Positions 1-64,000 of a stretch of DNA of 64,000 bases are shown here, one piece after another. A program made the translations under genes and the position numbers. Origin of the DNA: Siphonodentalium dalli (lineage: Eukaryota; Mollusca; Scaphopoda; Gadilida; Siphonodentaliidae); contig CP136061.1 in assembly GCA_032622095.1 (NCBI GenBank), forward strand, positions 256,753,582 to 256,817,581. Direction: 5' to 3'. The notes beneath the pieces were generated by a model. The model made no database searches. It was not told where the DNA came from and was given only the letters and a program-made list of their open reading frames with translations. Every line of letters begins with the position of its first letter. Positions within the stretch are counted from its first letter, which is position 1.

Positions 1-171
1 GGGGTCATCTTTTAAGATTATCATACTAAAATAACATATGGAAGCAGAAATGCTTACCCAAATTTTCATATTTTTTCAGCTTCTAACATTATAAACATGA
101 CATTTTTTCGATTGTAAAATAAGTATTGATTTTTTGACAAATAAGTATGTGTTTCAACTATAGCCAAAATG

Positions 172-510
172 GCGACCGGAAGTGGAATTTATACGTTTTT
201 TATTAATATCATTAAGATAAGTTTCTGTGGTTTGGAACTGGTTGAGAATGTGACATTATTTTGTATTTAGCATGTTAACTGACCATTGGAGTAATGAAAT
301 ATGCTGTTCGTGTGGTCCACACCCCTTCCGATCACTCCAAAATTCGATTTTACAAAACGCGGTATAACGTTTCACAAAAGATCCCCAAGTTTATAATCAT
401 ATTTCATCAAGAAGTGGGAAGAACTGTGCAATGTAAGTGATCCATTCTAAATCTTATTGATATTCGAACTCAGTGGTACCAAAATTGTCAATTTGGCTCA
501 AAATGGCCGC
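172..510 (+). repeat. Dispersed repeat family, copy 1
   Basis: This stretch matches 9434-9795 along most of its length and in the same order. Shared words include TTTGGAACTGGTTGAGAAT, TTTTGTATTTAGCATGTT, CATATTTCATCAAGA, GGAAGAACTGTGCAA and GGTACCAAAATTGTCA. I see no long open frame, no recognisable protein and no terminal repeats, so the class is unknown; it could be part of a degenerate non-autonomous element. The similarity is seen directly, while the mobile-element interpretation is inference. Confidence 0.6.
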
Positions 511-982
511 CAAAATATGAAACATGGTAATTATTATCCCAACGTGCCACGCAACCGCTTACAAGTTGTGGTGATGCACACAATTGACTATTCTGTCTTA
601 TATAGCTTGAGTACTAACATTTCTTATGCACCTTTGGTATTGGGTTACTATTTTAACCACTGAAATTACCAGAATTATTCGAAAGTTTCTGGCACAAACA
701 TGATATCAAAATCGGCAAAAAAATCGCTGTTCAGGTTTGAGCCATTTTTTAAAAGTAAAATGGAACTATGGTATCAAAGATGTTTGTTGTTTTGATATGT
801 GTTACATGTGTCACACTGAGTTGTGTTGGACAAAAATACCCAAGACGGCTTCTAAAATGGCAACCAAACTTGGTAAACATTATTATATACATATGCATAT
901 GTGCATATACGTGGTGTATATGTATACATAATCAATTGTGACTCACGTGCTATACTTAATCAACTAAATGTTCTATTCTGTC
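511..982. other. No gene seen; AT-rich sequence
   Basis: I see no convincing coding potential here. Phrases such as AAAATGGC recur near 855 and resemble words in the dispersed repeats at 172-510 and 9300-9800, so this may be more of the same repeat family. Confidence 0.4.
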
Positions 983-2912
983 CAGGTACCCTACGAGTCA
1001 TGACAAGTCCATTTTGAGGAATGCAATATGGATTTTGCCAAAAGCTTCCTTGTTTTTGAACGGAAATGGGCAGAACGAACTGAGAGGGATAATATTATAT
1101 GGCTATTCTGGCCCATTAGCATCAAAATTGATCAACTTAATACAGTGTGCATGTCTGTTGACTGTCTGGTCATAGGCGAGGTGAGTAGGTATACATGGAG
1201 TTATTGTATTCATGAATGGTGTGAACAGTTATACAATGTGTGGCTGTATGGTCATGGATGGGATGTCCACAGTGAGATGTATAGGTATATAAGGAGTAGC
1301 TGTATGTGTGAGGTGAACATGTTTACAGTGAGTGGCTGTCTGGTCATTGAAGTGGTGTATGGTCATAACGAGAGCAGCTAGACTGTCATGTATGTATATA
1401 TGGAGTGACTGTGGGCTGGGCTGTACATATGTACATTGTGTGGCTGTATTGTCATTGGTGGGTGTATATGTATACATATGTTGGATATATGGTAATGGAT
1501 GGGTGTATGTATACATAGGGTGTGGTTGTATGGTTATGGGCAATGTGTATATGTGTACATGGAATGACTGCACGGTGATTGTTGAAGTGTATATGCATAC
1601 CTGGAGTACACTCTGATGACCACTGCCGACTAGTGTATATAGAGAGCGACATCATTGTGATGGGTGGGATGTACATGTTTATATGTAGGGCCTATTGTAT
1701 TGTCATTGGTGGTGTGTACAAGCATACAGTGAATAGCTGAATGCTCATGGAGAGGGTGTATATGTATACAGCGAGTGGCTGGATTGTCACGATTGAGCTG
1801 TATATGCAAGTCTGGCATGTACGAATGGCCGTGTGTGCGGGATATTGGTATATCTAGAAGGGTTGTATGGCCATTGATGATGTATATGGGGATTGACAGT
1901 ATGGCAAAATTAATGGTGGAGTGAATTGATATAAAAGAAGTGACTATGGTCACGAATGTATGAATGGCCGTATGCGCGGTACGAGGCATTGGTATATCTA
2001 GAAGGGATGTAAGGCCACTTTTGTGAGGTCTATATGTATATACATAGAGTGACTCTATGGTTTTGGGTTGGTGTATATGTATATCTTGAGTGGCTATACG
2101 GCCACATGTGTCGCAAATATGTATATGTACAAGGAGTGAGAATGTATGACCACGGGTGAGGCAAATAAGTATCCAGGAAGTGATATATGACAATGGATGT
2201 AACGAACAGGTATGGATTGACTGTATGGTCATCGGTAAGGTGTATATGTATATATTTATTGGCTGTATAGCTATACATGTGGCAAATAAATATACATGGA
2301 GTGACTGTATGGCCTATGGTTGGACGAATAGGTATACAAGAGGTTACTTTGTGTTCATGTATATAGTGAATATGTATACAGGTCATGTGAGGTGTAGGAG
2401 TATACATGGTGTGTCTGCATTATTATTCACGGCTATATGGCCATGCGTTGGTGTATGGGTAAACCCAATTGTGGCTGTATGGTAATGGGTGAGGTGTATG
2501 TCTATACAGCGAGTGGCACATGGCCATTTACGTGGTTTTCATGTATGTATATATCGAGTGACTGCATGCGCGTGTGTGATTTGTACTGGCGCTCCTTTGT
2601 GTGACTATCGCTTTCCACAATATTTCAAGGATATGTTGATCGATAGAGGTAATATCAGAGTGTTCTCCACATTAATTGCGTTTTGTATGCAATATGAAGA
2701 AAACGGTTTTCCTGACAATAGTGTATAAGTTAATCAATTTGATGCTAATGGGCCAGAGTAGCCACATAATATGATACCTTTCAGTTCAGTTTCAACGTTC
2801 CGCCCGTTTCCGTTAAAAAACATGGACAGAATCCCAAAAGAGGTGTTCGGCAAAATCCATACTGCATTCCTTAAAATTAATTTGTCGTGCCCCGTAAGGT
2901 ATTGGGACAACC
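983..2912. mobile_element. Fold-back element with long inverted arms around a minisatellite
   Basis: About 983-1150 and 2720-2912 are diverged inverted copies of each other. The left arm contains GGAATGCAATATGGATTTTG, and the reverse complement of the right arm reads GGAATGCAGTATGGATTTTG. Both arms then share a GAACGGAAA/AACGGAAAC segment and TCTGGCCCATTAGCATCAAA in the same order. The interior is a degenerate minisatellite. Inverted arms around a tandem core resemble fold-back or MITE-like DNA transposons. I could not define a target-site duplication, so the family is unknown and the ends are approximate. Confidence 0.6.
1150..2560 (+). repeat. Degenerate minisatellite, roughly 45-bp period
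   Basis: Phrases such as GAGTGGCTGTATGGTCAT and GGTGTATATGTATACA recur every few tens of bases with heavy divergence and variable spacing. Several medium-length frames stay open on both strands because of the repetitive composition. They look like low-complexity shadows (Tyr, His, Ile and Thr rich), so I do not call them genes. The array forms the core of the fold-back element. Confidence 0.6.
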
Positions 2913-3270
2913 ATAATATGGTTTGAAGTTTCCTCTAAGTCACTCCCTCCCTGGTGTCCAGGCAACAATCAAGTTAAAAATCACAAGGCATGCATGTGAG
3001 GTACCAGGTCGGAAATTCAAAGGCGATGGGGAGATCTGCAAACATGGATTGGCAGAAACAATGTATATAGATATACGCCTATATATACCCATACAATACT
3101 TTTCTGTCAACCGATCTAAAATGGAATTACTTGGTCAGTTGTTGAAACGATGGATCATAACTCGAGTGCGTGACCGGTTACATAACTCGAGTGCGTGAAC
3201 GGTTAGAGCGAATCCCTTAGCGATTAGTTTACGGATACCGATGACCACCAATCACGGTGAACACATATTA
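2913..3270. other. No gene seen between fold-back element and 45-bp array
   Basis: A short direct repeat (ATAACTCGAGTGCGTGA, around 3157 and 3182) lies here, just before the 45-bp array. No other feature is supported. Confidence 0.4.
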
Positions 3271-3675
3271 CACACAGGCGACAACGTACCCGTACACTGC
3301 CTCCATCGGATATTACACACAGGCGACAACGTACCCGTACACTGCCTCCATCGGATATTACACACAGGCGACAACGTACCCGTACACTGCCTCCATCGGA
3401 TATTACACACAGGCGACAACGTACCCGTACACTGCCTCCATCGGATATTACACACAGGCGACAACGTACCCGTACACTGCCTCCATCGGATATTACACAC
3501 AGGCGACAACGTACCCGTACACTGCCTCCATCGGATATTACACACAGGCGACAACGTACCCGTACACTGCCTCCATCGGATATTACACACAGGCGACAAC
3601 GTACCCGTACACTGCCTCCATCGGATATTACACACAGGCGACAACGTACCCGTACACTGCCTCCATCGGATATTT
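3271..3675 (+). repeat. Nine near-perfect copies of a 45-bp unit
   Basis: The unit runs from CACACAGGCGACAACGTACC to CTCCATCGGATATTA and is repeated nine times. I find no internal difference until the last few bases of the final copy. Because 45 is a multiple of three and the unit lacks stops in several frames, long frames stay open in two plus frames and one minus frame. These encode 15-residue repeats such as YYTQATTYPYTASIG. No start context or flanking exon argues for translation. Complete identity implies very recent expansion, or an assembly artefact. Confidence 0.9.
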
Positions 3676-3791
3676 TCCTGTATTATTGCCTTCATTGGTC
3701 AAGTAGGTCACATGGGGCATACCTGATATTTTCTTGCCCGTCACGTGTACGCGCCATTAGGAATACGAATGTCTACTTGTTTCACAATTGA

Positions 3792-4319
3792 TTAAAGGTG
3801 GATTATCTCTTTGTAAACATGTTTTATATAGTTACCGGGGTATAAAATATTATATCTGAATCGAAAACTCCTGTCCAGAAATGCTTCTATCGATTAATAT
3901 TAATTGTATTTCGAATATTTTCTACTCTAAAAAGGTGTAGTTCTTTAGCTAACGAACAAAAGTGGTTACAGTTAACAGAGACCAGAAATTTTATTGTACA
4001 ATTTTGTCACAAATACACGTTAATTATACTCATTATCGCTTATAACTATTGAACAAAACAATACAAACAATCAATCTGGGACATTTGACTTTCGGTGCGT
4101 TGCCATAGGAACAGCCCAGTGCTCTATATCGCAATATGGTATTATCCGAATGGTCTGTTCTAAAAATAGACACATAAACAGTCCCGATTAAATATTCGAA
4201 ATAAAATCAATATTAGTCGATAGAACCTTTTCCGGACATGGGTATTCAGTTCATATTCATTATTTTATACCGACGCAACTATTTAAAACAAATTATTTAA
4301 AGAGATATTCCATCTTTAA
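3792..4319 (+). mobile_element. TTAA-flanked MITE, copy A (T2/Kolobok-like)
   Basis: The element is bounded by TTAAAGGTGGATTATCTC on the left and its inverse (GAGATATTCCATCTTTAA) on the right. It has long terminal inverted repeats that include TATTTCGAATATT and a TCCGGA-containing block. It is 528 bp long and has no coding capacity. A TTAA target and TTAAAGG tips are features of T2/Kolobok-type MITEs, which is established for that superfamily; the assignment here is inference. Further copies lie at 5564-6091 (inverted) and 16159-16628. Confidence 0.75.
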
Positions 4320-4384
4320 ACTCGCGCTTACGCAGAAGCGGCTTATCGGCACGTGAAATGTTAAAATGAATTTATGTCATAATA

Positions 4385-5130
4385 ATACTCTAGTGCCCCA
4401 GAGGTCTGTACTCTATACTTTCTACACTAAACCATTGGGGACATAATCATGACACACAACTTCCATATGTATGCCGACGACACTCATGTCTGTATGTCGA
4501 CATTACCAGCAAATGTAGACGATGTTGTAATTCAAGTTCAGCATTGTTTGGTCGGTTAAATCGTGAATGACAACGAACAAGTTAAAACGTAACAGTGATA
4601 AGACGGAAATTTCATTCACCGTTATGGTCACACTCAAGATTATATCGTATATTGTTATAAGTGAAACGATGTTATACATTTGAATTATCACGTCTGTGTG
4701 TAATTGCATTTTATGTTCATTTTGTGTAATACAATTATGTGCGGAGAGAAACCCTTTGTAAGTTGCAAAACTTGTGTCTCAATCCCGTTGCATTATGCAA
4801 TAACATGTTTACACTAACAAATCTGTGCTAAAACGAGTGCATATAGTCCAAATAGGATGCGATGACATAACAGTGACACAATCAACCAAGAATTTCGGCG
4901 TGTATCTGGAATCCAATTTATCAATGGACAGACATATAAGTGTCATTGATCAAGCCACTTTTCTTGAGATCACACGTAACACTAAACTATGACCATTTCT
5001 AACAGAAGACGCAGAAAATATATTTTCGCTTGTTAAATCCCGGCTTGCTTATTTCAACAGCCTTCTTACTGGGTTGCCCAAATGTCATACAACCGATTGA
5101 ACAAACACGTTGAACAGAGAACCGGCGTTA
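4385..5130 (+). pseudogene. Dead CR1/L2-like non-LTR reverse transcriptase fragment
   Basis: Shifting between frames recovers reverse-transcriptase landmarks in the right order. First comes a V-P-Q-R-S-V-L block near 4392 (the usual QGSVLGP position). The catalytic box MYADDTHV follows (YADD at 4468-4479), then a D-K-T-E-I-like segment near 4600. Next is FGVYLESNLSMDRHI near 4890-4940 (family pattern LGV-D--LSM--HI), and last YFNSLLTGLPKC near 5053-5090. Several frameshifts and stops break it, so it is non-functional. Between two inverted copies of the same MITE, it probably belongs to an unrelated older insertion. Jockey and CR1/L2 clades are hard to separate by eye. Confidence 0.7.
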
Positions 5131-5563
5131 ATATGACCACAATTTGGCCGGACACAGATATTTGTTCAAGTATGTGAGGTTAGGGCACATTCGAGGGTGG
5201 CATTATGTGAGGTTAAGCCTAGGCACACTTGAGGGTGACATTTGCTATGCATGTTGTTTGATTTATTGTGATACATGGGTAAACATTACTGGGAAACAAA
5301 ATGTCCAAAATTCAAGTTTTAGCGGGTAGGGTTATCCTTTTTGACAAATATGGCTCTCATTGATGACATATGCATTTTCCGATTAGTTTGCCAGATCCTC
5401 AGATTGGTGCAGAACATTATTAGATCGCCATGCTCTTTATTTGTTATGAGAATTGTGTGTAACATGCAATTCATCCTGGTACAAAATTGAATAAAACCAA
5501 CATTTTACTCGAAGAATAGACTATTGCATACTAATCAACATCAGTATAAACATGGGAGAATCT

Positions 5564-6091
5564 TTAAAGATGGATTATCTCTTTAAATAACAAATTTTAA
5601 ATAGTTGCGTGGGTATAAATTAATAGATATGAACTGAAGACCTATGTCCGGAAAAGCTTCTATCAATTAATATTGATTTTATTTCGAATATTAAATCGGG
5701 CCCATTTATGTTACTATTTTTAGAACCGACCATTCGGATGAGAACGTATTGCGATATAGAGCACTGGGCTGTTCCTACGGCTACGCAACGAATGTCAAAT
5801 GTCACAGATTGGTTGTTTGTACTGTTTTGTTCCACAGATATAAGCGATAATGAGTATAATTAACGTTTATTTGTGACAAAATTGCACAATATAATTTCTG
5901 GTCTCTGTTAACAGTAACCAATATTGTTCGTTAGCTGAACAAACACACCTTTTTAGACCAGAAAATATTCGAAATAAAATTAATATTAATCGATAGAAGC
6001 ATTTCCGGACAGGAGTCTTCGATTCAGATCTAATATTTTATACCCCGGTAACTATATAATACATGTTTACAAAGAGATAATCCACCTTTAA
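5564..6091 (-). mobile_element. TTAA-flanked MITE, copy B (inverted relative to copy A)
   Basis: It has the same 528-bp length and the same sequence as 3792-4319, but in opposite orientation, with TTAA at both ends. The paralogous site in the second segmental copy (near 12447) reads GAATCT then ATTG then CGGAAG, with no insertion. That is an empty-site comparison showing this copy arrived after the duplication. Copies A and B can pair as 528-bp arms across a 1.24-kb spacer. Confidence 0.8.
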
Positions 6092-6465
6092 CGGAAGTGC
6101 AACATCATATCATAAATACTAATCGGATTAAGGTCATTGCTAAAAATGTCTACGGCTGATCGAATTTCCAGTTTGTTTATTTTGTTCTCAGATCCACCAA
6201 AGCAGGGACCACACAGAGTTAACATCCACCCTAGCAGGGACCGCACATATTTCACATCCACACTAGCATGGACCACACAGTAGTCGCACACACAATGCCA
6301 TAAGTGGACAATTTGTACCCCGTCGATTGAACAAAACTATTTAAAAATGCACCTAGCGTCTGAATAAGATTTACAAACCAATGTGATTGTATGGATTCCA
6401 ATCATTCGTCGGAATGAAGTGTTTATGTCTCGTCAGCCTGGACGCCTGGCATAGTGAATGCTTTA
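6092..6465. other. 3' flank of zinc-finger gene 1, part of the segmental duplication
   Basis: No gene is seen. The words ACATCCACCCTAGCAG and related short repeats recur here (6150-6290) and at 12595-12660 in the duplicate copy. This is plausibly 3' untranslated or intergenic sequence downstream of the minus-strand zinc-finger gene. Confidence 0.5.
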
Positions 6466-7755
6466 CTACTGCGTCGATTTGGTGTGATTCCTCTTGTGTA
6501 AACTCAAGGTTTCCGAATGCCGAAATGTTTTTTGACAAATACCACATTTATACGGACGATCACCTGTGTGGATTCTTTTATGCCTCGTTAGGTGGCTCGG
6601 TTGATTAAACGCTTTCTCACATATGTCGCAATGGTATTGGCGATCACCGGTGTGTATCCTCTTGTGAGCAGTCAAGTTTCCAGATCGACCGAACGATTGT
6701 TCACAGATATCACATTGATATGGGCGGTCCCCGGAGTGTATTCGCTTATGTGCCGTCAGGGCGCCTGATTTGATAAATGCTTTACCACAAATATCACATT
6801 CATACGGTCGCTCACCAGTGTGTATTCTCTTATGTTTCGTTAGGTCGCTTCGATCAGTAAATGATTTCTCACATATATCGCATTGATATGGGCGCTCACC
6901 AGAGTGGATTCTTTTATGTCCTGTCAGGTCGCTTGACCGAATAAATGCCTTCCCACAAATCTCGCACTGATACGGGCGATCCCCGTTGTGGATCCTTATA
7001 TGTATCGCCAGGTGGTTTGATACAGTGAATGCTTTCCCACATATATCACATTGGTACCGGCGATCACGAGTGTGTGTCCTTTTGTGAGCAGTCAACAATC
7101 CCGATTGACTGAATGATCGCTCACACAAATCACATTGATATGAGCGGTCTCTGGTGTGAATCATCTTATGCGTCACCAAGTTGCTTGAATTATTAAATGA
7201 TGTCCCACATATATCACATTGGTATGGTCGTTCACCGGTGTGAATTATCCTATGTGTCACCAAGTTGTTTGATGCATTAAATGATTTCCCACATATATCA
7301 CATTGGTATGGTCGTTCACCGGTGTGAATTCTCTTATGTATCACCAAGTTGCTTGATTTAGAATATGATGCCCCACATATATCGCATTGATATGGCTTGT
7401 CTCTGTTGTGAATCCTCTTGTGTTCAGTCAAACATTTCACTTCAGTGAACGTTCTTTGACATATATCACATTGGTATGGTCGATCACTAGAGTGGATTCT
7501 TTCATGACTAGTCAGAGTAGTTGCACGGGTGAATGCTTTACCACATATATCGCATCCATACGGTTTGTCTCCGGAGTGAGTAATGTTATGACTCGTCAGA
7601 GTACCTGACTGTCTAAATGCTTTCCCGCATATATTACATTCATACGGCTTGTCTCCGGTGTGAATTCGTCTATGATTCGTCAGAGTACATGCATGGTTGA
7701 ATGCTTTCCCGCATATATCGCAAGTATAAGGTCGATCTCGGGTATGGGTCTGCAT
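6466..7755 (-). CDS. C2H2 zinc-finger protein with 15 tandem fingers
   Basis: The ORF encodes 429 residues from the first in-frame ATG at 7755; the frame stays open a little further upstream, to a TTG at 7800. It is almost entirely C2H2 fingers of the form C-x2-C-x12-H-x3-H joined by TGDRPY/TGERPY linkers, about 28 residues each. I count 15, all with complete zinc ligands. This architecture is typical of sequence-specific nuclear DNA-binding factors. There is no KRAB, BTB, SCAN or ZAD domain in the ORF. Such a domain could lie on an unseen 5' exon, since the first finger begins only about 10 residues after the ATG. The gene lies in copy 1 of a segmental duplication. Its relative at 14504-15513 is broken, so this is the surviving copy. 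Expression and DNA target are unknown. Confidence 0.85.
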   Translation of the reverse strand: MQTHTRDRPYTCDICGKAFNHACTLTNHRRIHTGDKPYECNICGKAFRQSGTLTSHNITHSGDKPYGCDICGKAFTRATTLTSHERIHSSDRPYQCDICQRTFTEVKCLTEHKRIHNRDKPYQCDICGASYSKSSNLVIHKRIHTGERPYQCDICGKSFNASNNLVTHRIIHTGERPYQCDICGTSFNNSSNLVTHKMIHTRDRSYQCDLCERSFSQSGLLTAHKRTHTRDRRYQCDICGKAFTVSNHLAIHIRIHNGDRPYQCEICGKAFIRSSDLTGHKRIHSGERPYQCDICEKSFTDRSDLTKHKRIHTGERPYECDICGKAFIKSGALTAHKRIHSGDRPYQCDICEQSFGRSGNLTAHKRIHTGDRQYHCDICEKAFNQPSHLTRHKRIHTGDRPYKCGICQKTFRHSETLSLHKRNHTKSTQ

Positions 7756-8035
7756 GTTGTTAGTAATTAATGAGCTTGACACGGAAATCAGTTCGTTCAA
7801 ATATCGGAAGGGTACGATTTATATATTCAATTTCCCCCAAATATGCACAGCAAATGTTCGATTGAGCCTGCAATTCAATTATAATTCCCTGCAAACGTTG
7901 CTGATTCGTTGTCGGCAATTGGAGCTTAGTGAATAGTTCCACACAAATATCAGAATATGGCAATAAGAATATCCGTCGAACAGGAATCTGTATAGCCCAT
8001 GTACCGTACTCGTGTTACCGGATGATTCTTCCTGG
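7756..8035 (-). other. Conserved 5' flank of the zinc-finger genes
   Basis: On the minus strand about 7880-7990 is nearly identical to 15560-15690 upstream of the second zinc-finger copy. A short frame reading ICVELFTKLQLPTTNQQ is retained in both, with two changes among about 30 residues. This could be 5' UTR, a promoter or a small exon. The recent duplication alone may explain the conservation. Confidence 0.35.
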
Positions 8036-8306
8036 CAGTAAATAGAGGTAAGACTACTTCGCAGAACTTGTGACCTTGACCGTAAACAGTTCAGTTGGTG
8101 TGGAGATCCCTCCTGTGGGTGAGAAGCACCCCAATATGTTGGATTACATTAAAAAACTAATTAATGAATAGTATGAGTCAAGTTAAAAGTAAAAAATATG
8201 AATATTTAATAATCTTGATAGTATTGGATAAAAGTAGTTCCAGGCACAACTACTGTTTACGGTCAAGGTCGCAAGTTATGCGAAGTGTCTTTACCGTAAA
8301 TAGACT
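8036..8306. repeat. Inverted repeat, about 54-bp arms
   Basis: 8036-8089 is an imperfect inverted copy of 8253-8306: GACCTTGACCGTAAACAG on the left against CTGTTTACGGTCAAGGTC on the right, with CTTCGCAGAACTTG matching CAAGTTATGCGAAG. The loop is about 160 bp. It is probably a small MITE; the target duplication is not defined. Confidence 0.65.
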
Positions 8307-9133
8307 GGAGTGCAGTGGAGTCTCTCATTACCGCAGTTTCAAAGACGACTCACTACCTTGTCACAATAACACGATCAGTCACGTGTACGCTGGTAAATAT
8401 AACTATGCAATACACCCAAAGAGAACATACAATGATCAAGTATAAGTATGCGTTGTAAAATTGATTCTTTGTTCTTTTGTTTCCGGCGTCAGAATATATT
8501 TGGTACTAATAAATGGGTATACGTATTGAACGTTCAATTCAGTTTGCTTTCAGTTACTGTCGAATTATAGATCATTTTACCTGTGATTTACCTGTGATCT
8601 TCGGGCCTATTATAAGCTTTCGCTTGTATTGGCCAATTGTCGTGGTACAACATATATTTGCTCTAAGAAATATATTCACCCCATTATATTTCCGACTTTA
8701 TAAGGTTCCCTGTCAAAACTTTAAAAAGTTCCCAGGTTTTGTACTGGTGGAATATGAACTCTTCGGCCGTTAGCCAGAGTAGAGATCCATGGCATGATCT
8801 AGTCGACTTACTGCTATGTTTGTTTTGTCGGGGAGTGTTGTCATTTCAGAAAAGCGAACAAATCACGTGGTGGTCATGTTTATTGGTAAAGGAAAGGCTG
8901 CACAGAGGGTTCTTGTCTCTGGGTTATCACTCACAGCACGCATTCGATAATCAATCTGAACATGAACTAGAGCTTCCTGAATGTTTGCGAGTCAAATTAA
9001 TTCCATTATATATGCGAGTCCTCCACGTGGAGCCTCGCATATATTTAGAGAATATGACAATGTTGCTTTGATATTAGGCCGATATAATACGAAGGTTGTT
9101 GTGCAGGGTACTTGTTCCAACATTTCGTGCTTA
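8307..9133. other. No gene seen; dispersed-repeat fragments and a short hairpin
   Basis: About 8690-8800 resembles 56895-56995, with shared blocks GTTCCC, GGTTGAATATGA/GGTGGAATATGA and GTAGCCAGAGTA/TTAGCCAGAGTA. A hairpin near 9007-9045 (ATATATGCGAG against CTCGCATATAT) resembles the palindrome units inside the MITE at 61661-62052. No convincing coding frame is present. Confidence 0.45.
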
Positions 9134-9300
9134 AAATAGTCTGGTCAATAAAAGGTTTGACCTAGATCAAATTTGGACTAAGTTGGTTTGTACACAATTT
9201 TGAAGTGGAATATATCCTCTATAACATATCCAAAATCGGATAAAATCCGCTTTGAGAATGTTTTGTAATTCAAGATGACCTCCAAGATGGCTGCCTTTTC
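9134..9300 (+). repeat. Dispersed repeat, matches 56085-56225
   Basis: Shared words include TTTGACCTAGA, TTTGGACTAAGTTG, CTCTATAACATATCCAAAAT and ATCCGCTT. The copies are in the same orientation and clearly diverged. No protein or terminal repeat is visible. Confidence 0.55.
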
Positions 9301-9433
9301 CGTTAAGTCAGTTTGATGCAATTATAGTGAGAAAATCTTGTCATACATGTATATATTCACATGTTTATATTTTTGTGAAACTAAGAGATAATGCCGCCTT
9401 TTTTTCCAAAATTGGAACTTCCCATCCAAGATG

Positions 9434-9795
9434 GCCACAACAATAGCGGCCGGAAGTAGATCGACATGCTTACGTTTTTTATTAATATCTTTAAGATAAG
9501 TTTCTGCTGTTTGGAACTGGTTGAGAATTGTGACTCCATTTTGTATTTAGCATGTTCAGAGACCATTATAACAATGAAATATGCCATTCATGGATCCCCA
9601 GCCCTTCCGATCACTCAAAAAATCGATCTTACAGAACGCATTATAAAATTTCACAAAAAATCACCATTGGGATTCTAGTCATATTTCATCAAGATATTGG
9701 AAGAACTGTGCAAGGTAAGTGCTGCATTCTATTTTGTATGGATATTTCAACGAAATGGTACCAAAATTGTCACTTTGCCTCAAAATGGCTGACAA
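9434..9795 (+). repeat. Dispersed repeat family, copy 2
   Basis: This is a colinear match to 172-510, described there. It lies directly after a second repeat module at 9134-9300, so the two may be parts of one longer element. Confidence 0.6.
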
Positions 9796-10984
9796 AATTA
9801 CAATTTAATTACAATTTACAAGGCAACTAATAGCTGTTAGAAAGTAAAACTAGTTTCAATAAAATGAATAAATATCCTGATACTGTCAGATTATTTGATG
9901 ATACATTTATCCATTGATAGGTCTATGTGCATTTCACATAATTTTATATACGAAGTTTACGAGTAAATAAAATTATAGAATACGATGAAAGTTAGACATA
10001 AATACCTTCTCAATCTGACAAGAGTGTGGTCTACATGTGCATATTGTGTCACGTGAAGGTGGTAACGTTATGTATAGCATAACGCGTGTAGTTTGGCAAA
10101 CAGATGCCAGAAAAGACGGGTAGACCAGGTTGTCAAAAATCGGAGAGCGAAATGCGCGATTATTCTGTCCGATGAGAGCATTACGGGATAGTCTGGCTTT
10201 CGAAGCGTGGCGGGAATATTATTCTCCAATCAGAATTGATTATTCTATTCAGCCCCTAGTGTACGTCGTGACCTCTTGTTAAGTGTATTATTCACCTCAT
10301 CCGTGCTGAAACCTAGTGCGATTTGTTTAGTGCATGCCGTATTCTATAATACATGCTAGATTAGCATTAATTATGTTAGCTTATTTAATATGCTGTATGT
10401 GACATATACCAGTATGTTTAGAACTAGGGCAAATGGGCCAGTAATTCTTAGGACAAATTATAGCTGTATTGGTGTCTCTAAAGTAATCAATTTAATGTCA
10501 TTGTACTGTTTGGCTGCTGTAGTTGATACGCAATACCGCGCATGGAAGTCAGTGCGTTAAGATGTCTGACTCCCTTGTGTATACGGGCCGGCAGTTGATG
10601 TCACAATCATTCCTGATTAAAAATACTACTAAGACTTCAGTATCCCTCCCATACCTACGGAAATGTGCTCATTGTGTCTTGTTACTGTATACACCCATCA
10701 GTAAGCCCGGTGGGCCCGCGAATGTTTTATATAATATCAAGTATCCGATACTCATTATAATTATTGTTGCAAATTTATTTTTACAAATATTATTACTAAC
10801 AAATGACATTGCAGTCTTCATTGGAGTTCGTTATGTCTTTAAATTTTGCATTGAACTAACCCTCATGCCAATACAATTTGTTCCCAATTGTATATCGTTC
10901 ATATTATAATAGTACAATGTTACGGTCACTGCAACTCTTTTGGAATATACATCCACCCTAGTATCAACATGGATCTATTATATA
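9796..10984. other. No gene seen
   Basis: The open frames here are short, lack recognisable domains and have ordinary AT-rich composition. I see no terminal repeats or RNA genes in this 1.2-kb interval. Confidence 0.4.
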
Positions 10985-11930
10985 TTAATTAGGAACTGCA
11001 AAAGGATATCAGATCACTAGAAGAATGGGAGAAGAAATGGGGGAAAATGAGCTTCAGTCCAGCTAAATGTGAAGCAATGCATATAACCCATTCGCGGAAT
11101 ATCTTCAATTCAGAATACTCACTCCATGGGATAGAACTGAAGAAGGTGCAGAAGACAAAATATCTTGGAGTGACTATCACATCAAATCTGTCATGGCATC
11201 AGCATATAGAGAATACAGCTGCCAAGGCTAACAGGACGCTGAATTTCCTGAAGAAAATTTTCTGATAAGTTCTCATCATCTGAAGGCGACTGCGTACAAG
11301 TCTTTGATAAGGCCATTAATGGAATATGCACCGACAGTATGGGAACCATATACGGACAGTAATGTAGATGCATTGGAGAAAGTTCAGCGACGTGCTGCTA
11401 GATATCCTCTCAACAGATACAGAAGAACATCCAGCGTATCAGACATGATAGACCAACTAGGATGGCACTCTTTACAGTCCAGGAGGCACCAGGCTCGATT
11501 ATTCATGATGCATAAAATCCACCATCAACATGCTGCAGTAAAAATAGATCAATATGCCAAAAGAACACGGGAATCCAGGCACACTAATGCGGCTGGCTAG
11601 TGGCTACTTAATTCCACACTCCAACTACGATTACCACAAATTTTCTTTCTTCCCCCGGACCATAAGATAATGGAATGCTATCCCAACTGAAATAGTCACC
11701 ATCATTCCAGTGGATGAGTTCAGGACCATGATGACGAACCAAGTAAATCCATACTGGACGTCCCATTCGACGCATTCGACCCAGTAAATAATCCAATCAA
11801 CTAGTTTAATGAATTAAATTATATTATTACAAATCATGAAGAGAAATAATCGCCAGTCGTTGCCAAAATAAAATTAGTCATAATCATCAGCATGTTGATG
11901 GTGGACTGTAATCGGAAGAAGAAGAAGAGC
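10985..11930 (+). pseudogene. Dead non-LTR retrotransposon, C-terminal part of reverse transcriptase
   Basis: Across two frames the translation shows the post-catalytic part of a jockey/CR1-type reverse transcriptase. Landmarks are a leading L-Q-K-D-I-R-S-L block with W-E-K-K-W, then KYLGVTITSNLSWHQHI, a K-A-N-R-T-L-N-F-L segment, LMEYAPTVWEPY and LEKVQRRAARY. After 11600 an FFLPPDHKIMECYP-like segment follows in another frame. There are at least two frame breaks (around 11262 and 11600). The 5' part with the catalytic YADD is absent. The sequence ends near a GAAGAAGAAGAAG tract (around 11918), which may mark the 3' end of the element. Confidence 0.75.
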
Positions 11931-12938
11931 TAGGCAGTATTGAATATTATCTACCATGTCAGTTGAACTAACTCCTAAAATAGAGCCCTTTTCAGACTTA
12001 GCGGCTGGACTAATAGGACAATGAAATAAAATACCGTGTCATGAATAATTTAGCCACCACAGATATTTTGTTTTCATTAAATGAGGTAATGACACATATG
12101 AGGGTGACGTTTGTTACGCATGTTGTTTGATTTATTGTGATACATGGGTAAATATGGGTACTGGGAAACAAAATGTCTAATATTCAAGTGTTATCGAGTA
12201 GTGTTACCTTTATTGACAAATATAGTTCTTCTTGGTGACATATGCATTTTCTGATTAGTTTACCAGATCCTCAGATGGGTGCAGAGCATTATTAAATCAT
12301 CACACTCTTTATTTGTTATGATAATTTTGTGTAATATGCAATTCACCCGAGAACAAAAATGAAACGAAACGAAACCAACATTTTGCTCGAAAAATAGACT
12401 TTACGGCATATTTCTCGAATTCAGTATAAACATGTGAGAATCTATTGCGGAAGTACAACATCATATCATAATTACTAAACTGAATACGAAGGTCATTGCT
12501 AAAAATGTCCGGCTGATCGAAGTTTCATTTTTTTTTCTCCTGAAAACAAATTAAAACGAATGGATTTTTTTTTTAAATGCAACACTTTCAGAGATCACAT
12601 CCACCCTAGCAGACACCGCCCATAGTTCACATCCACCCTAAAAGAGACCACAGTGGTCGCAAACACGAGGTAAACAGTTGACAATTTCTACCCCGTCGGT
12701 TGAACAAAACCATTCATAACTGCACCTGGCGTCTGGATTATTTTGATAAACCAATGTGATTGTATGACTTCCAATATTGTCTCCATGTTCGTTGTGACAA
12801 TTTTAATCAGCACTTCGGAGAACACATTGAAGGAAAGTTTGTGCTAGTCCCACAATAGCCATCTAATGTGATATACAGACAGATGCAGTCGTTGGAATGT
12901 ATTTTGTATGTCTCGTCAGGAAGCCTGGTGTTGTGAAT
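11931..12938. other. Left part of segmental duplication copy 2; no gene
   Basis: From about 12090 this matches the 3' flank of zinc-finger gene 1 (5230-5563 and 6092-6430) without the MITE. The junction at 12440-12455 is the empty insertion site. Short stretches of A/T homopolymer occur at 12535-12575. Confidence 0.6.
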
Positions 12939-14489
12939 CACAGGCTCCTGGGGATAAATACCAGATATACCATATATATACTATAACAGTGACAAGGTTA
13001 ACAAGTCCAATTTTGGGAAAACCCACCATCTATCATATCCCTCATAGTTTCTCAAAATATTTCTGGTCAGTCACAATATATCTCATTGTGTCTTATTGGT
13101 CATGCAATTTTTTTTCTTTTGATTCGACAGTATCAAACGAAGGGAAGTCGAGATATCGTATTGAAAACTAGCAAAACCTACCGACGAAAAGCGGTCGTCA
13201 GTTTCCCTGTCCGGTAATTAGTGATTATACACCGACACCAATTCAATTAATACGATCACAATTGCCGAGCTTGTGAATTACCCGCGCGATATGTCGACTT
13301 CACTTAAATATACCTCGTCAAGACATTTATCAAAATATAATGTTATGCCCTATAACATACACTGGGGCCCTATAACATACACTGGGGCCGTATAACACAC
13401 ACTGGGGCCCTATAACATACACTGGGGCACTATAACATACACTGGGGGCCTATAACATACACTGGGGCCCTATAACATACACTGGGGCCCTATAACATAC
13501 ACTGGGGCCCTATAACATACATTGGGGCCCTATAACATACACTGGGGCCCTATAACACACACTGGGGCCCTATAACACACACTGGGGCCCTATAACATAC
13601 ACTGGGGCCCTATAACATACACTGGGGCCCTGTAACATACACTGGGGCCCTATAGCATACACTGGGGCCCTATAACATACACTGGGGCCCTATAACGTAC
13701 ACTGGGGCCCTATAACATACACTGGGGCCCTATAACATACACTGGGGCCCTATAACATACACTGTGGCCCTATACCATACACTTGGGCCCTATAACATAC
13801 ACTGGGGCCCTATAACATACATTGGGGCCCTATAACATACAATGGGGCCCTATAACATACACTGGTATGCCCTATAACATACACTGGGGCCCTATAACAT
13901 ACACTGGGGCCCTATATCATACACTGGGGCCCTATAACACACACTGGTATGCCATATAACATACACTGGGGCCCTATAACATACACTGGGGCCCTATAAC
14001 ATACACTGGGGCCCTATAACATACACTGTTATGCCCTATAACATACACTGGGGCCATATAACATACAATGGGGCCCTATAACATACACTGGTATGCCCTA
14101 TAACATACACTGGGTCCCTATAACACACACTGGGGCCATATAACATACACTGGGGCATATTATGGCTGTGTTGACATTTTTTAGAAATATTGAAGATATT
14201 AGGTGGACAAGGCACTGACTGTTTAACTCCCAAATTTCCAGTAGATATTGTAAGTTTTCGGTACGATGTCTCGACTTATCTTCGTTTGATATTATGGAAT
14301 CATACATCAAAAGAAACGAAATGTCATGGCCAATAAGATACACTGAAATATATTGTGACTGATTTGAAAGATATTGTGAATCTATGAACAATATGATAGA
14401 TGGTGTGCTTTTCCCAAAATCGGAGTTGTGAACCTTGTCACTGGTATAGTATATATTGGTATATCTGCTATTTTCCCCAGGGGTCTGTG
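12939..14489. mobile_element. Fold-back DNA element with a 20-bp tandem array as core
   Basis: The left arm (about 12939-13195) and right arm (about 14210-14489) are inverted copies. The tips are CACAGGCTCCTGGGGA on the left and CACAGACCCCTGGGGA from the right, and both arms continue with ACCAGATATACC/AGCAGATATACC and CAGTGACAAGGTT words. The insertion is flanked by TTGTGAAT (12931-12938) and TAGTGAAT (14490-14497), an 8-bp direct repeat with one mismatch. The duplicate zinc-finger locus reads straight through this point. An 8-bp duplication would suit the hAT superfamily, but the tip is not a textbook hAT end. No transposase is present. Confidence 0.75.
13341..14155 (+). repeat. 20-bp minisatellite, about 40 copies
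   Basis: The unit is CCTATAACATACACTGGGGC, with point variants and occasional longer units that insert TATG. It forms the core of the fold-back element between the two inverted arms. The frames open across it are repeat shadows. Confidence 0.9.
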
Positions 14490-14503
14490 TAGTGAATGCT
14501 TTA

Positions 14504-15513
<1,010 letters not shown>

Positions 15514-15663
15514 CGTTTGATCTCGGGTGCGGGTTATCTTAGCAGCAATTAATGAGCAATTCAATTATAATTCCCTGCAAACGTTGCTGATTCGTTGTCG
15601 GAAATTGGAGCCAAGTGAATAGTTCCACACAAATATCAGAATATGGCAATAAGAATATCCGTC

Positions 15664-15893
15664 GAACAGGAATCTGTATAGCCCATGTACAGGAATCTGT
15701 ATAGCCCATGAACAGGAATCTGTATAGCCCATGAACAGGAATCTGTATAGCCCATGTACAGTACAATAAGAATATCCGTCGAACAGGAATCTGTATAGCC
15801 CATGTTCAGTACAATAAGAATATCCGTCGAACAGGAATCTGTATAGCCCATGTACAGGAATCTGTATAGCCCATGTACAGGAATCTGTATATG
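15664..15893 (+). repeat. 23-bp minisatellite expansion
   Basis: The unit CAGGAATCTGTATAGCCCAT plus a variable GTA/GAA is repeated about eight times. Some repeats belong to a longer unit that adds AATAAGAATATCCGTCGAA. In segmental copy 1 the same word occurs once (near 7981), so the array expanded after the duplication. It lies just upstream of the broken zinc-finger gene. Confidence 0.8.
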
Positions 15894-16142
15894 AACGGTA
15901 TTATATTCAGCGGTAAACTTGTCTGTTTGATTTAGTTTGCAAACCTTTAGCATATCAACTTATTTTCAAAGTATGCATTTGATGATTAAGGTGAAACTAT
16001 CGCAGAGCTAGGTCGGAACTGACGATGGTATATTTCAGTTGTCTAGTTTGTCGTCAAACATGTATTTTATCCATATTTTAATAAGTTTGTCATAATGCAT
16101 TATTGATAGTCCGTAGATTATGTCCTTTGCATATTCCTAAAG

Positions 16143-16158
16143 CCCCCCCCCCCCCCCC
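16143..16158 (+). repeat. Poly-C tract of 16 bases
   Basis: An uninterrupted run of C sits exactly where the left end of the adjacent MITE copy C should be. It is prone to sequencing error. Confidence 0.9.
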
Positions 16159-16628
16159 ACGAAGACTCCTGTCCGGAAATGCTTACATCGATCAATATTC
16201 ATTTTATTTCGAATATGTTCTGGTCTAAAAAGATGTGGTTGTTTAGCTAATGAACAACAGCGGTTACTGTTAACAGAGACCAGGAATTATATTGTCACAA
16301 ATAAACGTTAATTATACTCATTATCGCTTATAACTATGGAATAAAACAAATACACCTAATCAATCTGGGACATTTGACGTTCGGTGCGTAGCCATATGAA
16401 CAGTCCAATGCTCTCTATCGCTATATGGTATCAAACGAATGGTCTGTTCTAAAAATAGACAAATAAAGTGTCCCAATTAATCGTCGCATTTCATAATAAA
16501 TTATTCGAAATAAAACCAATATTAATTGATAGAAGCCTTTTCGGACATGGGTCTTCAGTTCATATCTATTAGTTTATACCCACGTAACTATTTCAAATTT
16601 GCTATTTAAAGAGATAATCCATCTTTAA
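16159..16628 (+). mobile_element. TTAA-flanked MITE, copy C, left end lost
   Basis: It matches copies A (3792-4319) and B from the TCCTGTCCGGAAATGC segment to the terminal AAAGAGATAATCCATCTTTAA-type end. About the first 60 bases are missing and replaced by the poly-C tract. No coding capacity. Confidence 0.75.
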
Positions 16629-16894
16629 GAGTAAAATAGTATTTATCTTTCCCAAAATTATACTTATTTTATATTAAGGAGTACATTGGTGATTTGTGTC
16701 GGTTATCCAATGATAGCCGTAGAGGGCTGCTACATCAGATGGTTGGTTTTATCCATGTAGTTATAAGGTACGTAGCGATACCAGTATATTGGTAAGACCA
16801 TTCCATTGTCCTTATATAATTAATTATTATCCATTTTCTGTGTTGTATATGCCGGTACTTATACATTAACATATGGCATACCTTCAAAGGGGCG

Positions 16895-18010
16895 ATTAAA
16901 TAAATTTGATCAGACTCAGTGACGACCTTGAAAGGACATGGTGTTTAGCAGAAGCTGCAGCAGTACACATGAGATACCAACTTAGACACACATTTACCTT
17001 GTAAATGTGTTCAATCAGCAAAGAGATCCAGCTGCTCTCTGTCAGCAGTTTGAAAAAGATTTCATACAACACCGTACCGGAAACAACACACACCGCCATG
17101 ATGTGTTGCAGCTTTGTATTGGTGAAGGATTGCTCGGTTACGTACCATCACATTCGTGACCAGATTTCTACGTTGCTTATGTCTTTTAGGTTGTGTAATC
17201 TTTTGCCAAGCCTCATGAAAGTTTATTAAAAGTTTTTATTCTCGTCATCATGGGTTTCCCTAAACGACGTGCTTGCCGATCATACTGGCGCACGAGTCTC
17301 TAACGTCTCTCTGACGTTGCTAAGGCACTGATGGTCATTGAGCGGACATTACGAATTCTTGGAATGCGATGTTTGAACATATAGGGCTCCCTGATCTGGG
17401 TCCTATCGTCAATTATGAAAACGCATTTAACCAAATTGACGAGGCATCTAATACCGAAGAGCTTATTCAGAGCTCGGATCACATGCAACGCGAAGCATTT
17501 CATCGTATGGTGAATTCATTCTCAGATGAGACTGCACCACACATGTCATTCTTTATTGATGGTCCAGGTGGAACTGGCAAACATATGCTAACACCTTTTC
17601 TCCGAATTGCCGCTGATTTTCTGAAAGGCGGTCGAACTGCTAGCGGATTTCGTCTTCCAGTCACCATACTTGGATCATCAACAATGAAACTCCCCTCTGT
17701 ATATTCGCTGCGTGTATACTCTTCCGCGCTGATTATAATCAACGAGTCGTCAAATGCACTCCGAATAATCGATATATAATGGAAAACACCGATCCTTTTG
17801 GACGCACCGTGCTACTGATAGGCGGTGATTTTAGACAGACAACAAACGTCATAGCCATGGAGATCCACTATGCCATCATTGAATCTTGCATTAACAGTTC
17901 TTATATATGGAGGCATATCCAAACCATTCACCTCGACGTTAATATGAGAACATGTAGGTCAAGATCAACACAACGAATGTGTTCTTGGAACTGGGGATGA
18001 ACGGTAATGA
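16895..18010 (+). pseudogene. Dead Helitron helicase (Pif1-like) fragment
   Basis: Helitron RepHel proteins end in a Pif1-family SF1B helicase that unwinds DNA for rolling-circle transposition. Pieces of that domain are visible in order. A CLAEAAAVHMRYQLRHTF segment (about 16950-17000) fits the conserved region before the helicase. Then come a Q-R-E-A-F block, Walker A as FIDGPGGTGKHM (17552-17587) with His where Thr is expected after Lys, and the Walker B region as ALIIINESS (about 17730-17757). Motif III follows as LLIGGDFRQT (about 17811-17840), then an N-M-R motif near 17941. Stops and frameshifts (after 17000, at 17779 and near 17975) break it. The Rep HUH nuclease part is not seen. Confidence 0.75.
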
Positions 18011-18374
18011 ATTGAATTGATCCGGCGGATAGTTGAGTTGTGTTTCCTATTCCTCTAGTGTCCCTTGTTCTGACGATTAACGTCTCCTTATTCAATCAAT
18101 TTTGTTTGTTTGTTGTTTTATTCTGTGTTTTGTAGATTACCGTCCATATATAATTGGCTTCAGTTGTTGAAATTAGGATTCAAGTCTGCTCACGGTTGGA
18201 CCATGCTGGGGTACCATGCGGCTGTTATCCGCAGTGGCTAATCGGGCCAGCGCTTCTGCAAAGTACATTTGTTGGACCGATCACGACTACAATTCAAAAT
18301 AAACGTGTGTAGCATCTGTGCATAATAGTTGATGTGGGGGGCCTAATTCTAGATAGATACGGCTGATATATGTC
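18011..18374. other. No gene seen between Helitron remnant and satellite
   Basis: No recognisable domain, RNA gene or terminal structure. It may include decayed Helitron sequence. Confidence 0.35.
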
Positions 18375-21300
18375 AGAATGGGTGGAGCCATACACTATCT
18401 CAATGTGATGCTCTCTTTGCTTTATAATTATTATCGGTATAATTGTTTACATGCTACGATCAGAATAGCACAATTTGATGCGCTCTTTACTTTATAATTA
18501 TCATTCGTATATATACGTGCTGTACATGCTACGACCAGAATGGCACATTGTTGTGCGTTTTTTGCGTTATACTTATAATTCGTATATACAAGTACATGAT
18601 ACGATCAGAATGGCACATTGTGGTGCGCTCTTTGCTTTATAATTATCATCCGTATATACATGTAAATGATACGATCAGAATGGCACATTGTGATACGCTT
18701 TTTACTTTATAATTACCATTCGTATATATATGTACATGCTACGATCAGAATGGCACATTGTGATGCGCTCTTTGCTTTCTAATTACCATTCGTATATAAA
18801 TGTACATGCTACGATCAGAATGGCACATTGTGATGCGCTCTTTTATAATTATCATTCGTATATACATGTACATGCTACGATCAGAGTGACACATTGTGAT
18901 GCGCTCTTTACTTTATAATTACCATTCGTATATACATGTACATGCTACGATCAGAATGACACATTGTGATGCGCTCTTTACTTTATAATTACCATTCGTA
19001 TATACATGTACATGCTACGATCAGAGTGACACATTGTGATGCGCTCTTTACTTTATAATTACCATTTGTATATACATGTACATGATACGAGCAGAATGGC
19101 AAAGTGTGATGCGCTCTTTACTTTATAATTACCATTCGTATATATATGTACATGCTACGATCAGAATGGCACATTGTGATACACTCTTTACTTTATAATT
19201 ATCATTTGTATATACATGTACATGCTACGATAAGAATGACACATTGTGATGCGCTCTTTACTTTATAATTACCATTCGTATATACATGTACATGCTACGA
19301 TCAGAATGGCACATTGTGATACTCTCTTTACTTTATAGTTACCATTCGTATATACATTTATATGTTACGATCAGAATGGCACATTGTGATGCGCTCTTTA
19401 CTTTATAATTACCATTCGTATATACATGTACATGCTACGATCAGAATGGCACAATGTGATACTCTCTTTACTGTATAAATGCCATTCGTATATACATGTA
19501 CATGCTAAGATCAGAATGACACAGTATGATACTCTCTTTACTTTATAATTACCATTCGTATATTCATGTGCATGCTACGATCAGAATGGCACATTGTGAT
19601 ACTCTCTTTACTTTATAATTACCATTCGTATATACAGGTACATGTTACGATCAGAATGGTACATTGTGATGCGCTCTTCACTTTATAATTACCATTCGTA
19701 TATACATGTACACGCTACGATCAGAATGCGACATTGTGATACTCTCTTTACTTTATAGTTACCATTCGTATATACATTTATATGTTACGATCAGAATGGC
19801 ACATTGTGATGCGCTCTTTACTTTATAATTACCATTCGTATATACATGTACATGCTACGATCAGAATGGCACAATGTGATACTCTCTTTGCTGTATAAAT
19901 GCCATTCGTATATACATGTACATGCTAAGATCAGAATGACACAGTATGATACTCTCTTTACTTTATAATTACCATCCGTATATTCATGTGCATGCTACGA
20001 TCAGAATGGCACATTGTGATACTCTCTTTACTTTATAATTACCATTCGTATATACATGTACATGTTACGATCAGAATGGCACATTGTGACGCGCGCTTTA
20101 CTTTATAATTACCATTCGTAAATACATGTACATGTTACGATCAGAATGGCTCATTGCGATACTCTCTTTACTTTATAATTACCATTCGTATAAACATGTA
20201 CATGCTACGATCATAATGGCACATTGTGTTACGCTCTTTTATAATTATCGTTCGTATATACATGTACATGCTACGATCAGAGTGACACATTGTGATGCGC
20301 TCTTTACTTTATAATTACTATTCGTATATACATGTACATGCTACGATCAGAATGGCACATTGTGATACTCTCTTTACTTTATACCTATAATTCGTATATA
20401 TATATACATGTACATGCTATGATCAGAATGGTTCAGTGTGATGCGCTCTTTGCTTTTTAATTACCATTCGTATATACACATGTACATCCTATGGTAAGAA
20501 TGGTACAGTGTGATGAGCTATTCGCTTTATAATTACCATTCGTATATACATGTACATGCTACGATCAGAATGGCACAGTGTGATGCACTCTTTATTTTGC
20601 AATTACCATTCGTATATACATGTACATGCTACGATCAGAACGGGACATTGTGATACTCACTTTACGTTATAATTACCATTCGTATATACATGTACATGCT
20701 ACGATCAGAATGACATATTGTGATACTCTCTTTGCTTTATAATTACCATTCGTATATACATGTACATGCTACGATCAGAATGGCACGGTGTGACGCGCGC
20801 TTTACTTTATAATTACCATTCGTATATACATGTACATGCTACGATCAGAATGGCACATTGTGCCGCGCTCTTTACTTTATAATTACCATTTGTATATACA
20901 TGTGCATGCTACGATGAGAATACTGTCTTTACAGTATAATTACCATTCGTATATACATGTACATGCTACGATCAGAATGGCACATTGTGATACTCAATTT
21001 ACGTTATAATTACCATTCGTATAAACATGTACATGCTACGATCAGAATGACACAGTGTGATAATCACTTTACTTTATAATTACCATTCGTATATATATGT
21101 ACATGCTACGATCAGAATGGCACATTGTGATACACTCTTTACTGTATAATTACCATTCGTATATACATTTACATGCTACGATCAGAATGACACATTGTTA
21201 TACTCACTTTACTTTATAATTACCATTCGTATATACATGTACATGCTACGATCAGAATGGCACATTGTTATACTCACTTTACTGTATAATTACCATTCGT

Positions 21301-24300
21301 ATATACATGTACATGCTACGATCAGAATGGCACAGTGTGGCGCGCGCTTTACTTTATAATTACCATTCGTATATACATGTACATGCTACGATCAGAATGG
21401 CACATTGTGACGCGCTCTTTACTTTATAATTACCATTCGTATATACATGTACATGCTACGATCAGAATGGCACATTGTGATACTCAATTTACGTTATAAT
21501 TACCATTCGTATAAACATGTACATGCTACGATCAGAATGACACAATGTGATAATCACTTTACTTTATAATTACCATTCGTATATACATGTACATGCTACG
21601 ATCAGAATGGCACATTGTGATACTCTCTTTACTGTATAATTACCATTCGTATATACATGTACATGCTACGATCAGAATGACACATTGTTATACTCACTTT
21701 ACTTTATAATTACCATTCGTATATACATGTACATGCTACGATCAGAATGGCACATTGTGATACACTCTTTATTGTATAATTACCATTCGTATATACATGT
21801 ACATGCTACGATCAGAATGGCACAGTGTGGCGCGCGCTTTACTTTATAATTACCATTCGTATATACATGTACATGCTACGATCAGAATGACACATTGTTA
21901 TACTCACTTTACTTTATAATTACCATTCGTATATACATGTACATGCTACGATCAGAATGGCTCGGTGTGGCGCGCGCTTTACTTTATAATTACCATTCGT
22001 ATATACATGAACATGCTACGATCAGAATGGCACATTGTGACGCGCTCTTTACTTTATAATTACCATTCGTATATACATGAACATGCTACGATCAGAATGG
22101 CACATTGTGACGCGCTCTTTACTTTATAATTACCATTCGTATATACATGTACATGCTACGATCAGAATGACACATTGTTATACTCACTTTACTGTATAAT
22201 TACCATTCGTATATACATGTACATGCTACGATCAGAATGGCACAGTGTGGCGCGCGCTTTACTTTATAATTACCATTCGTATATACATGAACATGCTACG
22301 ATCAAAATGGCACATTGTGACGCGCTCTTTACTTTATAATTACCATTCGTATATACATGAACATGCTACGATCAGAATGGCACATTGTGACGCGCTCTTT
22401 ACTTTATAATTACCATTCGTATATACATGAACATGCTACGATGAGAATACTCTCTTTAATGTATAATTACCATTCGTATATACATGTACATGATACGATC
22501 AGAATGTCACAATGTGGCGCGCGCTTTACTTTATAATTACCATTCGTATATACATGTACATGCTACGATCAGAATGACACATTGTGACGCGCTCTTTACT
22601 TTATAATTACCATTCGTATATACATGTACATGCTACGATCAGAATGGCACATTGTGACACTCTCATTACTTCATAATTACCATTCGTATATTCATGTACA
22701 TGCTAGGATTAGAATGGTACATTGTGATACTGTCTTTACTTTATAATTACCATTCGTATATACATGTACATGCTACGATCAGAATGACACATTGTGACGC
22801 GCTCTTTACTTTATAAATACCATTCGTATATGAATGTACATATTACGGAAAGAATGGCCCATTGTGATACGTTCTTTGCTGTATAATTACCATTCGTATA
22901 TACATGTACATGCTACGATCAGAATGACATATTGTGACGCGCTCTTTACTTTATAATTACCATTCGTTTATACATGTACATGCTACGATCATAACGACAC
23001 ATTGTGACGCGCTCTTTACTTTATAATTACCATTCGTATATACATGTACATGCTACGATCAGAATGGAACATTGTGATACTCACTTTACTTTATAATTAC
23101 ATTCGTATATACATGTACATACTACGATCAGAATGGCACATTGTGATACTCTCTTTGCTTTATAATTACCATTCGTATATACATGTACATGCTACGACCA
23201 GAATGACACATTATGATACGCTTTTCACTTTATAATTACCATTCGTATATACATGTACATGCTACGATCAGAACGGGACATTGTGATACTCTCTTTACTT
23301 TATAATTACCATTCGTATATACATGTACATGCTACGATCAGAACGGGACATTGTGATACTCTCTTTACTTATAATTACCATTCGTATATACATGTACATG
23401 CTACGATCAGAATGGCACATTGTGGTGCGCTCTTTACTTTATAATTACCATTCGTATATAAATGTACATATTACGGAAAGAATGGCACCTTGTGATACTC
23501 TCTTTACTTTATAATTACCATTCGTATATACATGTACATGCTACGATGAGAATGGGACATTGTGATGCTCCCTTTACTTTATAATTACCATTCGTATATA
23601 CATGTACATGCTACGATCAGAATGGCACATTGTGATACTCACTTTGCTTTATAATTACCATTCGTAAATACATGTACATGCTACGATCAGAACGGGACAT
23701 TGTGATACTCTCTTTACTTTATAATTTCATTCGTATATACATGTACATACTACGATCAGAATGGCACATTGTGATACTCTCTTTGCTTTATAATTACCAT
23801 TCGTATATACATGTACATGCTACGACCAGAATGGGACATTGTGATACTCACTTTACTTTATAATTACCATTCGTATATACATGTACATGCTACGATCCGA
23901 ATGACACATTATGATACGCTCTTCACTTTATAATTACCATTCGTATATACATGTACATGCTACGATCAGAACGGGAAATTGTGATACTCTCTTTACTTTA
24001 TAATTACCATTCGTATATACATGTACATGCTACGATCAGAACGGGACATTGTGATACTCTCTTTACTTATAATTACCATTCGTATATACATGTACATGCT
24101 ACGATCAGAATGGCACATTGTGGTGCGCTCTTTACTTTATAATTACCATTCGTATATAAATGTACATATTACGGAAAGAATGGCACATTGTGATACTCTC
24201 TTTACTTTATAATTAACATTCGTATATACATGTACATGCTACGATGAGAATGGGACATTGTGATACTCTCTTTACTGTATAATTACCATTCGTGTATACA

Positions 24301-27300
24301 TGTACATACTACGATCAGAATGCCACATTGTGATGAGCTCTTTAACTTATAATTACCTTTCGTATATACATGTACATGCTACGATCAGAATGGTACATTG
24401 TGATACTCACCTTACTTAATAATTACCATTCGTTTATACATGTACATGCTACGATCAGAACGGGACACTGTGATACTCTCTTTACTTTATAATTACATTC
24501 GTATATACATGTACATGCTACGATCAGAATTACACATTGTGATGCTCTCTTTACTTTATAATTACCATTCGTATATACATGTACATGCCACGATCATAAT
24601 GGGACATTGTGATACTCTCTTTACTTTATAATTACCATTCGTATATACATGTACATGCTACGATCAGAATGGGACATTGTGATACTCTCTTTACTTTATA
24701 ATTATCAATCGTATATATATGTACATGCTACGATCAGAATGACACATTGTGATACCCTCTTTACTGTATAATTACCATTCGTATATACATGTACATTCTA
24801 CGATCAGAATGACACATTGTGATACTCACTTTACTTTATAATTACCATTCGTATATACATGTACATGCTACAATCAGATGGCACAGTGTGATACTCTCTT
24901 TACCTCATAATTACCTTTCGTATATACATGTACATGCTACGATCAGAATGGCACATTGTGATGCGCTCTGTTCTTTGTAATTGCCATTCGTATATACATG
25001 TACATGCTACGATCAGAATTACACATTGTGATACTCTCTTTACTGTATAATTACCATTCGTATATACATGTACATGCTACGATCAGATGGCCCATTGTGA
25101 TACTCTACTTACTTTATAATTACCATTCATATTTACATGTGCATATGACGATCAGAATGCCACATTGTGATAATCTCTTTACTGTATAATTACCATTCGT
25201 ATATACATGTACATACTACGATCAGAATGCCACATTGTGATGAGCTCTTTATCTTATAATTACCTTTCGTATATACATGTACATGCTACGACCAGAATGA
25301 CACATTGTGATGGGCTCTTTACTTTATAATTACATTCGTATATACATGTACATGCTACGATCAGAATGGTACATTGTGATACTCTCTTTACTGTATAATT
25401 ACCATTCGTATATACATGTACATGCTACGATCAGAATGGCACATTGTGACACTCTCATTACTTCATAATTACCATTCGTATATACATGTACATGCTAGGA
25501 TTAGAATGGTACATTGTGATACTGTCTTTACTTTATAATTACCATTCGTATATACATGTACATGCTACGATCAGAATGACACATTGTGACGCGCTCTTTA
25601 CTTTATAAATACCATTCGTATATAAATGTACATATTACGGAAAGAATGGCACATTGTGAAACGTTCTTTGCTTTATAATTACCATTCGTATATACATGTA
25701 CATGCTACGATCAGAATGACATATTGTGACGCGCTCTTTACTTTATAATTACCATTCGTATATACATGTACATGCTACGATCATAACGACACATTGTGAC
25801 GCGCTCTTTACTTTATAATTACCATTCGTATATACATGTACATGCTACGATCAGAATGGAACATTGTGATACTCACTTTACGTTATAATTACATTCGTAT
25901 ATACATGTACATACTACGATCAGAATGGCACATTGTGATACTCTCTTTACTTTATAATTACCATTCGTATATACATGTACATGCTACGATCAGAACGGGA
26001 CATTGTGATACTCTCTTTACTTATAATTACCATTCGTATATACATGTACATGCTACGATCAGAATGGCACATTGTTGTGCGCTCTTTACTTTATAATTAC
26101 CATTCGTATATAAATGTACATATTACGGAAAGAATGGCACCTTGTGATACTCTCTTTACTTTATAATTACATTCGTATATACATGTACATACTACGATCA
26201 GAATGGCACATTGTGATACTCTCTTTACTTTATAATTACCATTCGTATATACATGTACATGCTACGATCAGAACGGGACATTGTGATACTCTCTTTACTT
26301 ATAATTACCATTCGTATATACATGTACATGCTACGATCAGAATGACATATTGTGACGCGCTCTTTACTTTATAATTACCATTCGTTTATACATGTACATG
26401 CTACGATCATAACGACACATTGTGACGCGCTCTTTACTTTATAATTACCATTCGTATATACATGTACATGCTACGATCAGAATGGAACATTGTGATACTC
26501 ACTTTACTTTATAATTACATTCGTATATACATGTACATACTACGATCAGAATGGCACATTGTGATACTCTCTTTGCTTTATAATTACCATTCGTATATAC
26601 ATGTACATGCTACGACCAGAATGACACATTATGATACGCTTTTCACTTTATAATTACCATTCGTATATACATGTACATGCTACGATCAGAACGGGACATT
26701 GTGATACTCTCTTTACTTTATAATTACCATTCGTATATACATGTACATGCTACGATCAGAACGGGACATTGTGATACTCTCTTTACTTATAATTACCATT
26801 CGTATATACATGTACATGCTACGATCAGAATGGCACATTGTGGTGCGCTCTTTACTTTATAATTACAATTCGTATATAAATGTACATATTACGGAAAGAA
26901 TGGCACCTTGTGATACTCTCTTTACTTTATAATTACCATTCGTATATACATGTACATGCTACGATGAGAATGGGAAATTGTGATGCTCCCTTTACTTTAT
27001 AATTACCATTCGTATATACATGTACATGCTACGATCAGAATGGCACATTGTGATACTCACTTTGCTTTATAATTACCATTCGTAAATACATGTACATGCT
27101 ACGATCAGAACGGGACATTGTGATACTCTCTTTACTTTATAATTTCATTCGTATATACATGTACATACTACGATCAGAATGGCACATTGTGATACTCTCT
27201 TTGCTTTATAATTACCATTCGTATATACATGTACATGCTACGACCAGAATGGGACATTGTGATACTCACTTTACTTTATAATTACCATTCGTATATACAT

Positions 27301-30300
27301 GTACATGCTACGATCCGAATGACACATTATGATACGCTCTTCACTTTATAATTACCATTCGTATATACATGTACATGCTACGATCAGAACGGGAAATTGT
27401 GATACTCTCTTTACTTTATAATTACCATTCGTATATACATGTACATGCTACGATCAGAACGGGACATTGTGATACTCTCTTTACTTATAATTACCATTCG
27501 TATATACATGTACATGCTACGATCAGAATGGCACATTGTGGTGCGCTCTTTACTTTATAATTACCATTCGTATATAAATGTACATATTACGGAAAGAATG
27601 GCACATTGTGATACTCTCTTTACTTTATAATTACCATTCGTATATACATGTACATGCTACGATGAGAATGGGACATTGTGATACTCTCTTTACTGTATAA
27701 TTACCATTCGTATATACATGTACATACTACGATCAGAATGCCACATTGTGATGAGCTCTTTAACTTATAATTACCTTTCGTATATACATGTACATGCTAC
27801 GATCAGAATGGTACATTGTGATACTCACCTTACTTAATAATTACCATTCGTTTATACATGTACATGCTACGATCAGAACGGGACACTGTGATACTCTCTT
27901 TACTTTATAATTACATTCGTATATACATGTACATGCTACGATCAGAATTACACATTGTGATGCTCTCTTTACTTTATAATTACCATTCGTATATACATGT
28001 ACATGCCACGATCATAATGGGACATTGTGATACTCTCTTTACTTTATAATTACCATTCGTATATACATGTACATGCTACGATCAGAATGGGACATTGTGA
28101 TACTCTCTTTACTTTATAATTATCAATCGTATATATATGTACATGCTACGATCATAATTACACATTGTGATACCCTCTTTACTGTATAATTACCATTCGT
28201 ATATACATGTACATTCTACGATCAGAATGACACATTGTGATACTCACTTTACTTTATAATTACCATTCGTATATACATGTACATGCTACAATCAGATGGC
28301 ACAGTGTGATACTCTCTTTACCTTATAATTACCTTTCGTATATACATGTACATGCTACGATCAGAATGGCACATTGTGATGCGCTCTGTTCTTTGTAATT
28401 GCCATTCGTATATACATGTACATGCTACGATCAGAATTACACATTGTGATACTCTCTTTACTGTATAATTACCATTCGTATATACATGTACATGCTACGA
28501 TCAGATGGCACATTGTGATACTCTACTTACTTTATAATTACCATTCATATTTACATGTGCATATGACGATCAGAATGCCACATTGTGATAATCTCTTTAC
28601 TGTATAATTACCATTCGTATATACATGTACATACTACGATCAGAATGCCACATTGTGCTGAGCTCTTTATCTTATAATTACCTTTCGTATATACATGTAC
28701 ATGCTACGACCAGAATGACACATTGTGATGGGCTCTTTACTTTATAATTACATTCGTATATACATGTACATGCTACGATCAGAATGGTACATTGTGATAC
28801 TCTCTTTACTGTATAATTACCATTCGTATATACATGTACATGCTACGATCAGAATGGCACATTGTGACACTCTCATTACTTCATAATTACCATTCGTATA
28901 TACATGTACATGCTAGGATTAGAATGGTACATTGTGATACTGTCTTTACTTTATAATTACCATTCGTATATACATGTACATGCTACGATCAGAATGACAC
29001 ATTGTGACGCGCTCTTTACTTTATAAATACCATTCGTATATAAATGTACATATTACGGAAAGAATGGCACATTGTGAAACGTTCTTTGCTTTATAATTAC
29101 CATTCGTATATACATGTACATGCTACGATCAGAATGACATATTGTGACGCGCTCTTTACTTTATAATTACCATTCGTATATACATGTACATGCTACGATC
29201 ATAACGACACATTGTGACGCGCTCTTTACTTTATAATTACCATTCGTATATACATGTACATGCTACGATCAGAATGGAACATTGTGATACTCACTTTACG
29301 TTATAATTACATTCGTATATACATGTACATACTACGATCAGAATGGCACATTGTGATACTCTGTTTACTTTATAATTACCATTCGTATATACATGTACAT
29401 GCTACGATCAGAACGGGACATTGTGATACTCTCTTTACTTATAATTACCATTCGTATATACATGTACATGCTACGATCAGAATGGCACATTGTGGTGCGC
29501 TCTTTACTTTATAATTACCATTCGTATATAAATGTACATATTACGGAAAGAATGGCACCTTGTGATACTCTCTTTACTTTATAATTACATTCGTATATAC
29601 ATGTACATACTACGATCAGAATGGCACATTGTGATACTCTCTTTACTTTATAATTACCATTCGTATATACATGTACATGCTACGATCAGAACGGGACATT
29701 GTGATACTCTCTTTACTTATAATTACCATTCGTATATACATGTACATGCTACGATCAGAATGGCACATTGTGGTGCGCTCTTTACTTTATAATTACCATT
29801 CGTATATAAATGTACATATTACGGAAAGTATGGCACCTTGTGATAATCTCTTTACTTTATAATTACCATTCGTATATACATGTACATGCTACGATGAGAA
29901 TGGGACATTGTGATGCTCCCTTTACTTTATAATTACCATTCGTATATACATGTACATGCTACGATCAGAATGGCACATTGTGATACTCACTTTGCTTTAT
30001 AATTACCATTCGTATATACATGTACATGCTACGATCATAACGACACATTGTGACGCGCTCTTTACTTTATAATTACCATTCGTATATACATGTACATACT
30101 ACGATCAGAATGGCACATTGTGATACTCTCTTTACTTTATAATTACCATTCGTATTGTGATACTCACTTTACTTTATAATTACATTCGTATATACATGTA
30201 CATACTACGATCAGAATGGCACATTGTGATACTCTCTTTACTTTATAATTACCATTCGTATATACATGTACATGCTACGATCAGAACGGGACATTGTGAT

Positions 30301-33300
30301 ACTCTCTTTACTTATAATTACCATTCGTATATACATGTACATGCTACGATCAGAATGGCACATTGTGGTGCGCTCTTTACTTTATAATTACCATTCGTAT
30401 ATAAATGTACATATTACGGAAAGAATGGCACCTTGTGATACTCTCTTTACTTTATAATTACCATTCGTATATACATGTACATGCTACGATGAGAATGGGA
30501 CATTGTGATGCTCCCTTTACTTTATAATTACCATTCGTATATACATGTACATGCTACGATCAGAATGGCACATTGTGATACTCACTTTGCTTTATAATTA
30601 CCATTCGTATATACATGTACATGCTACGATCAAAACGGGACATTGTGATACTATCTTTACTTTATAATTACATTCGTATATACATGTACATACTACGATC
30701 AGAATGGCACATTGTGATACTCTCTTTGCTTTATAATTACCATTCTTATATACATGTACATGCTACGACCAGAATGGGACATTGTGATACTCACTTTACT
30801 TTATAATTACCATTCGTATATACATGTACATGCTACGATGAGAATGGGACATTGTGATGCTCCCTTTACTTTATAATTACCATTCGTATATACATGTACA
30901 TGCTACGATCAGAATGGCACATTGTGATACTCACTTTGCTTTATAATTACCATTCGTATATACATGTACATGCTACGATCATAACGACACATTGTGACGC
31001 GCTCTTTACTTTATAATTACCATTCGTATATACATGTACATGCTACGATCAAAACGGGACATTGTGATACTCTCTTTACTTTATAATTACATTCGTATAT
31101 ACATGTACATGCTACGATCAGAATGGCACATTGTGGTGCGCTCTTTACTTTATAATTACCATTCGTATATAAATGTACATATTACGGAAAGAATGGCACA
31201 TTGTGATACTCTCTTTACTTTATAATTACCATTCGTATATACATGTACATGCTACGATGAGAATGGGACATTGTGATGCTCCCTTTACTTTATAATTACC
31301 ATTCGTATATACATGTACATGCTACGATCAGAATGGAACATTGTGATACTCACTTTGCTTTATAATTACCATTCGTATATACATGTACATGCTACGATCA
31401 TAACGACACATTGTGACGCGCTCTTTACTTTATAATTACCATTCGTATATAAATGTACATACTACGATCAGAATGGCACATTGTGATACTCTCTTTACTT
31501 TATAATTACCATTCGTATTGTGATACTCACTTTACTTTATAATTACATTCGTATATACATGTACATACTACGATCAGAATGGCACATTGTGATACTCTCT
31601 TTACTTTATAATTACCATTCGTATATACATGTACATGCTACGATCAGAACGGGACATTGTGATACTCTCTTTACTTATAATTACCATTCGTATATACATG
31701 TACATGCTACGATCAGAATGGCACATTGTGGTGCGCTCTTTACTTTATAATTACCATTCGTATATAAATGTACATATTACGGAAAGAATGGCACCTTGTG
31801 ATACTCTCTTTACTTTATAATTACCATTCGTATATACATGTACATGCTACGATGAGAATGGGACATTGTGATGCTCCCTTTACTTTATAATTACCATTCG
31901 TATATACATGTACATGCTACGATCAGAATGGCACATTGTGATACTCACTTTGCTTTATAATTACCATTCGTATATACATGTACATGCTACGATCAAAACG
32001 GGACATTGTGATACTCTCTTTACTTTATAATTACATTCGTATATACATGTACATACTACGATCAGAATGGCACATTGTGATACTCTCTTTGCTTTATAAT
32101 TACCATTCGTATAAACATGTACATGCTACGATCAGAATGACAGCTTGTTTATAATTATCATTATTATAAACAAGTACATGCTACGATCAGAATGACACCT
32201 TGTTTATAATTATTATACGTATATACATGTACATGCTACGATCAGAATTTCACACTGTGATACTCACTTTACTTTATAATTACCATTCGTATATACATGT
32301 ACATGCTACGATCAGAATGGCACACGGTGATACTCTCTTTACTTTATAATTACCATTCGTATATACATGTACATGCTACGATCAGAATGGCACATTGTGG
32401 TGCGCTCTTTACTTTATAATTACCATTCGTATATACATGCTACGATCAGAATGGCACATTGTGATACTCTCTTTACTTTATAATTACCATTCGTATATAC
32501 ATGTACATGCTACGATCAGAATGGCACATTGTGACACTCTCATTACTTCATAATTACCATTCGTATATACATGTACATGCTAGGATTAGAATGGTACATT
32601 GTGATACTGTCTTTACTTTATAATTACCATTCGTATATACATGTACATGCTACGATCAGAATGACACATTGTGACGCGCTCTTTACTTTATAAATACCAT
32701 TCGTATATAAATGTACATATTACGGAAAGAATGGCACATTGTGATAAGTTCTTTGCTTTATAATTACCATTCGTATATACATGTACATGCTACGATCAGA
32801 ATGACATATTGTGACGCGCTCTTTACTTTATAATTACCATTCGTATATACATGTACATGCTACGATCATAACGACACATTGTGACGCGCTCTTTACTTTA
32901 TAATTACCATTCGTATATACATGTACATGCTACGATCAGAATGGAACATTGTGATACTCACTTTACGTTATAATTACATTCGTATATACATGTACATACT
33001 ACGATCAGAATGGCACATTGTGATACTCTCTTTACTTTATAATTACCATTCGTATATACATGTACATGCTACGATCAGAACGGGACATTGTGATACTCTC
33101 TTTACTTATAATTACCATTCGTATATACATGTACATGCTACGATCAGAATGGCACATTGTGGTGCGCTCTTTACTTTATAATTACTATTCGTATATAAAT
33201 GTACATATTACGGAAAGAATGGCACCTTGTGATACTCTCTTTACTTTATAATTACATTCGTATATACATGTACATACTACGATCAGAATGGCACATTGTG

Positions 33301-36300
33301 ATACTCTCTTTACTTTATAATTACCATTCGTATATACATGTACATGCTACGATCAGAACGGGACATTGTGATACTCTCTTTACTTATAATTACCATTCGT
33401 ATATACATGTACATGCTATGATCAGAATGGCACATTGTGGTGCGCTCTTTACTTTATAATTACCATTCGTATATAAATGTACATATTACGGAAAGAATGG
33501 CACCTTGTGATACTCTCTTTACTTTATAATTACCATTCGTATATACATGTACATGCTACGATGAGAATGGGACATTGTGATGCTCCCTTTACTTTATAAT
33601 TACCATTCGTATATACATGTACATGCTACGATCAGAATGGCACATTGTGATACTCACTTTGCTTTATAATTACCATTCGTATATACATGTACATGCTACG
33701 AACATAACGACACATTGTGACGCGCTCTTTACTTTATAATTACCATTCGTATATACATGTACATACTACGATCAGAATGGCACATTGTGATACTCTCTTT
33801 ACTTTATAATTACCATTCGTATTGTGATACTCACTTTACTTTATAATTACATTCGTATATACATGTACATACTACGATCAGAATGGCACATTGTGATACT
33901 CTCTTTACTTTATAATTACCATTCGTATATACATGTACATGCTACGATCAGAACGGGACATTGTGATACTCTCTTTACTTATAATTACCATTCGTATATA
34001 CATGTACATGCTACGATCAGAATGGCACACTGTGGTGCGCTCTTTACTTTATAATTACCATTCGTGTATAAATGTACATATTACGGAAAGAATGGCACCT
34101 TGTGATACTCTCTTTACTTTATAATTACCATTCGTATATACATGTACATGCTACGATGAGAATGGGACATTGTGATGCTCCCTTTACTTTATAATTACCA
34201 TTCGTATATACATGTACATGCTACGATCAGAATGGCACATTGTGATACTCACTTTGCTTTATAATTACCATTCGTATATACATGTACATGCTACGATCAA
34301 AACGGGACATTGTGATACTCTCTTTACTTTATAATTACATTCGTATATACATGTACATACTACGATCAGAATGGCACATTGTGATACTCTCTTTGCTTTA
34401 TAATTACCATTCGTATATACATGTACATGCTACGACCAGAATGGGACATTGTGATACTCACTTTACTTTATAATTACCATTCGTATATACATGTACATGC
34501 TACGATCAGAATGACACATTATGATACGCTCTTCACTTTATAATTACCATTCGTATATACATGTACATGCTACGATCAGAACGGGACATTGTGATACTCT
34601 CTTTACTTTATAATTACCATTCGTATATACATGTACATGCTACGATCAGAACGGGACATTGTGATACTCTCTTTACTTATAATTACCATTCGTATATACA
34701 TGTACATGCTACGATCAGAATGGCACATTGTGGTGCGCTCTTTACTTTATAATTACCATTCGTATATAAATGTACATATTACGGAAAGAATGGCACATTG
34801 TGATACTCTCTTTACTTTATAATTACCATTCGTATATACATGTACATGCTACGATGAGAATGGGACATTGTGATACTCTCTTTACTGTATAATTACCATT
34901 CGTATATACATGTACATACTACGATCAGAATGCCACATTGTGATGAGCTCTTTACCTTATAATTACCTTTCGTATATACATGTACATGCTACGATCAGAA
35001 TGACACATTGTGATACTCACTTTACTTTATAATTACATTCGTATATACATGTACATGCTACGATCAGAAGGGTACATTGTGATACTCACTTTACTTTATA
35101 ATTACCATTCGTATATACATGTACATGCTACGATCAGAATTACACATTGTGATGCTCTCTTTACTGTATAATTACCATTCGTATATACATGTACATGCTA
35201 CGATCAGAATGACACCTTGTGAAGCGCTCTTTACTTTATAATTACATTCGTATATACATGTACATGCTATGATCAGAAGGGTACATTGTGATGCTCTCGT
35301 TGATTTATAATTACCATTCGTATATACATGTACATGCTACGATCAGAAGGGTACATTGTGATGCTCTCTTTACTTTATAATTACCATTCGTATATACATG
35401 TACATGCTACGATCAGAATGACACCTTGTGAAGCGCTCTTTACTTTATAATTACATTCGTATATACATGTACATGCTATGATCAGAAGGGTACATTGTGA
35501 TGCTCTCTTTACTTTATAATTACCATTCGTATATACATGTACATGCTACGATCAGAATGGTACATTGTGATACACTCTTTACTTTATAATTACCATTCGT
35601 ATATACATGTACATGCTACGATCAGAATGGCACATTGTGATACCCTCTTTACTTTATAATTACCATTCGTATATACATGTACATGCTACGATCAGAATGC
35701 ACATTGTGATGCTCTCTTTACTTTATAATTACCATTCGTATATACATGTACATGCTATGATCAGAATGGCACATTGTGACGCGCTCTTTACTTTATAATT
35801 ACCATTCGTATATACATGTACATGCTACGATCAGAATGCACATTGTGATGCGCTCTTTACTTTATAATTACCATTCGTATATACCTGTACATGCTACGAT
35901 CAGAATGGTACATTGTGATACTCTCTTTACTTTATAATTACCATTCGTATACATGTACATGCTACGATCAGAATGGTACATTGTGATACTCTCTTTACTT
36001 TATAATTACCATTCGTATATACATGTACATGCTGCGATCAGAATGGAACATTGTGATACTCTCTTTACTTTATAATTACCATTCGTATATAAATGTACAT
36101 ATTACGGAAAGAATGGTACCTTGTGATACTCTCTTTACTTTATAATTACCATTCGTATATACATGTACATGCTACGATGAGAATGGGACATTGTGATACT
36201 CTCTTTACTGTATAATTACCATTCGTATATACATGTACATACTACGATCAGAATGCCACATTGTGATGAGCTCTTTACCTTATAATTACCTTTCGTATAT

Positions 36301-39300
36301 ACATGTACATGCTACGATCAGAATGACACATTATGATACGCTCTTAACTTTATAATTACCATTCGTATATACATGTACATGTTACCATCAGAATGACACC
36401 TTGTGATGCGCTCTTTGCTTTATAATTACCATTCGTATATACATGTACATGCTACGATCAGAATGGTACATTGTGATACTCTCTTTACTTTATAATTACC
36501 ATTCGTATATACTTGTACATGCTACGATCAGAACGGGACATTGTGATACTCTCTTTACTTTATAATTACCATTCGTATATACATGTACATGCTACGATCA
36601 GAATGGGACATTGTGATACTCTCGTTGATTTATAATTACCATTCGTATATACATGTACATGCTACGATGAGAATGGTACATTGTGATACTCTCTTTACTT
36701 TATAATTACCATTCGTATATACATGTACATGCTACTATCAGAATGGCACATTGTGATGCTCTCTTTACTTTATAATTACCATTCGTATATACATGTACAT
36801 GCTACGATCAGAACGGGACATTGTGATACTCTCTTTACTTTATAATTACCATTCGTATATACATGTACATGCTACGATCTGAATGGTACATTGTGATACT
36901 CTCTTTACTGTATAATTACCATTCGTATATACATGTACATGCTACGATCAGAACGGGACATTGTGATACTCTCTTTACTTTATAATTACCATTCGTATAT
37001 ACATGTACATGCTACGATCTGAATGGTACATTGTGATACTCTCTTTACTGTATAATTACCATTCGTATATACATGTACATGCTACGATCAGAACGGGACA
37101 TTGTGATACTCTCTTTACTGTATAATTACCATTCGTATATACATGTACATGCTACTATCAGAATGGTACATTGTGATGCTCTCTTTACTTTATAATTACC
37201 ATTCGTATATACATGTACATGCTACGATCAGAACGGGACATTGTGATACTCTCTTTACTGTATAATTACCATTCGTATATACATGTACATGCTACGATCA
37301 GAACGGGACATTGTGATACTCTCTTTACTGTATAATTACCATTCGTATATACATGTACATGCTACGATCAGAACGGGACATTGTGATACTCTCTTTACTT
37401 TATAATTACCATTCGTATATACATGTACATGCTACGATCAGAACGGGACATTGTGATACTCTCTTTACTTTATAATTACCATTCGTATATACATGTACAT
37501 GCTACGATGAGAATGACACATTGTGATGCTCTCTTTACTTTATAATTACCATTCGTATATACATGTACATGCTACTATCAGAATGGTACATTGTGATACC
37601 CTCTTTACTTTATAATTACCATTCGTATATACATGTACATGCTACGATCAGAACGGGACATTGTGATACTCTCTTTACTTTATAATTACCATTCGTATTT
37701 ACATGTACATGCTACGATCAGAATGACACATTGTGATGCTCTCTTGACTTTATAATTACATTCGTATATACATGTACATGCTACTATCAGAATGGTACAT
37801 TGTGATACCCTCTTTACTTTATAATTACCATTCGTATATACATGTACATGCTACGATCAGAATGGTACATTGTGATACTCTCTTTACTTTATAATTACCA
37901 TTCGTATACATGTACATGCTACGATCAGAATGGTACATTGTGATACCCTCTTTACTTTATAATTACTATTCGTATATACATGTACATGCTGCGATCAGAA
38001 TGGAACATTGTGATACTCTCTTTACTTTATAATTACCATTCGTATATAAATGTACATATTACGGAAAGAATGGCACCTTGTGATACTCTCTTTACTTTAT
38101 AATTACCATTCGTATATACATGTACATGCTACGATGAGAATGGGACATTGTGATACTCTCTTTACTGTATAATTACCATTCGTATATACATGTACATACT
38201 ACGATCAGAATGCCACATTGTGATGAGCTCTTTACCTTATAATTACCTTTCGTATATACATGTACATGCTACGATCAGAATGACACATTATGATACGCTC
38301 TTAACTTTATAATTACCATTCGTATATACATGTACATGTTACCATCAGAATGACACCTTGTGATGCGCTCTTTGCTTTATAATTACCATTCGTATATACA
38401 TGTACATGCTACGATCAGAATGGTACATTGTGATACTCTCTTTACTTTATAATTACCATTCGTATATACTTGTACATGCTACGATCAGAATGGGACATTG
38501 TGATACTCTCGTTGATTTATAATTACCATTCGTATATACATGTACATGCTACGATGAGAATGGTACATTGTGATACTCTCTTTACTTTATAATTACCATT
38601 CGTATATACATGTACATGCTACGATCAGAATGGTACATTGTGATGCTCTCTTTACTTTATAATTACCATTCGTATATACATGTACATGCTACGATCAGAA
38701 CGGGACATTGTGATACTCTCTTTACTTTATAATTACCATTCGTATATACATGTACATGCTACGATCTGAATGACATATTGTGACGTGCTCTTTACTTTAT
38801 AATTACCATTCGTATATAAATGTACATATTACGGAAAGAATGGCACATTGTGATACTCTCTTTACTTTATAATTACCATTCGTATATACATGTACATGCT
38901 ACGATCAGAATGGAACATTGTGATACTCACCTTACTTAATAATTACCATTCGTATATACATGTACATGCTACGATCAGAACGGGACACTGTGATACTCTC
39001 TTTACTTTATAATTACCATTCGTATATACATGTACATGCTACGATCATAATGGGACATTGTGATACTCTCTTTACTTTATAATTACCCTTCGTATATACA
39101 TGTACATGCTACGATCAGAATGGGACATTGTGATACTCTCTTTACTTTATAATTATCAATCGTATATATATGTACATGCTACGATCAGAATGACACATTG
39201 TGATACCCTCTTTACTGCATAATTACCATTCGTATATACATGTACATTCTACGATCAGAATGACACATTGTGGTACTCACTTTAGTTTATAATTATCAAT

Positions 39301-40518
39301 CGTATATACATGTACATGCTACGATCATAATTACATATTGTGATGCTCTCTTTACTGTATAATTACCATTCGTATATACATGTACATGCTATGATCAGAT
39401 GGCACATTGTGATACTCTCTTTACCTTATAATTACCTTTCGTATATACATGTACATGCTACGATCAGAATGGCACATTGTGATGAGCTCTGTTCTTTGTA
39501 ATTGCCATTCGTATATACATGTACATGCTACGATCAGAATTACACATTGTGATACTCTCTTTACTGTATAATTACCATTCGTATATACATGTACATGCTA
39601 CGATCAGATGGCACATTGTGATACTCTACTTAATTTATAATTACCATTCATATTTACATGTGCATATGACGATCAGAATGCCACATTGTGATAATCTCTT
39701 TACTGTATAATTACCATTCGTATATACATGTACATACCACGATCAGAATGCCACATTGTGATGAGCTCTTTACCTTATAATTACCTTTCGTATATACATG
39801 TACATGCTACGATCAGAATGACACATTGTGATGGGCTCTTTACTTTATAATTACATTCGTATATACATGTACATGCTACGATCAGAATGGTACATTGTGA
39901 TACTCTCTTTACTGTATAATTACCATTCGTATATACATGTACATGCTACGATCAGAATGACACATTGTGATGCGCTCTTTACTTTATAATTACATTCGTA
40001 TATACATGTACATGCTACGATCAGAATGACACATTGTGATGGGCTCTTTACTTTATACGTACCATTCGTATATGCATGTGCATGCTACGATCAGAATGAC
40101 AGATTGTGATGCGCTCTTTACTTTATAATTACCATTCGTATATACATGTACATGCTACGATCAGAATGACACATTGTGATGGGCTCTTTACTTTATACTT
40201 ACCATTCGTATTTACATGTGCATGCTGCGACCAGAATGACACATTGTGGTGCGCTCTTTATACCATTCGTATATACATGTACATGCTACGATCAGAATGG
40301 CACATTGTGATACTCTCTTTGCTTTATAATTACCATTCGTATATACATGTACATGCTACGATCAGAATGACACCTTGGGACTCGCTGTTTACTTTATAAT
40401 TACCATTCGTATATACATGTACATGATACGATCAGAATGGCTCATTGTGATACTCCCTTTGTTTTATAATTACCATTCATATATACATGTACATTCTACG
40501 ATCAGAATGACACCTTGT
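18375..40518 (+). repeat. 70-bp satellite array, left block (about 315 monomers)
   Basis: The monomer contains TTTATAATTACCATTCGTAT, then ATACATGTACATGCTACGAT and then CAGAATGGCACATTGTGATA, followed by a variable CTCTCTTTAC-type segment. Spacing of identical words is 70 bp, with 68- and 69-bp variants. Diversity is highest before about 21 kb and lower inside. Because 70 is not a multiple of three, every strand-plus frame hits the same stop about every 210 bases. This produces a ladder of 63- and 86-codon frames (MYMLRSE...) that are artefacts of periodicity. A partial palindrome, ATACATGTAC, sits in each monomer. This looks like a heterochromatic or otherwise silent tandem block; a centromeric role is possible but not shown. 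Confidence 0.95.
22656..36030 (+). repeat. Higher-order repeats inside the 70-bp satellite
   Basis: A rare variant monomer pair (GACACTCTCATTAC followed by GCTAGGATTAGAATGG) recurs at 22656, 25448, 28866 and 32533, giving spacings of 2,792, 3,418 and 3,667 bp. The 3,418-bp copies match over long tracts with few differences, including shared odd-length monomers. Later, GCTGCGATCAGAATGGAACA at 36031 and 37988 and GTTACCATCAGAATGACACC at 36381 and 38338 show a further 1,957-bp duplication. Confidence 0.85.
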
Positions 40519-40524
40519 GACGCG
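40519..40524 (+). repeat. Target-site duplication GACGCG, left copy
   Basis: It is identical to 47434-47439. The left satellite remnant ends CACCTTGT-GACGCG and the right remnant begins GACGCG-CTCTTTAC. Together they form one ordinary monomer. Confidence 0.9.
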
Positions 40525-40790
40525 AGTAGTATTGGCCGTCACTCTGGCCCACCCCCTGCTCGTCGTCACTCTGGCCCATGGGCCAGAGTAACGACGAGCG
40601 AGGGGGTGGGCCAGAGTGACAGCCCATGGGCCAGAGTGTCAGACCCAGAACATTAGTAAATTGTGCAACTTTACCAGTGCATTTTTAACAAAAGCGAAAG
40701 TCTTCGAATAAATTCGAAGACGATAGCGTTGTAAAATGCACTTGCAGAAGTTACCTTTCAGTGAAATATGTTATGAGATAATGGTAAAAA
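40525..40790 (+). repeat. Left terminal inverted repeat of the Polinton-like element
   Basis: It pairs with about 46925-47433. It contains several copies of ACTCTGGCCCA/TGGGCCAGAGT, including a near-perfect palindrome at about 40558-40601 centred on CCCATGGG. An inner block follows around the palindrome GTCTTCGAATAAATTCGAAG and the word TTAACAAAAGCG. Repeated short palindromic words at transposon ends are plausible binding sites for an integrase or terminal protein (inference). Confidence 0.85.
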
Positions 40791-40852
40791 TGGTACAGAT
40801 AAAATTTTCCCCGAGTCAAATCGGTGTTTTATTCATAGAAATATGATGTTTT

Positions 40853-40945
40853 TGACAAAAAAGAAACACATCTGATTTGACGTTCGGAGAAATTTGGTGA
40901 AATACGCATGACGTCGTCAACGAGGCCCGCGCATCCCATATACTT
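40853..40945 (+). promoter_or_regulatory. Shared promoter module P1
   Basis: The ordered words GAAACACA, TTGACGTTCGG, AAATTTGGTGAAATA, ATGACGTCGTCA and a GC-rich GCCCGCGC followed by CATATA recur in P2 (both arms) and P4. P1 lies about 65 bp before the ATG at 41009. The TGACGTC core is CRE-like (CREB/ATF family), and CATATA is TATA-like. Function is inferred from position and conservation. Confidence 0.65.
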
Positions 40946-41008
40946 GATCCTCGAAAACTGTTAACGTCATTAGATGCGTAAATTGTAACGTTAGCGTTAT
41001 TTTGAAAC

Positions 41009-41323
41009 ATGGATCCAGTAACGGAATTTCTCAAGACTATTGATGTACAGTACGATCATGTTCCTGCAACAACGCAAATGTCGACTCCACTGTATGCAGG
41101 AAATGTGACGCCACGGGTAGAACAGCAACAGGTACCAATGGTGTATCCGCGAACGGATCAACAACCAGTGTATACACCGCCGGTGAAAACACAACAAATG
41201 ACTCAACCTGTTATATACCAAGTTATCAACAGTTCACAATGGGAAGAACAGACAAAATTGTTACGGAATATTTGGCAGGAAATGAAGGATTTACGAACGA
41301 AAATTAACACAACAACCGACTGA
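41009..41323 (+). CDS. Unknown element ORF 1 (104 aa, Gln/Pro/Thr rich)
   Basis: The ATG lies just downstream of promoter module P1. The protein begins MDPVTEFLK. Residues 20-75 are rich in Gln, Pro, Thr, Tyr and Val, and look disordered. It ends with a short helical, coiled-coil-like segment (EEQTKLLRNIWQEMKDLRTK). I do not recognise a family. It overlaps, in the +1 frame, the start of the next frame (open from about 41310), so the two may be parts of one gene split by a frameshift. Small virion or accessory proteins are common in related elements, but that is only context. Confidence 0.5.
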   Translation: MDPVTEFLKTIDVQYDHVPATTQMSTPLYAGNVTPRVEQQQVPMVYPRTDQQPVYTPPVKTQQMTQPVIYQVINSSQWEEQTKLLRNIWQEMKDLRTKINTTTD

Positions 41324-41336
41324 ATGTACAATCAAC

Positions 41337-41588
41337 TTGAAACCTCACACGATTGACATGCCAATTGAGGTACATGGTTTCCAGAAAGAACCTACAAAGC
41401 GAGCAACATTTGGATCACTCGGGAAAGATTTAACAGTGATGAAGAAATTCACAAAAGATACTCTCTGTATTATGCTATATGATGATCGTATTGTAGATAT
41501 GAAGGGTGGTAGTGGGGTTTTTTTTATTGTTAGGGAAGTATTCTTTGATAAATTATGTGAACATTCTCTCCAAGTTCATGATGTATGA
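41337..41588 (+). pseudogene. Unknown element ORF 2, probable continuation of ORF 1
   Basis: The frame is open from about 41310 without its own ATG (the first start-like codon is TTG at 41337), so it probably continues ORF 1 after a +1 shift. It contains FGSLGKDLTVMKKFTKDTL and LYDDRIVDMKGG, then deteriorates after a T-rich run near 41517. A 27-bp segment (ATTATGTGAACATTCTCTCC onward) is duplicated at 41553 and 41606, consistent with decay. No family is recognised. Confidence 0.4.
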
Positions 41589-41690
41589 ATTTGGTTTTGA
41601 AGAAATTATGTGAACATTATCTCCAAGTTCAGGAAGAATGAACAAATTGTACAGTAGCAATTTCAGAGCGTATCTTTTAAAAAAATTGTG

Positions 41691-41706
41691 AGCCCTGAAA
41701 AGGGCC
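41691..41706 (-). terminator. Histone-type 3' stem-loop SL1
   Basis: On the minus strand it reads GGCCCTTTTCAGGGCT: a 6-bp stem (one G-U pair) with a TTTC loop. It starts 13 nt after the stop of the OTU-like frame. AAAAC precedes it. About 15 nt downstream is AAAAGATACGCTCTGAAATT, which is also found after SL2. This matches the metazoan histone mRNA stem-loop layout. Confidence 0.75.
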
Positions 41707-41719
41707 GTTTTGGATGGTT

Positions 41720-42087
41720 TCAAAACAAACCGCACGATGTGTTTGGGTTTGAATACAGCTGAAAGTTGTCTTGGGAACGTCGCAACCAAATGGCACAATT
41801 GCATGGCTGGCCTGTCTGTATCCCCCAGAGCGGCAAGAATTCGTAAACTCTATGCCCTGAGAAGATTATGATAGGCCGCTGTAGTGATGTAGCCGCAAGT
41901 CGCACCATCAATCTTGATGTCCCCAACAATCTGGTGTGTCGGAACCACCGTGGTGGCAGTCCAAACACCCGATCTCTGTTTCTGCTAAACTCAAAGCCTT
42001 CCATAGCATCTGTGGTTCATCCCCAAACACACCTCGCACCAGCATCCCATCCTCCAAATAGCTCCGATACAGATCTCGGTAATCCAT
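41720..42087 (-). pseudogene. OTU-like ORF, copy 1, frameshifted
   Basis: From the ATG at 42087 the frame begins MDYRDLYRSYLEDG and contains FGDEPQMLWKALSLAE, which resembles the catalytic-cysteine region of OTU peptidases (GDG-C-x-[FW]-x-A-L-S). It lacks the cysteine. After a frame change between about 41990 and 41945 the similarity continues with LLGTSRLMVRLAATSLQR. Near its end SQDNFQL sits where OTU proteins have the catalytic His (N-H-[FY]). The ORF at 46436-46846 is a diverged relative. OTU enzymes remove ubiquitin; with both catalytic positions gone, a non-enzymatic or dead role is likelier. Fold similarity is judged by eye only. Confidence 0.5.
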
Positions 42088-42131
42088 TTCGGTATGAATG
42101 AAGAATGGGAATATCTGGGGTTTTTTTATTG

Positions 42132-42305
42132 AAAACGCGCGGGCGCCGATGACGACGTCATTGCATATTTCACCAAATTTTCCCGAACGTCAAAACAAGT
42201 GTGATTCTTTTTGTTAAAAGAAACACACTTGAATTGACGTTCGGGAAAATTTGGTGAAATATGCGATGACGTCGTCAGCGGCGTCCGCGCGTTTCATATA
42301 ATATG
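42132..42305. promoter_or_regulatory. Bidirectional palindromic promoter P2
   Basis: Two copies of the shared module are arranged head to head as an imperfect inverted repeat with arms of about 80 bp. The left arm (reading minus) has GCAATGACGTCGTCATC; the right arm (reading plus) has TGACGTTCGGGAAAATTTGG and GATGACGTCGTCAG followed by CGCGCGTTTCATATA. The left side faces the OTU-like frame at 42087. The right side faces the ORF at 42337, about 35 bp downstream of CATATA. Confidence 0.7.
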
Positions 42306-42336
42306 GAGCGCAGTGTATCGTTTTTTTATCTTCAAA

Positions 42337-42687
42337 ATGTTCTCTAAACTAAAAGAGAAAATTTTGCTAAAATTATCTGCCGATGCTCGATTAAAGCATT
42401 GGCAGAAGAATGTTAGAGATCGGAGAGCCATACGATAACCATTAGAGCTGGAGTTCAATAATTCCTGCAAAGACGGAGACCCAGTCCTCCCAAGGTGTAT
42501 GTGGAAACTCAGAGTGGAACCCTACGTATAAGGAGGGGAATTATATCCAGATTTGTCTGAATTTAATCCTCCAAGACCACTGCCAAGGTGGATTACCACT
42601 GAGGCAGCGAAATACGTGCGGAATCCATACTGAAGACCCACATACAACAAGGGTGGACTTTATCCTGATTTGTCTGAATTTTATTGA
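42337..42687 (+). pseudogene. Unknown element ORF with in-frame stops
   Basis: The ATG lies 35-40 bp after the P2 TATA-like box. The frame encodes 33 residues (MFSKLKEKILLKLSADARLK...) to a TAA at 42436. The same frame then continues with protein-like sequence through two more stops to the TGA at 42685. It contains a repeated motif (GGELYPDLSEF, later GGLYPDLSEF) and LPRWITTEAAKYVRNPY. Frame retention plus the repeated motif argues that this was one coding sequence damaged by substitutions. It ends 19 nt before stem-loop SL2. No family is recognised. Confidence 0.55.
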
Positions 42688-42706
42688 CTCGGCAAACAAT
42701 TTAAAC

Positions 42707-42722
42707 GGCCCTTTTCAGGGCC
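42707..42722 (+). terminator. Histone-type 3' stem-loop SL2 (perfect)
   Basis: GGCCCTTTTCAGGGCC forms a perfect 6-bp stem with a TTTC loop, preceded by AAAC and followed by ACCCA. This is the consensus layout of metazoan replication-dependent histone mRNA 3' ends. The downstream block AAAAGATACGCTCTGAAATT is shared with SL1 and could serve as a histone-downstream element for U7 snRNP (inference). Confidence 0.85.
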
Positions 42723-42822
42723 ACCCAAATTTTTCAAAAGATACGCTCTGAAATTTCTAAAAAACGTAACAAGTAATTAAATCAATAATATTTTATTCAC
42801 CATTTTTAACTTTCTTGGAAGA

Positions 42823-43377
42823 TTATCGCGATAAACGTCTTTTTCTCTTTCTGGTAGGCAAAGTGGTCTGCTTAATTTCAGTATCGTTAGCGCTTTTGGC
42901 TACAGCATTTATCACTTCCATCTGCGAATCCTCCGTGTTTAGAATAGTGATTTCATCATTTGATACCTCGGTTGAGGCGTATAATTCACCACACTCAGTT
43001 TTCACATCCGCGATCTCGTTAATTGACATCGCGGTTGAGTTCCATTGTTCCCCAATTTCAGCTTTCATATCCGCTATCTCATTAGTTAATGTCTCAGTTT
43101 GATTAATGTCCATTACATCACATGGTGTGAGATAATCGTTGTCTGATGTGCGCGTCCAAGTAGACTTCCCAGGAGTAGATTCACTCAGCGTCAACGATGA
43201 TTTTTTCATCTGATCAATCTTCTTTTTCGGAGTGCCATAACATTGAAAAGCCCAATGTGAACTCGAGTTGCACCTAAAACAGTTACCGTATGGTGGTATC
43301 CACTTTGTATTCTTTAAAACTTCTAATGCAAATTTTCGTAAATGTTGTATGTTGTTACTCTGCAATCGTGGATCCAT
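42823..43377 (-). CDS. Zinc-knuckle protein of the element (184 aa)
   Basis: The start ATG at 43377 abuts the divergent promoter P3. Residues 33-46 are CFRCNSSSHWAFQC, an exact C-x2-C-x4-H-x4-C zinc knuckle, the single-stranded nucleic-acid-binding motif of Gag and CNBP-type proteins. The middle is acidic and Ser/Thr rich, with three related segments containing NEIADMK, NEIADVK and NDEITIL, suggesting internal duplication or a coiled region. The C-terminus is strongly basic (RKRKRRLSR), a likely nuclear-localisation signal. The frame is intact. It is transcribed opposite the polymerase, as replication genes often are. It may bind DNA or RNA during replication or packaging; that is inference. 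Confidence 0.6.
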   Translation of the reverse strand: MDPRLQSNNIQHLRKFALEVLKNTKWIPPYGNCFRCNSSSHWAFQCYGTPKKKIDQMKKSSLTLSESTPGKSTWTRTSDNDYLTPCDVMDINQTETLTNEIADMKAEIGEQWNSTAMSINEIADVKTECGELYASTEVSNDEITILNTEDSQMEVINAVAKSANDTEIKQTTLPTRKRKRRLSR

Positions 43378-43383
43378 TGTGAG

Positions 43384-43528
43384 CGTTCGGTGCGTTATTC
43401 AGTCGTCAGTGAAATGACGACGTGATGAAAAAGCGCGTCGCTTTTATGCTCTGACACGGACGATGACTGCGCATGTCCGTGTCAGAACATAAAAGCGACG
43501 TGATTTTTCATTACGTCGTCATTTCACG
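43384..43528. promoter_or_regulatory. Bidirectional palindromic promoter P3
   Basis: 43409-43462 and 43475-43527 are near-perfect inverted copies: GTGAAATGACGACGTGAT against ATTACGTCGTCATTTCAC, with CGTCGCTTTTATG against CATAAAAGCGACG. The loop is about 12 bp. The arms start right at the divergent ATGs at 43377 (zinc knuckle) and 43529 (polymerase). The central words differ from the P1/P2/P4 module, so this may be a separate temporal class. Confidence 0.7.
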
Positions 43529-43705
43529 ATGAAGCGCCTTGTGCCATATTCAGATAGCGAAAGCGAACGAGATAATAGAAAGAGAGTGCGACTGGATGAT
43601 GACTGTAAATATTATACTATACAAAATCTGACCGATAAATACTCGAGGAAATTTAAAACAGCATCAAAGAAATACAACGTTACATTTCAAGAATTTCATC
43701 AACCA

Positions 43706-43799
43706 TTGGTCCTGCATCACACTCATCTTTCAAACTGTTCACCAGATCTTTGAAAATTCTGTGAACAGTTTGAAAGATGAGTGTGATGCAGGACCAAAA
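43706..43799. repeat. 37-bp perfect inverted repeat inside the polymerase gene
   Basis: 43706-43742 (starting TTGGTCCTGCATCACACTCA) is the exact reverse complement of 43763-43799. The spacer is 20 bp. The right arm fits the polymerase reading frame, and the left arm looks like an inverted copy of it. The pattern is typical of a template-switch mutation. Confidence 0.85.
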
Positions 43800-45507
43800 G
43801 ATCAAATGAGAATTTCCATCTTTCATCCAGGGCTAGATCTAGGGATTCACGTCCCATTCACTGAAGCAAAAGACCTGACGGGTGAATTATTGCTTGACAA
43901 CATAGAAAAAGTTGCACAATCGAACAAAAAATTCAAAATTCATGACGGACAGATGACATTTGATATCACTGTCACGCATATGCATACAGGGACCGCAAGA
44001 CATACCTTACATTATGGAGCATTCGGTGAAAAAAATCAAATGAAAACAGTAAAGATAAGTATTCTTCTGATTCAGAACGCAGAAGATAACATGTGTTTTG
44101 CGAGGGCTGTCGTTGTTGGTATGTGTAATGCTGACAAAAAAGATACGCTGAATGGAAGCAACAATGGAAACGGATTACGAGACCAGCAAGAGCTCCACAA
44201 CGGGAAGCTGCAAAGTCATTGTTGGATAAAGTGGGGTTATCACACGACACCAGTTGCGGGGTTGAGGAATACAAAATTATTCATGAACATCTATATCCGG
44301 AGTATGTTATAAAAATACATAATCAATTTGCTGACAACGGCTTTATTTTTCAACCACCACCAGTTGGGAAAGAAAGTAAAGTTATCCATCTATATTTTAA
44401 TGACAACCACTACGATGTGATCACAACTGTCACAGGATTCCTTGGATGTGAGTATTACTGTGAACACTGTAATGTCGGTTCGAGCCACAGAGGTGACCAT
44501 TTATGTCCATGCAAGTGTATGTGTTTCGAGGGTCAGATATGTCCCTTTGAACGATGGTTACACTGCATCAAATGTAAGAGGACTTTTAGAAGTAAACGAT
44601 GTCTCGACAATCATTTGAAAAAATCACCAAAGCAAGACAAAACTATTTGTGATATGATACACAAATGCCAGAAATGTGGGGTTGAAATCGTCACACGAAA
44701 GGAGAAAAGACATATCTGTTCGGGAACAAAGAAGTGTAAATACTGTAAGGAAATCGTCACATCAGGTCACAGATGTCATATCCAACAGTACCAAAAGAGA
44801 GAAATACAGCAAGGAGTAAAGGTACCATTCATATATTTTGATTTTGAATGTCAACAAGATACTGGTATTCATATACCCAATTTTTGTGTTGCACAAACTG
44901 CTTGTGAAAATTGTATATGTAAACCCGTTGATGAAATATGCATATCATGTGATTCTGTATTGTCAAACAGAGAATATGTTTTTAAAGGTGAGAATGTATT
45001 GGAAAGATTTTGCAAATGGTTGTTTTACACCAACGACCATAAAGGTACAACATGTATTGCTCACAATGCAAGAGGTTACGATAGTCAGTTCCTCTTACAT
45101 TACTTGGTGAACAATGGAAATTCAAAACCTAATGTTATTATGAATGGTAACAAAATAGTGAGTTTACAATGTAATGGTGTTAGAGTAATCGATTCATTGA
45201 GTTTCATCCCAATGGCATTATCTAAATTTCCAAAAACATTCCAACTTGAAGAAATGGCTAAAGGTTATTTTCCACATTGGGCAAATACACAGGACTTTCA
45301 GAATTACGTAGGACCATATCTAGACAAAAAATACTATAAACCTGAAATCATGTCTGAGGAAAATAGGACTTCATTTCTCAAATGGTACGAAGTTGAGGGT
45401 GGGGATATTTTTGATTTCAAAAAAGAAATTCAAGAGTATTGTAAATCAGATGTAGACATTTTAAGACGTGGATGTGGCAAATTCAGACTATGTGTAATGG
45501 AAACTGA

Positions 45508-46050
45508 TCAAATAGATCTTCAGCATATAGCGAACTTCAGCATATACTAGACAAATCATCCTACCTCTGTTCATTGTATGGTCTGGTGGGTGCAAAAGAT
45601 CAGTTACCACACGAGAAACCTCATCTTGTAAAAGCATACATAGTAAATACACATACGTCAGAAAAACCAGGAGAACACTGGGTTGCAATTGTCTTCAATG
45701 GGAACATTGCAACATATTTCGATTCGTTTGGGATACCAGTTATTGATAAATATATCAAATCATTTTTTCAAAGAAATTCGATCGAATGTAAAATAAACGT
45801 TGGGCGGTTTCAACATCACGGTACAAACGTATGTGGTATCTACTGCATATTTGCTTTACATTTCTTGAAAAGCGGATATGGTATAAAAGTATTAGTTGAA
45901 ATGAATTTTGATGGTGATTACTTCAAACATGATAGAAAAGTATTTGACTGGTTTCATAGAAACTATGAACCCTTACGAAGAGAATCAGAAACATTACCCA
46001 AAACATGTATTTCACAAACTTGTAAGACTTACTGTGAATTTCAGTGTTGA
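45508..46050 (+). CDS. Adenovirus-type cysteine protease of the element
   Basis: The frame is open from 45508; it has no ATG before the conserved region and its first start-like codon is a TTG at 45574. This family processes virion proteins in adenoviruses and Polintons. Family landmarks appear in order: GAKDQLP near the start, GEHWVAI with the catalytic His, TYFDSFG with the acidic residue, FQHHGTNVCGIYC with the oxyanion Gln and the nucleophile Cys. The catalytic set is therefore complete and the domain is full length. It has no start codon of its own and follows directly on the exonuclease frame, so translation is doubtful now. It probably fused in frame to the exonuclease after the palm was deleted. 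Confidence 0.85.
   Translation, partial: SNRSSAYSELQHILDKSSYLCSLYGLVGAKDQLPHEKPHLVKAYIVNTHTSEKPGEHWVAIVFNGNIATYFDSFGIPVIDKYIKSFFQRNSIECKINVGRFQHHGTNVCGIYCIFALHFLKSGYGIKVLVEMNFDGDYFKHDRKVFDWFHRNYEPLRRESETLPKTCISQTCKTYCEFQC
45519..45546 (+). repeat. 17-bp tandem duplication between polymerase and protease frames
   Basis: TTCAGCATATA occurs at 45519-45529 and again at 45536-45546, a 17-bp shift. Seventeen is not a multiple of three, and this step accounts exactly for the frame difference between the exonuclease ORF and the protease ORF. It also creates the stop at 45548. Confidence 0.75.
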
Positions 46051-46230
46051 TAAAATGTGTTCATTACCAATTGTTTAAACATGTTAAAATCATAATCAAT
46101 TGTAAATATGTTGATTGTTAATGATGAAATGTATTACCAAATGTAAATTATGTTCATTGCATTACCAGTTATTGATTGTAAATATGATAATTTCATGATC
46201 AGTTGTAAATATGTTGATTCTTAATTTAAA

Positions 46231-46236
46231 AATAAA
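46231..46236 (+). terminator. Poly(A) signal AATAAA for the polymerase/protease unit
   Basis: This is a canonical AATAAA 181 bp after the protease stop, in AT-rich sequence, followed by a TG-rich stretch (GTTATGTTGTTG). No histone-type stem-loop is found after this unit. Confidence 0.5.
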
Positions 46237-46310
46237 AGTTATGTTGTTGAAAAACAGTGTCTGTTTTTAATGATCGTCTTCGGCAATGTTGATGAAGATC
46301 TTAATTCACC

Positions 46311-46405
46311 AAAAAAGAAACACATTTGAAATGACGTTCGGGAAATTTGGTAGAAAAACACAATGACGTCGCTAATGACGTCCGCGCGTTTTACATATAA
46401 CAAAA
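46311..46405 (+). promoter_or_regulatory. Shared promoter module P4
   Basis: It carries the same ordered words as P1 and P2: GAAACACATTTGAAATGACG, TTCGGGAAATTTGG, CAATGACGTCG, then TGACGTCCGCGCG and ACATATA. The OTU-like ATG at 46436 follows about 35 bp after the TATA-like word, the same spacing as P2 to 42337. Confidence 0.7.
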
Positions 46406-46435
46406 CCCCATTTAGAGTATATAATTTTCTCCACG

Positions 46436-46846
46436 ATGGAATACCCTAAAACTGATCTCGGATCTTATGTCAGAGCCATCCGTGTATCGGCCCCGAGGGA
46501 CATTACGGTGTGGGAGACCCTTTCCTGGGCAGTCTATGGTACAGGTGAAAAGTTCTTTGAATTATTCACTTTTGTCAATGCAACTTGGGCTCGCAATCCT
46601 ACACTGTTCAGTGGACAGGAGACAGAGAACATCGAATGGCTTGGGACAACAGGTGTCTTGCTTAAGGTGGCGGCAACCCTTCTGCAGAGAAAGCTCGTGT
46701 TTTGGAGACATAAGAAGGATCCGGAGTACAGATTAGACGTACCTCCATTGAAGGGTGTGAGTATACCGCAAGGTATATTTCACCTCTCATCGAGGGTTCG
46801 CTTGTATTTCGGGAGTTGGATCAAGAGGATGGATTTGAGTTCCTAA
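46436..46846 (+). CDS. OTU-like ORF, copy 2 (136 aa, intact frame)
   Basis: It begins MEYPKTDLGSYVRAI. Residues 22-35, DITVWETLSWAVYG, resemble the OTU N-terminal helix, but the catalytic Cys position is not Cys. GTTGVLLKVAATLLQRKLVF (about residues 73-92) matches the second OTU block and closely parallels LLGTSRLMVRLAATSLQR of the minus-strand copy at 41720-42087. The C-terminal HxY/HxF motif is not found. The protein is shorter than a typical OTU domain (about 130-150 residues) but comparable. A structural, ubiquitin-binding or capsid-associated role is possible; none is shown. It is driven by module P4 and followed 40 nt later by SL3. Confidence concerns the ORF being real; the OTU relationship is weaker. 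Confidence 0.6.
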   Translation: MEYPKTDLGSYVRAIRVSAPRDITVWETLSWAVYGTGEKFFELFTFVNATWARNPTLFSGQETENIEWLGTTGVLLKVAATLLQRKLVFWRHKKDPEYRLDVPPLKGVSIPQGIFHLSSRVRLYFGSWIKRMDLSS

Positions 46847-46885
46847 AGACCCCTTATCCACCTTTCTTGTGATCTAACGTAAAAC

Positions 46886-46901
46886 GGCCCTTTTCAGAAC
46901 C
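46886..46901 (+). terminator. Histone-type 3' stem-loop SL3 (two mismatches)
   Basis: GGCCCTTTTCAGAACC has the same loop and flanks as SL2 (AAAAC before, ACCCA after). The 3' half of the stem carries AA in place of GG, leaving two C-A mismatches. It looks like a decayed copy of the same signal. Confidence 0.65.
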
Positions 46902-46924
46902 ACCCAAAACCTGCTATCAGATGA

Positions 46925-47433
46925 CTCTTACATGCACATTTTCACAGCGCTAGCGTCTTCGAATTTATTCGAAGACTTTCGCTTTTGTTAAAATATGCAC
47001 TGGTAAAGTAGCATAATTTACCAACACATCTATTTTTTCTCGGATTCTAAGTTCAATGTGTACATCGAAGGGGAGCGCCCTTCGCTTACCACACTGGCAT
47101 TAGAATCCGAGAAAAAATCGATACATTGGTAAATTGTGCTCTTTTCTGTCAAAAAAACCCTTCGAAGCGCTCACCTTAATCTTTGGAATATAACATAACC
47201 TCTGGACAGACCCTGGGCGGGACACTCTGGTCTCACCCCATTTGCTGTCGGACACTCTGGCCCATGTGCAAGAGTGTCCGACCCAGGTATTTTCTGGCCC
47301 ACCTCAGTTCTGGGTCTGACACTCTGGCCCATGGGCTGTCACTCTGGCTCAACCCTCGCTCGTCGTCACTCTGGCCCTTGGGCCATAGTGACGACGAGCA
47401 GGGGGGTGGGCCAGAGTGACGGTCAATGCTACT
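46925..47433 (-). repeat. Right terminal inverted repeat of the Polinton-like element
   Basis: It is the inverse of 40525-40790, with the same ACTCTGGCCCA words and the same TTCGAATTTATTCGAA palindrome. It is about 250 bp longer, because extra sequence (about 47030-47290) has no partner on the left. That extra part includes a hairpin (TTTTTTCTCGGATTCTA near 47035 against TAGAATCCGAGAAAAAA near 47101). Confidence 0.8.
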
Positions 47434-47439
47434 GACGCG
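47434..47439 (+). repeat. Target-site duplication GACGCG, right copy
   Basis: It is identical to 40519-40524 and continues directly into a satellite monomer. Confidence 0.9.
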
Positions 47440-50400
47440 CTCTTTACTTTATAATTACCATTCGTATATACATGTACATGCTACGATCAGAATGACACAT
47501 TGTGGTGCGCTCTTTACTTTATAATTACCATTCGTATATACATGTACATGCTACGATCAGAATGACACATTGTGATACTCTCTTTGCTTTATAATTACCA
47601 TTCGTATATACATGTACATGCTACGATCAGAATGTTACATTGCGATGCGATCTTTACTTTATAATTACCATTCGTATATACATATACATGATACGATCAG
47701 AATGCCACATTGTGATACTCTCTGCACTTTACAATTACCATTCGTATATACATGTACATGCTACGATTAGAATGACACCTTGTTTATAATTATCATTCGT
47801 ATATACATGTACATACTACGATCATAATGTTACATTGCGATGCGATCTTTACTCTATGTTTACCATTCGTATATACATGTACATGCTACTATCATAATGA
47901 CACATTGTGATACTCTCTTTACTTTATAATCACCATTCGTATATACATGGACATGCTACGATCAGAATGTTACATTGTGATGCGCTATTTGCTTTATACT
48001 TATCATTCGTATATACATGTACATGCTACGATCAGAATGACACCTTTTTTATAATTATCATTATTATAAACATGTACATGCTACGATCAGAATGACAGCT
48101 TGTTTATAATTATCATTATTATAAACAAGTACATGCTACGATCAGAATGACACCTTGTTTATAATTATTATACGTATATACATGTACATGCTACGATCAG
48201 AATTTCACACTGTGATACTCACTTTACTTTATAATTACCATTCGTATATACATGTACATGCTACGATCAGAATGGCACACGGTGATACTCTCTTTACTTT
48301 ATAATTACCATTCGTATATACATGTACATGCTACGATCAGAATGGCACATTGTGGTGCGCTCTTTACTTTACAATTACCATTCGTATATACATGCTACGA
48401 TCAGAATGGCACATTGTGATACTCTCTTTACTTTATAATTACCATTCGTATATACATGTACATACTACGATCAGAATGTTACATTGTGACGCGCTCATTA
48501 CATTATAATTACCATTCGTATATACATGTACATGCTGCGATCAGAATGGCATATTGTGATACTCTCTTTAACTTATTTATAATTACCATTCGTATATAAA
48601 TGTACATGCTACCATCAGAATGGCATATTATGATGCGCTCTTTACTTTATAATTACCATTCGTATATACATGTACATGCTACGATCAGAATGGTACATTG
48701 TGATACACTCTTTGCTTTATAATTACCATTCGTATATACATGTACATGCTACGATCAGAATGACACATTGTGATGCTCTCTTTACTTTATAATTACCATT
48801 CGTATATACATGTACATGCTACGATCAGAATGGTACATTGTGATACTCTCTTTGCTTTACAATTACCATTCGTATATACATGTACATGCTACGATCAGAA
48901 TGACACATTGTGATGCTCTCTTTAATTTATAATTACCATTAGTATATACATGTACATGATACGATCAGAATGGGACAGTGTGATACTCTCTTTACTTTAT
49001 AATTACCATTCGTATATACATGTACATGCTACGATCAGAATGCACATTGTGATACGCTCTTTACTTTATAATTATCATTCGTGTATACATGTACATGCTG
49101 CGATCAGAATGGTACATTGTGATACTCTCTTTGCTTTATAATTACCATTCGTATATACATGTACATGCTGCGATCAGAATGGTACATTTTGATACTCTCT
49201 TTGCTTTATAATTACCATTCGTATATACATGTACATGCTACGATCAGAATGGCACATTGTGATGCGCTCTTTACTTTATAATTACCATTCGTATATACAT
49301 GTACATGCTACGATCAGAGTGACACATTGTGATGCGCTCTTTACTTTACAATTACCATTCGTATATACATGTACATGCTACGATCAGAATGGCACATTGT
49401 GATACTCTCTTTACTGTATAAATGCCATTCGTATATACATGTACATGCTACGATCAGAATGGCACATTGTGATACTCTCTTTAGTTTATAATTACCATTC
49501 GTATATACATGTACATGCTACGGTCAGAATGGTACATGTGATACTCTCTTTGCTTTATAATTATCATTCGTATATACATGTACATGCTACGATCAGAATG
49601 ACACATTGTGATGCGCTCTTTACTTTATAATTACCATTCGTATATACATGTACGTGCTACGATCAGAATGACACATTGTGATACTCTCTTTACTTTATAC
49701 TTACAATTCGTATATATACATGTACATGGTACGATCGGAATTGCACATTGTGATGCGCTCTTTGCTTTATAATTATCTTTCGTATATACATGTACATGCT
49801 ATGATCATAATCTTTCAGTGTGATGCGCTCTTTACATTATAATTATCATTCGTATATACATGTACATGCTATGATAAGAATGGTACAGTGCGATTCGCTC
49901 TTTGCTTTATAATTACCATTCGTATATATACATGTACATGCTATGATAAGAATGGCACAGTGTGATGAGCTCTTTGCTTTATAATTACCATTCGTATATA
50001 CATGTACATGCTACGATAAGAATGGTACAGTGTGATAGCTCTTTACATTATAATTATCATTCGTATATACAGGTACATGCTATGATCCGAATGGTACAGT
50101 GTGATGTGCTCTTTGCTTTATAATTATCATTCGTATATACATGTACATGCTACGATCGGAATGGCACATTGTGATGCGCTCTTTGCTTTATAATTATCAT
50201 TCGTATATACATGTACATGCTATGATCAGAATGGTTCAGTGTGATGCGCTCTTTACATTATAATTATCATTCGTATATACATGTACATGCTACGATCAGA
50301 ATGGTACAGTGTGATGCGCTCTTTGCTTTATAATTATTATTCGTATATATACATGTACATGCTATGATACGAATGGGACAATGTGATGAGCTCTTTGCTT

Positions 50401-51590
50401 TATACTTACCATTCGTATATACATGTACATGCTACGATCGGAATGGCACATTGTGATGCGCTCTTTGCTTTATAATTATCATTCGTATATACATGTACAT
50501 GCTATGATCAGAATGGTTCAGTGTGATGCGCTCTTTACTTTATAATTATCATTCGTATATATATACATGTACAGTCTATGATAATAATGGCACATTGTGA
50601 TGCGCTCTTTGCTTTATAATTATCATTCGTATATATATATATACATGTACATGCTATGATAAGAATGGTACAGTGTGATGAGCTCTTTGATTTATACTTA
50701 CCATTCGTATATACATGTACATGCTACGATCGGAATGGCACATTGTGATGCGATCTTTGCTTTATAATTATCATTCGTATATACATGTACATGCTATGAT
50801 CCGAATGGTACAGTGTTATGCGCTGTTTACTTTATAATTATCATTCGTATATACATCTACATTCTATGATAATAATGGTACATTGTGATGCGCTCTTTGC
50901 ATTATACTTATCATTCGTATATATATACATGTACATGCTATGATAATAATGGTACAGTGTGATGAGCTCTTTGCTTTACACTTACCATTCGTATATACAT
51001 GTACATGCTACGATCGGAATGGCACATTGTGATGCGCTCTTTGCTTTATAATTATCATTCGTATATACATGTACATGCTATGATCAGAATGGTTCAGTGT
51101 GATGCGCTCTTTACATTATAATTACCATTCGTATATACATGTACGTGCTATGATAAGAATGGTACAGTGCGATGCGCTCTTTACTTTATAATTATCATTC
51201 GTATATACATGTACAGTCTATGATAATAATGGCACATTGTGATGCGATCTTTGCTTTATAATTATCATTCGTATATACATGTACAGTCTATGATAATAAT
51301 GGCACATTGTGGTGCGCTCTTTGCTTTATAATTATCATTCGTATATATATACATGTACATGCTATGATAAGAATGGTACAGTGTGATGAGCTCTTTGCTT
51401 TATAATTACCATTCGTATATACATGTACATGCTACGATCGGAATGACAAGGTGATGCGATCTTTGCTTTATAATTGTCATTCGTATATACATGTACATGC
51501 TACGATCAGAATGTTATAGTTTGGTACGCTCGTTGCTTTATAGTTATCATTCATGTGTATCTGTACATGCTACGATTGTAATTGCACATT
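47440..51590 (+). repeat. 70-bp satellite array, right block (about 59 monomers)
   Basis: It has the same monomer as the left block. 48094-48440 repeats, nearly base for base, the unusual truncated monomers at 32139-32480 (GACAGCTTGTTTATAATTAT and a monomer lacking one ATGTAC). Beyond about 49.7 kb the monomers diverge (CAGTGTGATGCGCTCTTTGC types, extra TA units), as at the left margin. Edge divergence is typical of satellite borders. A short satellite piece reappears at about 51650-51690 beside a duplicated CCCGATTCTCGTCAATATCT. Confidence 0.95.
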
Positions 51591-51896
51591 CAGATATCCC
51601 TGAATGAAGACCAAACTTGAAATCGTGTCCCGATTCTCGTCAATATCTGGATCAGTGTGATGCGCTCTTTACATTATAATTATCATTCATGTCCCGATTC
51701 TCGTCAATATCTGGTTTCGAATTCGTGTCAACTTTGGCTAGCCCAGACTGCGATGGTGGTATCCTCCACCTAACGTATCGGACATGGGAAATATTTATTC
51801 ATTTCCCGATGCATTGACAAACACGATTTAGCAACAGAGTAACACTTGAAACAATAATGTTTGGTACATGTCCCTGTCCATGCCTCCAGTTGTGTC

Positions 51897-52108
51897 TTAT
51901 TTCTGGCAAAGAAAGGTGTAATAATGGGAACACACCTTGTCGGCAGTGGCGAATTCGCTACCCGCTGTATTATACAGGATAGCCATGCAATCTGACATTG
52001 CAAAACTTTGATCGTCTGGATGGATGTCGATGAAAGGAAGAGTGTGGCCATCCCAAGTCAGCATAGTGCCATTGCTATATACATCGTATCCATCAATCCA
52101 TAATTCAA
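51897..52108 (-). CDS. C-type lectin-domain protein, last coding exon
   Basis: A minus-strand splice acceptor (TCTCGTTTTTCCAG, ending at 52109) precedes 212 bases that open in phase 1. They encode the second half of a C-type lectin fold and end with TAA at 51899-51897. Landmarks are ELWIDGYDVYSNGT, MLTWDGHTLPF, SDCMAILYN and ATADKVCSHYYTFLCQK. Together they give the WIxG strand, the W-x-W/D-G strand and the last three conserved cysteines. The usual sugar/calcium motifs (EPN or QPD, and WND) are not present, so calcium-dependent sugar binding is doubtful. The exon joins in phase to 57940-58143. Confidence 0.8.
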
Positions 52109-53955
52109 CTGGAAAAACGAGATGGACATAGAGAAGTGACACACATGGGAAAACAACCCACATTTGACATATATGATGTACAGTGTGGCGCATCACATTT
52201 CATCAACACACATCGTATCATGGAGTCAATAGTGTTTATATATGTTTTCACACATCCTGCCCAGTCCTCGGTAACAACTAGGAGCATAAATATGTGTATA
52301 TTATATATGTGTATTTCCAACCATTGAATGTGCTTTAAGTTCTGTTCTGATATACTAACGCTGTTGGAGATATACCTATAGTCATGTTACACCGTGTCAT
52401 ATTTTTATCAAGTATAAAGGTGTGTCTCCAATATATATGTACTGCATATACCAAACAAGTTTGTAGGTCGATGTATCAGCTCTGTTCTAAAACAATGCAC
52501 TGACATTTCATATTAGTTATGTTTGGTATGTTCTGACATATGCACGACACATGTAGACATTCTATAGATATGTCAACTCATTCATTCTCAAGACTTTTCA
52601 GATTGTTTATACAAACGAATGCACAATAATCAATTCCATTGTCATACCATGATCGCATTCTCTAATATGGTGTTGTGACAAAAAGTTGTTAATCGCCAGT
52701 ATAGGCATAAAAGTACTTTCTATATAAACTATTCCCATACGTTTTGAACTGCACAGTGATATATATATTTCGGGTAGGATTCTCGTGCCACGTTACAATA
52801 ACGCCAAGGGAAAATATAATTCCAAGTTAACACGTTAATAAACAAAACATTAGTTATATACACTTTCATAAATCTGATATTATGTGACATCTGTGATAAT
52901 ATGTGACCAACACAATGTTATCGTAAATTTCAATAGCCTTTTATTCACTTGCACAATTCCCTCAGGTTCCATATACATTCGGTACAGTACAAAATACCCA
53001 ATCGCGACGGGGACCTCGGAGTGTGGACGTGTTGATTCATTCAGTCGATGCTTTAAGTTCTAGCGTTCTAATATTATTCTTATCGATAGGATAATGGGTT
53101 ATACAAAATACACATGTAGTGCTTCTGAATACCAAATTTACAACTCGTTTTGTAAATCATCAATCCCACTCGTGGTGTAAATTTGGCATTCATAAACACT
53201 ATATAGACAATATGTCATATGTAATGTCTAGACGCCACAGCTAAACGGTGGATTATTGTTTCAACACATATACACATGTCACTGAACGATATATTCTTGG
53301 TTGTATGGTTATACAGATACACTGTAAAACATCTACATAAAAACGGCCATAATACTGTTTGGGGACCAATATCAGTTGCCCTTACATTCTTGAAACCATT
53401 TTTATAGTAGTAACATCTTTGTACTTGGGGGGGGGCGTATCGATATTCGGAGTTTGTTAAGAAGGGTATATGCATATGTGTCAGTTAGTTGCCGTTGTAA
53501 CAGCATCTTTGAATACGACACCAGGTCTGAATTGGGACATTCTTGTTTGTATGACCAAAATGGTATTAAATGTTGCGTTTTCTTTTGAATATATGTTCTG
53601 GAAATAAAATATATATGCCACATTGCTTCCACATATTCCCAAAATAGGTGTTACTTTTAACGCGACCTTCAGCCGTTTTCAACGCGATCGCATCGTCAGT
53701 GCAACGTGATTATTGCGTGAATAAACCTTTGGGTTCTCGTTGAAGTTTAACGCACCGCGTTCAAAATGAACGAGTTCAACTTAGTAGCGTTCAAATTTCC
53801 GATAAAAGATATGCACGTTTGTTTATTTTGTAGTATATCTATCAATTTTGTTTTATTTACGTTCACCTCTGAATAATTTCGTGTTGTTTTTCACTCATAG
53901 TGTCCATTCAGACGCGGTCAACTTTTCCGTTCAAAATGAGGTTTGATTGAGCCCT

Positions 53956-54378
53956 TTAAATGCACACTTAATTATCGAATGCCCAGATCACATTATACAC
54001 ACTATATTCCATATTATATACGATTGGGAAGAGGAACAAAAAATAAAATACGGCACAGCTGTGGCATATGAGTGTCCACCAAGTGATTGATTCTCATATT
54101 TACTTCAAGACATCACCCGTTACTTACTTCAGAACTCATCATAACTCACATCTAAGGAATAGAGTTATTCGTTGGGAATAAAATACTGGCAGTACAGATC
54201 AGATCAAGATTAAGTACACAAAGACGTCTGTAACTTTGTAAAAACAACATGTTCACTGTTTATTCGACTTGATAAGTTGGTAATACAATATATGGAGCTT
54301 CCTCTTTCAGAAGGTATATAATATGGAACATGTTGTATTCGCTGTGATCTGGTGATTAGAAAATTAAGTGCGATTTAC
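53956..54378 (+). mobile_element. Decayed T2/Kolobok-like MITE, partner of 61059-61506
   Basis: It is colinear with 61059-61506. Shared words include TTCCATATTATATAC, GGAAGAGGAAC, AACAACATGTTC, GCTTCCTCTTTCA and GTGATCTGGTGATT. Ends near TTTAAATG and ATTTAC are mutated versions of the TTAAAGG/CCTTTAA tips. Confidence 0.7.
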
Positions 54379-55242
54379 GGGAAATGCATCAGAAGTGTCG
54401 GGTGACAAATTGTGGTAATTTCATAAGTAGTCAGCATCATACACATGTGTCATAAAATCAAGGTGTCACACACTGTTTACGGAGTCGTCGTAATTTGTAC
54501 GACAGAAACCGTAAAACTAACGGGATTTCGAATAACATACGGGAGATTGAATAGCTGTCGGCTGTTTCTGTCGTAATTTTTACAGTGTTTTTTTAAGTCT
54601 CAGTTAGTTTTATTAGTTTCCAAATCTGACGATAACGACATGTGTATATATATGCATGTAGGCAGAAAGATGTCACCAACAAGTGGCTTAAACGGACATG
54701 GCTCATTCGAACCCTAACATTTATGTATACGTAATTCGAGAAAAGGGGTCTCAAAACATGCATATGCAAACTATTCCAGAGCTAATTCGTCGATATAGCG
54801 CTAAAAAAAAGCGTTTTGTTATTTATATTTTTGCGTAAATTTGATATCGTTTCGCTGTTAAGTTTTTCTAATCAGCCGATCTTCCGAGTAATGCCGCAGC
54901 GCTCGTGTGTTTTCGGAAATAAGTGCATTCTCGATACCGCCATGTTTGTGATGTAATATTTTCCAAGTTTCCCCAGCGTCTTTATCATTTTCGGTACGCG
55001 ATAATGTGTTTCCGTTGGATCCTATTTGTCCATGCGAGAATAATAACCACTGTTGACAAGGATGTAACGATAGAACGGTTTTCCAGTTTGTTACACAATA
55101 TCAACATGAATTTTAGTCATTTACATTGATCCGACGGAACATATTGATTTTTATCATATATACTCTAATCGCAATTTTGTAGACAATAATTTTCAGTTGA
55201 GTGTGTCGATGAACTGCAGTTAGTTCAATTCCGTAGTTATTT

Positions 55243-55669
55243 TTAAAGGTACTCAATCCGACCAGACGGTCCCCATACCATCAAGATACAACAGCAACAA
55301 CATTTCTTCAAAATACGCTTTAATTATCAGAATCGATGTATTGCAACAAAATAATGCTAATCAGTGTCAACTAAGGTATAAAATTTCCCAAAACTTGTTG
55401 TTCAACAAAATATGGACGTATAATCACTAAAGTATCACAAAATTTGATCTTATTACCACTTGACTTTAGAGTTATCCATCTTCATCCGCAATTCTGTCCG
55501 AGACCCTCCGTTTGACCACGTGTTTCTGGGCCACATATTATTACACATCTCGAGAAATAACAAACTTCATCAATCGATATCTGATCACTCTGAGCTCGAG
55601 TCAAATATGTTTTTACCACCGAAACCAAAGAAATAGTAATTTGGGAGCGTCTGATCGGATTGAGTACCT
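55243..55669 (+). mobile_element. MITE-like inverted-repeat element
   Basis: AGGTACTCAATCCGACCAGA near 55247 is matched by the inverse TCTGATCGGATTGAGTACCT ending at 55669. The left tip follows TTAA. The right side reads ACCTACCC instead of ACCTTTAA, so the right target copy is lost or the end is imprecise. An internal word (ATCGATATCTGATCACTCTGAG) recurs past the element near 55705. Confidence 0.6.
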
Positions 55670-56084
55670 ACCCAGGTGGTGAAAAATAAAAGATATCAAA
55701 AATCGATATCTGATAACTCTGAGCTTTGATCTGTGGGGTCCTTGACTCAAGTCTAATATTTTGTTAACCCCCGAAGCCAGAGAAACACTAATTTAGGACC
55801 GAAATTAAAATTGGGAAAAAATGTTGTCTACCTCTATAAGGAACGATATTGAAAAATGTCAATTCCCTGGTGACATTCTGACATCCGTATGGGGTTTAGA
55901 GTCTCTATATATAGACACAACCAGTACATATAGGTTTCTTGGAGCACTCAAAATTCGTTTATTTTATTTCACCATCAGTTTAATTAAAAAACCACCTGCC
56001 TCTGACTCACAAACGAAATGTGGGAAAATGGCAAACATGTAAGACCTCCAGGTCAGGGGTATATGCTGAAAAGACAAAATAGTC

Positions 56085-56225
56085 TTGTCGATAAAAGTTT
56101 TGACCTAGAAAATATTTGGACTAAGTTGTTTTTTATTCAATTTTGAAGAAGAATAATAATCCTATCCTCTATAACATATCCAAAATCCGCTTAGAGCAAA
56201 ATGTTCTATTCAAAATGGCAATTGG
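56085..56225 (+). repeat. Dispersed repeat, matches 9134-9300
   Basis: It shares TTTGACCTAGA, TTTGGACTAAGTTG and CTCTATAACATATCCAAAAT with 9134-9300. A second related piece at 56895-56995 matches 8690-8800, so parts of one larger family are present in both regions. Confidence 0.55.
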
Positions 56226-57939
56226 TATTGAAAAATGCTGATTTTCTGTGATAGGTGGCTTTAGGTGCACCAACTATTGCCAAGTTAGTAATAAAATGAA
56301 ATATACACAAACAATGCTTAGTCGTAAACCATAAGTTCCAATTCTACGTGCGTGTGTACACACTCTCTCCGCCTGTCTATCTTGTTTACAGTTGATTTCA
56401 ACCTATACACATGCAATGGACGGATCTACGTAAATTGTGAAAAACTATATGCATGTATACTTAGCTAGATCATATCATGAATATCTACCCTGGCTATGCC
56501 CGTAGAGATAATTCTACACCAGTTCAAGTAATGTGAAAGTTTTCATGCTCAGATAGGGAAGTTTATGAACATTTAAAAAAAAACCAGTGCAGCTAATTTA
56601 TTCTTAGTTAATATCGTTCCTCAGTAAATAGTGAATTCCACTGTGTACGTAGTTCACGAAGATCCCAGCTCAATGTTGCATGAAATATGTCACTTTGTTG
56701 AATCGAGTTTGATTGGCATCCTTTACAATCATGAAATTTCTCACGGGTAATCAATTCAATGTTTATTTCGATGTCGACTCACAAAAGTCACAGACAAATC
56801 ATGCAATCTGGAGTGTCACACCCCATATTGTGAAATCTATTATTAAGGAACAAGTAACAAATAAATATATATAGTTACTGAGTTGTTTTTTCAATGCTAT
56901 AAAGTTCTCCGTCAGAACATTAAAACGTTCCCATATTTTTAACTGGTTGAATATGATATCTACGGTAGCCAGAGTATAAATTCATAACATGATCTAATAC
57001 TTGGCGACCCATTCCTATATTATATAAGAAATATATTCAGCATATATTGCAACTCATGCAATTTACTACGATAATGATGTTGGATTGAAATTTAAATACA
57101 AATGCATCTCAACATAATTACTTATTATACATGTATAAGTAATATTATGTTCCTTTCTGAACCCCCTCCCCAAATTGCACCATCGCCACGTCTCGGATAA
57201 ATTCAGAATGACCGTCCTATCATTCATTAAATTCTTGTAAACAGAGACCATTTTTCTCACAGGGACACGTATACGATCAAATTGAAACCCCTTGATCGCG
57301 TACCGGAAATTATAAGACGCCGGGGAAGCTTATTTGCGAATACACCCGGAAATCATCGGCTGTTGTCGGTTGTTAAATTGCATCATCCAAAATGGCAGGT
57401 TGGAAAAAATGTTCGGGATCCAAACAGTACGATTTTTTTGTAATTTTCATGACTTGAATGCGTCTTTCTGGGACATATATTGGTCGTATAAAGGTAGTTT
57501 GGTTATTTATCTACCTATTTTGATACCGGGAAAATTTCAAATGCGAATATTATTTTATGTATTTTGGAGCGCAAACCGCCATGTGGCTTTAAAGAACAGA
57601 GATGGTTATGTGGACTGTTCGGTTGACATATGATGTATTACATGACTTCGAAACATTTAGCACATGATGGTATTGTCAATAAAGAAATATCACCTGCACA
57701 ATTCCTCTGAAGTGAAATATTCAATTGGAATGATATTGAACACAACTAGAGATATACACATGTGAAATAGGACAAAGTCGTACACACCGAGCAGCCAGTC
57801 CCAATACACAATTGTCCAATGTTTTGTCATATTTTATAGGTGTTTGACGAAACCCGGGGAATAATCTTCGTGTTGTTTTGGTAAAAACAAATAGAAACCA
57901 CAGTGCGGGTTCGAGATACCAGACAATAATGGTCCTCAC

Positions 57940-58143
57940 CTGTACCGTGTCCAAGTTTGATCAGCAAATCTTCCAGATCATCAAGCATCGTTCTACTTTC
58001 AATTGTGATGAGATGAGACCCTTCATCTTCACATGCACTCCTGGCGTCATCTCCACCTGACTGCCTGCTGTGGTATTTGAGGTAGTAGCCAACACCACCC
58101 AGTGTTTCATAACAGTATTCAGTGTAGATTGAGCATTCCACCG
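57940..58143 (-). CDS. C-type lectin-domain protein, internal coding exon
   Basis: The exon is bounded on the minus strand by an acceptor (CCCTATCTTCTGCAG) and a donor (CAG/GTGAGG). It is 204 bases long and phase 1 at both ends. It encodes the first half of the lectin fold: VECSIYTEYCYETLGG, GYYLKYHSRQSGGDDARSAC, then DEGSHLITIESRTMLDDLED. The W/Y-x-x-A-x-x-A-C helix and the HLxxIES strand are diagnostic of C-type lectin domains. With the exon at 51897-52108 the domain is complete. The upstream exon(s), where a signal peptide would be expected, were not identified with confidence; a hydrophobic stretch (MINSYFLFSLFESLFANQC) lies in open frame just upstream at 58248-58192. Secreted immune or adhesion lectins are commonly built this way in invertebrates. 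Confidence 0.8.
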
Positions 58144-58536
58144 CTGCAGAAGATAGGGTAAATGTTGTAAAGCCATGCGGTAGACCCCCAACACATTGAT
58201 TCGCGAATAACGATTCGAACAACGAGAACAAAAAATAAGAATTTATCATTAAAATGAGCGCGGGTTTCGATGCGTAAAAAATTAAACCCGTGAACATCAC
58301 GCATCGCAGTGTTTTTGATGCAGTCCGTGGTGTTTGAATCGTCAATAATATGTTCTACAAGAGCGCGGATTCGAATATACCCAATGTGAAGGCAACTCCG
58401 ACCAAGTACAATGTAATACCAGATAATTCAATCATATAAGCAGTCAATTCACGGAATAATGCAATACTATTGGTAGTAACTTAATTAGCTGTTAATAGTA
58501 TTTCTCGACAACAGTAATCAGCGACGTTCACTCTAA
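58144..58536. other. Upstream of the lectin exon; possible first exon
   Basis: The minus frame continues open from the internal exon up to about 58345, including the hydrophobic segment noted above. It would need either read-through of the acceptor or an alternative start. Nothing else is recognised. Confidence 0.3.
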
Positions 58537-58936
58537 GGGTATGTTCATACACTGGCAAGTTTGCACGGCATATTGTTCAGGCATTTTCTCATAGAAAACC
58601 ATATGGTGACAGGATATGAACGGAAACATGGATATACAATGCATCTCTACCACAGCTAACTATATATACACGATAAGTCAACAATTATGCTATCGATATT
58701 GTAAATAGTATGCAATTATCTCGCAGATATAAATCATACAGGTATTTTAATGCAATGTGTTAGTGGCAACGTTACATGTGGAACTACTGACATTTTACTT
58801 CTCATGTCGTTAGCTTTATTTGGTAAATATGCATTTTATATGCACGTTGCCGTTCATATTCTGGCGCCATATGGTTTTATGTGAGAAAATGTCTGACAAA
58901 AATGCCGTGCAAACTTGCCAGTGTATGAACATATCC
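58537..58936. mobile_element. Harbinger-like MITE, 400 bp
   Basis: Terminal inverted repeats of about 75 bp begin GGGTATGTTCATACACTGGC on the left and GGATATGTTCATACACTGGC from the right, and continue through TTGCACGGCAT. Both ends are flanked by TAA (58534-58536 and 58937-58939). A 3-bp TWA target and GG-type tips fit PIF/Harbinger MITEs (established family traits). No coding capacity. Confidence 0.8.
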
Positions 58937-58954
58937 TAAAGCACATGTAGACAT

Positions 58955-60130
58955 GTAGACTTGTGTAGGCACGATGTCAGTATTCTTTGTGGACATGCAG
59001 ACTTGTGTAGGCACGATGTCAGTATTCTTTGTAGACATGCAGACTTGTGTAGGCACGATGTCATTATTCTTTGTAGACATGCAGACTTGTGTAGGCACGA
59101 TGTCAGTATTCTTTGCAGACATGCAGACTTGTGTAGGCACGATGTCAGTATTCTTTGCAGACATGCAGACTTGTGTAGGCACGATGTAAGTATTCTTTGT
59201 AGACATGCAGACTTGTGTAGGCACGATGTCAGTATTCTTTGTAGACATGCAGACATGTGTAGGCACGATGTCAGTATTCTTTGTAGACATGCAGACTTGT
59301 GTAGGCACGATGTCAGTATTCTTTGTGGACATGCAGACTTGTGTAGGCACGATGTCAGTATTCTTTGTAGACATGCAGACCTGTGTAGGCACGATGTCAG
59401 TATTCTTTGTAGACATGCAGACTTGTGTAGGCACGATGTCAGTATTCTTTGTAGACATGCAGACTTGTGTAGGCACGATGTCAGTATTCTTTGTGGACAT
59501 GCAGACTTGTGTAGGCACGATGTCAGTATTCTTTGTAGACATGCAGACGTGTGTAGGCACGATGTCAGTATTTTTTGTAGACATGCAGACTTGTGTAGGC
59601 ACGATGTCAGTATTCTTTGTAGACATGCAGACTTGTGTAGGCACGATGTCAGTATTCTTTGCAGACATGCAGACTTGTGTAGGCACGATGTAAGTATTCT
59701 TTGTAGACATGCAGACTTGTGTAGGCACGATGTCAGTATTCTTTGTAGACATGCAGACTTGTGTAGGCACGATGTCAGTATTCTTTGTAGACATGCAGAC
59801 TTGTGTAGGCACGATGTCAGTATTCTTTGTAGACATGCAGACTTGTGTAGGCACGATGTCAGTATTCTTTGTAGACATGCAGACTTGTGTAGGCACGATG
59901 TCAGTATTCTTTGTAGACATGCATACTTGTGTATAGGCACGATGCCAGTATTCTTTGTAGACATGCATACTTGTGTATAGGCACGATGTCAGTATTCTTT
60001 GTAGACATGCAGACTTGTATAGGCACGATGTCAGTATTCTTTGTAGACATGCAGACGTGTGTAGGCACGATGTCAGTATTCTTTGTACACATGCAGACTT
60101 GTGTAGGCACGATGTCAGTATTCTTTGTTT
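58955..60130 (+). repeat. 42-bp minisatellite, about 28 copies
   Basis: The unit is ACTTGTGTAGGCACGATGTC + AGTATTCTTTGTAGACATGC + AG, with scattered substitutions and a few 44-bp units near 59930-59980. Because 42 is a multiple of three, long frames are open on both strands. They include a minus frame of over 400 codons with the 14-residue repeat CMSTKNTDIVPTQV. No start context, signal peptide or flanking coding sequence supports it as a gene. The array begins about 18 bp after the Harbinger-like MITE and lies upstream of the lectin gene. Confidence 0.9.
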
Positions 60131-60145
60131 CAATTGGTTGACCAA

Positions 60146-61058
60146 TGTAAATGCTGGGAATTAAATTCATCTGGATACGTGACTGAACGGTGATTGTTCC
60201 CAATACATAAATGTTTATCGCAAGGGATCGATCGATTTTATGGGAATATATTGGTAACATTTAAACGTTTTTAGATTAAATTGTATGAAATAACTGTTGT
60301 TTCGATTAAAGCCGTACTGTACACTATAACCGTCCATTTATGACCCGAATCATAAACTCAGTTTCATTATAATTGCCATGTTGTTTTACATCGGTCATAT
60401 ATAGGGCACATAAATATTGTATTTTCATTCACCCAAGGCTCATATTCATTCATTTGTTGCATACATTATATTGAGTACATAAGTGATGGTCCCATAAATG
60501 ACTGAATGGTTATCGAGAAATGCATGTTCATGCAACCGTATATGCTAACTAAGTAACAGCCAATTGTTTTACACTGTTCCGTGAATTGACAACTTATGAT
60601 TAACGAAGTATTTAGGGTTCCACGCTAAATTTTACGAAACTTATTTTGCATTTTTTATTTAGGTTCTAATGTATAACATGACATGTTTGAAACAATACAT
60701 TCTACAAAAATGTTTTGTTTGATATTGAATTTTCCATGCATTTAATTTCATATATTTCCGTTGTTTTAAACAGACACCGAACGTTATATTGTTAATTTTT
60801 CAATACAACATGATATTCTGTATTATTAGAGGTCTAATTTATGTCATATTTAGTTTTCAACATTTTCTCAACAGAAAAAGACTTCAAATTGTGTTGTTGG
60901 TGTTGTTGTAACTGGATGTCTGGATCACTGAATGCATCAGTAATTAATAGAAACTATTTTTGCGCTATTCAATTACCGTCCTTTCAGCACCTGGAGATCC
61001 TCTCACGGTATCCGTATTGTTTGCACATGATGCCAATATCACACTGCTTGGAATGCTA
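60146..61058. other. No gene seen
   Basis: AT-rich sequence with short open frames only; no terminal repeats or recognisable domains. Confidence 0.4.
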
Positions 61059-61506
61059 TTAAAGGCCCACTTAATGCTCGAGTGCCCATATAACATTATA
61101 CACAGCATATTCCATATTATATACCTTTTGGAAGAGGAACCAACAATATATATTCCACTATAATCTGGAACAGCTGTAGCCTAGGAGTATCCACTAAGTG
61201 ATAGAGATTCTTAGATTAATTCCAAGACTTCCCCCTTGTCAACCCAAAATGCATCAGAATTCAAACTAAGAGATAGAGTTATTCCCTTCCGTTGAGAATA
61301 ATAGAGTTTACAGTACAGCCTGGGTAAAAATTAAGCACCAACAAACCTTGTCACCTTGAAAAAAAAACAACATGTTCCCAGTTTATTTAACCGGATAAGT
61401 TACTAATACAAAGTTTCGGGGCTTCCTCTTTCAAATGGTATATAATATGGAATGTGTTGTATATTATAATGTGATCTGGTGATTCGAGAATTAAGTGGGC
61501 CTTTAA
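61059..61506. mobile_element. T2/Kolobok-like MITE, 448 bp
   Basis: The ends are TTAAAGGCCCACTTAATGCT and, inverted, TTAAAGGCCCACTTAATTCT, with TTAA at both boundaries. Inverted similarity continues inward (GAGTGCCCATATAACATTAT against ATAATGTGATCTGGTGATTC). The paired ATATTCCATATTATATACC and GGTATATAATATGGAATGTG blocks extend the arms. A decayed partner is at 53956-54378. Confidence 0.8.
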
Positions 61507-61660
61507 CAGAAAGATGTATAAAACTTGTACAACGTCTATTTATGTCTTACATGCGTGTGTATCTGGAAGATGTACCAAGTCGAAAATCATTTTTGGAATG
61601 ACGGCGTTTATTGTTTATGATGTGCGCTTATCCACAGGCAACTGGTCCGTATAATGTTAA

Positions 61661-62052
61661 CCCTTTACCCAACATAACGGCCCTGTGCCAATGCATTCTC
61701 TTATATATGCGAGTCGACCATAGGTCGCCTCGCATATATAAGAGAATGCATTGGCTTAACACATTAAAAATTATAAAATTGTTAAAGAATGTAAGAAAAA
61801 ATGGTAAAAAGTGTTAAAAAAAGATTTTTTTACGCCAATGCATTCTCTTATATATGCGAGGCGACCTATGGTCGACTCGCATTATATAAGAGAATGCATT
61901 GGCACAGGGCATAACTGTAACTATCACAATGTGGTCAAGGAGCCGGTTCCAATGATATCCATATTTGTATGGTTCTATTGAGACAGACCGAAGATATTTT
62001 AGGCTGTTGAAGCTTTATTTGGCCGGTTTTGGCCGGTTTGTTGGGTAAAGAG
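61661..62052. mobile_element. piggyBac-like MITE containing nested palindromes, 392 bp
   Basis: The tips are CCCTTTACCCAACA on the left and TGTTGGGTAAAGAG on the right, each flanked by TTAA (61657-61660 and 62053-62056). That fits piggyBac-type TTAA duplication and CCC tips. Inside, two blocks (about 61680-61754 and 61833-61910) are inverted copies of each other, and each is itself a hairpin (CCAATGCATTCTCTTATATA against TATATAAGAGAATGCATTGG). Confidence 0.75.
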
Positions 62053-62056
62053 TTAA

Positions 62057-63650
62057 GCGTCAAAAGTCAAACCTGTTTAAAATGTTAGGCCCTGGTTTTA
62101 ATACACGATCTTATATATTTGATTGAGATCCTATCTCCATCTGCTGGCACCGCTAATATTGTTAACATTTTATCTAAGAAATAACTCTTAAGGTTATGAG
62201 CTATCACCGAAAAGTTCGAAGACGAATTTACGTATAATTGCATAACCTTACAGGGAGACTCTACGCTAATTTAAACAAGAAAACCATAGTCAGAAATGGT
62301 AACGCGCTCAAGATCATATATTATATACCCATGCTTGTAATTATAGAATATAAAATATATTGGTTTCGCGAATGACCGACTCAGAATTCCGTTAAAATAA
62401 CAATAACAACCAGCACATAAGTAACGAACCGGCGGCCGACTCAGCCGTCTCCGACCACAACCATCAGTGGGCTGCATAACGAAACATATCTATGAAAGTT
62501 GAAATATAAGACTTACAAATTATCTTTTAAATTTCTTTTATTAGCAATTGACTTAGCTTGTCACAAACCAAAACTCAACAGTATTGACTTAATAATGTAA
62601 AGGACAATAAACGAAATTGAAATTCCCAACTACACCTTTTACCGGACTCGGCCTCCTGGTCGTGCAGTTCGACTTTTAAACCGGAACACCTATTACCTAT
62701 AAATAAAATGCCCATCAGACCAGAGCTATCAAGAATTTGCAGAACAATATACACGCGGCGCGCGCTAATAAATGCCGGTAATAACAACGATCTGATTATC
62801 GATAATATATAGAAAAGTAAGTAATTTGAGTCGAAGATGTCTTCTGTAAATGTTCATATCAACAGCTTATCTTAAAATCAAATTTAATAATTTGATATAA
62901 ATTGAATCTATGACTCGAGCCATAAATATATAACATCGACATTCCGTTCCCTGGATATTATACTTTTCTTGCAATAACAAATGCCGATATTTGGAACGTA
63001 TAAATATTGTGAACCAGCATTTGTAATGTCGAATTGTTCTGCTCATTAATATAATTGGAATACCCTGATGTGGCCATGCAAACCATGACTGTTGTGTTAC
63101 CAATTGCCAATTCACCGTTTTTTTAGATTTCATAACAGTTGGACAAATTGTAGTTTCAAGTAATCGCCCCGATTCTGTTGATTTTTACTACCAAACGGTT
63201 TTGATAGAAATCGGGTACACAAGCGCTGGTGAAATTTCACAAAGAAACATTATTACTATGAAACATTCATAGGAACGCCAAAAAATTGACATTTGATAAA
63301 TAGCCATAATTAGGGTCTTATCTGATTTACCAAATTGCACTTTGGAGCGATAATAAAGCGACGCGTTCTAACTTAAATTATTTGAAAAAAATTGGAACAA
63401 ATCGCATATGCGATGATACCCCGCGCCTTTAGGGGCCACCCACACATTTTATGACGTCATGAAAATTACCCCTCCTATTGAAGCTGCAGTACACCTAAGA
63501 CGTTTGTGTACGACGTCATGACATCGCTGAACAATGGACCGTGTCGTGTACGTTCGTCATAGGTGTATTACGTTATGGGGTGTAATGTTATGTATATCAC
63601 GCGATGACCTCGGTAAACATTGGGGAGACTCACCCTGATAGGCCTATTAC
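62057..63650. other. No gene seen
   Basis: No convincing coding frame, RNA gene or terminal repeat is visible in this 1.6-kb stretch. It includes a GC-richer patch near 62425-62460 and ordinary AT-rich sequence elsewhere. Confidence 0.4.
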
Positions 63651-63654
63651 CTCA

Positions 63655-64000
63655 TAGTATGTTAAAGGGACACAATGCACTCACAGTGTGATAATATTAA
63701 AGGGAGACAATGCGCTCCCAATGCGTGAATGTTAAAGAGACGGCACTCTCGGTATGAGAATGTTAAAGAGCACGAGGTTCTCGCAGTGTGAATGTTAAAG
63801 TGACACGAGTCACTGATAGTGAGTGAATTTTAAAGGGATATATTCTCACGGTGGGGAAAGTTAAAGGCGCACGAGGCAATCTCGGTGTGTAAATGTTAAA
63901 GGGACACGAGTCAATCTTGGTATGTGAATTTTAAAGGGATGTGAAGCAATCTCGGTGTGTGACTGTTAAAGTGACACAATGCACTCTAACGCTACACTCA
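63655..64000 (+). repeat. Degenerate minisatellite running off the window
   Basis: Units of roughly 35-45 bp share TGTTAAAGGGACAC, then a GAG/GCA word, then CTCGGTGTGTGAA. About nine diverged units are visible, and the array continues past the end of the window. Confidence 0.75.

Follow-up and report, generated by a model that had tools for sequence, protein, structure and literature searches.

In animals, the histone-type stem-loop is bound by SLBP and gives rise to non-polyadenylated mRNAs whose production is linked to S phase. According to PMC6303110, no animal protein-coding mRNAs other than those of histones are known to have a stem-loop in place of a poly(A) tail at the 3′ end. The question raised by a locus of the scaphopod Siphonodentalium dalli is whether genes of a mobile element can end in the same way. 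In a 64,000-nucleotide stretch of this genome (hereafter the window), a first-pass annotation made from the letters alone had placed three 16-nt histone-type hairpins shortly after open reading frames of a Polinton-like element, and had proposed that a virus-like transposon uses the host histone 3′-processing pathway for a class of its genes. This proposal is supported by the placement of the hairpins, by their likeness to the 3′ ends of host H4 and H2B genes and by a host SLBP, and we consider it highly probable that an accessory gene class of the element is 3′-processed by the host histone 3′-end machinery.

The element and its family

A 70-bp satellite in the window holds an inserted Polinton/Maverick copy that is decayed and has lost internal parts (Table 1); in our best reading this element very probably belongs to a multi-copy family of adintovirus-like DNA viruses or transposons. 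The window copy has a PF03175 PolB, with PolB homologues in sibling pieces, and its terminal inverted repeats are flanked by a 6-bp target duplication, a hallmark of Polinton/Maverick elements. Among named NCBI matches of its PolB, the best is in Mercenaria mercenaria (54%, covering 63% of the query). Neither an ATPase nor an MCP could be recognised in this copy; sibling pieces L026 and L033 contain an ATPase (Pox_A32, E 8e-8), an MCP fragment (70 bits to the MCP of L004, a divergent Polinton) and a protease match (E 0.003, below the Pfam cut-off). L004 itself has an rve integrase and a chromodomain-like match below cut-off. The family resembles Polinton/Maverick elements and adintoviruses (Preplasmiviricota) in its PolB, A32-type ATPase, MCP relative, terminal inverted repeats and 6-bp duplication, and in an adenain-like protease that here stays below the Pfam cut-off.

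None of the accessory genes, named a to e, matched a Pfam family. Gene d had no database homologue at E 0.001 and no Pfam family at E 10, the b/d profile had no PDB match at E 10, and a single-sequence AlphaFold model of gene d was uninformative (pLDDT 37). Genes b and d are paralogues: the gene b fragment at 41720-41929 aligns to gene d with a score of 54, which none of 500 shuffles reaches, and the N-terminal fragment of gene b scores 27, which is not distinctive (65 of 500 shuffles as high). A possible resemblance of the two to OTU proteases is unsupported. Palindromes are abundant in the element, those at 42126-42301 and 43409-43527 being examples; the Rfam microRNA matches listed in the window are all below gathering scores, and many sit on element palindromes.

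Searches of IMG/VR with single sequences of gene d, PolB and PRO, and with PolB and MCP alignments, gave no confirmed relative, and tblastn against INPHARED gave no relative. Matches to the stem-loop pattern in IMG/VR were two phage-like contigs, L001 and L002, which are not relatives (in L002 the match is antisense inside a phage-type polymerase ORF), and a further pattern scan of IMG/VR returned zero matches.

Table 1. Features of the Polinton copy and its surroundings, in window coordinates
Feature	Position	Strand	Remark
Decayed Polinton/Maverick	40525-47433	.	inverted terminal repeats 92-93% alike; ends 5′-AGTAG...CTACT-3′
6-bp duplication GACGCG	40519-40524 and 47434-47439		flanks the Polinton
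Left terminal inverted repeat	40525-40738	+	pieces 40525-40651, 40653-40738
Right terminal inverted repeat region	46937-47433	-	pieces 46937-47024, 47307-47433
Putative accessory-gene promoter, before gene a	40850-40942	+	four copies, 81-90% pairwise identity
Gene a	41009-41323	+	frame truncated in window copy
Downstream block after SL1	41659-41678	-	resembles host histone downstream element
SL1, histone-type stem-loop	41691-41706	-	13 nt past gene b stop
Gene b	41720-42087	-	frame broken in window copy; paralogue of gene d; from family alignment
Putative accessory-gene promoter, before gene b	42116-42212	-
Putative accessory-gene promoter, before gene c	42216-42301	+
Gene c	42337-42687	+	frame broken in window copy; open in siblings L023, L026
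SL2, histone-type stem-loop	42707-42722	+	19 nt past gene c stop
Downstream block after SL2	42736-42755	+	resembles host histone downstream element
CCHC-type gene, other gene class	42823-43377	-	no hairpin; zf-CCHC_3 weak, E 0.0077, below cut-off
Putative divergent palindromic promoter region, separate, PolB and CCHC genes	43409-43527	.
PolB fragment (exonuclease part)	44135-45550	+	PF03175, E 1.9e-15
Adenain-like protease	45508-46050	+	no hairpin; PF00770, E 0.0032, below cut-off
Putative accessory-gene promoter, before gene d	46312-46403	+
Gene d	46436-46846	+
SL3, decayed histone-type stem-loop	46886-46901	+	39 nt past gene d stop

Hairpins in the window

The three proposed hairpins were found in place, and each shares the strand of the ORF that precedes it; the spacings to the stop codon given for SL1 and SL2 held, and that for SL3 had to be corrected from 40 to 39 nt. 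SL2 had been described as a metazoan-type histone stem-loop, and this description is borne out: it reads GGCCCTTTTCAGGGCC, with AAAC before and ACCCA after, and Rfam Histone3 gives it, downstream block included, 38.0 bits (gathering threshold 34; E 1.5e-7 with 4227 families searched over 64 kb). SL1, at 26.2 bits (E 0.0039), stays under this threshold. The folding energies are -11.4 kcal/mol for SL2 and -8.8 kcal/mol for SL1, with 1 of 200 shuffles as good for each. SL3 does not stand as a hairpin in the window copy, where two stem pairs are mismatched and the folding energy is -0.5 kcal/mol (equalled by 106 of 200 shuffles); it is absent from the whole-window Rfam list and reaches 16.4 bits, below gathering, with its stretch scanned alone. 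Its counterpart is intact in sibling copies L016 and L033. Gene a has no hairpin in the window owing to a gap of 53 nt as compared with L026.

The window has exactly two matches to the pattern GGYYYTTTYCARRRCC, against a first-order Markov expectation of 0.0004, and three to AAACGGCCCTTTTCAG (expectation 3e-6). The downstream block said to be common to SL1 and SL2 is indeed present after both, as AAAAGATACGCTCTGAAATT. Compared with host histone ends (best of four local matches), the block after SL1 scores 25, which none of 300 shuffles reaches, and that after SL2 scores 28, with 1 of 300 shuffles as high.

Hairpins across the host genome

The host genome contains 688 exact copies of the 21-mer GGCCCTTTTCAGGGCCACCCA (hairpin plus ACCCA), some of them in histone genes, against 0 for the reversed control. 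All 26 distinct regions sampled from 100 listed sites contain element genes, and none contains a histone coding sequence (0 of 8 and 0 of 20, 26 being distinct); no listed H4 gene comes closer than 70 kb to any of the 100 listed hairpins. Two subfamilies have the hairpin 3′ of small accessory genes, a to d in one and a, b, c and e in the other, mostly 13-22 nt from the stop. In 29 fetched pieces, which were picked for containing a hairpin, a same-strand homologue of a to e precedes 80 of 82 hairpins, the other two lying at piece edges; this count takes in L005-L012, of which L005 and L007 overlap L013 and L014. An open frame of at least 50 codons ends at most 60 nt upstream of 59 of 63 hairpins and, on the opposite strand, of 10 of 63, in counts that leave out L005-L012. 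Hairpins with fewer than five pairs or lacking AAAC were dropped from the counts of 82 and 63 hairpins and from those of promoter cores given below, and the element copies are related, the hairpin counts not being independent.

No hairpin lies within 250 nt after the CCHC, PolB-piece, ATPase, MCP, capsid-like or PRO ORFs of L026 and L033, a result that does not take in subfamily 2's intact PolB end, which is 13-59 nt from the piece edge. Within these sequences the hairpin appears restricted to one gene class, the small accessory genes a to e. Between different genes, the hairpin footprint is 77-100% identical, versus 14-58% for the 50 nt upstream. Of 68 AAAC-flanked instances of the hairpin, a six-pair stem with a four-base loop, 65 keep all six pairs and 66 at least five; the two with only four pairs are SL3 of the window and a copy in L018 (this count left out L005-L012 as well as hairpins without the exact AAAC flank or with fewer than three pairs). 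An Rfam scan that covered 12 of 21 element pieces, with matches in 10 of the 12, put 24 of 38 element hairpins over the gathering score of 34 bits, at 34.6-42.6 bits, and 14 under it. The covariation check suggested by the first-pass annotation gave a two-sided change in one of six pairs, a weak signal given that 37 of 500 shuffles score as high. Divergent Polintons were divided: L004 has a hairpin (Rfam Histone3, 35.8 bits), and none was found in L003.

The accessory genes appear to have an element-specific promoter type, and the PolB and CCHC genes another; poly(A)-type signals follow the CCHC gene (AATAAA at 42797-42792, minus strand) and the protease gene (AATAAA at 46231-46236). All 46 promoter cores in the fetched pieces, L005-L012 being left out, have a hairpin within 1 kb downstream, and an exact core lies within 1 kb upstream of only 45 of 63 hairpins. 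Since the fetched pieces were picked for hairpin content, choosing loci by promoter is the less biased test: each of 10 promoter-chosen loci (on C1, and on C2 up to 88.9 Mb) has a hairpin within 0.7 kb, which at 8 of the 10 is seen on the same strand, downstream of the matching core. The search for the stem-loop in relatives, 80 of 82 and 10 of 10 by these two routes, came out as the annotation had anticipated. No similarity could be detected between the accessory promoter and the host H4/H2B loci L034 and L042 (best E 0.31), and the AAACACA word in the shared promoters, which presumably recalls the histone H1 box, is absent from these two loci.

Likeness to host histone 3′ ends

The same hairpin is found in 10 of 10 host H4/H2B loci (Rfam Histone3, 40.3-42.7 bits). 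The element's downstream block matches the host histone HDE in 7 of 12 contexts (at most 1 of 300 shuffles, best of four comparisons each), with weaker matches for gene a of subfamily 1 (28 of 300 shuffles), L004 (12 of 300) and gene c of subfamily 2 (3 of 300); the block of gene d is unlike the HDE, at least 140 of 300 shuffles scoring as high in both contexts. The likeness to the metazoan histone mRNA 3′ end (RF00032; SLBP, U7 snRNP, FLASH, CPSF73) lies in the 16-nt stem-loop, the A-rich-plus-C 5′ flank, the ACCCA-type 3′ flank of most element genes and, in most element contexts, an equally spaced purine-rich block further downstream, whereas the genes concerned are accessory genes of a mobile element and not histones. 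Given how closely hairpin and block resemble those of host histone genes, a host histone 3′ end is the most likely source of the signal, which would then have spread among the element genes.

The RNA-binding domain of a host SLBP is present as two exon-like matches. An Rfam search for host U7 snRNA found none, its controls being silent as well, and a U7 Sm-site pattern gave 14 matches versus 31 in the control; a repeated U7 candidate on C8 was set aside, since it has no U7-like 3′ hairpin and its pairing to the four host histone blocks is equalled by 14-88 of 200 shuffles.

The DNA itself shows the signals, where they lie and that they are confined to one class, together with the H4/H2B match, the host SLBP domain and the recurrence in a divergent Polinton. 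In the mechanism that we favour, genes a to e would end in a copy of the host replication-dependent histone 3′-end signal, made up of an SLBP-type stem-loop, a 5-nt tail at the expected cleavage place and, in most contexts, an HDE-like block. Host SLBP would bind the hairpin of their mRNAs, U7 snRNP would cleave the transcripts, the mRNAs would be poly(A)-minus, and expression would be tied to S phase, when a replicating DNA element can profit. Oocytes and early embryos are rich in SLBP, and expression of these genes may be tied there too. We lean towards the broader view that more than one lineage of animal Polintons/adintoviruses runs such an accessory regulon, with a shared promoter, poly(A)-minus mRNAs made by SLBP and U7, and S phase read through 3′ ends.

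Alternative readings

The hairpin might instead serve as a stability or translation element in polyadenylated mRNAs, or belong to an H2A.X-like dual 3′ end, and so not be the sole end, a reading that we consider rather unlikely. AATAAA or ATTAAA lies near several hairpins (54 nt after SL2, some 160 nt after SL1, 114 nt past the stop of the hairpin gene in L004, and, in gene b of subfamily 2, 11 nt past the stop and before the hairpin), and gene d is without a histone-like downstream element. Dual 3′-end processing is reported for H2A.X mRNA in PMC7807067, and some element genes are alike in that a poly(A)-type signal lies close to the hairpin or past it, although H2A.X is a histone gene and the element's genes are not. 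Against this reading, a histone-like downstream element is kept at the histone position in 7 of 12 contexts, and no AATAAA or ATTAAA lies within 250 nt of the stop in gene d of L033, gene a of L026, or genes a and c of L013, L014 and L017.

That the hairpins are functionless leftovers of a histone gene cluster which the element entered or copied would agree with their close match, block included, to host histone 3′ ends, but we judge it very improbable. The element was said to have no histone gene, and neither the window nor any of the 26 sampled regions has a histone coding sequence; this and the distance from listed H4 genes speak against cluster remnants, as do the presence of hairpins, on the coding strand, after each of five element genes, the conservation between genes that is limited to an SLBP-size footprint, the core genes checked that have no hairpin, and the hairpin in L004. 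Slightly less probable still is a DNA-level palindrome, acting in packaging, replication or recombination, that merely resembles the histone stem-loop: the element is rich in palindromes, but there is recurrent asymmetry in the loop, in the AAAC flank and in the tail and downstream block found on one side only, hairpin strand tracks gene strand, and an RNA family is matched above threshold. Chance or an annotation artefact, for which only the decay of SL3 counts, is extremely improbable given the 688 copies versus 0 reversed and the Markov expectation for the two window matches.

Implications

We know of no Polinton or adintovirus with histone stem-loop gene ends. No literature pairing the two was found, in a search whose scope did not include the original adintovirus description, and the passages of PMC11071296 that were examined make no mention of such gene ends. 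A histone stem-loop match away from a histone cluster can belong to a gene of a mobile element, and RNA-seq libraries selected for poly(A) may not capture such mRNAs. If 3′ processing by the host histone machinery is the right reading, these would be the first non-histone protein-coding gene class to use the metazoan histone 3′ end, and a mobile element family would break the histone-only rule for stem-loop mRNA ends. The family would then provide a natural experiment on the role of the signal outside histone genes, in timing, nuclear body location, translation without poly(A)-binding protein and decay as S phase ends, and it would represent a new means by which DNA viruses or transposons sense that the host is replicating its DNA.

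Histone-Type Hairpins in a Decayed Polinton

The part of the window between its two satellite blocks is a decayed, internally deleted Polinton/Maverick, inserted within a 70-bp satellite. Its inverted terminal repeats are 92–93% alike and have 5′-AGTAG/CTACT-3′ ends, GACGCG is duplicated at its two ends, and it carries a PolB fragment (PF03175, E 1.9e-15) together with an adenain-like protease whose Pfam match lies under the cut-off. The best named NCBI relative of this PolB is from Mercenaria mercenaria (54% across 63% of the query), with unnamed matches scoring higher; this points to a mollusc as the probable host.

The first-pass annotation had placed three histone-type stem-loops, SL1, SL2 and SL3, after three genes of the element, and all three sites were re-located at the positions it gave, following the small accessory genes b, c and d, respectively. 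Two of them stand as hairpins: SL2 with its flanks scores 38.0 bits, above the gathering threshold of 34 bits for Histone3, the Rfam family of the histone mRNA 3′ stem-loop, and SL1 is a sub-threshold match to this family (26.2 bits) with a folding energy of −8.8 kcal/mol. SL3 has decayed (16.4 bits, two mismatched pairs, −0.5 kcal/mol) and is no longer a hairpin in the window copy. Because SL2 is over the threshold, SL1 still folds, and the stem-loop pattern has two exact matches in the window versus a Markov expectation of 0.0004, the histone-type signal in the window is real.

Coordinates of the element and of neighboring or related features (L013, L014, L017 and L027, host-genome pieces with element hairpins; L004, a Polinton outside the host)
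Feature	Location	Remarks
Polinton/Maverick copy	window 40525-47433	
70-bp satellite array	window 18404-40520 and 47433-51590	about 26 kb in all, on both sides of the element
Putative accessory promoters	window 40850-40942, 42116-42301, 46312-46403	AAACACA-like and ACGT-like words, kept in both subfamilies
Perfect 37-bp inverted repeat	window 43706-43797	18-nt spacer; PolB start region; seemingly missing from the translation of sibling L026 (unaligned)
84-bp repeat units	window 6466-7755 and 14573-15437	putative C2H2 zinc-finger arrays, from a reading of the repeat
42-bp repeat	window 58946-60128	28 copies, 96% matches; open on both strands
Two tandem histone-type hairpins ending gene e	L013:3741-3820; L014:3448-3527 (minus)	separated by AAAAACAAAAAC
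Two inverted-orientation tRNA matches	L017:15-86 and 371-442	near element copy; Rfam 66.5 bits each
Gene d with hairpin, repeated	L027 (G000:C1:272645000-272654999)	element piece seems tandemly amplified, since the two recur at 5333-bp spacing
TATA-binding-protein homologue	L004:7192-7695 (minus)	PF00352, E 1.2e-27; adjoining integrase

Copies in the Host Genome

In the host genome (2.23 Gb, 9 contigs), the exact 21-mer GGCCCTTTTCAGGGCCACCCA occurs in 688 copies (337 + 351), versus 0 for the reversed control. These copies include histone genes, as H2B carries this 21-mer, and the histone share of the 688 is not countable because places are listed for the first 100 alone (81 on contig C1, 19 on C2). 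From these places, eight loci of 3 kb and 20 regions of 10 kb, amounting to 26 distinct regions, were fetched. If the hairpins were remnants of a histone gene cluster, histone coding sequence might be expected beside them; it was found in 0 of the 8 loci and 0 of the 20 regions, in agreement with the earlier statement that the element has no histone gene. All eight of the first-fetched loci align to the window's gene-c end.

Across 29 host-genome pieces (L005–L033), searched with the open a–e proteins of L014, L026 and L033, 80 of 82 hairpins follow a same-strand homologue of an accessory gene within 150 nt, and every one of the 29 pieces contains such a case; for the remaining two hairpins the piece ends 44 nt away and truncates the gene. 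Since these pieces were picked for the hairpin, they show hairpin placement, not the frequency of hairpin-less gene copies. In L013–L033, 59 of 63 hairpins are preceded, at a distance of no more than 60 nt, by the end of a same-strand frame open for 50 codons or more; the corresponding figures are 10 of 63 for the opposite strand and 1732 of 8400 for random positions. For frames of at least 80 codons, the commonest distances to the hairpin are 19 nt (23 cases), 13 nt (10) and 22 nt (8), and the second hairpins of gene e lie 47–53 nt from the frame end.

Two Gene Classes and Their Putative Promoters

A block of about 90 bp is present in four copies, one each before window genes a, b, c and d, and is taken as a putative promoter. 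The CCHC gene and PolB have a common upstream block that is palindromic and unlike that of a–d, and in the window both the CCHC and the protease ORF are followed by AATAAA. No hairpin stands after gene a in the window; relative to the sibling copy L026, a 53-nt gap covers the part that would hold it. In L026 and L033, two separate pieces of the window's subfamily, hairpins stand 22 nt after a, 13 after b, 19 after c and 13 after d, and no hairpin occurs in the 250 nt downstream of the CCHC gene, the PolB pieces, the A32-type ATPase (PF04665, E 8e-8), ORF 319-738, which we take to be capsid-like, the MCP pieces (one fragment is 31% identical, at 70 bits, to the MCP of L004) or the protease. In the second subfamily (L013, L014, L017) a hairpin follows a, b, c and the further gene e and is absent after the CCHC gene, a negative confined to this gene as the fetched pieces stop 13–59 nt from the end of intact PolB. 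The stem-loop is thus found after a, b, c and d (and e), and not after the CCHC gene, PolB pieces, ATPase, capsid-like ORF, MCP pieces and protease of L026/L033. In the second hairpin of gene e the stem carries a compensated change, and the block downstream of it is the most histone-like. The AAACACA of the accessory promoters may resemble the histone H1 box.

For promoter cores derived from the genes of both subfamilies, all 46 occurrences in L013–L033 (11 + 35) are followed by a hairpin in the next 1 kb; in the reverse direction, an exact core lies within 1 kb upstream for only 45 of 63 hairpins. The subfamily-1 core has 99 genome matches (control 0); those on C1 and on C2 as far as 88.9 Mb, the range covered by the hairpin listing, give 10 loci, the window's own included. 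Eight have an exact listed hairpin within about 0.7 kb, and the other two have a hairpin with a different 3′ flank (gene a of L026 and gene b of L047). The hairpin is downstream on the matching core's strand in 8 of 10; at C1:49328994 and C2:24620508 the listed hairpin is on the core's opposite side, as for a divergent pair. Counted per promoter arm, the arm's own hairpin is seen in 9 of 13, the remaining four arms lying outside the fetched sequence. These 10 promoter-chosen loci, and the placement of 80 of 82 hairpins in L005–L033, speak for retention of the hairpins after the same genes among host copies.

Host Histone Genes, Conservation and Covariation

With H4 protein as query, the host gave 150 scored matches, the majority of them clustered on C5, C8 and C9, and the shortest distance between a listed hairpin on C1 or C2 and a listed H4 is 70 kb. 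In each of the 10 H4/H2B loci fetched (nine from one C5 cluster, one from C8), both genes are followed by GGCCCTTTTCAGGGCC, next to which come ACCAA or ACCCA and then purine-rich downstream blocks. Rfam comparison of 12 of 21 element pieces and two histone loci placed four host histone hairpins at 40.3–42.7 bits and 24 of 38 element hairpins, in 10 of the 12 pieces, over the threshold at 34.6–42.6 bits; the two pieces without a match, L021 and L033, hold gene d's hairpin alone. When element downstream blocks were compared with host histone downstream elements (best of four comparisons, 300 shuffles), seven of 12 contexts were histone-like at no more than 1/300 shuffles: window b and c, subfamily 1 b and c, and subfamily 2 a, b and the second hairpin of e. 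Matches were weaker for subfamily 2 c (3/300), L004 (12/300) and subfamily 1 a (28/300), and the block of gene d, in two contexts, did not match (at least 140/300).

Between nine gene contexts, identity is 77–100% in an SLBP-size footprint (−5 to +5 around the stem-loop), 14–58% in the stretch from 60 to 11 nt upstream and 16–89% in the downstream stretch, the 89% pair being a and c of one subfamily. Stem covariation, offered earlier as a check, is weak. Among 68 AAAC-flanked instances, GGCCCTTTTCAGGGCC occurs in 52 and GGTCCTTTTCAGGACC, a compensated change relative to it, in seven, and all six stem pairs are intact in 65. In 21 chosen sequences, 96% of stem cells are paired versus 4–67% in slid versions; a two-sided change is found at one stem pair only, with 37 of 500 shuffles as high, the formal signal being weak because the stem barely varies.

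The RNA-binding domain of SLBP has two exon-like matches in the host (60.6 and 31.4 bits, both above cut-off), the second with an internal stop; 14 control genomes were silent. U7 was not found in the host genome by Rfam, with silent controls, or by an Sm-site pattern.

Polintons outside the Host

Two Polintons, L003 and L004, came up when contigs of bacterial and archaeal genomes were scanned by PolB; both look like contaminants. The 8.9-kb L004 encodes PolB, MCP, integrase, TBP and a protease-like ORF (the last without a Pfam match); 28 nt past a C2H2 zinc-finger gene it has a Histone3 match (35.8 bits). L003 has no Histone3 match, and the signal is thus present in one of two relatives outside the host.

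A Possible Use of Host Histone mRNA Processing

In histone mRNA processing, SLBP recognizes the stem-loop, U7 base-pairs to the downstream element, and CPSF73 cuts between the two, mainly 5 nt past the stem (PMC7026596, PMC6303110), with PMC6303110 favoring another nuclease, MBLAC1. In the open-access literature we found no description of Polintons, transposons or viruses using the histone stem-loop, histone mRNA or SLBP; on these subjects, PMC11071296 treats, in the passages on histones, just the histone-like proteins of adomaviruses and tailtomaviruses. No Pfam family was matched by genes a–e.

Judged by sequence, the element supplies a predicted stem-loop, and in most contexts also a putative downstream element, after one gene class. 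The host machinery would cut the a–e mRNAs, which would be without poly(A) and whose synthesis and persistence would fall mainly in S phase. SLBP is abundant in oocytes and early embryos, and the gain for the element would be expression confined to DNA-replicating cells, or to oocytes or early embryos.
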